Shown one piece after another: positions 1 through 44,389 of a stretch of DNA of 44,389 bases. The position numbers were made by a program, and so were the translations under genes. The notes below the pieces were generated by a model that saw only the letters and a program-made list of their open reading frames with translations, did no database searches and had not been told where the DNA came from. The DNA lies in IMG/VR virus record IMGVR_UViG_3300048583_000229, positions 1-44,389 of that record, one strand, 5' to 3'. How positions within the stretch are numbered: the first letter of the stretch is position 1; each line of letters starts with the position of its first letter. Origin of the DNA: a virus.

Positions 1-469
1 TTTCTGTGTCGAAGTTGATTGTCTGCTTCACCATCCCGCACGGCCTGCCGTCCAGCGTGTGCTTGAGTTCTGTTAGGGCGGTTGCCACCATGCCCTGCGC
101 CTTGATGCCTTCGACGGTCAACTCCATGATGCGCTCTGCATTGGCCTGCTGGACGGCGATAGCCTCCCGATGGCGCTGCTCTCTGGCGTCGTTCTCCACC
201 TGCCGCAATGTCTCCTCGCGTTCACGGCGGGCGTCCTCTTTCGCGTCGAGCTTGGCGAGGTGTTCCAGCCTGCGTTTCTCGGCAACCCGGTTAGAATTCC
301 AGAAAATCAAAAGCGCAATCGCCATGAAAAACAACGCGCCATGCCGCCCGGTTAGCCGATCCCACGATGTTTCGTCGAGCAGCGCGTTGATCTGCGCGAC
401 GATGGCCGCGACGGCGAGCGCAAAAAACTCAAAAACATGGGCGAGGTTAGTGTGGATTCGGTGGAGCAT
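1..469 (-). CDS. Membrane protein with coiled coil, probable holin/i-spanin-like lysis protein (partial)
   Basis: The reading frame opens at ATG 469 and runs off the left edge after 156 codons. The first half holds two hydrophobic stretches, about residues 13-30 and a stronger one near 45-56 (LFFMAIALLIFW). A long charged coiled coil of about 70 residues rich in Arg, Glu and Ala follows. A membrane anchor plus coiled coil fits an inner-membrane spanin or a holin-like protein. The right end of the window carries, on the same strand, a C-terminal tail that reads in frame with this gene if seven bases are dropped at the junction. That tail overlaps a lipoprotein gene, like an Rz/Rz1 pair. No Shine-Dalgarno motif precedes the ATG. 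The lysis role is inferred from architecture and neighbours. Confidence 0.6.
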   Translation of the reverse strand, partial: MLHRIHTNLAHVFEFFALAVAAIVAQINALLDETSWDRLTGRHGALFFMAIALLIFWNSNRVAEKRRLEHLAKLDAKEDARREREETLRQVENDAREQRHREAIAVQQANAERIMELTVEGIKAQGMVATALTELKHTLDGRPCGMVKQTINFDTE

Positions 470-546
470 GGGTGGTTTCTACGCGGGTGCTTTGCGGTTG
501 ATGCTTGGCACGGTATTGTGGTGTTAGGATATGGTTTTTTATTTTG

Positions 547-3276
547 TCATGGTGCGAGCGTTTTCAGGGCCACCCAGTTGTAAGTCGAAGTGTTCGACGC
601 ACCACCACCCGTGATGGTAAAACCCACGCCGGGCGTGATGCTGTTGACGTAGGGTTGTCCCCCAATGGTGCCACCAAGCGTTTTGAGCGTCAGCATGATT
701 ACAGTGTCAGCGTCGATGGCGGTGCTGGCGATTGTCGCCTCTCCTGCTACCAATGCGCTGGTGGTGCCGGATAGCGCATTTGTCCCGGATTTCACCGCGA
801 GAGTCTGCCCAACCGTTTCGATGGTCACAGCTCCAACACGGTTGATTCGCATGCGTCTGGTGCCCGTGGTTTGGGTGTAGTGAGCGTTATTGTCGCTCGG
901 ATGTGACGCTGTGTAAAAATTGATGTCGGTGGCGGATAGCGAAAAAACATTATTCCATCCAATATCAATGCGGTTAAAACCCTGAGCCGCACGGTCAACA
1001 ACCACCGGCCTGCCGTTGTCTAGGGTGGTGTATCCCGATGTTCCCGAGATTCCCATAAATGTTCCAAAGCTGTTCCTGTCGGCGTGGTTGAATACCACAG
1101 ATCCATTCCGTTCCCCCCACGAATTACCCACATTGTTCGTTAAAACCATATTACCTTTTTGGGCAATATTGAAAATCTGAAATGGGGGATAATTGGTTTG
1201 GTTGTATGGGGCGCTGTTTCCTAATGCCACATTGCCAGCGTGATCCACTGTCATCGCGCGCGTTGCTCCGCGTGTGCCGTATCCGACTGTCACTTCGCTG
1301 CCGGATGCGGACACTCCTGATGTCCCCATGATGTTCAGTTTTGAGGTTGCTGATTCGCCGCCAACCAATTCGTTGCTGGGGTAGTTCAGCGCCCAGATGT
1401 GTTTGCGGTCGAGCGACGGCGCGTTGGCCCATGCCTGGTAAATATTGGCGTAATAATTTCCTGTCCCGTCACTGTCACCACCTTTGGACTCATACCAAAA
1501 ATGCGTATCTTCCCGCATCATTCGCGGTAGAGACGGACTGCGATAAACAATAGATCCAAAACCGGCCCGTGTTACGGTGATAAATTCGCCATCCACCTCG
1601 ACCAAAAATCCAGCTTTACGTCCATAAGTAAAATCCGCGGCGTTGTATGGCGGTTTGAAATTCTGAAAGGCCGCAGTCGTCGGTCGATTGACGCATACAA
1701 TGTCATTGATCGAGCACGTCGCCAGATTCGTCGGCGACGCCAAAGTGCCGATGTCCACAGCAGTCCCGGCCATTGCATTGGCATATGACGACGCCACCTT
1801 GAATGTGTTGTCGCTCAACACTATTGCATACATAGTCGAGGTAATTCCGCTAGGCAAGCTCGCACCGCTGAACAATAGCTTGTCGCCTGTGGCCATATTG
1901 TGACCTGTGATTACAATAATATCCGCCGCTCCGTCGCTCGTGAACGATGTTTGGAAATAGTCGATTGCAGTCACCGAAACCAAATCCATGTTGATGTGCA
2001 AAACCGATGATGGATTAATGCCCATCGCCGGGTAAGTGAGCATTTGTTTGCCGGATAGGCTCATGTTTAGAGACCAGTTTCCAACAGCCCCCGGATTGCT
2101 GCTAGGAAACGCTCCAATGACGCACCCAAATGAGAATTTTTTACCGGGTGATGGCGCAACCGATCCAATATACCATAGTTTTGAGTCAATGGCCCCGAAC
2201 GCGCCGCCCGTCACAATCGGCGTGGCACCCGCTCCGGTGTGATTGATCCGCCACGGATTGCCGATGATCGGAACAAACGTCTGATCGTTCGGCATGGTTG
2301 TTCCGTTGGCGTATCGCTGGAAATCCTCGTAAAACGTGATCCCGGAAAACTCCGCTTTTGCAGCAGCCCTCGTCGCCCCCGGATTCCCCGCAATCGCGGT
2401 GTTCACCGCGGCGTTCGTGTCCGCCATCGCGCCGATGTTGGTGCGGAATGCGGGCTTGTCCGCAATCGCCGTCTGGATCGCGGCTTGATCCATGGTCCCG
2501 CCAGCAGCGTTCAGCGTTTTACCACTCAGGCTCAGGTTTGTGCCAAGGGTGATCTCTTGTAGAGGTCCGTCTCCCTGACCGCTTCCGCGGCCTGCGAGTT
2601 TGTTTGCAGCAAGTTTTACTTGCTCCGCGTCATAATCCCAAGTGTATCCATTCCAGTGGAACCATTTATAATCATCGGGACCGTCTCCCAAACGGCAAGC
2701 TTGTCCGACAAACGCACCGACAGACCGATCAGAGTCAATGCTTGTCGGTGCTGTGCCGACTTCCATAGTCCAGTCCCCCGCCACTAAACTCGTGATATCC
2801 GGCGTGTAAGAAGCGTATCCTATAACGGACAAATCTGAATTTTTTATCCGCCATACCCATCCCTCTGGTTGAAGCAATTCGACAGAAACATCAAAATCCC
2901 CGTCAGAGTATGTCAGCCCATTCCATATGAGCGTCAACGGGCCGTAATCGCCATTCGCAACAGACATCCCGCCATTTGGATTAGACGATGCGGCGTCGAG
3001 GATGAGGGCATCCGGCAAATACTCTGCGCCGATGCGGTCGGGATCAGCCTCCGCGCCTTGCAGCCGATTAAGGACATCCGCTGCAGTTTCAACTGTACCT
3101 GCCCCAATCAACGTACGCCTTGCAGCCGCGTTTGCAGCATTAGCATACGCCGTTAGATTAGCATTCACAGGCTGACTTGCCGCCTGTGCAGCACTTGCCG
3201 CCCCAGCAGTCTCCGCCCCAACCGCACTACGAAATGCGATTTTTTCGTCGTTTGTAAAATCTTCAACCGCTTTCAT
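547..3276 (-). CDS. Tail fibre / receptor-binding protein
   Basis: This 909-residue protein has a short Ala-rich N-terminal segment, low-complexity Ala/Thr linkers around residues 20-50 and 265-310, and long Gly/Ser/Thr/Asn-rich beta-type sequence. Its last 80 or so residues (SGTNALSGTTSALVAGEA onward, ending STYNWVALKTLAP) match a C-terminal knob pattern common in phage tail fibres. The TTYNW-type ending is typical of receptor-binding tips. The gene lies four bases downstream of a small tail-associated gene and upstream of the lysis genes, as expected for a distal tail gene. It probably recognises the host surface. No enzymatic or chaperone domain is evident. Confidence 0.8.
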   Translation of the reverse strand: MKAVEDFTNDEKIAFRSAVGAETAGAASAAQAASQPVNANLTAYANAANAAARRTLIGAGTVETAADVLNRLQGAEADPDRIGAEYLPDALILDAASSNPNGGMSVANGDYGPLTLIWNGLTYSDGDFDVSVELLQPEGWVWRIKNSDLSVIGYASYTPDITSLVAGDWTMEVGTAPTSIDSDRSVGAFVGQACRLGDGPDDYKWFHWNGYTWDYDAEQVKLAANKLAGRGSGQGDGPLQEITLGTNLSLSGKTLNAAGGTMDQAAIQTAIADKPAFRTNIGAMADTNAAVNTAIAGNPGATRAAAKAEFSGITFYEDFQRYANGTTMPNDQTFVPIIGNPWRINHTGAGATPIVTGGAFGAIDSKLWYIGSVAPSPGKKFSFGCVIGAFPSSNPGAVGNWSLNMSLSGKQMLTYPAMGINPSSVLHINMDLVSVTAIDYFQTSFTSDGAADIIVITGHNMATGDKLLFSGASLPSGITSTMYAIVLSDNTFKVASSYANAMAGTAVDIGTLASPTNLATCSINDIVCVNRPTTAAFQNFKPPYNAADFTYGRKAGFLVEVDGEFITVTRAGFGSIVYRSPSLPRMMREDTHFWYESKGGDSDGTGNYYANIYQAWANAPSLDRKHIWALNYPSNELVGGESATSKLNIMGTSGVSASGSEVTVGYGTRGATRAMTVDHAGNVALGNSAPYNQTNYPPFQIFNIAQKGNMVLTNNVGNSWGERNGSVVFNHADRNSFGTFMGISGTSGYTTLDNGRPVVVDRAAQGFNRIDIGWNNVFSLSATDINFYTASHPSDNNAHYTQTTGTRRMRINRVGAVTIETVGQTLAVKSGTNALSGTTSALVAGEATIASTAIDADTVIMLTLKTLGGTIGGQPYVNSITPGVGFTITGGGASNTSTYNWVALKTLAP

Positions 3277-3279
3277 AAA

Positions 3280-3672
3280 TTAAAATGTTAAAAGTTCTCC
3301 TCCAAATGTTAAAGGTTCACCGCCAAACGTCAACACGTCCTCATCACTGATGCCCGTTCCTTGTCCAGGAGAACTCGGCAACACGTGCAAATCGCCCGTT
3401 CCCACCACATAAGTTTCTCCTACAACAAACGCCTTGACATAAACCAAATAAAAACCCAGCTGAACATTCAGCGTGTCCGCTCCAACCAGCACAAAACTCG
3501 CTGTCGTCCCATCCCCCACAACCGTCTTACTCACCGTCGCACTGCTCCCTAACCCAGGCCGACTCATTTCAAACAACAACTCCATCCCAGTCGCATCGAA
3601 AACCGCATTATTCCACCTGAGCTGAAACCTCAACTCTTTTCTCTCTCCTGCGTGTATATGTCGTAATTGCAC
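3280..3672 (-). CDS. Small tail-fibre-associated protein, Ig-like/BppU-type (putative)
   Basis: The product has 130 residues and a GTG start at 3672. The N-terminal 95 residues alternate hydrophobic and polar positions as in a beta-sandwich (for example RWNNAVFDATGMELLFEM), similar to the N-terminal domain of BppU-like baseplate or fibre attachment proteins. The C-terminus carries a threefold LTFGGE-type repeat (LTFGGEPLTFGGELLTF) encoded by a near-perfect DNA repeat at 3280-3330. The gene sits just upstream of the tail fibre, so a role in fibre attachment is likely. A copy of the 17-bp palindrome ends two bases before the GTG and would fold over the ribosome-binding region. The family assignment is tentative. 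Confidence 0.55.
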   Translation of the reverse strand: MQLRHIHAGERKELRFQLRWNNAVFDATGMELLFEMSRPGLGSSATVSKTVVGDGTTASFVLVGADTLNVQLGFYLVYVKAFVVGETYVVGTGDLHVLPSSPGQGTGISDEDVLTFGGEPLTFGGELLTF

Positions 3673-3691
3673 TTGTTCAGGTGATGAACGA
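3673..3691. promoter_or_regulatory. Palindrome copy A (upstream of 3280-3672 gene)
   Basis: GTTCAGGTGATGAAC (3675-3689) with flanking CTT/GAG; one base off the GTTCAT-N3-ATGAAC pattern. On the minus strand it ends two bases before the GTG start at 3672. Confidence 0.6.
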
Positions 3692-3699
3692 GACCGTGA

Positions 3700-4290
3700 T
3701 CAGATTTGAGTTACCTTGGCACGGAGACGTTGAATTTCTTCTTCCGGATCAGATCCGTGGGCGGAAGACTCACCGCGTTTTTGCTCACGCGCTTTGACGG
3801 CGGGTAAGGTCTTTGCGAGGAGTTCTTTGCAGGCGGAAATGCGGCAGGTGTCGAGAGGTGAGGTGTCACGGATTCGGATGAGGGTTAGGAGGGAGTCAAC
3901 GGCCGCGGCCTCGAGCATGTCGTCGAGGCGGGCTTTATTTTCGTTAAGGACTTGGGAGATGATTTGTTGGCCGCGCGGTGAGGTTATGAAGTCCGAGACC
4001 GCCATCACGGGCTGGGTGACATGGACCGCGATGTTGTGGATTGGCGTGCCGGTGGCGAACATGGACGCGGCGAGACGCTGCCAGGGTTTGAGTGGCAGTT
4101 CGAGGCTGACGACCGAAGGCGTCGAGTCGGGTTCGTGTGCGGCTGCGTTCACTTGACTTCCAGTTCGGGCCGTGGGACGGTGGGTTGGATGGTGGGCCGG
4201 GATTGAGTGGGCGTGTTCATGGTTTCGTCGTATGCGTGTGTTTTGCGATGCTTCGCGGATGCGCCTAAGATAAACCATATCCTCTCCCAT
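3700..4290 (-). CDS. Terminase small subunit-like DNA-binding protein
   Basis: First gene of the late arm, up to 196 residues. Residues 70-125 contain a helix-turn-helix-like stretch (LAASMFATGTPIHNIAVHV followed by a second helix and SPRGQQIISQVL), the usual layout of phage small terminase N-terminal domains. It is followed by a helical region and a charged C-terminus (EEEIQRLRAKVTQI) that could be a coiled coil. Two starts are possible: ATG 4290, or ATG 4278 (MVYLRR), which has GGGAGAGG just ahead. If the genome is circular it lies in the same transcription unit as the large terminase. It would recognise packaging sites and recruit the motor. The assignment rests on fold pattern and position. 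Confidence 0.6.
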   Translation of the reverse strand: MGEDMVYLRRIREASQNTRIRRNHEHAHSIPAHHPTHRPTARTGSQVNAAAHEPDSTPSVVSLELPLKPWQRLAASMFATGTPIHNIAVHVTQPVMAVSDFITSPRGQQIISQVLNENKARLDDMLEAAAVDSLLTLIRIRDTSPLDTCRISACKELLAKTLPAVKAREQKRGESSAHGSDPEEEIQRLRAKVTQI

Positions 4291-4363
4291 GCAAATTCTT
4301 TCTTCTCATATTTCCCGCGTGCTTCTCAGGGAGTGAAATTGCGCAAAGCGTGAAAAGACAATG

Positions 4364-4392
4364 TATATAGACTCACGGCGCGCACGTGGCAA
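4364..4392 (-). promoter_or_regulatory. Late-arm promoter TTGCCA-N17-TATATA
   Basis: On the minus strand a -35 hexamer TTGCCA (4392-4387; five of six consensus bases) is separated by exactly 17 bp from a -10 TATATA (4369-4364). It points at the small terminase gene 70 bp downstream. The same TATATA also serves the plus strand with a poorer TTGCGC (4339-4344) at 19 bp, so the site may be a shared divergent promoter. This looks like a sigma70-type promoter read by host RNA polymerase. Confidence 0.55.
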
Positions 4393-4494
4393 AGGAACCC
4401 CTTGAAAAATGAACGGGAATTACGGTCCTTCTCATTTCGTGGCATTTTTTCCCCTATTTAATGAAGATTGTTCGCTCTTTTCATTTTGTAAGAC

Positions 4495-4525
4495 CCGCCG
4501 ATCTGAAATGGTTTCAGGTCGGCGG
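4495..4525 (+). promoter_or_regulatory. Strong leader hairpin before first early gene
   Basis: CCGCCGATCTGAAA (4495-4508), loop TGG, then TTTCAGGTCGGCGG (4512-4525) form a 14-bp stem with one U-G wobble. It ends 10 nt before ATG 4536. No T-run follows, so it is not a normal terminator. It is more likely a translational control or mRNA-stabilising structure, or a protein-binding site. Confidence 0.65.
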
Positions 4526-4535
4526 CTTGCACAAA

Positions 4536-5003
4536 ATGAATAAGACACAAGAACAATTGGGCATTCTGGCTGACTCGCAACTCGTCGCAACCTTCAGTGG
4601 TCGGGACGGTGAGAGTAAATACGACGCGCAAATCCCGGTTGCGGACGCGTTCGCAGGCTTAACCGAAAACCGCCTCCGGGCGCTTATCGAGCTGGCAGGT
4701 GACACGTTGATGCACCGTAAAGGTCCATGCAAGTTCCCGGAACTTCCGAAGGTCATCAATCCTGACGATTTTTGGCTTGTCGTGGACGCAGTCGGAACCG
4801 GCGGGTCGAGATTCAAGGTCACACAGAAAGATATCGACGCGGCCACTACCGCGCTGAAGTCCTATGAGATGGCTCCTGAACAGACCAAGGAAGCGTTTGA
4901 GGCGAATCCCTTGAACATGGGACGCGAGTTCAAACCCGACAGGGAATGGCTTGAAAACCACTACAAGGAACGCCGCGCTGCCGCTGGCAAGCCGATGCTA
5001 TGA
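4536..5003 (+). CDS. Hypothetical early protein
   Basis: This is the first gene of the plus-strand arm, 155 residues from ATG 4536. An in-frame ATG at 4461 would add 25 residues. I prefer 4536 because the added stretch is mostly the perfect hairpin at 4495-4525, which is unlike coding sequence. The protein is soluble and charged, with no membrane segment or catalytic motif that I recognise. It ends in a basic helix (ENHYKERRAAAGKPML). Its position directly after the divergent promoter suggests an immediate-early role in host takeover. That is inference, and I do not recognise the family. Confidence 0.6.
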   Translation: MNKTQEQLGILADSQLVATFSGRDGESKYDAQIPVADAFAGLTENRLRALIELAGDTLMHRKGPCKFPELPKVINPDDFWLVVDAVGTGGSRFKVTQKDIDAATTALKSYEMAPEQTKEAFEANPLNMGREFKPDREWLENHYKERRAAAGKPML

Positions 5004-5034
5004 AGTCACAAGGTGATGCAGCTCACATCCGACT

Positions 5035-5051
5035 AGCCCCCGTAAGGGGCT
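5035..5051 (+). promoter_or_regulatory. GC-rich leader hairpin AGCCCC/GGGGCT
   Basis: AGCCCC-CGTAA-GGGGCT forms a perfect 6-bp stem 26 nt before the 48-residue gene and is not followed by T residues. The leader of the next gene (5250-5278) repeats the pattern GGGGCTC, TTCAC, ATGAAG, so the two small genes may share leader control. Confidence 0.4.
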
Positions 5052-5077
5052 CCACCCAACTCTAATATTTCACTGAC

Positions 5078-5224
5078 ATGAAGTACAATCCATCGCTAGC
5101 GTATCGCGGCACACAGTGGTTCATCGCCACTTTCACGGGAGCGCCCGAGCGTGGTGAATACATTTTGCTACTCAGCCTCATCGGGGCTATAGTGCAGATG
5201 TTCCACGCCCAGGGACTGCTGTAA
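5078..5224 (+). CDS. Small hypothetical protein (48 residues)
   Basis: ATG 5078 to TAA 5222-5224 gives 48 residues beginning MKYNPSLAYRG. The second half is hydrophobic (YILLLSLIGAIVQMF), so it may be a one-pass membrane peptide or an amphipathic interaction peptide. It starts with ATGAAG after a short A/T-rich leader, like its neighbour at 5276. The surrounding intergenic sequence is otherwise short and structured, which supports a real small gene. No family is recognised. Phage small early proteins of this size often bind a host target, but nothing here shows which. Confidence 0.45.
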   Translation: MKYNPSLAYRGTQWFIATFTGAPERGEYILLLSLIGAIVQMFHAQGLL

Positions 5225-5275
5225 TCCACACACGGGTATTGAGCTTCCACCCTAGACGGGGCTCGCTTCACACAT

Positions 5276-5482
5276 ATGAAGTTTCACACTTCGACGTTGG
5301 CTGAGGCCGTCTTCTTCACCGGTAAGGTGCTGGATGTATGGATCTCGCAGCCCAACGATACTGACCGTGACGAGCTAAAGCTGTCCGGTGCACGGTGGAG
5401 ACAGCAGTCTACGAGAGGGGTCATGCACATCCAGTATGTCATGGGTCCTAACGTATGGCTCTGCACTTTCACCGCTCCATGA
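5276..5482 (+). CDS. Small hypothetical early protein
   Basis: The product has 68 residues, starting MKFHTSTLAEAVF. It shows an alternating beta-strand-like pattern, with VLDVWISQP early and an HIQYVMGPNVWLC segment near the end. No catalytic motif or membrane span is seen. The gene is followed six bases later by a strong intrinsic terminator with a UUCG loop, so it closes the first early transcription unit. The leader resembles that of the preceding 48-residue gene (GGGGCTC, TTCAC, ATGAAG), which suggests that the pair is co-regulated. Function unknown. Confidence 0.6.
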   Translation: MKFHTSTLAEAVFFTGKVLDVWISQPNDTDRDELKLSGARWRQQSTRGVMHIQYVMGPNVWLCTFTAP

Positions 5483-5487
5483 CACTC

Positions 5488-5522
5488 GGGCGGGCTGGTC
5501 TTCGGACTGGCCCGCTCGTTTT
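5488..5522 (+). terminator. Intrinsic terminator with UUCG tetraloop
   Basis: GGGCGGGCTGGTC (5488-5500), loop TTCG, GACTGGCCCGCTC (5505-5517) pair over 13 positions with three G-U wobbles and are followed by GTTTT. It lies just after the stop codon at 5482 and isolates the first early unit from the non-coding region beyond. Confidence 0.8.
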
Positions 5523-5543
5523 CGTCCCTTCGCCCCTCCCCTC

Positions 5544-5913
5544 CCGACATATCGGGCGCACACGATCGCCCACGCTACGCGCCACTTTTCGCCACCGCCC
5601 TAGCGACATATCGAGCACGAGCAAACGAGCAGCAAGCTGCTGTAAAATAGCCAGGCCTGGGCCGACATGTCGGGCAGGAATGTGCGAGCAGTTAGATAAA
5701 GAAAGGTTAAGTAATCGGCACCGACAGCGCGGTCACGCCCACACATATCGCCCGAGCCTTCAAACAATAGCGAGCACTCAGAAACCTGACGAGCACACTC
5801 CAACTGCATCCGCGTCCTGTCCTGTTCATGTCATGAACACGTTGCACACGCCAGCAGGCTGACGAGAGAACGTGCGTTTGTCGTTTCGCCTCATGCTTTC
5901 GCACATGTCGAGC
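5544..5913. repeat. Five CGACATRTCG palindromic iterons
   Basis: Copies at 5544-5557 (CCGACATATCGGGC), 5603-5616 (GCGACATATCGAGC), 5662-5675 (CCGACATGTCGGGC), 5740-5753 (CACACATATCGCCC) and 5900-5913 (CGCACATGTCGAGC). The first three are palindromic around CATR and lie exactly 59 bp apart. The last two keep ACATRTCG and the 3' half. Short CGAGCA words are scattered between them. Spacing and conservation suggest binding sites for an initiator or regulator. Confidence 0.7.
5823..5839. promoter_or_regulatory. Palindrome copy B
   Basis: TGTTCATGTCATGAACA, a perfect TGTTCAT-N3-ATGAACA, inside the candidate origin region between iterons. Confidence 0.75.
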
Positions 5914-6086
5914 ACGTTCTAACCGTTCCGTGTTTTTGTCCGAACGCTGTTTTTGGTACGTACGCCAAAATCGGAGTACCCACCCACCCGAGCCCTTGAT
6001 TCTGCGGGGTTTTTTGAAGGGGTTTGGTATATTCATCATATAAAAGAAAAAAAAATATATAACATAAACACACTATCTGTGAGACA

Positions 6087-6144
6087 CCCATCCACCCCTT
6101 CTTTCAAGCCGCGAGAAGGGGGGCCGGGTGGGTGGGTGGATGGG
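6087..6144. other. Nested hairpin with G-quadruplex motif
   Basis: An outer stem CCCATCCACCC (6087-6097) with GGGTGGATGGG (6134-6144) encloses an inner stem CCCCTTCT (6095-6102) with AGAAGGGG (6114-6121). The right arm region contains GGGTGGGTGGGTGGATGGG (6126-6144), four G-triplets with short loops, a canonical G-quadruplex pattern on the plus strand. Confidence 0.65.
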
Positions 6145-6260
6145 CGAAAAGCCGCATACGCATACGCTAAATCCGAGTCAACGCGAAGAAACGCGCGGTC
6201 GAGCGTGAACGCGCCAACAACGTGCGGGAGCGCTATAACGCGCGCTAGCGCCCAACAACG

Positions 6261-6277
6261 TGTTCATGCGCTGAACA
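6261..6277. promoter_or_regulatory. Palindrome copy C
   Basis: TGTTCATGCGCTGAACA, one mismatch in the arms, in the right half of the non-coding region. Confidence 0.65.
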
Positions 6278-6343
6278 AGACGCGAGCGCAGAAAGCTGAG
6301 ATGCGAGCGCACAGCCCGCGCGACGAGGCGGAGAATGCTCACC

Positions 6344-6401
6344 GAAAGCTCTGCTTTGCCGACAGCAGGGTTGGCTTGGTTGACAGAAAGCTCTGCTTTG
6401 C
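6344..6401. repeat. 16-bp direct repeat
   Basis: GAAAGCTCTGCTTTGC occurs at 6344-6359 and again, identically, at 6386-6401, 42 bp apart (four helical turns). Each copy also folds as AAAGC-TCT-GCTTT. It may be a tandem protein-binding site in the non-coding region. The repeat encoding LTESSAL in one frame is probably coincidental. Confidence 0.6.
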
Positions 6402-6466
6402 AAACGCGCGCTAGCGGAGAGTTTTTGGAGAGAGGGGTTATTTCTTTGGGAAAAGGAGGAAACAGC

Positions 6467-6495
6467 TTGAAAAACGAGCGGTTCTGTGGTAGATT
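6467..6495 (+). promoter_or_regulatory. Candidate promoter TTGAAA-N17-TAGATT with extended -10
   Basis: TTGAAA (6467-6472) and TAGATT (6490-6495) are spaced 17 bp apart, with TG one base ahead of the -10 (extended -10). Transcription would start near 6502 and lead into the gene at 6582. A caveat is AGGAGGA at 6454, which is placed to serve a TTG start at 6467 for a 35-codon frame, so part of this sequence could be coding instead. Confidence 0.5.
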
Positions 6496-6581
6496 ATACG
6501 CGATGGAAGGGAAGGCGCTAAGGTTTAGATGTCGCGAAGTTCGCGACCGCGCGCAGGCTCGGCCATCGAGATAAGTTGAAA

Positions 6582-6782
6582 ATGAATATGAATACTGTAA
6601 TACATAGCAGGATCGCGAAGCGATTCGGTAAGGGTCGGCCCGACCAGAATTGGGTAGTGACGGTAAAGCGCGAGGATTCGCGTTTGGTCGTGAAGCACGG
6701 GACGCATAAGGCTTGTGCGGCGTATGCTCGCGGGCTGAAGGGTTTCGAGGATGGTGTCCTACTGGAAAGGAGGGGGAAATGA
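6582..6782 (+). CDS. Small basic hypothetical protein
   Basis: The 66-residue product begins MNMNTVIHSRIAKRF. It is rich in Lys and Arg (about a quarter of residues) and has no membrane span. The composition suggests nucleic-acid binding. Its stop codon overlaps the start of the next gene as ATGA at 6779-6782, so the two are translationally coupled. An alternative TTG start at 6576 would add two residues. A promoter candidate lies 90 bp upstream. No known family is recognised. Confidence 0.55.
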   Translation: MNMNTVIHSRIAKRFGKGRPDQNWVVTVKREDSRLVVKHGTHKACAAYARGLKGFEDGVLLERRGK

Positions 6783-7819
6783 GTGCGGAAAGGTGGCTGA
6801 TGATGAGAGACAAGCTCAGGCATATTCGCAGTGTCGATTGTAAGATCGAGATGACTGCCGACGCGCATTTGAGCGGGAGTTTTATGGTGCAGTTTACCTA
6901 CGACGTGCAGATGTACGGGTTGTATGAGGCTGTGTTAATGGTGCCGGAAGACGTGCAAGACGGGCTAATGGCGGATATGTGCGGGGTGTTTGACAAGCAC
7001 CCGGTGATCGTTCCGCTTCCTGAGCCACGGGAATATACCAGCATGTCGCGCGAAGGGAAGATTCTACCGCCCGCGGAGCCGAGATCAATGCGGCCCGAGA
7101 GCATCTGGCAGTTGCAGGAGATGTTTATACGGCAGCTCACGGTGACAAAAGAGACTCGACAGATATTCGAGAGCGTGCTGCCACCGCACGTCTCGCAAAC
7201 CTACATCGACAAAGCGGTGCAACAGGATCTCTACTCCGCCGTCCGAGACGCGCCGTATCAATACCGCGAGCAGCTTTGTGCACGGCTCATCCGCCACTAC
7301 GATATACCAAAACCGCCTGAACCGAAAGTGAAGGTGAAACATATCGTCGAAGGCAAACCGAAGAAGCGTCCCGACCGCCTGCTCGTCATCGATAAAGCGG
7401 GCAATGCCTGGACATGGGACCTTGGCTGGTATCGCGTAAACGAAGCCGGCGACGAGATGGACCGAAACAAACCTCGGCTCGGTCACCGCACCTTCCGTCG
7501 CGCTATCATCCCCGCCGATCCTGACGATTTCCGTCGCACGGCGTTCCACTACACGCGCCCTTGGGGACAATGGCGGACGACACAATCCGGCCCGGTCGCC
7601 CACGAACTCTTCGGAAACGGCGTCTTACGCATCACCGACGGAGTTCACGCAGTCGTCGACTTCAACGACGGGATACGCCGCGAAACGGTATTGGCAAACC
7701 TTACGCAGATCAGCGTGAAGCTGCCACGACAATCGCACGACACCACGACAAAACCACGCACACCGCGTGAGAAGAAACAGAAAGAACTATCGCTTGAAGA
7801 CCTGTTAAAAATGCTATAA
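6779..7819 (+). CDS. Unknown protein with C-terminal Tudor/KOW-like domain resembling UvrD/PcrA C-terminus
   Basis: The product has 346 residues. The start at ATG 6779 is set by a strong AGGAGG 6 nt upstream and by the ATGA overlap with the preceding gene. Residues about 1-170 are unrecognised. About 175-265 contain a basic linker (PEPKVKVKHIVEGKPKKRP) and a Trp-rich part. Around residues 270-315 lies the pattern HELFGNGVLRITDGV, then AVVDFNDG and VLANLTQI. This closely follows the H-FG-G-V, V-F-DG, L-L-I pattern of the Tudor-like C-terminal domain of UvrD/PcrA helicases, which contacts RNA polymerase. No helicase motifs are present. A role in binding RNA polymerase or nucleic acid is inferred only. 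Confidence 0.65.
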   Translation: MSAERWLMMRDKLRHIRSVDCKIEMTADAHLSGSFMVQFTYDVQMYGLYEAVLMVPEDVQDGLMADMCGVFDKHPVIVPLPEPREYTSMSREGKILPPAEPRSMRPESIWQLQEMFIRQLTVTKETRQIFESVLPPHVSQTYIDKAVQQDLYSAVRDAPYQYREQLCARLIRHYDIPKPPEPKVKVKHIVEGKPKKRPDRLLVIDKAGNAWTWDLGWYRVNEAGDEMDRNKPRLGHRTFRRAIIPADPDDFRRTAFHYTRPWGQWRTTQSGPVAHELFGNGVLRITDGVHAVVDFNDGIRRETVLANLTQISVKLPRQSHDTTTKPRTPREKKQKELSLEDLLKML

Positions 7820-7830
7820 CACGCAAATAT

Positions 7831-8070
7831 ATGAAAGAGAAACTCGACGCCCTACGGGGCCAACTCGTCACCGTCTTCGTGCCCACACTCTCGGGCGCGA
7901 CCGCGGTGTTCACCGGCGCACTCATCGGCGGAGACTTCCCAGGTCCGCCATTCGGCATAAGGGGCGAGAACATGTCCGACGCACATTTCCGCGCGGTCGT
8001 AGGCTTCAAGCCCGAAAACGTACGCAACATCGAAGTCCGCGGGGACGCAACCTACATCCACCTGCACTAA
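7831..8070 (+). CDS. Small beta-barrel-like hypothetical protein
   Basis: The 79-residue product has short alternating strands (LVTVFVP, AVFTGAL, NVRNIEVRG, ATYIHLH), a pattern seen in small SH3- or Sm-like barrels found in many phages. It starts 11 nt after the preceding stop and has no Shine-Dalgarno motif. A copy of the 17-bp palindrome and then a strong terminator follow it, so it closes the transcription unit that begins at 6582. No specific family or activity can be named. Confidence 0.6.
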   Translation: MKEKLDALRGQLVTVFVPTLSGATAVFTGALIGGDFPGPPFGIRGENMSDAHFRAVVGFKPENVRNIEVRGDATYIHLH

Positions 8071-8076
8071 CAGTCC

Positions 8077-8093
8077 TGTTCATACCATAAACA
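8077..8093. promoter_or_regulatory. Palindrome copy D
   Basis: TGTTCATACCATAAACA, one mismatch, between a stop codon (8070) and the terminator at 8099. Confidence 0.7.
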
Positions 8094-8098
8094 AAACC

Positions 8099-8128
8099 GC
8101 CCGTGGGGAGAGATCCTCACGGGCTTTT
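8099..8128 (+). terminator. Intrinsic terminator
   Basis: GCCCGTGGGG (8099-8108), loop AGAGAT, CCTCACGGGC (8115-8124) make a 10-bp stem with one G-U pair, followed directly by TTTT. It sits six bases after a copy of the 17-bp palindrome (8077-8093) and 31 nt before the next start codon. Confidence 0.8.
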
Positions 8129-8159
8129 CCCGTGGGAGAAGAAACTCCCATTGACATAT

Positions 8160-8726
8160 ATGAAACACCATATCAAAACACAGTATTGTGACGAAGTTTG
8201 CACTTTTAAATGGGGCAAGTATTCGTCGGGACAGACAGAATTGCAACTCGTCAGCGAACGCGGCGAGCCGATGATGACAGTTACGAGTAATATGCCTGAC
8301 AGCAATGTGCCAGAAGGGTGTATTGTGATTAAGGACTATTCGGAAAATAAAGGGATTCGGAGTGAACTCGTGCGGTTAGGAGTAATCGAACCGCGTGCTG
8401 AGATGGGGATTCCATCTGGGTTTGTTGTGCTGCACGTGCACAGGTTAAAAGCTGCCGAGTCAAACGAGCAGGTGAAACCGACAAAAACACCCACTGCTCC
8501 ATCGCATGGGGTGGATAAGGTCGTGCGGATTATCATGCGTCGCGACGAGCTGGCGTATGGCGAAGCGCGTGAGATTGTTGAAGACTGCGTGCAGACGCTG
8601 CGCGCGATTTTAAACGACGACACGCTTTCAGCGTTTGATAAGCTTGAGCAAATGACCGATACGCTTAATTGCGACCTCGGGCTTGGGCCGGATTATATTG
8701 ACGAGCTTGTATTTGCGCAAATTTAA
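8160..8726 (+). CDS. Hypothetical protein with small helical C-terminal domain
   Basis: The product has 188 residues from ATG 8160. A GTG at 8103 in the same frame lies inside the terminator stem, so I reject it. The N-terminal 100 residues look like a beta-rich domain (TFKWGKYSSGQTELQLVSE). A Pro/Thr-rich linker follows at about 105-118. The C-terminal 70 residues (IIMRRDELAYGEAREIVED, ending GLGPDYIDELVFAQI) resemble a short helical domain I have seen in other phage and plasmid proteins, where an RD-x(4)-EA-x(2)-IV motif precedes LGLEPDYLEEL. No function is known for it. It is the first gene after a terminator. Confidence 0.65.
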   Translation: MKHHIKTQYCDEVCTFKWGKYSSGQTELQLVSERGEPMMTVTSNMPDSNVPEGCIVIKDYSENKGIRSELVRLGVIEPRAEMGIPSGFVVLHVHRLKAAESNEQVKPTKTPTAPSHGVDKVVRIIMRRDELAYGEAREIVEDCVQTLRAILNDDTLSAFDKLEQMTDTLNCDLGLGPDYIDELVFAQI

Positions 8727-8747
8727 ACCACCAAACACCACAAACAA

Positions 8748-9308
8748 ATGAAAACACTATCTAGAATCAAAAATACCACCGACGTGGTCGGAATGAAATC
8801 TGTCTTGTCGCAAGTTCCAGAGTTCGAATTATACCGCAACATCACCAAACGCCTCGAGCCTGAGATAGTGCGGTATGAAAACGCGCAGACAATGACCGTT
8901 GACGCGTTTGTCGAAATCCACGCGTTTATCTTCGTTCCTATTAGTAACGCAGCGAAAGGTTGTGTTGGCGATGAGCACAAACTCAACAACATCATGCTCA
9001 ACGGTATCACCTTCGGCATGGCGACTTTACACACCATCGCGCCACGGCTGGCGAATTGGTACGTCGACATTATGTGCGACCCGACGTTAATGAAGGAAAT
9101 TAAGTTTGTAAACCGCGGACGAACGACGATTAACATCCTGTTAAACCTCAGCAAACTGCATTTTTACTTCTCCTCCACACTAATCGCGATTCTCGCGAAC
9201 ATGCCAGACTTCAACGACATTCCATCTCCGCCTGATGACACCTATGCCGATATCAACGAGCTGCGCGAAGGTTTCATCACCGTGCTGTCAAACATAAAAC
9301 CCGCATGA
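8748..9308 (+). CDS. Hypothetical protein, mostly helical
   Basis: The product has 186 residues with an ATG start after an A/C-rich leader (CCACCAAACACCACAAACAA) that lacks a Shine-Dalgarno motif. The sequence is mainly helical, with moderately hydrophobic segments (FVEIHAFIFVPISNA; LHFYFSSTLIAILANMP) but no clean membrane span. It ends in an acidic helix. The next gene starts inside its stop codon (ATGA at 9305-9308), which implies translational coupling and perhaps a complex. No family recognised. Confidence 0.6.
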   Translation: MKTLSRIKNTTDVVGMKSVLSQVPEFELYRNITKRLEPEIVRYENAQTMTVDAFVEIHAFIFVPISNAAKGCVGDEHKLNNIMLNGITFGMATLHTIAPRLANWYVDIMCDPTLMKEIKFVNRGRTTINILLNLSKLHFYFSSTLIAILANMPDFNDIPSPPDDTYADINELREGFITVLSNIKPA

Positions 9309-9643
9309 CCGCCCTACTCGATCACCTGGGAGTTGCACTTCTAGGACACATCGAGTTTGGCAAGGAGGACCTCCCACAAGCCCACCGCTCCACATGGAAA
9401 ACGTATGCGAACAACAAACGTCTCTTCCCGGATCTTTGTCGCAAAGCTAAGTTGCAAGACTTTCTTTCCGACAGCGAAACACACGTGACATCTTCCTTCA
9501 TCGGCAACGCGACTCTCGTAGCCCTAGGTCACATCTACGGTTACGTGAGTCTGCCCGATGCCATTCACATCCTGCAAACTCCCAGCAAACTAGAACGGCT
9601 TTACCGCCAACTTCAAGGTCGCATGAGGATAAAGAGGAAATAA
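9305..9643 (+). CDS. Hypothetical protein coupled to upstream gene
   Basis: The 112-residue product starts MTALLDHLGVALLG and ends in a strongly basic tail (LQGRMRIKRK) that could contact nucleic acid. It overlaps the preceding gene by four bases (ATGA). About 170 bp of non-coding sequence with a promoter candidate follows, so this gene ends its transcription unit. No motif or family is recognised. Confidence 0.6.
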   Translation: MTALLDHLGVALLGHIEFGKEDLPQAHRSTWKTYANNKRLFPDLCRKAKLQDFLSDSETHVTSSFIGNATLVALGHIYGYVSLPDAIHILQTPSKLERLYRQLQGRMRIKRK

Positions 9644-9692
9644 AGGAGATTCTTATCTCTCCCATATTTCTTCCATTCTCTCAAAAAATAAC

Positions 9693-9720
9693 TTGAAATC
9701 CTCGCTACCTCGCTTATGTT
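9693..9720 (+). promoter_or_regulatory. Promoter TTGAAA-N16-TATGTT
   Basis: TTGAAA (9693-9698) and TATGTT (9715-9720) stand 16 bp apart in a 168-bp gap before the gene at 9812. About 85 bp of leader follow. The leader contains GAACGTGCTCGAC (9761-9773), which is the exact reverse complement of a 13-mer at the last iteron (5907-5919), so the two regions may share a regulator. Confidence 0.6.
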
Positions 9721-9811
9721 AATCTCGTGAAAACGGCCAGAGTCGCTGGTCGGGAACACAGAACGTGCTCGACGTTTCTCGGGCAACCCCAACTAAAACT
9801 AAACCAACTGT

Positions 9812-10405
9812 ATGAAACGTATCCAACAATCACTCCTCGGAGTCTCCGCATTCCTCAGCGTGCCAGCCACCATCGAAGAATTTAACACCCTCGCCAAGGG
9901 TGAGAAAGTCCTCGACTACGCCAACGCCGAGGCATATTACCGTGGAGTGGCCCCGAAAGTCCGCTCGCTCTTCCTCGAACTCGTCGAGAAAGAACTCGGT
10001 ATCGAACAGAAAGTCATCTCCGAAGATACCGTCGGTGAGGGCGATGCCGCCAAAGCCGTCAAAACCTACGAGAAAGACACCGCTTTCCTCAAGCGCGTCA
10101 AAGCCTCGGGCATTACCGATGACCAACTCCAACCGCTGCTTCAACGCGCGTTTGACGAAATCGGCTGGGACCTCACGTCCTCACGCTCCACCGGTGCCAA
10201 CAAGGCCGACCTGGAAGCTGCCGACTTCTACATCAACGCCGTCGCATCGGGCGAATCCACCTGGGATCGCATCATCGGCAAGTTCGAGTCCGCCAACCCC
10301 GGCCTCTCCATCGCTCGCGAAACCGATGGTTCCGTCACTCGCGAAGTCATGGGCGAAGCGTGCAAGGTCAACCGCCTGCGCGTGCTGAACGAAAAGATGA
10401 TCTAA
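9812..10405 (+). CDS. Hypothetical protein in its own promoter-terminator unit
   Basis: The product has 197 residues, beginning MKRIQQSLLGVSAFLSVPAT. The N-terminal 17 residues are mildly hydrophobic but Gln/Ser-containing, so they are not a convincing signal peptide. The remainder is helical, acidic and soluble, with codons biased to C-ending forms. It is a single-gene transcription unit with a good promoter at 9693 and an excellent terminator at 10432, which suggests high early expression. That could fit an abundant DNA-binding or host-modifying protein. No catalytic motif or family is recognised. Confidence 0.65.
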   Translation: MKRIQQSLLGVSAFLSVPATIEEFNTLAKGEKVLDYANAEAYYRGVAPKVRSLFLELVEKELGIEQKVISEDTVGEGDAAKAVKTYEKDTAFLKRVKASGITDDQLQPLLQRAFDEIGWDLTSSRSTGANKADLEAADFYINAVASGESTWDRIIGKFESANPGLSIARETDGSVTREVMGEACKVNRLRVLNEKMI

Positions 10406-10431
10406 TCGATCGTCCGCTCAGCCATTGCACT

Positions 10432-10463
10432 AGCCTCAGGGGAGCAATCCTCTGGGGCTTTTT
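10432..10463 (+). terminator. Intrinsic terminator with GNRA loop
   Basis: AGCCTCAGGGGA (10432-10443), loop GCAA, TCCTCTGGGGCT (10448-10459) form a 12-bp stem with G-U pairs, and a run of five T ends at 10463. It follows the stop codon at 10405. Confidence 0.85.
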
Positions 10464-10507
10464 AGGTGAAGAGCAGACGCTCCAAACCAAACCAACCCCA
10501 TCCCACC

Positions 10508-10852
10508 ATGCACCCCGCCGACATCATCGCCTCGCTTAACTCACGCTTCAAGCGTCCGAACGCAATCTCAGTCGAATGTAAAATCGACAACTTCCCCAAT
10601 AATCGCGACCTCCAAGTCCGATACAACATCTATGTCGCAGCCTGCGACGAAATGCCAACTGCGTGTCACTGCACATGTTATAATCTCGAGGACGCGTTCG
10701 CGGCTGCTAACATCCACATCAACGGCAACTACATCAACCTCGCACCTGTCCTGCCAGCTGACTCACCCAACCCTTTCACCTCCTTCACGTCTTGTTTATC
10801 GTCTGAACAAGACGAAGAAATCGAAATTGAACCTTTAGACGATCAATCCTAA
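10508..10852 (+). CDS. Hypothetical protein with acidic tail
   Basis: The product has 114 residues from ATG 10508. An in-frame upstream start at 10466 would begin just after the terminator and add a Pro/Arg-rich stretch, which I think is leader. The fold looks like alternating helix and strand, with a Cys-rich patch (CDEMPTACHCTCYNLEDAF) and a strongly acidic C-terminus (EQDEEIEIEPLDDQS) like those of ssDNA-binding or histone-mimic proteins. A degenerate copy of the 17-bp palindrome lies within its 3' end (10793-10809). No family is recognised. Confidence 0.55.
   Translation: MHPADIIASLNSRFKRPNAISVECKIDNFPNNRDLQVRYNIYVAACDEMPTACHCTCYNLEDAFAAANIHINGNYINLAPVLPADSPNPFTSFTSCLSSEQDEEIEIEPLDDQS
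10793..10809. repeat. Palindrome copy E (intragenic, degenerate)
   Basis: TGTTTATCGTCTGAACA within CTTGTTTATCGTCTGAACAAG minus one base per side; near the 3' end of the gene at 10508. Confidence 0.5.
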
Positions 10853-10864
10853 CTTTCGCACGTC

Positions 10865-11515
10865 ATGGTCAGATTCTTTGAATCCGAGGCGTGCTTCCGC
10901 CGATATGAACACTACATCACAGAAGCCTGTCTCACCTTCCCTAAAGAAGTTTTCTTTAGGACAAAAGAATTCAGCATCTTTACAGACTCGGCGCGATGCC
11001 GCGACGCAATTACTTCCTTCAAAATCTCGAAATGGCCGTCCAGTGTTGACCCCATTGCCTATGCGCCCGTGCTGAATCAGATCACGGTTGTGACGTTTAT
11101 GGGTTATGTGGTGTTGGTCGATAGAAAGCGGCTGAAACTCTTGCGGAAGATGTGGCGGAGTGAGATTGCTAACGGCGGCTCGTCTATCGCGGATTGCGAA
11201 GCGGACAGCATCATTCATGCCCAGCAGGTATTCACTCACGAGCTTTCCCGTGCGGTCGCGTTCAGCACACCATCTCTCAGCGAACACGATGCGAAGATCA
11301 CGCCTTACGTTCCAGAGCCTAAACTCACGCTCGAAGAATTCCTCGAATGGAATGTCGAGGACGCGATAAACGCTATCAATTCTGGTGAAGTCCACTACCG
11401 CTATACCTGTCCATTCACTCCCGAGATGGAATTGCGGGTGAGGGAACTCATTGGGGATAAACTTAATGTCGCCTATGTAGTCGACAATGGAAACAATAAC
11501 ATTAACATATTCTAA
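10865..11515 (+). CDS. Hypothetical early protein
   Basis: The 216-residue product starts 12 nt after the previous stop, so it belongs to the same unit. It shows mixed helix and strand sequence with an N-terminal Cys/Phe-rich segment, a hydrophobic strand (ITVVTFMGYVVLVDRKR) and an Asn-rich end (NGNNNINIF). It has no membrane span or recognised catalytic motif. The gene after it begins two bases past its stop. It is one of a tight run of six genes ending in the Cas4-like nuclease, so a role in DNA metabolism is possible but unproven. Confidence 0.6.
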   Translation: MVRFFESEACFRRYEHYITEACLTFPKEVFFRTKEFSIFTDSARCRDAITSFKISKWPSSVDPIAYAPVLNQITVVTFMGYVVLVDRKRLKLLRKMWRSEIANGGSSIADCEADSIIHAQQVFTHELSRAVAFSTPSLSEHDAKITPYVPEPKLTLEEFLEWNVEDAINAINSGEVHYRYTCPFTPEMELRVRELIGDKLNVAYVVDNGNNNINIF

Positions 11516-11517
11516 TC

Positions 11518-11820
11518 ATGAGCTTTAGCACCTCATTACTTGGCCCGTGGGATGACATTTCCACAGCGCACAAACAGCTTGTATCCGTCGCAGTCCCACC
11601 GGAGGTGAAGGAACGTTTATTCACGGTCTTTCTACCTCGGCGTGGAAATGTTGACAAACTCATCGCTCGCTTGATCTACCTCGTCGACGCGTATCTTGTC
11701 AACAATCCACATCTTGGCGAATTTGACGCGAACACGCGCGAGGAAATAGTCAACAATCTCCTCAACACATTCGTAGACCATCTGCAAAACCTCGATCCCA
11801 AAACCATCATACCGCAATGA
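11518..11820 (+). CDS. Hypothetical helical protein
   Basis: The 100-residue protein is mostly helical, with amphipathic segments (VDKLIARLIYLVDAYLV; REEIVNNLLNTFVDHLQNL). This suggests a dimerising or partner-binding helical bundle. It overlaps the following gene by four bases (ATGA at 11817-11820). It belongs to the compact run that leads to the Cas4-like nuclease. Unknown family. Confidence 0.6.
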   Translation: MSFSTSLLGPWDDISTAHKQLVSVAVPPEVKERLFTVFLPRRGNVDKLIARLIYLVDAYLVNNPHLGEFDANTREEIVNNLLNTFVDHLQNLDPKTIIPQ

Positions 11821-12032
11821 GCGAATTCAATCCAGCATCCTCGCTTCACCGCGAAGCACCACTCGTCCATCTCATCACCACCGACCTGACGAAACTCTCT
11901 CAGGTCGAGCTGGAGCAACACCTCGCCCAACTCCGTGAACTACGTTCATCCCCGCAAACCATCCGGGCGAAAACCGAACGTGCACCACGCAAATCCAAAT
12001 CACCGGGCTTCGACCCGGCGTCGATGTTATGA
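11817..12032 (+). CDS. Small hypothetical protein with basic tail
   Basis: The 71-residue product has a central amphipathic helix (LSQVELEQHLAQLRELR) and a basic, Lys/Arg/Pro-rich C-terminal segment (RAKTERAPRKSKSPGF). It overlaps its neighbours by four bases on both sides (ATGA junctions), a sign of translational coupling. A DNA-contacting accessory role is possible, but no family is recognised. Confidence 0.55.
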   Translation: MSEFNPASSLHREAPLVHLITTDLTKLSQVELEQHLAQLRELRSSPQTIRAKTERAPRKSKSPGFDPASML

Positions 12033-12226
12033 ATTCTGAGACACTCCTTCTGTCAGCATACGCTCCGCCCATTCGCGAACGCATACTCGCCGAGGTGGAC
12101 ATATCTTTCCTCCGCGCAGTCTTACAACGGACGTCCCTGTCGCAGAAGGAGTGTCTCGACCGCATCGCCAACTCCGACGATCTCTCCTCCCAAATCGAAC
12201 TAACCATCAGCCATGTCAATTTTTAA
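12029..12226 (+). CDS. Small hypothetical protein overlapping nuclease gene
   Basis: The 65-residue helical product (IRERILAEVDISFLRAVLQ in the middle) starts in the previous stop codon (ATGA). It runs 14 bases into the PD-(D/E)XK nuclease gene. The overlap and small size suggest an accessory protein made together with the nuclease. No motif recognised. Confidence 0.55.
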   Translation: MNSETLLLSAYAPPIRERILAEVDISFLRAVLQRTSLSQKECLDRIANSDDLSSQIELTISHVNF

Positions 12227-13262
12227 CATACCAACCGATCTCAACGACCAAGTCGGCATCCCGAACGTCCCGTCCGAACGCCGTCCACTACTAACCCACG
12301 ACAAAGACCATGATTTCATCCTCCGAATCGACAACTCCACACTCGAATATTTTCAATCCTGTGCGCGCGCAGCGAAGTTCTATTGTGTTGACCGTCGTCA
12401 AGGAGTCCCAACAGCGGCGCTTACTTTCGGAGGCGCTATCCATCTTGGCCTCGAGACGTTATACGCCAAAGGTTTCGATGCGCTACCAGAAGCTATTGAC
12501 AGATGCGTCAAATATCTGTCCGACATTACCTTCCGAGACCCAGAAGAATGGCGAACACCCGCAATCGCTGAAGATACACTTCGAAAATACGCCGCCAAAT
12601 ACGGCGCTGATGAAATGCTCAAGCCCATACTTCACAACGGCAAGCCCTTCATCGAAAAGCCTTTCTCTTTAGTGATCGGCGAAATGGCGTTAGGTGCCCG
12701 CATGGCCTACACATACTCCCAACTCACCGACGTTGAATCCGACGACACGCTTTTCATCAACAAACTCACAATCCTATGGTCAGGCCGTATAGACATCGCG
12801 GCCACATACGGAGATGACTATGTCTATGTCGTCGACCACAAGACCTCGTCAATCGGCGGGCCACAGTTCTTCGCAGACTTCATGCTATCGCAGCAGATGG
12901 TCGGCTACAACTGGGCCTTACGCCAGATGCTGCCCGAGTATCACATCAACGGCACAGTCGTCAACGCCATCATCCAACGTAAACCCACCAAAACGGGTCG
13001 CGCACTCGACTTCGAACGCCAAACTTACTTCCACACCCAATGGCACGTAGACGAGTGGCATACGGATATCAACCAACATATCGAACACTTCGTCTACAGC
13101 CTCGTCACCGGCAAGTTTCCGAAATCCACAAAATGGTGCTTCGGCAAATTCGGTAAATGCAAATACCACGACGTTTGCACGCTTCCGCCACAGCAACGGC
13201 ACATCATGCTCGCCTCGCCTGAGTATACAAACGTCACCTGGTCTCCTCTCGACGACCGCTAA
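12213..13262 (+). CDS. PD-(D/E)XK nuclease, Cas4/RecB-like with Fe-S cysteines
   Basis: The product has 349 residues. A Cys pair lies near residues 50-58 (SCARAAKFYC), then GGAIHLGL with the GxxxH histidine (about residue 77). Later come the nuclease core (DIAATYG, VVDHKTSS, with the D and K of the D-(x)n-HK motif) and the QMVGYNWAL helix. A C-terminal Cys cluster follows (CFGKFGKCKYHDVC). The arrangement of one N-terminal and three C-terminal Cys around a RecB-type core matches Cas4/AddB-like iron-sulphur exonucleases, which resect DNA ends. Phage members usually act with a recombinase and SSB, both present downstream (14840, 16002). It ends a tight six-gene run and is followed by a palindrome copy. 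Confidence 0.9.
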   Translation: MSIFNIPTDLNDQVGIPNVPSERRPLLTHDKDHDFILRIDNSTLEYFQSCARAAKFYCVDRRQGVPTAALTFGGAIHLGLETLYAKGFDALPEAIDRCVKYLSDITFRDPEEWRTPAIAEDTLRKYAAKYGADEMLKPILHNGKPFIEKPFSLVIGEMALGARMAYTYSQLTDVESDDTLFINKLTILWSGRIDIAATYGDDYVYVVDHKTSSIGGPQFFADFMLSQQMVGYNWALRQMLPEYHINGTVVNAIIQRKPTKTGRALDFERQTYFHTQWHVDEWHTDINQHIEHFVYSLVTGKFPKSTKWCFGKFGKCKYHDVCTLPPQQRHIMLASPEYTNVTWSPLDDR

Positions 13263-13264
13263 CT

Positions 13265-13281
13265 TGTTCATCCCATAAACA
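13265..13281. promoter_or_regulatory. Palindrome copy F
   Basis: TGTTCATCCCATAAACA, one mismatch, ending four bases before ATG 13286, two bases after the nuclease stop codon. Confidence 0.7.
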
Positions 13282-13285
13282 CAAC

Positions 13286-13495
13286 ATGAGACGTAATCCA
13301 AAACAATACCCTATGAATGGTCCATCACTTGAAGCCCAACGGCTGATGGAGTTTCCCCGACGTAATCGCCATCTTCTGTGGCCGTTAATCGGGCGCAAGA
13401 CAATGCGCGAAGAGACACGCGCGGTGCTTTTTCTTGACGGGAATACAAAGCGGAGTGAGGTGAAAGAGCTTCTCGACCGTTTGCCGTCAGTGTGA
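13286..13495 (+). CDS. Small hypothetical protein
   Basis: The 69-residue, Arg-rich protein begins MRRNPKQYPMNGP. A perfectly spaced copy of the 17-bp palindrome (13265-13281) ends four bases before its ATG, so translation or transcription is probably controlled there. It directly precedes the structured RNA region, and its stop codon (13493-13495) is two bases from the first stem. A role in binding that RNA is an attractive guess given its basic character, but nothing proves it. Confidence 0.5.
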   Translation: MRRNPKQYPMNGPSLEAQRLMEFPRRNRHLLWPLIGRKTMREETRAVLFLDGNTKRSEVKELLDRLPSV

Positions 13496-13497
13496 TT

Positions 13498-14329
13498 TGT
13501 CAGAGCGCGTTCTGACACGGAAATGACGAAACCGTTAGCAATTCGTTCGTCGCTGACGCAGCACGTAAATCCTAGCCGTGAGAAGCCCACGTAAAAACTT
13601 CGGTTTGACAGATCTTAGTAAGACCAACTGTCCGAGAGAAGGAAACACGTAATAACGCCCTGCCGCTGACATACCGGTGCCCTGTATGTCACCACATTCC
13701 AGCCTCCGCAGTGAGGGCACACATCGTGGCGCTATAGAAAGTCGTATGCGCATAGCGTCCTGTGTGAGCGACCTGACCGGGGGTTGGAATGTGGTAGTCC
13801 CTAGCGACCAGCAAGCACTAGCATTAGGCTGGGAACACAAGTGCGTAAGCCCAGTTACCACACGTCCGTTATCCTTAAGATGTAGAGGACTGACGTTAAA
13901 ACATTCCATTCATCTGACAGCCGGGAAAGACCGGCACTACATGAGAGCTTCGTAAAGCACCACGAATCGGTCGCTCGGTAACTTGAGCGAACGGCTTTAC
14001 GAGGCTCCCATGTGGTCTAGCTAACCACACGTCAACGCAGGATACGAAAACTCTTGCCGGAACCGACAGTGCCAGTGGGCCAGTCGACTCCTGAAAACTC
14101 CACTGGCGTGAGTGCTCAGCACGTTAAACACATACGGGTAACGGTAGACGACCGATAGAGTCTACTCGCCAGAGAGTTGCTGCAGGTGTTAAGTGCGCAA
14201 CCGCTGCTGACAGACCAGCGTTATCGTCTGTCCTTACAAACGAGTTCTGAGTGACGGGAGGCCATAACAGGAACATGCCGGGGGGGCACAGTTCCGGTCA
14301 CTCAGGACTCATTTGTGAGCACGGTGCTC
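13498..14329 (+). ncRNA. Giant structured RNA (about 830 nt), GOLLD/ROOL-like or new class
   Basis: No reading frame of substance spans this block, yet it is packed with long stems. They include 13498-13517 (7 bp), 13667-13691 (8 bp) and an arm 13692-13794 closed by CCACATTCCAGCC/GGTTGGAATGTGG. Others are 13920-13935 (GCCGG, loop GAAAGA), an arm 13939-14013 with ACATG, GAGC, CGTAAAGC and TCGCTC stems, 14071-14107 (8 bp), 14144-14165 (6 bp) and 14209-14232 (7 bp). The last large one is a 20-position helix 14236-14255/14297-14316, followed by GAGCAC-G-GTGCTC to 14329. Size, density and phage setting resemble GOLLD or ROOL RNAs. Membership is unverified. The plus strand is chosen from G-U pairs and neighbouring genes. 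Confidence 0.75.
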
Positions 14330-14362
14330 CAAACAAAACAGACAAACAAACAACACAAAACC

Positions 14363-14578
14363 ATGTATTACATAACCTATCAGTTCAATGAATCTGCGAT
14401 CATTACCGTGACCGCGATCTCATTCAGCATCTTCAAGCCGATCCCCGGCGAGACAGATGACATCATGCAGCTGACCGACCGTCAAGGCACTACTCATCGC
14501 CTTCCCGCCACGTCACTTATCTCCATCGTCCCGGTCCGCAAGGTCCGTCAACGTGCGACAACCCCAAAGAAAGACTAA
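14363..14578 (+). CDS. Small beta-rich hypothetical protein
   Basis: The product has 71 residues from ATG 14363. It is preceded by a leader made almost only of A and C (CAAACAAACAACACAAAACC), with no Shine-Dalgarno motif. In-frame sequence up to 14315 is part of the RNA's 3' end, so I exclude it. The protein has strand-like segments (YYITYQF, AIITVTAISF, HRLPATSLISIVPV) as in a small barrel and a basic C-terminus (RKVRQRATTPKKD). No family recognised. Confidence 0.55.
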   Translation: MYYITYQFNESAIITVTAISFSIFKPIPGETDDIMQLTDRQGTTHRLPATSLISIVPVRKVRQRATTPKKD

Positions 14579-14582
14579 AGCC

Positions 14583-14843
14583 ATGATTGCATACGATCCA
14601 AGTGGTAAAAAGGTTCGCGTTGGCCATTGGCACTATGAAGCTGCCGAGTATAAGGGCCATGAGATAATCAAACCGCGTGTTAAAGAAGTTCGTTTCGACA
14701 ATCCTGATACTGACTACGAAGGCACACTTCAAGGCTTTGGCACTGAAGGAGACGGCAACGAGTTATGCATCGTCGCCCTCGTCGAAAAACCTGACGGCAC
14801 GTTCGACACACCATCCGCAAACACTATCCAAATCATCAAATGA
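14583..14843 (+). CDS. Small hypothetical protein upstream of Sak4
   Basis: The product has 86 residues from ATG 14583. The sequence alternates charged and hydrophobic residues, as in a beta-rich domain (KKVRVGHWHYEAAEY; LCIVALVEKPDGTF). It begins four bases after the previous gene and overlaps the recombinase-like ATPase gene by four bases (ATGA at 14840-14843), so it is coupled to it. It could be an accessory of the recombination module. No family recognised. Confidence 0.55.
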   Translation: MIAYDPSGKKVRVGHWHYEAAEYKGHEIIKPRVKEVRFDNPDTDYEGTLQGFGTEGDGNELCIVALVEKPDGTFDTPSANTIQIIK

Positions 14844-15601
14844 AATCAGCCACAGACCTACACCAGAATGACCGCGCCATTATCATCATCGGCGATCCAG
14901 GGACACGAAAGACAACTCTCTGTCTTCACTTCCCCTCCCCCTACTTCCTCGACTGTGACGGTAATCTCTCCGCCCCTGTCGAGCACACAGGCATCCGCAC
15001 GTTCTTCTACGACCGTGCGGCACATGACGATGAGGGCCACGAAATACATCCCATCAACCGCTTCCTCCACTGTGTCAAATGCCTCAACGCCGCTGTCGCT
15101 TCCCCCGAAGTCAAAACAATCATCATCGACAGTCTCACGTCGTTCACCGACATCATCCTTAGCGAAATTAAACGCCAAGAGCATGGTGCGGCTGCGGCAA
15201 CTGATTCTGCCCGTGATGTGGCGGACGCAAAATCAATGCGCATCCAAGACTGGGGTAAGTTCGCTTTCCTCCTCAAGAACATAGTCACCAAGCTCCGTTC
15301 CTGCGGCAAAACCATCGTCTTCACCGCGCATAACAACTTCGAGAAAGACGAAGTCGACTCGCGCTTCAAGCAATTCATCAACGTCCCCGGTCAGTCAAAG
15401 TCCACAATCTCCGGACTCTTCACCGACTGCTGGCACACGTTTATGGAAGTCAAAGGTCTAGGCGACGCGGCCCAACACCGCTTCCTCGTTCGCACCCTAC
15501 CAGTCAACGAGATCGACCACCGAGGCGTCAAATCCTCGTTCAAAAACCTCAAGCGCATCAACACGTTCGAGGAAGTCATAGCCGAACTTAAGAAACTCTA
15601 A
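14840..15601 (+). CDS. Sak4-type RecA-like ATPase (phage recombinase)
   Basis: The 253-residue protein has the Walker A motif GDPGTRKT at residues 18-25, followed by a strand ending FLDCDGN. The Walker B strand is VKTIIIDS near 91-98, and a sensor-like strand TIVFTAHN follows. This is the minimal RecA/RAD51 core of the Sak4 family (phage nucleotide-binding protein), which promotes single-strand annealing and strand exchange together with an SSB. An SSB-like gene lies 400 bp downstream and a Cas4-like nuclease upstream, completing a recombination module. The Walker A loop has Arg where Gly is usual (GTRKT). The family call is firm. Activity is known from relatives only. Confidence 0.9.
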   Translation: MKSATDLHQNDRAIIIIGDPGTRKTTLCLHFPSPYFLDCDGNLSAPVEHTGIRTFFYDRAAHDDEGHEIHPINRFLHCVKCLNAAVASPEVKTIIIDSLTSFTDIILSEIKRQEHGAAAATDSARDVADAKSMRIQDWGKFAFLLKNIVTKLRSCGKTIVFTAHNNFEKDEVDSRFKQFINVPGQSKSTISGLFTDCWHTFMEVKGLGDAAQHRFLVRTLPVNEIDHRGVKSSFKNLKRINTFEEVIAELKKL

Positions 15602-15609
15602 CCATCCTC

Positions 15610-15665
15610 GCCCGTCTTAGCTGAGTAGTTCAGTTGCAGTAAGCAATCTCGGGCACGCAAACTGC
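15610..15665 (+). promoter_or_regulatory. Candidate pseudoknotted leader
   Basis: Two 5-bp helices interlock: GCCCG (15610-15614) with CGGGC (15650-15654), and GCAGT (15636-15640) with ACTGC (15661-15665). A small CTGA/TCAG hairpin sits inside. This pseudoknot pattern lies in a 113-bp gap before the gene at 15715, as a small riboswitch or translational operator might. I cannot match it to a known class. Confidence 0.3.
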
Positions 15666-15714
15666 ATTCATGTCACCTAGCCCGCGGTCGGGAAACTACA
15701 ACCGCGATACTCTT

Positions 15715-15909
15715 ATGACCCGCGCATTCATCGTAACCCTCGACCTCGACCCATCCGTCGACCCAAACCTCGTCGCTAAGGAACTCCTCGACGCCGTCTC
15801 AGGCGAGTTCCCAGAAATCCTATCAGTCAAACCCTGGGCGCAACACGACGCTCCAACCGGCCCACGCCCTATCGAAGGCGAAATGCTCATGGGCCAAATG
15901 CCACAATAA
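15715..15909 (+). CDS. Small hypothetical protein, ferredoxin-like pattern
   Basis: The product has 64 residues from ATG 15715. An in-frame ATG at 15670 would add 15 residues but overlaps the structured leader. The pattern strand (AFIVTLDLD), helix (VDPNLVAKELLDAVS), strand (ILSVKPWAQ) resembles half of a ferredoxin-like fold. It lies between Sak4 and the SSB-like gene and is followed by a palindrome copy. No specific family is recognised. Confidence 0.5.
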   Translation: MTRAFIVTLDLDPSVDPNLVAKELLDAVSGEFPEILSVKPWAQHDAPTGPRPIEGEMLMGQMPQ

Positions 15910-15924
15910 TTTCCGTCCGAGTTG

Positions 15925-15941
15925 TGTTCATACCATGAACG
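15925..15941. promoter_or_regulatory. Palindrome copy G
   Basis: TGTTCATACCATGAACG, full inner arms GTTCAT/ATGAAC, in the leader of the SSB-like gene. Confidence 0.75.
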
Positions 15942-16001
15942 CGTTAGGACCATCCAGAAGAAACGAAACAAAGCAACAAAACAACAAAGAAAACAAATAA
16001 T

Positions 16002-16457
16002 ATGTCAGAAGATACTACGGTCGACCCACTTGGCTTGGGCATGGACCTGAGCGGTGTTGATACTTCACGTCCTGTTCTTCCCGAACAGATTCACGTGTTG
16101 TCAATCGACAAAGTCGAAGTGAAGGATAACAAAGCCGGCACTGGGCGTAATTTGGTGGTCATTTTCAAGACCGTCAATGACAGTCCCGACGTCACCGGTG
16201 CGAAGATTATCTCCGCAGGTTATCCGATCACCAAGTACTATCCGCTACAACAGAGTGAGAACGAGAAGGCACCGGACTTCAAGGCCGATCTTGCACGTTT
16301 GCAGGATGCCGTCGAAGGCACCAAGCAAGGAACGCGTGGTGCGTTTAATCCGTATAACTACACGGGTAAGCTCGTCATGGCCAAACTTAAAGTCCGCAAG
16401 GATGAGGAGTATGGCGATTCCAACGAGATCGTGAAACTGGAGTACGCGTCAGCGTAA
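16002..16457 (+). CDS. ssDNA-binding protein, DUF669-like
   Basis: The product has 151 residues. After a short acidic N-terminus (TVDPLGLGMDLSGVD), the protein has the OB-like pattern of phage DUF669 and SSB-type proteins. It contains a strand VLSIDKVEVKDNKAGTGRNLVVIF, split by the typical KAGTGR turn, then a K-Y-Y-P segment and a C-terminal GKLVMAKLKVRKDEEYGDSN strand pair. Relatives coat ssDNA and partner Sak4-type recombinases, which is the context here. The leader from the palindrome (15925) to the ATG is A/C-rich without Shine-Dalgarno. It also contains a 21-codon upstream frame (15935-16000) ending one base before the ATG. A terminator follows the gene. Confidence 0.75.
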   Translation: MSEDTTVDPLGLGMDLSGVDTSRPVLPEQIHVLSIDKVEVKDNKAGTGRNLVVIFKTVNDSPDVTGAKIISAGYPITKYYPLQQSENEKAPDFKADLARLQDAVEGTKQGTRGAFNPYNYTGKLVMAKLKVRKDEEYGDSNEIVKLEYASA

Positions 16458-16466
16458 AATGCAACT

Positions 16467-16502
16467 GGGAGGGGTCGGGTTAACGCTCGGCCTCTCCCTT
16501 TT
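16467..16502 (+). terminator. Intrinsic terminator after SSB gene
   Basis: GGGAGGGGTCGGG (16467-16479), loop TTAACG, CTCGGCCTCTCCC (16486-16498) give a 13-bp stem with G-U pairs, followed by TTTT (16499-16502). It begins nine bases after the stop codon. Confidence 0.85.
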
Positions 16503-16506
16503 ATTT

Positions 16507-16746
16507 ATGTTTAGGGATAGAGTTAAACGCGTGAGTGTGAGTGATGTTCAGCCAGAGACTGTTCTGGATCTTTTGCGTTTTCTCCCCCGGCGTTTGTTGG
16601 AGAGTATTGTGAAAGAATATGGACTTACTCCGGTTAATAAATCCAAGGACGCTATGATTTTTATTATCGCTGAACATCGAAAGACCATTTTTAAGACCTT
16701 AAAATTTACCTTATCATATGCAGACAGAAATAACGACGGAGAATGA
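16507..16746 (+). CDS. Small SAP/Rho-N-like putative DNA-binding protein
   Basis: The product has 79 residues from ATG 16507. An in-frame ATG at 16459 lies ahead of the terminator stem and is unlikely. The central part (LLRFLPRRLLESIVKEYGL, then NKSKDAMIFIIAEHR) follows the helix-turn-helix spacing of SAP or Rho N-terminal-like domains, which bind nucleic acid. It overlaps the ParB-methyltransferase gene by 29 bases, so the two are probably co-translated. The domain call is tentative. Confidence 0.5.
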   Translation: MFRDRVKRVSVSDVQPETVLDLLRFLPRRLLESIVKEYGLTPVNKSKDAMIFIIAEHRKTIFKTLKFTLSYADRNNDGE

Positions 16747-18241
16747 AGTGCTTGACCCTAAGATCGCGGAGGTTATTGAGATTGCCCAGTGGCAGTTTCG
16801 GTATCCGATGAATGCGGAGAAGGTTAAGTGGGATGATGTGCAGATGGACGAGCGGAGTCGAAAGGACTTCGGGAATCTCGAGGAGTTGGCGCTGAGCATC
16901 CAGAAGAACGGGCTGATTCATCCGCCGACTGTGACGATCGCGCCACCCGGTGCGGCTAAGCCGTATACGCTGGTAGGTGGTGAGCGGAGAATGCGGGCGA
17001 TGAAGATGCTCGAGGTTCCGTTCTTTCCTGTGAATTTGCGTGAGGCGCTCGAGTATCATGAAGTGCTGGAGTTGGAACTCATGGAGAATTTCCACCGCAA
17101 GGAAATGCTGTGGCAAGAGCAATGTATACTTATCGCTCGGACGCACAGGGAGAAGGAGCGTGTTGCGGCGGTCGACTCCAAGACGTGGGGTGTGCGTGAG
17201 ACGGGTCGCTTGCTTGGTGTGTCAATCGGGCACGTATCGCACGCGACGACGCTGGCACCAAAGCTCATCGCTGGCGATGCCGAACTGCTTGCTGCACCGA
17301 GCATGTTCGCGGCGTACGAGATTCTCCTCAAGCGTCAGGAAGACTTGGCGATGAAGTTGTCGACGCAGGATTTGAACGCAACAGCCGCCCGAGCGATCAC
17401 GGGAATTCATCAGACGTCCGACGATGTTGATGATATCTTCGGAAGTCCTGATCCTGCTTCCCCTTTCGGTGCTGGTGGCATTGATGACTTTGTCGCGTCT
17501 CAGCAGATTAGCGAGCCGAAAGCCGGTAGGCTGAACATGGATTTTAGTCGGCTGTTCATGCTCGGCGACTGTATCGAACTCATGCCGAACATGCAAGACG
17601 AGTGTGTCGATCACGTCGTCACCGACCCGCCTTATGGTATTGACCTCGCGATGATGCCGGATATTAAGAACATCGAGAACGTCGTCGACACGCATGACGT
17701 GGAACAGAACATCTCAATGTTCGAGCCGTTCCTTCGCGAGTCGTTCCGCTTGCTTAAACCTTCGGGTTATTGTGTGTTCTGGTATGATCTTGATCACCAC
17801 GAGAAACTCCAGGCACTCGGCAAGGCCATTGGGTTCAAAGTCCAACGCTGGCCGATTGTTTGGCATAAGCTACATCCCTGCCTTAACAATGCGCCGAGGG
17901 TGAACTTTACCAAAAACGTCGAGTTCGCGATGGTGATGCGGAAGGGTGCGGCTTGTCTTGTAGAACCGCAGACTTCTTCGGTGTTCGGAGCCGACGGCAG
18001 TGCCGATCGTAAGCTCTATGACAATCCGTTCGCCAAGCCACTTGCGGCCTGGAAGTTCATCCTTAACGCCATTGCGTATAAGGGCCAGTCCATCTTCGAC
18101 CCGTATGCGGGCCAGATGTCTTGTGGGCGCGCTTGCGTCAACATGGGTCTCATTCCGATGGGGATTGAGATAGATGAGAACCACTACAACCGCGGTATCG
18201 TGCAACTCACGGGACTGCAGAAAGAAATCAATGGACATTAA
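16718..18241 (+). CDS. ParB/Srx-domain and DNA methyltransferase fusion
   Basis: The 507-residue protein has two parts. Residues about 25-205 are ParB/sulfiredoxin-like: ELALSIQKNGLIHPPTV, GGERRMRAMKML near 84-98, and LELMENFHRKEM, followed by an HTH-like stretch (RETGRLLGVSIGHVSHATT). Residues about 275-507 are a methyltransferase with DPPYG at about 302 (motif IV) and FDPYAGQMSCGRACVNMG near 460 (motif I). This IV-before-I order is typical of beta-class N6-adenine or N4-cytosine enzymes. It probably methylates phage DNA against restriction, or marks sites for replication or packaging. The ParB part may bind DNA, or bind and hydrolyse CTP. Target sequence unknown. Confidence 0.9.
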   Translation: MQTEITTENEVLDPKIAEVIEIAQWQFRYPMNAEKVKWDDVQMDERSRKDFGNLEELALSIQKNGLIHPPTVTIAPPGAAKPYTLVGGERRMRAMKMLEVPFFPVNLREALEYHEVLELELMENFHRKEMLWQEQCILIARTHREKERVAAVDSKTWGVRETGRLLGVSIGHVSHATTLAPKLIAGDAELLAAPSMFAAYEILLKRQEDLAMKLSTQDLNATAARAITGIHQTSDDVDDIFGSPDPASPFGAGGIDDFVASQQISEPKAGRLNMDFSRLFMLGDCIELMPNMQDECVDHVVTDPPYGIDLAMMPDIKNIENVVDTHDVEQNISMFEPFLRESFRLLKPSGYCVFWYDLDHHEKLQALGKAIGFKVQRWPIVWHKLHPCLNNAPRVNFTKNVEFAMVMRKGAACLVEPQTSSVFGADGSADRKLYDNPFAKPLAAWKFILNAIAYKGQSIFDPYAGQMSCGRACVNMGLIPMGIEIDENHYNRGIVQLTGLQKEINGH

Positions 18242-18416
18242 GCAGGTAAATATTGTGTGCTTCGGAGATTTGTATCGTTTCTATGTGGACGATGCGAACG
18301 ACGTGATTGCTGTGCATTTTTATCCTTTTATGGGAACACAGCATCAGGTCGTGAGAAACATCGAAGATGTGCCACAAGAAGTTATTGATAAACTCGAACA
18401 CAAACTATCAACATGA
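18231..18416 (+). CDS. Small hypothetical protein
   Basis: The product has 61 residues from ATG 18231. It overlaps the methyltransferase end by 11 bases and the next gene by four (ATGA). Strand-like segments (QVNIVCFGDLYRFYVDD; VIAVHFYPFMG) are followed by a C-terminal helix (VPQEVIDKLEHKLS). The tight overlaps indicate a real co-translated gene. Function unknown. Confidence 0.55.
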   Translation: MDIKQVNIVCFGDLYRFYVDDANDVIAVHFYPFMGTQHQVVRNIEDVPQEVIDKLEHKLST

Positions 18417-18634
18417 ATCACGAACGAGCATTAGTAATCGCACAAGTTGCGCTGAGCAAGGAGAAAGAACTGCGGCTGACTAATAACGAACGCACAGGGA
18501 TCGAAAGGTTCCTAGGCATTTCGTCCAGTCAACCATGCAAGAAACATGGAACCGCGTTCAACTCTAACTATATGTTGAACAATTTCGAACCGCTAATCCG
18601 CGACATGTTCCCTAATGAATACGCCACTCTTTGA
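18413..18634 (+). CDS. Small hypothetical protein upstream of DNA polymerase
   Basis: The 73-residue, mostly helical product starts MNHERALVIAQVALSKEK. Its 3' end overlaps the polymerase gene by 20 bases and its start overlaps the previous gene by four. The position suggests an accessory of the replication module. No motif or family recognised. Confidence 0.55.
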   Translation: MNHERALVIAQVALSKEKELRLTNNERTGIERFLGISSSQPCKKHGTAFNSNYMLNNFEPLIRDMFPNEYATL

Positions 18635-21098
18635 CCTTAATGAAGTCCAGACGACTACGACAGCACAAGCACTACCCGCCGAGTATCCTCAAGTCGGTGC
18701 GGCGTATTCGATCCTTGTCGTCGGTGACTGCCCCGGTGATACCGACCTCAAAGAGTCCCGCCCGTTCAGCGGGACCGCTGGAGGAGTGTTGCGAAACATA
18801 CTCAACTCGGTGGGCATATCGCCAATGGCCGTCGGATTCACATACGTTTCCCAGCAAAAGATAAAATACGAGAACGCGCACAAGGATTTCCCTTGGCATG
18901 GACCGGAAGTGACTGAAGGACGTGAAAAGCTCGCGGCTGACGTTGCAAAACTCAAGCCCAACCTTATTGTCCTTCTCGGTGACGTCCCGCTCGGAGTAGC
19001 TGGAAAGCGGGGCGAGCGTGTGACAAATTGGCACGGATCACTATTCCGCTGCGAAGCGATGGATTCGCCGTTTTACGGATACAAGTGTATGGCGACCTAC
19101 GATCCCATGGATGTGTTCCGCAATTACGAGTGGATGCCGCTGTTGCGGTTTGACCTCCAACGTGCTTTCGACGAAGGACACTCTCCCGAGTTACACCTTC
19201 CCGTCCGCACGTACGAGCTTAACCTGTCCGCGCATCAAGTGATTGAGAAACTCCGATGCCTTCCACCCAACCGTCCCATCGCTCTCGACATCGAGGGCTA
19301 TGTCTCGTGGATCTCCTGTCTCTCTATCGCGACTTCCGACACCGAAGCGTTCATCATCCCTTTCGGCATCTACTCCGTCGAAGACGATGCGCGTGTGATA
19401 GAGCAACTCCGCATCACGATGGCACGTCACGACATTCCAAAGATACTTCAAAACTGTATCTATGACTATTTCGTTCTCGCATGGAAATATCAGATCATTC
19501 TGTCGAATATCGCCTGGGACACAATGCTTTCTGGCTGGGAGTTATATCCAGAACTTCCCAAGGGACTGGGCACGCAAACCGCTATATGGACTCGAGAACC
19601 TTACTATAAATTCCAGCGTAAAATCGACCACACTGTTACGCATTGGAAATACTGCTGCACAGATTCCTGCGTCACGTACGAAATAGCGAGCAAACATGAC
19701 AAAGCACTTTCATCGTCCGCCAGATCGCACTTTCAGTTTAACATGGAACTTTTACCTGCGATCAACTACATGCAAATACGTGGTATGCGGTTCGACCGAG
19801 AACGCGCTAACGAGCTACTTGCTTTATCACGCGCCAAGCAATCTGAGATCCAACTCCGCATCAACATCGAAGCTGGCAAAGCTGTCAATGTCAACTCCCC
19901 CAAACAACTAGCAACCATCCTCTACCGTGACAAACACTTTCCTAAACAGCATCCAAAGAAAGCGGGTAAAATCGATCGGACAAAACTCTCTACCGACATT
20001 GACGCTCTTCTCGAACTCAACCGTCTCTACGACTCTCCGTTCATCCGAGACCTCATCGCATGGCGAAAGTGCGAAAAGATCCAGCAAACCCTGTCCATCC
20101 CAACCTCCCCTGTCGATAATCGCATTCGCTGTTCATACAATCTTGTCGGAACTGAGACCGGTCGGCTTAACTGTTATTCATCATCTGAGCACTCGACCGT
20201 GTTGGGTTCGGACGGTAAGCCAAAGGACGTGGGGGCTAATCTTACAACGGTTACAAAGAAACTCCGTCACCTTTTCCGTGCGGACGATGAATACGAGTTT
20301 TTCCAATGCGATCTCGCCGGAGCTGACGGGTGGACGGTTGCTGCTCATTGCGCCAGATTCGGTGATACTACAATGCTCGACGACTATTACGCCGGAATCA
20401 AACCCGCACGAGTGATCGGCTACATGTATCTTCACGGTGCGGACACGGCGCGCCTTGACCGAGCGACTCTCGGTAAATCCTGTAAATACATCGGCGCAAC
20501 AAATGAAACGGAATCGCTCTATTTCACGTGCAAACGCGTTCAACACGGCACAAACTATCTTCTCGGACCTGGCACCATGGCAAATCAGATTCTTAAAGAC
20601 AGTTTTAAACTCACAGGGAATCCACTATACGTCGACCAAAAAACATGTATTGCACTTCAAAAACTCTACAACCTCCGATATAAAGGAGTCGCGGCGTGGC
20701 AAACATGGGTCGAACAAGAACTTAAAGGCAAAGGTCGTCTCTCATGTGCATCTGGCCATACTCGAACCTTCTTTGGTAGACGACAAGCTCATGAAACTTT
20801 GCGCTCAGCCGTCGCACATGAACCTCAGGCAAACACCACCTACGCCACAAACATGGCATTCCATAAGCTCTGGCACGATCCCGAGAACCGAAACCCCGAC
20901 GGCTCTCTCATCATCCAACCCCTCCACCAGGTCCACGACGCCATGTGTGGACAGTGGCCAGTGTCCCGCCGTGACTGGGCAATCGCCAAAATCAAATCCT
21001 ATTTCGACAACCCAATAACCATCGCGGGCACAACCCTCGTCATTCCGTTCGAAGGCAACTACGGACCGTCATGGGGCGAGCAACCAAACTCATTCTAA
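18615..21098 (+). CDS. Family A DNA polymerase with N-terminal uracil-DNA glycosylase-like domain
   Basis: The product has 827 residues in three parts. Residues about 30-195 are UDG-like: GDCPG at 37-41, SRPFSGTAGGVLRN, PNLIVLLGDVPLG and ATYDPMDVFR near 160. About 215-370 are a 3'-5' exonuclease, with DIEG near 224, NCIYDYF near 280 and YCCTD near 347. About 385-827 are a Pol I-type polymerase, with CDLAGADGW (motif A, about 564), CKRVQHGTNYLLGP (motif B) and QVHDAM (motif C, about 773). UDG-Pol A fusions are known, for example in SPO1-like phages. Here the UDG catalytic positions are altered (GDCPG, and D for H in the second motif), so the domain may only sense uracil. This is the phage replicase. 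Confidence 0.93.
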   Translation: MNTPLFDLNEVQTTTTAQALPAEYPQVGAAYSILVVGDCPGDTDLKESRPFSGTAGGVLRNILNSVGISPMAVGFTYVSQQKIKYENAHKDFPWHGPEVTEGREKLAADVAKLKPNLIVLLGDVPLGVAGKRGERVTNWHGSLFRCEAMDSPFYGYKCMATYDPMDVFRNYEWMPLLRFDLQRAFDEGHSPELHLPVRTYELNLSAHQVIEKLRCLPPNRPIALDIEGYVSWISCLSIATSDTEAFIIPFGIYSVEDDARVIEQLRITMARHDIPKILQNCIYDYFVLAWKYQIILSNIAWDTMLSGWELYPELPKGLGTQTAIWTREPYYKFQRKIDHTVTHWKYCCTDSCVTYEIASKHDKALSSSARSHFQFNMELLPAINYMQIRGMRFDRERANELLALSRAKQSEIQLRINIEAGKAVNVNSPKQLATILYRDKHFPKQHPKKAGKIDRTKLSTDIDALLELNRLYDSPFIRDLIAWRKCEKIQQTLSIPTSPVDNRIRCSYNLVGTETGRLNCYSSSEHSTVLGSDGKPKDVGANLTTVTKKLRHLFRADDEYEFFQCDLAGADGWTVAAHCARFGDTTMLDDYYAGIKPARVIGYMYLHGADTARLDRATLGKSCKYIGATNETESLYFTCKRVQHGTNYLLGPGTMANQILKDSFKLTGNPLYVDQKTCIALQKLYNLRYKGVAAWQTWVEQELKGKGRLSCASGHTRTFFGRRQAHETLRSAVAHEPQANTTYATNMAFHKLWHDPENRNPDGSLIIQPLHQVHDAMCGQWPVSRRDWAIAKIKSYFDNPITIAGTTLVIPFEGNYGPSWGEQPNSF

Positions 21099-21322
21099 TG
21101 CACGACTCACCCCGCCCTCAAGTCTACCACCACACCGACAATATCATCGCCGCGTGTGCACCAGACTCCGACCCTTCTCACAAAATCCTCGAATACCTAA
21201 ACCTCTCCAACTACCAGATGCTATATGGCCGCTTCACCAAGATCACCAAAATCGGACAGTGCACACATTCGCCCGACCGAACTCACTGGATCATCGAATA
21301 CGCCAATGCCGGACCTGAATAA
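21098..21322 (+). CDS. Small hypothetical protein
   Basis: The product has 74 residues. Its ATG at 21098 shares one base with the polymerase stop (TAATG), which decides the start. A central helix (PSHKILEYLNLSNYQML) is followed by two strands and an aromatic end (THWIIEYANAGPE). It overlaps the next gene by 17 bases. It lies between polymerase and ligase in one continuous operon. No family recognised. Confidence 0.55.
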   Translation: MHDSPRPQVYHHTDNIIAACAPDSDPSHKILEYLNLSNYQMLYGRFTKITKIGQCTHSPDRTHWIIEYANAGPE

Positions 21323-21737
21323 CGTCAAACTACCTGTCGAACTCAACAGGTCCACATCCAAAGAATTCAAACTCTTCGACGGCACAGGCATATTCAACGA
21401 CCTCATGTTCCATCATGCCCTTTCCAACTACCACCATTTCGACATCCTCACCTACACCATCTCACCAATGCACGTGTTCGGTGTGCGGGAAATCCATCGA
21501 CTTATGTTCTGCGTTGGAAAACCTCCTCGGAAGACAAAGCGACATATTCGAATCTCATGTTCACATGCTAAGCTATGGATCTGCTATCGCACTGCCACCG
21601 ACACCGACCCCCACGTCTACCTCGGCTCAGCCAACGCCACCGAAATGACACTCCACGAACTCATGGTCCGCGTCACAGGTGACGGCACACGCTCTCTCAT
21701 CAAACACTTCAACTACCTATGGGAAAATAACCAATGA
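21306..21737 (+). CDS. Hypothetical protein between polymerase and ligase
   Basis: The product has 143 residues from ATG 21306 (MPDLNNVKLPVEL). An earlier in-frame start at 21225 would overlap its neighbour by nearly 100 bases, so I reject it. The protein has mixed strand and helix sequence, with a basic segment (GKPPRKTKRHIRISC). It overlaps the ligase gene by four bases (ATGA). Probably a replication accessory, judging by position alone. Confidence 0.55.
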   Translation: MPDLNNVKLPVELNRSTSKEFKLFDGTGIFNDLMFHHALSNYHHFDILTYTISPMHVFGVREIHRLMFCVGKPPRKTKRHIRISCSHAKLWICYRTATDTDPHVYLGSANATEMTLHELMVRVTGDGTRSLIKHFNYLWENNQ

Positions 21738-22579
21738 GCACAATAAAACCAATGCTGGCACACAAATATCGGCCAGACAAAGTCACCTTCCCATGTTTCG
21801 TCCAACCCAAACTCAACGGCGTCCGCGGCATTTACGTCCCAGGTCGCCATTTTCAGTCCCGCTACGGCGAAATCTGGCATCCGAGCGTGACCGCTAACAT
21901 GTTCATGTCATTAACAGGACTACAGTTTTACTGCGATGGGGAGTTTTATAAGCATGGGATGAGCTTGCAGCAGATTAATTCGCGGGTTAGTGTTATTCGC
22001 AATGCGCCACATCCTGAGGGCGATCAGGTGAAGTTTTACATCTTCGACGTGATTGTCGACGCTCCGTTCCATAGGCGTAATCTTGTGTTGCGTGAGCTGT
22101 CGAAGCGGTTTGAAATTCATCCGCACATCGGTGTCGTTAAGACGATGGAAGTTTCGTCGGCGTTAGAGGCGGATTATTTCTACAATCAGTGGAAAAATGT
22201 CGAGGGCTTCGAGGGCATGATGTATCGGGATGCGAATGCACCGTATGGGTTCGCTGCACGCTGTGGCAACAAGGAGAACCGCTGGAACTGTTTGTTGAAG
22301 CGGAAGGAAATGATGGACCTCGACGCGATCATTGTCGGTCTTAACCAGCTTGTGAACAAAGACGGCGTGCTTCAACCTAAACTCGGCTCGTTCCAACTCA
22401 AAGCTCCGAACGGCGCATTGTTCAGCGCGGGCAGCGGACTAACTGACACTCAACGCGTTGCGTATTGGAATGTCGGGGACGATATGTTGGGCATGCGGGT
22501 CCGAGTTCACTTCGAAATGTTGTCTGATAACGGAACGCCACTTAAACCTATCATAGAATGCGTTGATTATGAAGCGTGA
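21734..22579 (+). CDS. ATP-dependent DNA ligase
   Basis: The 281-residue protein is the size of T7-type minimal ligases. Motif I is QPKLNGVRG with the adenylated Lys at residue 26; Asn replaces the usual Asp of KxDG, as in several phage ligases. YCDGEF is motif III, EGFEGMMYR is motif IV, and LLKRKEM carries the motif V Lys. The C-terminal 70 residues fit an OB domain. It seals nicks in phage replication and recombination using ATP. It is coupled to both neighbours (ATGA at the front, 11-base overlap at the end). Confidence 0.93.
   Translation: MSTIKPMLAHKYRPDKVTFPCFVQPKLNGVRGIYVPGRHFQSRYGEIWHPSVTANMFMSLTGLQFYCDGEFYKHGMSLQQINSRVSVIRNAPHPEGDQVKFYIFDVIVDAPFHRRNLVLRELSKRFEIHPHIGVVKTMEVSSALEADYFYNQWKNVEGFEGMMYRDANAPYGFAARCGNKENRWNCLLKRKEMMDLDAIIVGLNQLVNKDGVLQPKLGSFQLKAPNGALFSAGSGLTDTQRVAYWNVGDDMLGMRVRVHFEMLSDNGTPLKPIIECVDYEA
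21900..21916. repeat. Palindrome copy H (intragenic)
   Basis: TGTTCATGTCATTAACA in the ligase gene; identical over 17 bases to copy K. Confidence 0.55.
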
Positions 22580-23774
22580 TTTCTTAACCTCTTACATGGA
22601 GTATGCACAGGGCAATGAAGCGTCACCACTTTTTCATGAATGGGCCGGGATTAACGTTCTCTCCTGCGTTATATCGCGACGAGTTTATTTCAGTCAAGAA
22701 TATTTCAAAATCTACCCAAACATGTATGTCGTTCTCGTCGGCGAGCCGGGGGACAAAAAGACGACAGCTATGTCGCTCGCGCGTGAAATGGTGCAAAAGA
22801 TGGATCGACCAATCGCTCCACCCAGCGCAACGAAAGAAGCTATTACAGTTCTCATGTCAGCAGAGAATGATAAATCCAAATGTCACATCAATTATCTGGA
22901 TGGCACATTGCCCAAACATATCACTCATCTTTCATTCTTCGCGTCCGAAATCGTCACGATGTTATCGGCTGGTGGAAATCCACAAGGTATTATCGAGTTC
23001 TTTACCGATATCTACGACCGTGAAGCCTTCGAGGTTCTCACGAAAAACAAAGGGAATGATGTCATTGATGCCCCATACATAACCATTCTTGCGTGCATGA
23101 CGCCGGAACAGACCGGCCAGCTGCTTAAGGAACGCCTTATCACCGGTGGGTTTTCTCGCCGTTGTGTTTTCATCTATGGCCGTTCTAAAGCCGAACCAGT
23201 GCCGAGGCCTAAACTCCTCCCCTCTCAAATCGAAGCGAAGAAGTTTTGCATGGAGCATCTTCAGCGTGTGAAAGAATACAAGGGCGAATTCAAAATGACT
23301 CCTTGCGGTGAAGTCTTCTTCGACAAATGGTATCGGCAAAAGCATCGTCAGCTTTCCATGCCGCATCCTGCTCCGTTCAAGAATTGGCTGCGCTCCAAGG
23401 ACACCATGCTGATCAAACTCTGTATGCTTCTCGACCTTGCCGACGAAATGACCGGCACCCTGTCTGGCGAGCTTCTCGAACGCGGTGTTGCTATGCTCGA
23501 CGCCACTGAAAAAGACCTCAACCGCGTCTTAGCGGGCGCAGGTAAAAACCCACTGGCAGAACTAGCGTTTAAAATCCTTTCAAAACTGGAAGAAGCGCCA
23601 GACAAACGACTGTCGAAAAAACAGTTGCTTGCGGCGCTCTTCGAAGACGGTGACTTGGATCAAATCGACAAAGCAATCGCTTTCCTAGTCACTACCGAGA
23701 AAGTCACTAAAGGCGTTATTCAAATTCCACACCCTGTAGAAGTTCTCGCATTGAAGCAGGTTGAGTCCTCCTGA
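22569..23774 (+). CDS. DUF3987-type helicase/primase ATPase
   Basis: The product has 401 residues from ATG 22569. An in-frame TTG at 22563 is less likely. After an N-terminal helical part (LFHEWAGINVLSCVISRRV), the Walker A motif VGEPGDKKT lies near residue 58. It is followed by a Ser/Pro/Ser-Ala-Thr-Lys loop (PPSATKEA), a strand SFFASEIV with the acidic residue, and ILACMTPEQ (sensor). An Arg pair in GGFSRRCVFIYG is a likely arginine finger. This is the DUF3987 family common in phage replication modules and thought to act as replicative helicase, possibly with priming. No separate primase or DnaB is found here. The gene collides with the late arm. Confidence 0.8.
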   Translation: MKRDFLTSYMEYAQGNEASPLFHEWAGINVLSCVISRRVYFSQEYFKIYPNMYVVLVGEPGDKKTTAMSLAREMVQKMDRPIAPPSATKEAITVLMSAENDKSKCHINYLDGTLPKHITHLSFFASEIVTMLSAGGNPQGIIEFFTDIYDREAFEVLTKNKGNDVIDAPYITILACMTPEQTGQLLKERLITGGFSRRCVFIYGRSKAEPVPRPKLLPSQIEAKKFCMEHLQRVKEYKGEFKMTPCGEVFFDKWYRQKHRQLSMPHPAPFKNWLRSKDTMLIKLCMLLDLADEMTGTLSGELLERGVAMLDATEKDLNRVLAGAGKNPLAELAFKILSKLEEAPDKRLSKKQLLAALFEDGDLDQIDKAIAFLVTTEKVTKGVIQIPHPVEVLALKQVESS

Positions 23775-26700
23775 TTTGACCTCGCATCATTGGATCGTTT
23801 CGCAACATGTCCGTTGCAACCCTGACAGGCAGTTCGGGGTGCAACGATTGCGCAGCGTCCATCATTCTCGCGTTCATGAGGGAACGTGATGAAGTACGTG
23901 GCTGGAAACCCAAGTTGCTAATCTGCCGAGCGGTGCGAATTAACCGCTCTTCATGTTGCTGGTCGCCGAGAGGACTCGGATACAGTTTGGCCGCCATGAT
24001 TGCTTTCGGTCCACGTCCTTCGCGCACGTTCGGTCCCATTTCCTGATTGACTCGCACTTCAGCCGCGTTCTGCGCGACCTCATATGCGGTCATGTCATAG
24101 TCTTTGGTCATGCGGTCGATCAGGATATTCCGCTGCATTGGATTCGGGGCGTTGTTGATCTGGTTATACAGCCTTGTGCGAGCAGTCTTTTCAGACTCAA
24201 TCGCTTCAAACTGTTCCATGCGAGATTTCATTTCCTTGCGCGAACGAAGTGGTGTGAAACCCGCGACCATACCAATCGTCTCGGCTGCGTCAGGCTCATA
24301 CAAAAACCGCTTATTGGCGTCGTAAACCTTACCATCATCCACAAACGCTAATCTCGCCGCCCGACGCAAGCCCATCGGCAGCAGGTTAATCGCGCCTTCT
24401 CCAAGCGACATATTCCCCGCTTTAATTTTGCCTACGTCTTTGAACGCTTGAGTCGCCAGCCCTACTAACGGCCCGCCCAGCTGTGCCGGATTAATCCCGT
24501 CAAAGCCTGATAGCGGCCCGACACCAGCCACGCTAATCCGTGAACCATAGTCGATCGGCAGGTCCATCGCAGACAAAATCCCGTTTGACGCCATCTCGCC
24601 CATGAAGTTCTTGTCGATCTCATTCTCTCCGCTCTCGTCATACAGCGCATCACGCAATGCGTCCTCCATATCCACACCGAACAGTTGCTCGACCAGCTTA
24701 CTAATACTCGGCATAAGCGTAAAGCCCATCACACCAAGTCCAGCAAACTGCACACCAAACAACGCGACTGTTGCTTTACGCGCAGCCTTCCTCTGTTCAA
24801 GTGTCCACTGACGATCACTATCAATCGATTTCGAGATAAACCGAATCTGGTTTGCAACCTGTGCGTTCACGAAACTCTGCAACGACCAATATGCGCTCAG
24901 CACATTCCTTGTCCCAGGGTCACGCGTGTTAAACATCCCAGGCCTGCCCAACCGCTGCAAACTCCCGTTCGCCACGTCACTCAGCTTGAACGCTTCGGTC
25001 TGAAGCTCGTCGATCTCGGACAGACTCAACTGCTTCTTCAACCCATACTTCTGCTTCTTCAATGCCAGATACGTCCCGGCAATGCCCAGCTCGCTGTTCA
25101 CCCTGTTAAACGCACCGTACGTTTTATTCATGAAATCATACGTATGCCGCGCCAGGTTCGTAGCCGTTCCGACCACGCCCAGCTCCCTCGTCCGACCTTG
25201 ATACATCTCTGTATACTTATCAATATTCGACGTGCTAATATCATGATGCCGCAACTGCGCCATAATCCCACGCTTTTCAGCCTCACGCAACACACCGATA
25301 ATCTCCCCGTGCGGATCGAGCTTCTTATCCACCCAGATACTCGAATCATCCTTCCCCATCGCCCGCGCAATCGCAGCCGAGGTCGCACGTCGATACAGCT
25401 TTGCAGGAATCCCCCAAGCGTCTTTCATACTCACCCCAGCCTCCATCAAAATAGGACTCAGCGTGATCGGAAACTGGAACAGCTCCACAAGTCCGGACGA
25501 AATATTACCGCCCATAAACATCGTAAATCCGATAGCAGAGATATTCCGTTGAGCGTCGGTATCTTTCAACCTAACCCCATCCTTAAACTGCTCCATCTTC
25601 GTCAGCATCTCAGGCTTTTTCAGCATCCGTTGATCCCGCCCATACAGCTTGAACATCATGTCTGTCCGACGTCTTGCAACCGCAGCCGCCTTACGTCTCG
25701 TGCTGTTCATAAACTGTTCCATCATGTCAAGGTTCTCACGGCCTTCCGCGAACTTCCTCTTCACGATATCAGTCTTACTAGCAACGACCACATCATTCTC
25801 CTGCAAGATATCCTGCACGGTATTATCCATAACCCCGATGATCCGATCAAGATCCTTCGGCGGAACTTTGCCATACAACAACGTCTCCACCAGCATCTTC
25901 CTGGACTCCACAACCCGCACCATAATATCCTCGAGCGATCCACTTACAGGCTTGTAATTCCACCTTTGCCGATTGAAGTCCTTCGGATGATCCATTACTT
26001 TATGCCCCTCCTGCTTCATCCTCGCAATAAACTGATACGCGCCCTCTTCCCCATCTTCTCCATTCAGCGTGTTGAAATCAAAATACCCAGTCAACGGCGT
26101 ATCGTCCCGATGCTTAACACCGGTCTTCGACTTATACCCACCCTTAAACACCACACTCACATGATAATTCTTCATGCGCCGTTCATCCACATACTCCGGA
26201 TGCTCCCACATAAACTTCGACTTCTCCAACAGCGCAACCTCATGTTCACCATACTTCAACGCCAACTCATTCGCCTGCTCCGGAGTCTTGTTCAGGTCCT
26301 GAACAAGTGAGGCAACGCGTTCTTCGGTGGACATATGTGCGAATTGCGTAGCGTATTCGTGAATGCGGTCGGCGTTGTTGTCGAAGACGTTGTCGAGGCT
26401 GATGAGGTAAGCGAAGGAGGTTGTGTGGTTCGCTTGGTCTGCTGCGATCTCGCGGGCTGCGCGGAAACGCTGGGAGGTGTAACGACGTTCGAGGGCACGG
26501 AAGTGTAGATCACGTTCCGATTCGGGAATGCGGGCGAAGAGTTCCTGGGCTGGTTTGCGAACGTTTTCGGCAGTGCTGACGAGCTGTTGCGCAAATGGCA
26601 TGTGGCCGAGTTGTTCTAACAGGATGATGTCATTGTGCATTTCCTCCTTTTTCGGGTCGGCGCGGATGATAAGGATCGGACTGTTTTTGTCGATCTTACC

Positions 26701-29700
26701 GCCGTCGCGTGGAACGAAACGGGATACTGTCGCTCCGTTTTCGTTGAAGTCTTTCATGTCACCTTCGACGAATAGTGGGCTGATCGCCTCGTCCGCCATC
26801 GCTTGCTGGAAGCCACGTTCGCTGTGGATGAAGTCGCCGAGTTTGACGAAGTCTGGGTCAGTCATCGACCAGTGAATCGGTCCTTGGCCCATGAAACCAT
26901 GGATGGTTTGTAGGGTTTTTGGGACGGTGCCAAAGATGCGGCGGATGGTGTCGTCAGACGATTTGAGGATTGTGGGTGAGGCTGTGACACCACCGGGGAG
27001 GCTGCGCATTGCTGCGGTCACTCCAGCGCGGACGTCGGGCTGCATCATGACGGAGTTGTTTGCAGCACGTGCGCCGGCGTTGCGCTCGGACGGATCGACC
27101 GGAATCAGGTTGTTAGATTCCTGCCTGAGCCACTTACCCATTTCGTAGTCAATGTATTCGTTGACGTATTTCTTAGCGTAGTTGACATAGGAGTGGATGT
27201 AGTTCTCGAGGTCGGGATCGAGTTGGTTCAGATGCCGTTCGAGTTCGGGCATGACCTTGGCCGCATTCTCGCCGAGCTGTTTGTCGAGCCACACGTCCAC
27301 GACTTGGAAGGGGTCGGTGACGAGTTCGGTGATGCCGAGTTCACGTGCGAGGTATGTCACGTCCTTTTGAACCTGCGCGCGGGTTTTGAAGGCAACTTGG
27401 AATGAGGCTTCGGTTGACCACAACGCGTCGGGAAGGATACGACTCTCGCGGTAGTAATTGATGTGGATAGGCGCAAACACCGACGCTTTGGCCATGACCT
27501 GCGGGCCGTGAATCGCCGCGAACGCTTGTTTGGCTTGGGCGATGTTCTTGCCTGCCGGAGTCATTTCGAAGTCATCCGGAGACATTGCACGTTGCTCTGC
27601 GATGGGGTTGGCGGTTTCTGACGGTCCGACCATTTCAGCTAGAAACGATTGCGCGGCGTCGGGATCGAAGTCGTCGATAAACGTGGACTCGGTTTGCTCA
27701 GCGTTTGTGCGAGTGATTTTCATCAGCCACTGACCGATCGTCGCCTTGCCTTTGCTTTGTTCAAACGTGAATTTCAGCATCTCGTTGCCGGGTTGTTGAC
27801 GGAAGATCATCGCTTGTGCTTCAGCATCTTCCTTAGTGGCAAAATACTTGCGCTCTTTATTACGCTTGCTTTTTTCGTCAGCAAACCTGAACGTGCCGTC
27901 GGAAGACAAGTATGTCGTGAACTTGCTGCGGCTGTCGGTGATGCTTTGAAGTTCTTTCGTCAGAATCGGATACCATTTATGAATTGTGCGCAGAAACTCT
28001 GGGCGTTCCTCTTTCGTGGTCGCCTTGTATTTCTTACTTGCCGTTGCGAGTTCAGCAGAAGTGAGCTGTGAGTTTGGCTCATGCATTGGAATGCCGCCCT
28101 GGCCTGGCAGTTGACCGAGGAACCATTTCTTCACAACGGCGTCGACTTGGAACATTTGCTTGGCTACTTGTCCTGCACGCACACGGTATTCACCTTGCTG
28201 TGCAAAGAGTTCGTCAACACCTCGGGCGACAAAACGGAGGGAAAGTGCGAATTGATCGCGAGCGTTCAGCAGCTTGTTTGCACGTTGTACGGAGTCGCGA
28301 GAACGATCGATAATGTCTTTTGAAACGTTCTTTGCGCTTTCAAGTAAGTCTGGCGCAAGCAGTCGTTTGTTGATCTCCGCAACCTTCTTAGGATCTTGCG
28401 CGTGATACACCAGCCGTTCACGTAAGAGTTCCAACCGCGAGTCGTTGGCTTGAAGGCGACTGACCCAAGGCATGGCAGTGACAGCGTCACTAATCGACGT
28501 GAACCCTTGATAGTTAATCTGGTTAAACTTCTTGACATATTCCAGCAAATCCTGTATCTCCGCCACGTCGACTTCACTCAGATTCTCAGGGTCCGGCAGT
28601 CCTTTTGACCACGCAGCTAGCGCGTCGTTAATCGTGCTGTGTCCCATATACTGATTCGCCTCGAGCCACGCGGTATCGAGGGCCGCACTTGCCTGCGTGC
28701 CGTTCAGACGATACTTGCGCTTTAGTTCTTGAAGCCGCTTTTTGCCGTTATAGACGTTCTTGTAGTGATTGTTGAAGATACCTTTTAACACCATTTCGCC
28801 TTCGCGGAAATTGGCGGAATAGCGGTCCATCTTCTTTGCGAGGTCCGCTTCTGTGTCAGATGGCAGCCCGAGCTTGGCCATGAAGTCGGAGAAGAACTTG
28901 TGAAGGCGTGGGAAGTGTTTTGCGATAAACGACTTCCACGGAGTATCCTTGCCTAACATGTATCCTTGGAATGTTTGGGCTTCGAGCTCGTGTAATGTGC
29001 GGAAGTGTTTGTATTGAGCGAACGCTGGGTCTGACCCAACGGCTGGAGTATATCCAGACAGCTCTACAACGTCGAGCGCAATCTTAATCCCGACCTCGTT
29101 GGCGTATTTGTCGTCTTGGGAAATCCGCAACGCCTCAGCCATCGCTCCATCCCATTGCGCTTTCACGTCCTCGCCGAACGCACCGTTGCGAATAAGGTGC
29201 CCGACCGTATGCCCGACTTCGTGAAGATCGGTCTCGTATTCGGTCTTAGGCGACCGTGCATTACCGCGATTGCGGGAAATATAGTGCAAGTTAATCCCTT
29301 CGAACTGCGTGTTATTCGCGAGATCGATCGAGGCGAAGTAATCGAGCGGACTGTTCTTCAACGTATTGGCATTCATTTTATACGCCGTTTCGCCGAAACG
29401 CAATTTCACCTTACTGCGTACAAGCGCGTCTTGCAGACCGCTGCGCAGCATGAAATTCAGCCATTGCTTTTTGTAGTTCGCGGGAATGCTGTCCCCGAAC
29501 GAAACGCCATATGGAATGGTGTTTTGCTGCTCGCTCACTTTGCGTGCCACTCCCAAGATTGATTCGGTCTCGGCAGGTGTGAGTTCCGTGCCAAAGTGCT
29601 GATCGAGCATAGCTTTAACCGTCACTGGCGAGGCCTGTTCAGTGAACGCGAACTTGACCATGTCGGACGTGGTAAGAATCGTCTTCTTCCCAGTCGCGGT

Positions 29701-31437
29701 ATTGATCGGATTAATGACTTGGCCTTTCCGCACAAGATGCGTTAACACACCAACTTCGTGCGTGCCAGGATTACGAAACGACACATGATTTGACGGGTCA
29801 GCGTCGTCGGTCAGAATCCTGTGATCCTTGTTATTCTTCAACGATCCATCACGCACACGCTCCATCCAGTTCGCCTTCGCCTGCGCAGGTGTCACGCCTT
29901 TCGCCGCACTCTTAGGCGCAGCTCCAAGTGCCTCGGACACAATCGGCAATGGATTCGCGGTATGCGTCACATCGCCTTTACCAATCACCGCACTAGCGGC
30001 CTCTGCGACCGCTTCGATCTGAGTCACGTGTGTGGAGACTTGCGCTTCTTGCGGAACAAGAACCCCGTCCTCACCCATCACAGGTTCAGGTGCCGTGCGC
30101 GCATCAGCTAACGCAGCGGTCGTCGAGCTACTCGCAACCTGAGCGGTAGTCGCATCGGTGTTTATGATCTTCTCATCTGCTTTTGGATCAGCAGGATCAA
30201 TCCCACGAGCTTCGGCTTCTAATGGTGCATAAAGATTAAACAACGTCGTAGGACCTGGTCCCGGAGTCGGATTATCTGGCATCAGCCACAACGGCGCATT
30301 GAACTTACCAGCGGCCATGTCAGCTTTGTTGCGCTCCTCGGCTTTTAACCGTTGAAGCTCTGGATCGTTTTTCAACGCTTCCGCTTTCACGCCGCGAGCA
30401 GCCGCATCAGTCTCGATGGTCTTGATCTGTTCCTCAATCGTCGGCGGTGTTTCCTGCTCATTCTCCACGAGCGGATTACGCATACGACCGATAACCGTTC
30501 CACCAACACCTTCAAGAATTTCCGAAGTAATAACCGGAATCCAGAACTGCTTGTCCCACATCGTGTTTGTGATGAACTCTTTCGGATCAAGCACAGCCGC
30601 TGATGCCATTTCGCCGCCGATACCGATACCAGCCTGAGCGGTTTCCACTAGCGCTTCCTGTCCAGTCTTGAGCAGCACTTTCGTCCCAGCGTCAATCGCC
30701 TTGTTTTGTAAGACCTTCCGCAAACCAAGCTCTCCTCCCATTTCCATTCCCTCGCGGATAACGTCTCCAGCAGACTTGCCCATCATTTTCTGACTGGTCT
30801 TCATCACAACGTCAGCCGCCTTACCAGCAAGCGGACGTGCGAAACCAATCGTAGCCATCGTGGTCAAGGGCGCAATCGCACCAGACACCTGCGCACGCAT
30901 TCCCATCTCGCCCTGATCATACGCCTGACCGACACCCTGTCCATATTGCGTGCCAAGCATCGCGGCAAGACCGACCGGACCCAGCGCACCCATAGCCATC
31001 TGTCCCGCGATCGCAGGTATGCCCTCACCAGCCGTCCGAAACGCCTGCTGAGTATCATCCTCCGCCCCAAACATTCTCGACGCCCCTTGCAACAGATCGC
31101 CGGTCCTCTCACTGAACGGCACTTCCATCGCATCACTTCCCTGCCCGCTCATATTCAACCCGCCGAAACGTGCTGTCAAATCCGCAGGACTTGCGCGCAT
31201 CCCAGTCTCCGTGACCAGATTGCCCGCATAATCCGCAGCACGAATCGCGGCATTTTTCGTGAAACGTTCTAGCGGCTTAAACCCAGTCGCCTGAGCAAGC
31301 ACTTGAGACGCTTGTTGAAAACTGAGTCCTTTAAGCCGCGGATCACTGGCCATCTTATCTTCCACGTACGACTTCTGAGAAGACCGCTCGGGAAAGTTAG
31401 TTTGAAGGAATTCGAGATATGAGGATGGGGCTGGCAT
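23716..31437 (-). CDS. Giant virion protein with zincin metallopeptidase motif (ejection protein, LPD38-like C-terminus)
   Basis: The product has 2573 residues, one sixth of the window. Near 150-215 lies a Gly/Ala/Met-rich hydrophobic segment. At 739-747 is HEVGHTVGH, a zinc-binding HExxH core in YETDLHEVGHTVGH, with HELEAQTFQ about 75 residues downstream as a likely third ligand (gluzincin type). The long middle part is helical and unrecognised. Near residue 2210 TRNVLSAYWSLQSFV precedes a hydrophobic segment (VALFGVQFAGLGVMGFTLM), as in large polyvalent proteins of LPD38 type. As last gene of the late arm, after two likely internal proteins, it probably is packaged, ejected into the host like T7 gp16, and cleaves a peptide or protein target. 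Confidence 0.75.
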   Translation of the reverse strand: MPAPSSYLEFLQTNFPERSSQKSYVEDKMASDPRLKGLSFQQASQVLAQATGFKPLERFTKNAAIRAADYAGNLVTETGMRASPADLTARFGGLNMSGQGSDAMEVPFSERTGDLLQGASRMFGAEDDTQQAFRTAGEGIPAIAGQMAMGALGPVGLAAMLGTQYGQGVGQAYDQGEMGMRAQVSGAIAPLTTMATIGFARPLAGKAADVVMKTSQKMMGKSAGDVIREGMEMGGELGLRKVLQNKAIDAGTKVLLKTGQEALVETAQAGIGIGGEMASAAVLDPKEFITNTMWDKQFWIPVITSEILEGVGGTVIGRMRNPLVENEQETPPTIEEQIKTIETDAAARGVKAEALKNDPELQRLKAEERNKADMAAGKFNAPLWLMPDNPTPGPGPTTLFNLYAPLEAEARGIDPADPKADEKIINTDATTAQVASSSTTAALADARTAPEPVMGEDGVLVPQEAQVSTHVTQIEAVAEAASAVIGKGDVTHTANPLPIVSEALGAAPKSAAKGVTPAQAKANWMERVRDGSLKNNKDHRILTDDADPSNHVSFRNPGTHEVGVLTHLVRKGQVINPINTATGKKTILTTSDMVKFAFTEQASPVTVKAMLDQHFGTELTPAETESILGVARKVSEQQNTIPYGVSFGDSIPANYKKQWLNFMLRSGLQDALVRSKVKLRFGETAYKMNANTLKNSPLDYFASIDLANNTQFEGINLHYISRNRGNARSPKTEYETDLHEVGHTVGHLIRNGAFGEDVKAQWDGAMAEALRISQDDKYANEVGIKIALDVVELSGYTPAVGSDPAFAQYKHFRTLHELEAQTFQGYMLGKDTPWKSFIAKHFPRLHKFFSDFMAKLGLPSDTEADLAKKMDRYSANFREGEMVLKGIFNNHYKNVYNGKKRLQELKRKYRLNGTQASAALDTAWLEANQYMGHSTINDALAAWSKGLPDPENLSEVDVAEIQDLLEYVKKFNQINYQGFTSISDAVTAMPWVSRLQANDSRLELLRERLVYHAQDPKKVAEINKRLLAPDLLESAKNVSKDIIDRSRDSVQRANKLLNARDQFALSLRFVARGVDELFAQQGEYRVRAGQVAKQMFQVDAVVKKWFLGQLPGQGGIPMHEPNSQLTSAELATASKKYKATTKEERPEFLRTIHKWYPILTKELQSITDSRSKFTTYLSSDGTFRFADEKSKRNKERKYFATKEDAEAQAMIFRQQPGNEMLKFTFEQSKGKATIGQWLMKITRTNAEQTESTFIDDFDPDAAQSFLAEMVGPSETANPIAEQRAMSPDDFEMTPAGKNIAQAKQAFAAIHGPQVMAKASVFAPIHINYYRESRILPDALWSTEASFQVAFKTRAQVQKDVTYLARELGITELVTDPFQVVDVWLDKQLGENAAKVMPELERHLNQLDPDLENYIHSYVNYAKKYVNEYIDYEMGKWLRQESNNLIPVDPSERNAGARAANNSVMMQPDVRAGVTAAMRSLPGGVTASPTILKSSDDTIRRIFGTVPKTLQTIHGFMGQGPIHWSMTDPDFVKLGDFIHSERGFQQAMADEAISPLFVEGDMKDFNENGATVSRFVPRDGGKIDKNSPILIIRADPKKEEMHNDIILLEQLGHMPFAQQLVSTAENVRKPAQELFARIPESERDLHFRALERRYTSQRFRAAREIAADQANHTTSFAYLISLDNVFDNNADRIHEYATQFAHMSTEERVASLVQDLNKTPEQANELALKYGEHEVALLEKSKFMWEHPEYVDERRMKNYHVSVVFKGGYKSKTGVKHRDDTPLTGYFDFNTLNGEDGEEGAYQFIARMKQEGHKVMDHPKDFNRQRWNYKPVSGSLEDIMVRVVESRKMLVETLLYGKVPPKDLDRIIGVMDNTVQDILQENDVVVASKTDIVKRKFAEGRENLDMMEQFMNSTRRKAAAVARRRTDMMFKLYGRDQRMLKKPEMLTKMEQFKDGVRLKDTDAQRNISAIGFTMFMGGNISSGLVELFQFPITLSPILMEAGVSMKDAWGIPAKLYRRATSAAIARAMGKDDSSIWVDKKLDPHGEIIGVLREAEKRGIMAQLRHHDISTSNIDKYTEMYQGRTRELGVVGTATNLARHTYDFMNKTYGAFNRVNSELGIAGTYLALKKQKYGLKKQLSLSEIDELQTEAFKLSDVANGSLQRLGRPGMFNTRDPGTRNVLSAYWSLQSFVNAQVANQIRFISKSIDSDRQWTLEQRKAARKATVALFGVQFAGLGVMGFTLMPSISKLVEQLFGVDMEDALRDALYDESGENEIDKNFMGEMASNGILSAMDLPIDYGSRISVAGVGPLSGFDGINPAQLGGPLVGLATQAFKDVGKIKAGNMSLGEGAINLLPMGLRRAARLAFVDDGKVYDANKRFLYEPDAAETIGMVAGFTPLRSRKEMKSRMEQFEAIESEKTARTRLYNQINNAPNPMQRNILIDRMTKDYDMTAYEVAQNAAEVRVNQEMGPNVREGRGPKAIMAAKLYPSPLGDQQHEERLIRTARQISNLGFQPRTSSRSLMNARMMDAAQSLHPELPVRVATDMLRNDPMMRGQIRRTQPASMRELLQGVEFE
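26289..26305. repeat. Palindrome copy I (intragenic)
   Basis: TGTTCAGGTCCTGAACA, extended by CT on the left and AG on the right to an 8-bp perfect arm CTTGTTCA/TGAACAAG, inside the giant virion gene. Confidence 0.6.
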
Positions 31438-31449
31438 AAGAATTAAAGG

Positions 31450-32982
31450 TTATTTACTTGAACGTTGTTTGTTTTGGCGAGCGGCTTTTAGTTTGCGCAA
31501 TTTTTCGTCACCCTTACGAGCTTCGATTGAATCAATACCATTGGACATGGAAGTGCCTAACAAACTGGCCAAATCCATTACAGTGTTGCCAATCGTTGCT
31601 ATCGGTGCGCCCATTGCTTGCATCACCCGAGAACCTGCGCCTTGGTCAGCAAGTGTTTCATAATCAGCTGTGGCTTGCTCTCGGTAATCTTGGTCGCCGA
31701 CAAGTCTACCAGCTTCTAACGCCATCAACGCCGCTTGCGCGGGTGCTGCAAATTTAGCTGCACCTTGAACAACCGGAGCTAGTTTCGAGCCACCACCAAG
31801 AACTTTGGCCACTTGGCCGGTGCGATTTGCAACATTCCATGACGAGGTCGCAGCTCCTTGTGCAGCTTGCTCAGCCTTAAGTGCCGCGTTAAATGTAGGT
31901 GAACCAGCCGCATTTGCCGCATAAGTTGCATTGTTGTATGCGCCACGAATACCTTGCGCAAGATCGCCAGCAACTTGTGTTGCAGTTTTAGCTTTATTCA
32001 AAACTTGTGCCGCATTACCAGCAATCTTCTCAGTTCCAGCAAAGGCTGCACGACCCAATGCGCCAGGAACATTAGCAGCAGCTGCAATGTTAGCTACTTG
32101 CATTCCGGGACGGACAGTTGGTCCATAACCTGCCGCATTGCCAGGTTGGCCAAGATCTGTCACACCACCAGACCCACTATAGGCATTGTTTTGTTGCGGC
32201 TCTGCCACATTTGGCATATAAGATTGTTGACCGCCAAATGGAATATTCGGAACTGGCCCCGGATTGAATCCCTGGCCTCCGTCCATTGGCGCATTTGCCA
32301 TGCCGAATTGAGCTTCCTGCACACTCTGCATCATGGGATTATCCGCCATGAACGCATTACGTGTATTAGCCAAATCCACCAAATTTTGAATCTGTGGATC
32401 TCGCGGAGGCTGCTGTGCCATCCCTGGTTCTTGCACTGGAATTGCTTTAGGCGCACCCTGAGTCAGCTTATCCTGATACGCCTGATCGCCCGGCATCGTG
32501 CCAAATGGCAGATCAGTCTGATGATTCACCCTCGGACCTGCGGCCTGAGCCGGTGAAGGTGTCGCAGGATCGCCATCGTCAAACAACCCTTTAAACCAGT
32601 CCGCAAACCCTCTCCCACCACTCGGCTTAGCCGTTGGCGCTGCACTCGCCTGTGCAGGACTTGCAGGAACACTCGCAACAGGAGGCGCGCCGTTCGGCCC
32701 ATACGCCTGATAACCATCTGGACCCGTCTTACCAATCGGCCCAGACTTATCATCCCGCCACGAACCCACGCGCTGCCCCGTAGAATTAACCGCCCCATAC
32801 GGCCTGTCAGACATAGGATTATACGGCGTATAGCCATCAGCACCACGAATCTTCCACTCCGTTTGCGTCCCACGATTCACCGGAATCCCAGCCCTCGGTT
32901 TCAACATCGGCCGATCTTGCATTTGGCCAAGCATTTGTTGCTGACCCTGTTGTTGCATTGCAATTAATTGTAGTAAGTCCAT
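31450..32982 (-). CDS. Internal virion (ejection) protein, Ala/Gln-rich
   Basis: The product has 510 residues. A Gln/Met-rich N-terminus (MDLLQLIAMQQQGQQQMLG) is followed by a long Pro/Gly/Ala disordered region (about 30-290). An Ala-rich helical or membrane-active part follows (IAAAANVPGALGRAAFAG; AKFAAPAQAALMALEAG), ending with a basic tail (LRKLKAARQNKQRSSK). The size, composition and place between the tail genes and the giant virion protein match the second of three ejection proteins in short-tailed phages (T7 gp15, P22 gp20). It probably helps to form the DNA conduit across the envelope. No sequence family is recognised. Confidence 0.6.
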   Translation of the reverse strand: MDLLQLIAMQQQGQQQMLGQMQDRPMLKPRAGIPVNRGTQTEWKIRGADGYTPYNPMSDRPYGAVNSTGQRVGSWRDDKSGPIGKTGPDGYQAYGPNGAPPVASVPASPAQASAAPTAKPSGGRGFADWFKGLFDDGDPATPSPAQAAGPRVNHQTDLPFGTMPGDQAYQDKLTQGAPKAIPVQEPGMAQQPPRDPQIQNLVDLANTRNAFMADNPMMQSVQEAQFGMANAPMDGGQGFNPGPVPNIPFGGQQSYMPNVAEPQQNNAYSGSGGVTDLGQPGNAAGYGPTVRPGMQVANIAAAANVPGALGRAAFAGTEKIAGNAAQVLNKAKTATQVAGDLAQGIRGAYNNATYAANAAGSPTFNAALKAEQAAQGAATSSWNVANRTGQVAKVLGGGSKLAPVVQGAAKFAAPAQAALMALEAGRLVGDQDYREQATADYETLADQGAGSRVMQAMGAPIATIGNTVMDLASLLGTSMSNGIDSIEARKGDEKLRKLKAARQNKQRSSK

Positions 32983-33000
32983 TGTAGTAATAAGTTAAAG

Positions 33001-33606
33001 TTATCTCACACCTTGCATCGCTTTCCAAAGCGCATCATTCGGAATATCAGGATTATCAAAAGCTCCCCAGTCCGCCGGCATTCCATTCCCACTCGCCTGC
33101 GGATTAAACAGCCCGCTGAATCCAGGCAACACACGGTCACCCATTTGTCCAGCCACCTGCGGATTAATCCCAGCGCCAGTCGCGCCCATTTGACCCTGCA
33201 CAAGCAACTGAAGAAAATCCATAATCATCGCTTTATTTCGCCATTTTAACATTTCGTCAGACTGATTTTTATCCTGCGTTAGCTTCTCCCGATCAAGTCC
33301 TAACGCCTGCCCTCTCATCGCCAGCTCCTTATCTCCACTCCCCCTCTGCCACTTCTGATGCTGACTCTGCTGGTCCAACGTCCGATTCCTATAGTCCTGT
33401 TCCTGCTGCCCCATCAACTCTTTAAACCCCATCTCACGCCCGAACTGCTCTTGTTGAATCCCTGGCGCTTGAGACGTGTTCATGAGCTGAACAAGACCCA
33501 TGGCTTGTTGAGTGGGATCTTGAAAAAGTCCCATTGATTTCATGAGATCGACTTGTTGCTGCATTTGCAACAGGTCGGTGTCATATTGTTGATGTTGTCG
33601 TTTCAT
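33001..33606 (-). CDS. Internal virion protein, gp14-like by position
   Basis: The product has 201 residues, extremely rich in Gln, Met and Asp/Glu helices (DTDLLQMQQQVDLMKSMG), with coiled-coil character over the first 120 residues and a Gly/Asn/Pro C-terminus. It is the first of three consecutive genes (201, 510, 2573 residues) that parallel the ejection set gp14-gp15-gp16 of T7-like viruses. A palindrome copy lies inside the gene at 33477-33493. Function is inferred from position and composition. Confidence 0.55.
   Translation of the reverse strand: MKRQHQQYDTDLLQMQQQVDLMKSMGLFQDPTQQAMGLVQLMNTSQAPGIQQEQFGREMGFKELMGQQEQDYRNRTLDQQSQHQKWQRGSGDKELAMRGQALGLDREKLTQDKNQSDEMLKWRNKAMIMDFLQLLVQGQMGATGAGINPQVAGQMGDRVLPGFSGLFNPQASGNGMPADWGAFDNPDIPNDALWKAMQGVR
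33477..33493. repeat. Palindrome copy J (intragenic)
   Basis: TGTTCATGAGCTGAACA, one mismatch, inside the first ejection-protein gene. Confidence 0.55.
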
Positions 33607-33766
33607 GATGGTTATGTTGTTTGGTTAAATTTGATTTATCTGTTCCGCACGTCTTGCACCGCGCCTGCGTGCTCGCTCCCGGCTTCACTGGGATGGGAAC
33701 GCCGACCGGCTTCTCCGGCGTGCTGGCCGGATACTTCTTGGCGGAAACTCGTGGGATGGGGGTCAT
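33581..33766 (-). CDS. Small late protein with CxxC
   Basis: The product has 61 residues from ATG 33766, whose start overlaps the preceding stop codon (ATGA at 33766-33763). It is Pro/Lys-rich, with one RCKTCG motif near residue 38 and a Thr/His-rich tail (KQHNHHETTTSTI). It runs 26 bases into the next gene. The ATGA coupling matches the neighbouring late genes and argues that it is real. A single CxxC is not enough for a zinc site, so function is unknown. Confidence 0.5.
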   Translation of the reverse strand: MTPIPRVSAKKYPASTPEKPVGVPIPVKPGASTQARCKTCGTDKSNLTKQHNHHETTTSTI

Positions 33767-34959
33767 GTCGGAATGTCGTAGGCTTCGCCGGTGATTTGCG
33801 GTTTGTTGCCGTAGGGGCCTTGGTAGCACTCGAAGCGGATGTTGACGACGCGTGTCTCTCCCGGCGCGGTCGGCACGGGGACTTCATGCCATTCGCTTTT
33901 CCATGTGTCGGCGTCTTCAGGGTCGCCGGGGCCAATCCATGTCCACGTCTGATCGGTGGCAATGACCGTGGGCGCGGATTCGTCCTCTGGAAAAAAAACC
34001 ACGTCCCAAGTGATCTTGAAATGGCTGCCCGCCCATGTGTCGGGAATCACCCAGCGGAAGCGGGCTTTTGTAATTGCAGCACCAAGGCTTGCGTTTCTTG
34101 ATTCGGCGTCAGCGCATGTGGGCCAACTGAAATCTTTCTTTTTGGGCCAAGTGATGATTTTTGACGAAGCGCAATCTGTATCTGTCGGGAGTTCTGGAAA
34201 TTCTGTCGGCAAATTTGCCTCTGCTTCCGCGACCATCTCGGCTTTGGTATAAGGGACGGAAAGCGTTGCTTCGGTTTTTAGCGCGGCTTTTTCCAACTCC
34301 CAGGCATATTCAAAAATGCTGGTTTGCGTTGCCGGGTCGGTAGTTTGAACCAAATTCGTTGTTGTGCGAAAACCGCTTACGCTACCAGATTCCGCTGATT
34401 CAACGCCCGTTTTTTTAATCAGACTGGTTGCGGTCATTTCGCAAACATCATCCTCTTCTTCCCATTCAGTGACACCGGGCGGTGCTTCTGTCGCCGTGCC
34501 GCTGTCATCATATTCAGTGATTTGCCATATTCCTGTAGGATCTTCAAAAGACGTCTGGAACCAACCCTGCGTTGAAATGTTATCAGTGTCTGGCGAAGCT
34601 GGATAAGTGATTGTGGTCAATTCAGATCTTCTAGCATCGTCTCCTTCGACATCAATATCCGAAAAAAACGATTTGTATGTTCCCTCAATGTGGTTTTCTG
34701 ACGTGGATTCGCGCAGCATGGTATAAACCGCAAGATCGTCCTCAGCATCCAGAGCTGCCGCTTCAAACGGAATGAAACATCCATAAGTGATGGATTCGTT
34801 TTCGGCTGGCTCTTCTCCCGGATCGGGTGCTAGTGGACATCCCGCGATTCCGGTGATGCTCTCACACTCCCTTGTTGGCACAGGACACGACGGCATTTCA
34901 CAGCAGCCACAGCCTGCCGCGATGCGCTCGTTCCAGTCATCTAGCGTTTCAATACTCAT
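33763..34959 (-). CDS. Tail-associated protein with Cys-rich N-terminus
   Basis: The product has 398 residues. The N-terminal 50 residues hold eight Cys (AAGCGCCEMPSCPVPTRECE and further), perhaps disulphide-linked or metal-bound. The rest is acidic and rich in Thr/Ser/Trp beta-type sequence (TWIGPGDPEDADTWKSEW), as in tail or adhesion proteins. Both ends are coupled to neighbouring genes by ATGA overlaps. It lies in the tail gene block between putative tail proteins and ejection proteins. I have a recollection of similar Cys-rich proteins in Verrucomicrobia-linked phages, but cannot verify it. Confidence 0.6.
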   Translation of the reverse strand: MSIETLDDWNERIAAGCGCCEMPSCPVPTRECESITGIAGCPLAPDPGEEPAENESITYGCFIPFEAAALDAEDDLAVYTMLRESTSENHIEGTYKSFFSDIDVEGDDARRSELTTITYPASPDTDNISTQGWFQTSFEDPTGIWQITEYDDSGTATEAPPGVTEWEEEDDVCEMTATSLIKKTGVESAESGSVSGFRTTTNLVQTTDPATQTSIFEYAWELEKAALKTEATLSVPYTKAEMVAEAEANLPTEFPELPTDTDCASSKIITWPKKKDFSWPTCADAESRNASLGAAITKARFRWVIPDTWAGSHFKITWDVVFFPEDESAPTVIATDQTWTWIGPGDPEDADTWKSEWHEVPVPTAPGETRVVNIRFECYQGPYGNKPQITGEAYDIPT

Positions 34960-35612
34960 GGCGTGACGATGAAGGCTCCACCAGGACAGAAGGTGATGGA
35001 GCGGTTGCCGATGGCGGCGGGCATGAATCCAGAGCCTGTAAAAACCCCGAGAGAAATCCTACAAGCGCCCGACGCGTCTAACGCTGTTGGGAGGCTGTCC
35101 GCTGGCGGCGTGCCGATGAGGGGACCTGTGATGGCGCTCACCACAAACCCCGGAAGCAAGACCAGATCCTCCACAACACCGTCCCCCGCAGCGGTGACAT
35201 ACAGGTGTTCGTCCATGGTGCCTTCCCATGCGTCGGAAGACGCATCGTAGAGCTTTAAGTCTAATGTGGCCACAGCTTCACCTCCAATTGTGCCGCCTTG
35301 TAAGTATATGTCTCCGGCGCCTGCTCCGTCAGGCACCGTGTAAAAGCCGTAAAACGCACCCATTTCTGGGGCTGTGCCCAATACTGCATTGGTTTCGACA
35401 GGCGCAGGACGTGGTATTTCTTTTGGGATAACTGGAGCTAAAACTTGTCTAACTTTTGTGTTAATCTCATCACGTCGTTCGGTATTAATCAGTCGGGCAG
35501 CACTGTTGCTTTGATTGCGCTCGTTGGATTGACGTGCAAATTCACGCAAGTCGCTAAAGGCCTTGCGCTCGTTGCGTTCGCGTGTTATGCGATTTCGAAG
35601 GGTTTCGTTCAT
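34956..35612 (-). CDS. Putative tail structural protein
   Basis: The product has 218 residues. The N-terminal 50 residues are a charged coiled-coil-like helix (RNRITRERNERKAFSDLRE), and from about residue 75 the sequence is Gly/Ala-rich beta type (GAFYGFYTVPDGAGAGDIY). Helix-then-beta architecture is common in small fibre or baseplate proteins that attach by their N-terminus. It is translationally coupled to both neighbours by ATGA overlaps. Family unknown. Confidence 0.55.
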   Translation of the reverse strand: MNETLRNRITRERNERKAFSDLREFARQSNERNQSNSAARLINTERRDEINTKVRQVLAPVIPKEIPRPAPVETNAVLGTAPEMGAFYGFYTVPDGAGAGDIYLQGGTIGGEAVATLDLKLYDASSDAWEGTMDEHLYVTAAGDGVVEDLVLLPGFVVSAITGPLIGTPPADSLPTALDASGACRISLGVFTGSGFMPAAIGNRSITFCPGGAFIVTP

Positions 35613-36844
35613 ACTGCGAGAGCTGTAGCGTTAAATACTTCGGCATAGACCTTGACGTAACCCCAGTCGTATGGAGCGACTTTTACGTCTATGAGGTAGA
35701 GGCCTGAAACTGGAAGAGCTTGAGTTGCTGGAATTGTAGTAGGCGATACGCTGCCGACGATTGTGTCATTGCGGGTTATGGAAGATGTGCTAGTGTTGGA
35801 AGTTGGCGTGTTAGTCAACACCACCGCAGCTGTGGCCGAAAGTGCGGTTGATTTTGATGTGCCAGAAAGCGTGATGCCATCGCAGAGCATTGGCGGAAGT
35901 TGCACGGACGATACTGTGACATTGCGGCTGATATTGCTGCTCTCACTACCCGCGTTAATCACGCGTGTGACACCACCATCGGCGTAATCGACGTTCAACT
36001 GAGCTTGCGCGTTGCAGCGAATGCTGATGTTTTGCCCGGTCGCAGTGATCGTCCGACTTGCCAATTTGAATGTTGGCCAGACAACCACAGCTGCTCCTGC
36101 AAGTTCTTCCAGTTTCGTCAACACTGTCGCAATCGTCACAGCATTTTGAGGCATGAAGAACGCGTAGGCTGTGCCGTAAAGATTTTGATTAGAATAATCG
36201 TCGTAGTTAATCTGCAACTCAGGAATTTCTGAACCTCCCGAGATTGCGGAGTCGTCGATTTGCGCTGGCAACGACCATGAATCACCAGTCGCTGTTCCAA
36301 GATAACGTGCTTCTTGTTCGCCTACGTCCGAAGATGAACTCCACACTACAGAAATACTACGTAAGACTCTCGGAATGTCAACACTTACTTTTGTGGGATA
36401 TGACAGCACATACGCTTCAAGTGCAGCCGTCGGGATGACGCGAGTGGTTTTGAGTGAAAGGTATTCGTCAATTGGACTATACTCGATGGTCGGATCATTC
36501 TCGAATTCCGAGTCCGGGGAAACAATCTGCTCAGTAAACTGTGTCGACACCCACAGTTCTTTGTCTGTGCGCTGACCACGAAGGATATTGAAAATGTTAG
36601 GTGCCGTATGCGGTGAAGTCTTAATCACCAACTTGGACTTGTTGATGTTCATTGGAATCACCTCCCACAACAAGCCGAACGGAAGCGGGTCACGCAGCTT
36701 TGCGCCGTTAGTAACTTCGAACGTCACCACATCCATATTCGTCAGCGTCCGCTGGTCAAACTCTTGCGAGTGCACGGGCGGTCCCATTAACGTGCCGTCA
36801 AGCCGCTGAACGAGAATGTTTCTGAGATTGTTAATAATATCCAT
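35609..36844 (-). CDS. Putative tail protein (nozzle/tube-like)
   Basis: The product has 411 residues and a mainly beta sequence. The N-terminal part (NILVQRLDGTLMGPPVHSQ) is followed by several strand-rich segments, and a Ser/Thr-rich region with NTPTSNTSTSS near residue 350 precedes a compact C-terminal domain. It starts one base inside the stop codon of the adaptor-like gene (TAATG) and ends in an ATGA overlap. The place after capsid and adaptor genes fits a tail tube or nozzle protein, although classic nozzles are longer. Identification is by context. Confidence 0.5.
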   Translation of the reverse strand: MDIINNLRNILVQRLDGTLMGPPVHSQEFDQRTLTNMDVVTFEVTNGAKLRDPLPFGLLWEVIPMNINKSKLVIKTSPHTAPNIFNILRGQRTDKELWVSTQFTEQIVSPDSEFENDPTIEYSPIDEYLSLKTTRVIPTAALEAYVLSYPTKVSVDIPRVLRSISVVWSSSSDVGEQEARYLGTATGDSWSLPAQIDDSAISGGSEIPELQINYDDYSNQNLYGTAYAFFMPQNAVTIATVLTKLEELAGAAVVVWPTFKLASRTITATGQNISIRCNAQAQLNVDYADGGVTRVINAGSESSNISRNVTVSSVQLPPMLCDGITLSGTSKSTALSATAAVVLTNTPTSNTSTSSITRNDTIVGSVSPTTIPATQALPVSGLYLIDVKVAPYDWGYVKVYAEVFNATALAV

Positions 36845-37599
36845 TACAGGTCGTGGTAAATGTTACCGGCGATTGAATAACTGTCCATGGCAATGAGGTT
36901 CTCAAGTGCAATGTCGCGCGCTTGTGTCGGCGCTGGCAGCGAACCTTCTTGACGTGGAACGAACTTCAACAACATGTTGTTCATTTCCACAATCATCTGC
37001 CACTGCATAAATTCGAAACCCTTCTGCAAGAAGAAGTCTGTGTCGTCATCGTGAATGTAATCGTCAGCCCACCGATTACCGTCGATATGAATCGTGTAAT
37101 CTCCCAAAGGCTGTATCGACAAAAATCTGCCATTAATCATGGCGTAAGGATCTCCGGTCCAAGTGCTGTCTGCAACATCACTCCTCCCGTATCTGCTGGC
37201 CGTTGCCAACTGGTCCCGTTTCCAAGAAGCAATAACCTCGGTCTGCTTCTGCACCACTTTGAGTGGCTTTTCGTACTGGTCGTCAGTCACCGTGTGAACC
37301 GCGCGAACGCTTTTCATCGAGACATTCCCTGTTCCATATCCGTCAAGCAATTCCACCGAATCCAAAGACACCACTGCGCCTCCGACGACGGTGGCCCTGC
37401 CGGTCACATCAAACGCTGAGAAATCGTGTCGCATTTCTGCGAATCGGCGTGCGTTATTTGCCGCCAGCACAAGCGCGATATTGATCTGGTGCTCGAGGTC
37501 TGAAACCTGTTCGGGTTGACCTTGAACAACAGTATACAGCGACGTGTTGCTGGAGAAATAACGTTTAACCTGATCTTTCAAATTTTGTAGCGTAGACAT
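36844..37599 (-). CDS. Putative head-tail adaptor protein
   Basis: The product has 251 residues. It begins with a helical segment (MSTLQNLKDQVKRYFSS; DLEHQINIALVLAANNARR) of the kind seen at the start of short-tailed phage adaptors such as T7 gp11-like proteins. A beta-rich middle part follows, then a helical end (QKGFEFMQWQMIVEMNNML). Length and location (second gene after the major capsid protein) also match adaptors that join portal and tail. The fold match is inferred, not demonstrated. Confidence 0.5.
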   Translation of the reverse strand: MSTLQNLKDQVKRYFSSNTSLYTVVQGQPEQVSDLEHQINIALVLAANNARRFAEMRHDFSAFDVTGRATVVGGAVVSLDSVELLDGYGTGNVSMKSVRAVHTVTDDQYEKPLKVVQKQTEVIASWKRDQLATASRYGRSDVADSTWTGDPYAMINGRFLSIQPLGDYTIHIDGNRWADDYIHDDDTDFFLQKGFEFMQWQMIVEMNNMLLKFVPRQEGSLPAPTQARDIALENLIAMDSYSIAGNIYHDL

Positions 37600-37619
37600 G
37601 ACCGGCAGGGAGTTAATGA

Positions 37620-37823
37620 TTACATAGCACCGCCGTGACCTTTGCCACCAAGCTCACCATACCCCTTTTTGGAGGTCGAGTGTTTGGTTTGCACGTTGGT
37701 CGCGGAGTTGTGCGCGGCAGTTTCCCGCGCGGTCGTGTTTAGGTGTGAGGTCGACTTGACGTCTTTCCCACCCTGATTGCCCGAACCAATCGGGCCGCCT
37801 TTACGTAGACTTTCAGCATTCAT
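37620..37823 (-). CDS. Small Gly/Lys-rich late protein
   Basis: The product has 67 residues, hydrophilic and disordered (KGGPIGSGNQGGKDVKS; GYGELGGKGHGGAM), with no aromatic core. Small basic Gly-rich proteins after the capsid gene are frequent in phages and may bind DNA or decorate the head. It lies alone between the capsid and adaptor genes with 20-28 bp gaps. No family assignable. Confidence 0.55.
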   Translation of the reverse strand: MNAESLRKGGPIGSGNQGGKDVKSTSHLNTTARETAAHNSATNVQTKHSTSKKGYGELGGKGHGGAM

Positions 37824-37851
37824 ATTATGTGTGTTTCAGTTGTTGTATGGT

Positions 37852-39213
37852 TTACGTCGCAGAGATAGTCTGCACGTCCTTCAGATACATGCAGCTTTCC
37901 GGGAAGTTGACTTCCAGTCCGGCTTCAGTGATCCACTCATCCTTGCGACCGTCATAGTCAGGAGCCTGACGATTGGTGAGCAAGGTCGTATCGCTGTCGT
38001 TCAACGCGCGGAACTTGAGGTTCTGCACATCGAGCAACAGACCGTTATACCGCAGGTTCGCTTGGCGGCTGAACAACGGATGGGTCTTGAAGTGGATGGT
38101 GCCGAACGGAGTTTCCCACGTCACGACATTCATTCCATAGACCTTCTGAACTCCGAAGTCCTTGTTCAAACTGGCCTTCGATTCGAGAATCGTGTTGACC
38201 GCTGCAAGGAAACCGGAGCCGCAAAGCATCAGCTTTTCGAACGACTTATCGTTAGTCGTCCGGAACGCGCGCTCCAGCCATTGGTTGAACACCTTAAACG
38301 TCACAGTCGAGCTTGTCGCTGGAATGATTCGTTTGAGGTCGTCCGTGATCGACGTCACCGCAGGAGCACCAGAGCCACCGCGATACACCGAGTTCGCTGC
38401 TTCCCACTGCTCGAGGAAGTAGATGATGCCACCGGTCAGACGACGCGGGACAGTCTCACCACCTTCGGTCACGTTCTCAGTCCGCTTCGCGCCGAACAGG
38501 AACGCCATTTCCATTTCCACCATGTGTTGACGGAGGTTGTCCTCAGCCTTCTCACGATAGATACCGGTCTTGTCGAAGTTCGTCGGAGACTTCAGCGCCG
38601 AGCGCGTGAACGAAAACGCATTTCGGAAGATTTGCGTGTAGTTCGTCACATTAATCGGCGGATAGAAGCGACCACTTCCCGACGTGGCACCTTCACCATA
38701 GGCATTACCGATGCAGTAGCACTTCGTGTTAATAACACCAGTCGGCGAAGTTCCACTGTTCACGATTGCACCAGTCGCCTGGGACGCCGTGAATTCCAGA
38801 ATCGTTGCGGACACGATCTGCGTGATCACACCTTTGACTTCAGTGAACACACCAGCACTCACATACAAATCTGGAATCCAGATCTGCTGGCGAGCTTGGA
38901 ATGAAGCCGTGCTCGCCACGATAACGCGGTAAGTCGTGCCTGCTACCAAAGTCGCAGTTGCACCCAACGACACGTTAGACGTGTTCGTAAAGGCAGCTGT
39001 CGTATCCAACGTGGTCTCCGGCGTTTCAAAACGCTTTTCATACCACCCAAATTCGGACGAATCAGTTTCCTCCGTGTCCATCAAGGACAACAGCCCCGTA
39101 AGCGGGAACTGGCCAACCGGGTAGTCGTGGAAAATCCGACGCCGGTTGTTACGGTTATGGAAACTATTGTCCGAGAACGTTTTTCCACTAACAAGGCCAA
39201 GAATAGCACTCAT
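37852..39213 (-). CDS. Major capsid protein, HK97 fold, SU10/DUF5309-like
   Basis: The product has 453 residues. It includes an inserted Ala/Thr/Val-rich beta domain near residues 75-165 and a spine-helix segment (YREKAEDNLRQHMVEMEM) with the neighbouring FLFGAKR. Later come LMLCGSGFLAAVN, a strand YGMNVVTWETPFGTIHFKTHP, and a C-terminal DEWITEAGLEVNFPESCMYLKDV. These follow the SU10-type (DUF5309) capsid pattern, in which the LFG(A/E)KR helix and the TPFG turn are conserved. It lies directly after a scaffold-like gene. There is no N-terminal protease-cleaved delta domain, in line with a separate scaffold. High-level late expression is expected. Confidence 0.88.
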   Translation of the reverse strand: MSAILGLVSGKTFSDNSFHNRNNRRRIFHDYPVGQFPLTGLLSLMDTEETDSSEFGWYEKRFETPETTLDTTAAFTNTSNVSLGATATLVAGTTYRVIVASTASFQARQQIWIPDLYVSAGVFTEVKGVITQIVSATILEFTASQATGAIVNSGTSPTGVINTKCYCIGNAYGEGATSGSGRFYPPINVTNYTQIFRNAFSFTRSALKSPTNFDKTGIYREKAEDNLRQHMVEMEMAFLFGAKRTENVTEGGETVPRRLTGGIIYFLEQWEAANSVYRGGSGAPAVTSITDDLKRIIPATSSTVTFKVFNQWLERAFRTTNDKSFEKLMLCGSGFLAAVNTILESKASLNKDFGVQKVYGMNVVTWETPFGTIHFKTHPLFSRQANLRYNGLLLDVQNLKFRALNDSDTTLLTNRQAPDYDGRKDEWITEAGLEVNFPESCMYLKDVQTISAT

Positions 39214-39267
39214 AATGATGTTTCGGTTATGTTTCTATTTGTTGTTTCACTTTCACTGACTTGTCCG

Positions 39268-40041
39268 TCACCGATTCTGGAAGAACGACGCAAGACCTCC
39301 GCGCTTCTTCGACTGCGTTGGCTGTCGTGTCTGCTGGAAGCCTCCCGACTGTCCGCCCATTCCTGTGCCGGCCATCGGTGGATTACCATTCGATCCACCC
39401 TTTGACTTTAGCGAGAAGTTCGGATCAACCCCTTTCAGGATAGTCTCCGCTACTTCCGCCACCTTTCCGAACGCCTCGTCTTTCGACTTGGGTCTGAAAC
39501 CTTGTGCACCGAGACGTGCTGTGATCGAGTCAACCAACTCCTTCTGACCTTTCAGTGCAGGATACTTGGTTTCAAACTCTTTCATCAACACCTTACTCTC
39601 GCGCTCTTGTGCAATCTTCACCGCCGGAGCGACTTGTTGCTGAAATTCGTTAAGCCGTTGTTCCACCAACAGCTCAGCTCCTCTGAACGCCTGATTAACA
39701 ATCCCGTCCCTTAACTGCGCGAGCATCTTGAGCCGCTCGTCAAGTGGAACTTCAGGATCGACCAACTTGTTCATGTCATTAACATAACGCTCGTCCGGAT
39801 TCCAGACTTGGTAATGCTGCGCAAGTTCTTCTTGCGTCATTTGACGTTGGGGTTGGGGCGCTTGGAACTGCTGCATGGTGGCAGCGACTGTGCGTGCGAT
39901 GGCGTCGTGGTCGACCGCAGGCGGGGTTACCGGCGCGGGCGGAGCGTCATCGTTGTCGTCGTCGTCCGGATTGAACTGGTCGTCGTTTCGGCTGCGATCG
40001 TCATTCATGAGATCGTCATCATCGTCGTCGTTATCGAACAT
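39268..40041 (-). CDS. Scaffolding protein
   Basis: The product has 257 residues. A very acidic Asp/Asn-rich N-terminus (MFDNDDDDDDLMNDD) is followed by a Pro/Gln linker and a long helical part (LAQLRDGIVNQAFRGAELL; QERESKVLMKEFE). It ends in a Gly/Gln/Lys-rich basic C-terminus (QSKKRGGLASFFQNR) that could bind the capsid shell. This charge layout and its position immediately upstream of the capsid gene are typical of phage scaffolds, which guide procapsid assembly and leave afterwards. A palindrome copy occurs within the gene (39768-39784). Confidence 0.8.
   Translation of the reverse strand: MFDNDDDDDDLMNDDRSRNDDQFNPDDDDNDDAPPAPVTPPAVDHDAIARTVAATMQQFQAPQPQRQMTQEELAQHYQVWNPDERYVNDMNKLVDPEVPLDERLKMLAQLRDGIVNQAFRGAELLVEQRLNEFQQQVAPAVKIAQERESKVLMKEFETKYPALKGQKELVDSITARLGAQGFRPKSKDEAFGKVAEVAETILKGVDPNFSLKSKGGSNGNPPMAGTGMGGQSGGFQQTRQPTQSKKRGGLASFFQNR
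39768..39784. repeat. Palindrome copy K (intragenic)
   Basis: TGTTCATGTCATTAACA in the scaffold gene; same 17-mer as copy H 18 kb away. Confidence 0.55.
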
Positions 40042-40059
40042 ATATTTGGTTGTTTGCGT

Positions 40060-40353
40060 TTAGTCTTCTTGCTCGCGCACTAGTTGCTCAAGCGCTTGTT
40101 GCAATTCGTCAAACCATGTGATTTGAAGTTTTACAACGCGTGCTTCGCCTATCCACCCTTCGCGCGTATAAAGGGTTTCGGGACCTTTGAGACGTTCTTC
40201 GAGGATTTGCTCGACTGATACGTCGTAGAGTGTTTGAAAATGGGAGATGAAATGTCGGTAAAGTGCGGTGTTGCGGAAATCATGGAGTTCCACTAGCAGG
40301 CGTTTGGCTTCCGACGGCTTCATTTGCTCCTGGGGCTGGAAGTTGTTGTGCAT
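40060..40353 (-). CDS. Small late protein between portal and scaffold
   Basis: Up to 97 residues from ATG 40353, or 86 from ATG 40320 (MKPSEAKRLLVELHD). The gene overlaps the portal 3' end by 74 or 41 bases. The sequence is helical, with a conserved-looking centre (RHFISHFQTLYDVSVEQIL, EGWIGEARVVKLQITW). Small helical proteins between portal and scaffold are common in this type of virus. Their role is unclear and may be head completion or scaffold assistance. I slightly favour the shorter form. Confidence 0.6.
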   Translation of the reverse strand: MHNNFQPQEQMKPSEAKRLLVELHDFRNTALYRHFISHFQTLYDVSVEQILEERLKGPETLYTREGWIGEARVVKLQITWFDELQQALEQLVREQED

Positions 40354-42202
40354 ATTGTTGCATTGTTTGTTGGACTATCATGTTTACGAGGTTCATGAGA
40401 GTTTGAGGATCTTTCGCGAGGTTGAATTGCTGAAGTGAACCCACACCAAGCAGTTCGTAGATTTTCTCGATGAGGAGTTTGGGCGAGATTTCCAGATTGA
40501 TCAGGCCTTGTGGGCCGAGTGTGGTGACGGTAGTAAACAGCTCCAACAGCGTCTGTGCCATGTAGGCTTTTTCTGACGCCAGCGTGCCGTCGTACATGAA
40601 GTAATCGCACTGACGTACGAGTTCTTGTGGTGAAGCGCTAAAGCGCTGGATCAACTCAGGTTTTTGAAGGTATTCCTCGCCGGCCACTTTTATTATTGAT
40701 TCTTCACTTAGACCTTGTCGAAGGTTCAAGAGCATTTTTAGTCCAGTTGGTTGGAGCGAGGAATACCAGATAGATTCTGCGATGTTTTTTAACCGAGCGG
40801 CAGCGCCTTGTGCGACCACACGAGACTCAGTGGCAGAGCGTCGGCCCGTATGATACTGCCCCATGGCGTTTTCATTCACGCCCGAAACCATTTGCATGAT
40901 CGTAGTGAGCTGCTGAACATCGTCCATATGCCGTGACGTCACGTCTTGCACCTGCAACTGCTTGATGTAGCGGTCGACCCCGGTGCGAGATGCGCCTTTT
41001 TTCAACAAAATAACTCGCGAACGATTGACGATCGTCGCCATGTCGACTCCCAGAGGATCCACTACCAACTGGTTGTCAATCGTTCGCGTCACGGATTCGA
41101 CTCGCGAGTTCATGAACCAGTCGATCGTTTCTTGGAGACGATCCAAGACGTCAGACAGGGACTGGTTAATGAAGTCGTGTTGGTCCTCATCGAACTGTCC
41201 GACCTCGTAAGTAAACTCACCGTGGAGATATCCCGCTGGTTCGCAGCGGATGATGCGGCTATCGTTGGCGATCTCGACCACATACATGGTCGGGGTGTCT
41301 TCTTTGCCTAACGCGCGACCATCTGAAAGCAAAAATTGGCTCGGGGTGACCTTCACCTGCATGCGCGTCACACGCACGATATGGGAGGTTTTTGACGGAT
41401 CGTCGAAGTTGACGCGTGAACGCTTGGCGTATTGACGCATGCGGTCGGCCGCTTCATTGGAAATAGTCTCGACATGCTTAATCCCAGCAACAGTTCCTTC
41501 GGACTGCCTGCGGAACAGATCGTTGCGGGACATATCACACTCATCCGCGCAGAACTCGCCCTTGTGCAGGTCCGAAAGCGGATAGCGCGTATCAGGAAAG
41601 AAATCAAACGGGCTAATGCAGCAGAGTTTATTCCCTTGCCGCTTCAAGACCTTCTGAACTTCGGTCGTTGTCTTGCCTCCGAAACTCAACCCGAAAATCT
41701 TGATCTCAGGCCCTTGCATGGTCGTCGGAACATACACATACTCTTCATCCCAAGTATGTTTCATGATCCCCAACCCAAACTTAGCGATGTCCGTCAGGTG
41801 CTGACGCAGAACTTTGTGAAACGGATTCTGCTTGACGTCTGAATCGAGAATCTTCTCGCACAATTCCTTATATTCATAGTCCTCCACCCCCTGCGCGTCC
41901 AACTCAAACACCCTTTGACGCTGTGTCATGATCGCCATCACAAAACTAACGAACGTCTGAACCTTTGCATACGTCATCGGTATGACCTGCTTCGAGGGCC
42001 GTCCTTCTTCCTTCGCTTTCACGTCATTCTTATCCTCGCACCGATACGACCGATAGATATTATGCCATTCTTCCCACGTAGAGTAAAACGTCTGCATGTA
42101 ATTGCGCGACGATCTGACAAGTCCGCGGCAATGATCCAACATTTCCTGATGGAACATCGTATGTTCTTCGCGACTTAATTCCTTTGCAATTCGTGGGTCC
42201 AT
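40280..42202 (-). CDS. Portal protein
   Basis: The product has 640 residues. The N-terminal part has helices and aromatic motifs (YSTWEEWHNIYRSYRCEDK; PMTYAKVQTFVSFVMAIMT) typical of podovirus portals. A central part follows with KQLQVQDVTSRHMDDVQQL and NAMGQYHTGRRSATESRVV, the QYHTGRRSATE stretch being characteristic of phage portal and wing regions. The C-terminus is Gln-rich (QQTMQQYAQQLPAPG). It forms the dodecameric ring at the packaging vertex. Its start shares the stop of the large terminase (ATG at 42202). The order terminase-portal-scaffold-capsid is standard. Confidence 0.88.
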   Translation of the reverse strand: MDPRIAKELSREEHTMFHQEMLDHCRGLVRSSRNYMQTFYSTWEEWHNIYRSYRCEDKNDVKAKEEGRPSKQVIPMTYAKVQTFVSFVMAIMTQRQRVFELDAQGVEDYEYKELCEKILDSDVKQNPFHKVLRQHLTDIAKFGLGIMKHTWDEEYVYVPTTMQGPEIKIFGLSFGGKTTTEVQKVLKRQGNKLCCISPFDFFPDTRYPLSDLHKGEFCADECDMSRNDLFRRQSEGTVAGIKHVETISNEAADRMRQYAKRSRVNFDDPSKTSHIVRVTRMQVKVTPSQFLLSDGRALGKEDTPTMYVVEIANDSRIIRCEPAGYLHGEFTYEVGQFDEDQHDFINQSLSDVLDRLQETIDWFMNSRVESVTRTIDNQLVVDPLGVDMATIVNRSRVILLKKGASRTGVDRYIKQLQVQDVTSRHMDDVQQLTTIMQMVSGVNENAMGQYHTGRRSATESRVVAQGAAARLKNIAESIWYSSLQPTGLKMLLNLRQGLSEESIIKVAGEEYLQKPELIQRFSASPQELVRQCDYFMYDGTLASEKAYMAQTLLELFTTVTTLGPQGLINLEISPKLLIEKIYELLGVGSLQQFNLAKDPQTLMNLVNMIVQQTMQQYAQQLPAPGANEAVGSQTPASGTP

Positions 42203-43734
42203 TAGCGTAAAGCGATTTCGACCTGACGCGGCACGTCAAATCTGTTATTAGTTGGGATTTTATATCCGATGTATTTGAACTCGTCTTCATTCTCGGGCGG
42301 AACGTATTCTAGGCCTTCTAACACGAGCCGATACAAGTTCTCCATCATGTGATCATGCTTATCGATCGGCTTGTTAGGACGCGTCGGGTTCCACGTATAG
42401 TGGTCAAACTCCCACCGAGTCTCTTGCAAATGTTCGCCAAAAAGCAGCTTGCGTTGCCTCACTCCAAGCGGACTTGCAATCGTCTCCGACAACGCAGCCT
42501 GTGTAGTAATGATCCCACGGCTCAAGTCCTTACTCGCTTTTTCGACAAACACCCCGTTTTCGATCAGAACATCAGCCATAACACTCTGATCTATGTTTGA
42601 AGGGACGTAAGCCGCGGGATCGCACAAGTAAATCTGCACATGTCTCAAACCGACAATCTCATTGATCGCCTCGCACAACTGCACCGCGCTCAGCTTCCGA
42701 AAGATTTCAGCAAAAAAGAACGTTTGGCCCTCCGGACTAGTTGCCGCAAACAACACGGCGTGAGGCACCTGAGGGTGCGGATCTATTGCTAGGCGAATCG
42801 TGTAGTTATCCGGAGGACACATTGGATTCTTCCAACCGCTTGGTGTCCCACGATACAACGAGTCCGAAGGGTGAAACTCTTTATAGACCAGACCTGAAAG
42901 CGCCAGCGGGATACCTTGTATCCGGCACTGTTTCTGCTCCTCAGTCAGATCATTCTCAAACATCTTCAACGCTTCTTCAGCATTGTGCGGATTGTCATAC
43001 GACGACCCTACAATCATCATATGATACTCATCCTTCCGCACCGTCATTCCATCCTGCAGACGAAACACATCCCGCGGCACGAACATATCGTTAATCCACG
43101 GATGATTAATAGGCGTGCATGTAAACCACGCACTCCCATTACGATCAATAAGTCCGCGTGAGTTAGCCACCCACATGTCTTTTGGACAAGGCTCATCAAC
43201 ATGAATCCAATCCCAGTCACTCGATTCCTGCCCCATCGGGTTAGAAGCAAAGGACTTCACGGTATCGAGAAGAATCGAACTCTCCCCTCCCCAAATCGAC
43301 TTTACAGTAATCTCACTAATAACCCCGGCATTATTCCGACTCGTTCTCACAATCGAATCCTTCGGTAAGAACTTAAACAACTTCCCTTGCCCCTGACCCT
43401 TCACCGGGTTTGTAAAAATTTCATGTGCCTTATCCCAGTCAGCGACAATAATCAATCCCTTCGTACTGTGCTTGGGAATACCAATCGACCTCCTCGGATC
43501 ATTCTTCGGATACCACGGACGTTCACCAATGGCCCAAGCGCAATCTTCCGCCCCGCCCATCGTGCTCTTGCCAAACCGATTACCCGTCCTGACATACCGA
43601 CGCTTAACATTGCCCGCCGCGTGAAACTCGTCTTGTTTTTCATGAGGCGTGTAAAAAAGAAGACCATACGAATCCTTAAGACGCTCAAGCTTCTTAAGTG
43701 CAAAAAGTTCTTCGTGTTGTTCAATTTTACTCAT
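42202..43734 (-). CDS. Terminase large subunit
   Basis: The product has 510 residues. Walker A is GNRFGKST at residues 51-58. Walker B is WDWIHVDEP at 174-182, with the catalytic Glu after Asp-180. Coupling-motif region is TCTPINHPW near 206. Nuclease acidic residues are in LAIDPHP (D318), YLCDPAAY (D372) and DKHDHMMENLYR near the end. It is the ATP-driven packaging motor and headful-type nuclease. A palindrome copy (43739-43755) ends five bases before the ATG, so start-site control is likely. Strong family call. Confidence 0.95.
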   Translation of the reverse strand: MSKIEQHEELFALKKLERLKDSYGLLFYTPHEKQDEFHAAGNVKRRYVRTGNRFGKSTMGGAEDCAWAIGERPWYPKNDPRRSIGIPKHSTKGLIIVADWDKAHEIFTNPVKGQGQGKLFKFLPKDSIVRTSRNNAGVISEITVKSIWGGESSILLDTVKSFASNPMGQESSDWDWIHVDEPCPKDMWVANSRGLIDRNGSAWFTCTPINHPWINDMFVPRDVFRLQDGMTVRKDEYHMMIVGSSYDNPHNAEEALKMFENDLTEEQKQCRIQGIPLALSGLVYKEFHPSDSLYRGTPSGWKNPMCPPDNYTIRLAIDPHPQVPHAVLFAATSPEGQTFFFAEIFRKLSAVQLCEAINEIVGLRHVQIYLCDPAAYVPSNIDQSVMADVLIENGVFVEKASKDLSRGIITTQAALSETIASPLGVRQRKLLFGEHLQETRWEFDHYTWNPTRPNKPIDKHDHMMENLYRLVLEGLEYVPPENEDEFKYIGYKIPTNNRFDVPRQVEIALR

Positions 43735-43738
43735 AACT

Positions 43739-43755
43739 TGTTCATAACATGAACA
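43739..43755. promoter_or_regulatory. Palindrome copy L (upstream of large terminase)
   Basis: TGTTCATAACATGAACA, perfect arms, in the gap between endolysin and large terminase; it ends five bases before the terminase ATG on the minus strand. Confidence 0.75.
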
Positions 43756-43761
43756 GGACCA

Positions 43762-44196
43762 TTACCATGTGGCGTTGTAGCCGCGGGTGTCGAGATGAAC
43801 GAAGGTGGGGTAGGTTCCAATGCCGCCGGAGAATTTTTTGTTGGTGCGCCAGCGTTTGAGGATCTTGGTCACGTCGTTTGGGGAATGACCTGCGACTGCG
43901 AAGTCAAGGGCGTTAAATTTCATGTGAAGCGATTTGGATTCACCGCCAACTGCTTTGTTGTAGGCAGGTGAGCGGTAGGAAGAAAGAAGGACAATGGGAC
44001 GGTCGAAGTGGCGGCGTAGGTCTTCAAGGACCCATAAGGTGTGAACGATGTTAGTCCACAGATTACGTGGCGGGATAGAGTTTTTTACTTTGCCGCGATA
44101 GCGGTTGAAATAGGAAGTGAATTCGTCGGCTGAGAAGTAAGTAAATCCTAGGGAGTCAAACCACTCTTCGAAAGTTGGTAGATCTTTGGCGTTCAT
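43762..44196 (-). CDS. Endolysin-type peptidase, M15 family
   Basis: The product has 144 residues. SSYRSPAYNKAVGG precedes the zinc ligands H91 and D98 (SLHMKFNALDF), and H134 (FVHLDT) is the third. This is the M15A (VanY/D-Ala-D-Ala carboxypeptidase-like) signature found in small phage endolysins that cut peptidoglycan cross-links. No signal peptide or cell-wall-binding domain is present, so a holin would be needed for export. It overlaps the lipoprotein gene ATGA-wise and precedes the large terminase. Lysis function is well supported by family and context. Confidence 0.85.
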   Translation of the reverse strand: MNAKDLPTFEEWFDSLGFTYFSADEFTSYFNRYRGKVKNSIPPRNLWTNIVHTLWVLEDLRRHFDRPIVLLSSYRSPAYNKAVGGESKSLHMKFNALDFAVAGHSPNDVTKILKRWRTNKKFSGGIGTYPTFVHLDTRGYNATW

Positions 44197-44318
44197 TTTG
44201 TTGGGAGTGGTTGGATTAGTTTTGGGGTGGTGTAGGATACTGTGCCGTAAGGAGTGATGGTAAACGTCCCGCCGCAGGAGGTGAGAGCTAGGCAGGCGAG
44301 TATGGCGATGGTTTTCAT
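44193..44318 (-). CDS. Small lipoprotein, o-spanin (Rz1)-like
   Basis: ATG 44318 to TGA 44193 gives 41 residues. MKTIAILACLALTSCGG is a lipoprotein signal with lipobox LTSC (Cys-15), leaving a mature peptide of 27 residues ending KLIQPLPTK. It overlaps the upstream gene (ATGA at 44318-44315) and the endolysin (ATGA at 44196-44193). A tiny lipoprotein between a coiled-coil membrane protein and an endolysin fits an outer-membrane spanin or lysis lipoprotein. It implies a Gram-negative host. Confidence 0.7.
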   Translation of the reverse strand: MKTIAILACLALTSCGGTFTITPYGTVSYTTPKLIQPLPTK

Positions 44319-44389
44319 GGCGCGTTTTCGATTTTGATTCGGAAAAACTCAGCGGCTTGGGCAGGCACCTCGATACGTTGGATTTCGGA
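44315..44389 (-). CDS. C-terminal end of a lysis-region protein (partial at right edge)
   Basis: Twenty-four codons enter from the right edge and end with a TGA overlapping the lipoprotein ATG. The tail reads EVPAQAAEFFRIKIENAP at its end. Joining the right edge to the left edge gives GAAATCC twice in tandem (left-edge GAAA, then TCCGAAATCC). Removing one copy makes the left partial gene (ending INFDTE) read straight into IQRIEVPAQ. So this is probably the end of the membrane/coiled-coil protein whose start is at 469. Confidence 0.6.
   Translation of the reverse strand, partial: SEIQRIEVPAQAAEFFRIKIENAP

Follow-up and report, generated by a model that had tools for sequence, protein, structure and literature searches.

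A putative modular RNA in a podovirus-like phage, and a covarying hairpin that may punctuate phage RNAs

What does a phage keep in about 830 nucleotides between two small genes, if not a protein? The first-pass annotation of the virus record studied here had described such a block as non-coding and almost everywhere locally paired, and had proposed a giant structured RNA. The window, by which we mean the whole 44.4-kb record analysed, carries podovirus-like genes, among them those for an SU10-type portal, a terminase, a DNA polymerase A fusion, an exonuclease, a Sak4-like ATPase and a ligase. On its 5' side the block is bordered by the exonuclease gene and a 69-aa ORF, and on its 3' side by two small ORFs with the Sak4-like gene after them; its assignment to a replication and recombination arm is supported. 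Elsewhere in the window we observed a DNA polymerase A with an N-terminal uracil-DNA-glycosylase-like domain (18615-21098) and a ParB-like N-terminal domain fused to an N6/N4 DNA methylase (16718-18241). The block and its neighbours are arranged as follows.

12213 to 13262, plus strand: PD-(D/E)XK exonuclease gene, upstream (Pfam PDDEXK_1, PHROG exonuclease)
13286 to 13495, plus strand: small ORF of 69 aa, upstream (codon score +0.11)
13498 to 14330, plus strand: non-coding, highly structured block, a putative RNA or RNA array (fold z, codon scores, no Rfam match)
14363 to 14578, plus strand: small ORF of 71 aa, downstream (codon score +0.29)
14840 to 15601, plus strand: Sak4-like recombinase/annealing ATPase gene, downstream (PHROG 124, AAA_24)

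Codon scores are negative for the ORFs within the block (-0.04 to -0.29 bits per codon) and positive for the genes flanking it (+0.09 to +0.41 bits per codon), and on this ground we rejected the open frames as hidden genes. The GC skew is about zero in the block, compared with about -0.2 in the adjoining genes. Measured against dinucleotide shuffles, the plus strand of the whole block folds with a z of -7.0 and the minus strand with one of -5.2, whereas four coding controls from the same window gave values of -0.8 to -2.9. The original observation was therefore right, since the block shows no coding signal, a G/C balance unlike that of its neighbours, a strong fold and significant arms and hairpins. 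The helices it had named were recovered as inverted repeats, namely two multi-tier arms (13691-13708/13778-13795 and 13936-13958/13994-14016) and a 3' helix (14230-14259/14293-14322). Its figure of at least ten stems is fair for the minimum-energy fold, but only five elements, the three arms and two hairpins, clearly beat their own shuffles. No sigma-70-like promoter was found in the block region. We also considered a CsrA-like decoy and rejected it, as GGA occurs 11 times on the plus strand against 14 expected. The elements of the block are listed below.

13498 to 13517, plus strand: 5' hairpin TGTCAGA/TCTGACA (inverted repeat; z -1.45 alone)
13562-13568, 13588-13594 and 13646-13652, plus strand: CACGTAA repeats (word count)
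13666 to 13691, plus strand: CUGACA hairpin before arm 1 (z -3.3 for 13667-13691)
13691 to 13795, plus strand: arm 1, multi-tier (inverted repeat; z -5.4)
13892-13898 and 14120-14126, plus strand: the related words GACGTTA and CACGTTA, extending the CACGTAA series
13915 to 13936, plus strand: motif A hairpin (z -3.8)
13936 to 14016, plus strand: arm 2, which is motif B (z -7.9)
14207 to 14232, plus strand: CUGACA hairpin before arm 3 (per-element fold, word count)
14230 to 14322, plus strand: arm 3, the 3' helix of the block (inverted repeat of 30 nt, 83% complementary; z -5.3)

With so small a z on its own the 5' hairpin is weak. The word CACGTAA occurs three times where the rest of the window would predict 0.02 copies, and words of the form [CG]ACGT[AT]A occur five times against 0.16 expected, in both cases on the plus strand only. 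The three copies at the 5' end had been reported before, but with two of the positions one base off (13562 and 13588 are correct). Neither CACGTAA nor ACGTWAAA is enriched near motif A elsewhere, and we rejected both as general partners of that hairpin; the CACGTAA-type words are specific to the block. A second word, CTGACA, is present in four copies against 0.14 expected, and three of the four sit 22 to 25 nt ahead of a strong arm (13666 before 13691, 13914 before 13936 and 14207 before 14230). This arrangement is suggestive of three modules, each a small CUGACA-headed hairpin followed by a long arm of 80-105 nt. Sequence similarity among the three modules is not significant, so that paralogy is unsupported and only the order of hairpin and arm is shared; given the lack of detectable kinship, and as the pattern was noticed post hoc, we regard the shared order as suggestive and not as proof.

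We asked whether the block belongs to a known RNA family. None of the 4227 Rfam families matched the window at curated scores, and at E<=10 the single match in the block, to aceE-II, is at chance level (E 7.7) and scores well under the cut-off of that family. At E<=10 neither the GOLLD model (RF02032) nor the ROOL model (RF03087) matched the window; the ROOL model was also silent on the control genomes, so for ROOL it is the all-Rfam scans that carry the point. Neither ARAGORN nor Rfam detected a tRNA or tmRNA in the 44-kb window, and HEARO (RF02033) is likewise absent from it. GOLLD RNAs are phage-borne, ornate and non-coding, exceed 800 nt in many members and have no known function, and ROOL is a large structured RNA of phages and prophages that is often found near tRNA islands (PMC12286853). 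The block resembles GOLLD in being phage-borne, large, ornate and non-coding, but it differs in having no covariance-model match and in lying in a window without tRNAs, where GOLLD is often near them. It resembles ROOL as a large structured phage RNA and again differs in the absence of a model match. We therefore discarded GOLLD, ROOL and every other Rfam family as the identity of the block, for want of any model match. The earlier suggestion of a divergent GOLLD fails on the same GOLLD and ROOL models, the negative all-Rfam scan and the missing tRNAs; the alternative then offered, a new class, fits best, albeit as a modular array with a hairpin shared across phages.

That hairpin emerged from comparison with other phages. 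A sensitive blastn search with the whole block against 50,697 phage records returned, apart from chance matches, only the A hairpin, as one common word at window positions 13914-13938. This word lies in non-coding stretches of unrelated phages, namely mEp390 and the Stenotrophomonas phages Pokken and BUCT708, although the annotation of BUCT708 places a short ORF there. We defined motif A as UGACA-N4-GGAAAGAC-N4-A, a definition that window positions 13915-13936 satisfy with the following parts.

13915-13919, plus strand: UGACA
13920-13923 and 13932-13935, plus strand: stem GCCG/CGGC
13924-13931, plus strand: loop GGAAAGAC
13936, plus strand: closing A

Motif A is found in hundreds of phage and prophage loci, with hosts in the Proteobacteria, Bacteroidota, Clostridia, Spirochaetes, Planctomycetes and others. 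At least 120 IMG/VR contigs contain its exact 21-mer, and the exact 22-mer is present in 100 prokaryote genome stretches, which come from many phyla. We scanned for covariation using the pattern TGACANNNNGGAAAGACNNNNA, in which the stem is left free and the loop and 5' flank are invariant by construction. Complementarity at all four stem pairs was seen in 66 of the 100 distinct new places, against a mean of 13.4 and a maximum of 24 after permutation, and these 66 places hold 30 different stems. G-U pairs also occur, in the orientation of the motif. The paired fraction, the number of stem types and the orientation of the G-U pairs together show that motif A is a real covarying RNA hairpin. The open-access literature, to which our search and so a provisional claim of novelty are confined, held no report of hairpin A or of similar large phage RNAs. 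The loop (13924-13931) is also letter-identical to part of the 23S rRNA segment ACGGAAAGACCCCGU (2054-2068, in the macrolide-site region; PMC12887398), an identity over eight letters that could be due to chance.

The neighbours of motif A show a consistent pattern. The viral and phage loci fetched by pattern include 19 with a tRNA within 1.5 kb of the motif, and in all 19 the tRNA shares the strand of the motif; so it does in all 16 prokaryotic loci with a tRNA within 1 kb. Many of these tRNAs start 4-7 nt after the hairpin. An open search for 8-mers around motif A was dominated by T-arm words, one of which, GGGTTCGA, shares the strand of the motif in 36 of 206 loci and lies on the opposite one in two. 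The 100 nt on the 3' side of the motif have a z below -2 in 28% of 246 instances, whereas the 100 nt on the 5' side are structured in 10%, with controls at 7-10%. The motif falls inside an ORF of at least 100 aa in 41% of cases, compared with 76% for random positions, and some of these places may reflect real coding use of the hairpin. From the tRNA, structure and ORF data we conclude that motif A tends to flank folded RNAs at their 5' edge and to precede genes as well; outside the window it directly precedes tRNAs, other structured RNAs and operon genes. At curated or gathering scores the RNAs in 36 motif A loci (20 + 16) were tRNAs and one HEARO RNA, and at curated scores GOLLD and ROOL were absent from all 36. 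The association with HEARO was thus seen once in 36 loci (gathering score); in that locus motif A is closely preceded, on its own strand, by an IscB-type guide RNA of this family (L014:585-896). By eye, tRNA-like genes with odd or inserted parts were also visible beside motif A in several loci (L241, L243, L234, L157 and L130:2680-2855). In lambdoid loci such as L004:2986-3099 the motif lies within a short conserved-looking ORF (MGLTSLTAGKDR...); here either the hairpin may have been co-opted as coding sequence or the ORF may not be a real gene.

Directly after motif A in the window comes a 23-bp arm that we term motif B. Its definition is an A-C mismatch next to RAGC/GCUY, flanked on either side by paired helices, and window positions 13936-14016 agree with this definition.

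13944 and 14008, plus strand: A-C mismatch of motif B
13945-13948 and 14004-14007, plus strand: GAGC/GCUC, with the outer and inner helices on either side

Motif B is found in lambdoid phages, in phage Pokken and in another virus. The same anatomy follows motif A, or a close variant of it, in mEp390, BUCT708, phiV10 and several IMG/VR contigs, including one, L233, which is not enterobacterial by sequence. Shuffles of all the collected loci gave no chance matches to motif B. Close to motif A, the strict form with a single A-C mismatch was recovered only from the window, from Pokken and, weakly, from one further place, and 968 kb of far sequence contained no copy. In an alignment of A and B together, partly selected in that its rows were chosen for having the arm, 95.8% of the cells are paired and nine of the 15 pairs are changed on both sides. 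None of 500 shuffles reached so high a value, and slid registers fall well short. We also built a covariance model, R1, from motif B alone, leaving out both the window and motif A. Its best match in the 44 kb is at 13933-14017 on the plus strand (21.8 bits, E 3.4e-4), compared with 10.5 bits on the minus strand, and it recognises phiV10 and G002, both outside the model, with E values of 1e-5 and 3e-4. The modules A and B are thus homologous to covarying modules of unrelated phages and score on the plus strand, which supports the earlier suggestion of an RNA made from that strand. The check then proposed, covariation among homologues, succeeds for motifs A and B but covers about 100 of the 830 nt, the rest being without a homologue.

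Protein anchors led us to two related contigs, whose Sak4-like protein is 65% identical, and neither has such a block at the corresponding place. These nearest related contigs carry other small non-coding elements instead, and their non-coding stretch does not align to the block beyond chance. The Sak4-like protein led to no relatives among named phages and the DNA polymerase to distant ones only. As it is missing from both related contigs, the block is not essential to this phage group and looks like accessory cargo. In one close relative a 158-nt non-coding element precedes the Sak4-like gene (L126:1748-1905), with a multi-arm cloverleaf-like fold (z -2.8) and no Rfam match.

Comparable arrays were observed in other phages. 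Those of mEp390, BUCT708, Pokken, P7/P1 and PSKM are unannotated, and like the block they are long, structured and non-coding and lie on the strand of motif A; they differ in being often interleaved with tRNAs and in having no full-length similarity to the block. Their z values, from 14 shuffles each and hence rough, range overall from -2.7 to -7.1.

Pokken: arrays of 409, 536 and 870 nt (z -6.2 to -7.1)
P7: array of 797 nt (z -5.5)
L233: array of 355 nt (z -4.7)
BUCT708: array of 586 nt (z -3.8)
mEp390: array of 681 nt (z -3.6)
PSKM: array of 746 nt (z -2.7)

Motif A itself or, as in PSKM, a form with one base changed is present in all except P7, whose array is linked to the others through other array modules. 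The arrays of mEp390, BUCT708 and Pokken also carry motif B or a B-like arm. The arrays are mosaics, with parts of the mEp390 array recurring in otherwise different phages, and some contain tRNAs or an RprA-like 3' end. Homologous stretches in E. coli chromosomes are unannotated. A lambdoid motif A array provides an example of the RprA-like end (L004:2707-2826; Rfam RprA at 50 bits, E 0.0012, below the cut-off), and RprA-like words were seen by eye in seven other lambdoid arrays (L034, L046, L064, L097, L117, L221 and L224). In phage P7, matches resembling tRNA-Sec and STnc100 fall just below their cut-offs (L127:1773-1857 and 1970-2085), within an unannotated stretch between tRNA-Thr and terB.

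The reading that we favour, at about an even chance, is a plus-strand modular non-coding RNA in the recombination/replication operon of a podovirus-like phage, with motif A as a punctuation hairpin. The middle module, A with B, would be of a kind found in many unrelated phages. Motif A would be read in the nascent transcript, where it may mark the 5' boundary of each folded unit and insulate it or assist its processing; the transcript would yield one or several stable RNAs acting in trans. We infer accordingly a block that is transcribed, with A directing its processing and the products acting in trans. The hairpin itself could serve as a processing site, an insulator or a protein-binding site, and we favour processing because motif A, a mark of RNA boundaries elsewhere, sits mid-block. 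The same position is difficult to reconcile with a single giant RNA of the GOLLD or ROOL kind, folding in one piece and forming homo-oligomers like the closed RNA cage reported for one GOLLD RNA. A length of about 830 nt, the phage location, the ornate multi-tier arms and the absence of coding do match the published GOLLD and ROOL RNAs (PMC12286853), as would a whole-block z of -7 suit one large fold. However, neither model matches, no tRNA island is present here and the long-range pairs that would join the modules are unsupported by any homologue, and we consider the single giant RNA unlikely. We hold as similarly unlikely a cis-acting operon leader, such as a put-like antiterminator, which would alter RNA polymerase to permit readthrough into the downstream recombination genes. 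The put RNA of HK022, which works without a protein (PMC9378689), is a structured RNA in a lambdoid early leader, and the mEp390 array occupies a comparable position between the repressor and the leftward early genes; in BUCT708 and L233 too the array precedes early genes. Compared by description and not by sequence, put is nevertheless far smaller than the block, at about 70 nt with two stem-loops, and has no tie to tRNAs, and other motif A arrays lie in tRNA regions, beside the terminase or against flanking genes (phiV10, Klebsiella JustaPhage), positions that do not suit a leader.

The link to tRNAs also raises the question of whether the modules are remnants of a remodelled tRNA island, acting as tRNA-like decoys that absorb the tRNA-cutting defences or toxins of the host. 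Motif A is strongly tied to tRNAs, several loci with A and TGARAGC are tRNAs with odd or inserted parts, and the closest relative has its cloverleaf-like element of 158 nt nearby. Yet the block has neither a T-arm nor a match to a tRNA model and its arms are long rods instead of cloverleaves, which leaves such decoys quite improbable. An element acting as DNA, a replication origin with CACGTAA iterons and hairpins, would account for the iteron-like repeats at the 5' end, for the replication genes nearby and for a minus strand that also folds well. This we regard as very unlikely, as motifs A and B are strand-specific with G-U pairs kept in homologues, motif A is always on the strand of the tRNA, and the cumulative GC skew has no turning point at the block. 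Returning to the punctuated modular RNA, we are somewhat more tentative about its wider form, which falls slightly short of an even chance: that an uncatalogued covarying hairpin punctuates the 5' edges of RNAs and tRNAs in the phages of many phyla, and that the block is a large modular RNA of an unrecognised class.

Large phage RNAs are few and unexplained, and the block offers a handle missing from those already known, in the form of a short hairpin with strong covariation. Cultured phages with these modules, such as mEp390, Pokken and PSKM, make the hairpin accessible to testing. Should hairpin A act as a signal for processing or recognition, it would indicate the starts of phage RNAs, and a single pattern could then help to find many unannotated structured RNAs. 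Motif A can also be abundant within one genome bin, the Thiotrichales MAG KR_bin-0880 holding at least eight copies (L268, L283, L284, L290, L298, L307, L310 and L316) in the manner of a dispersed element. Several of these copies lie directly 3' of a GUAA-loop hairpin, GGCCCGUAAGGGC.
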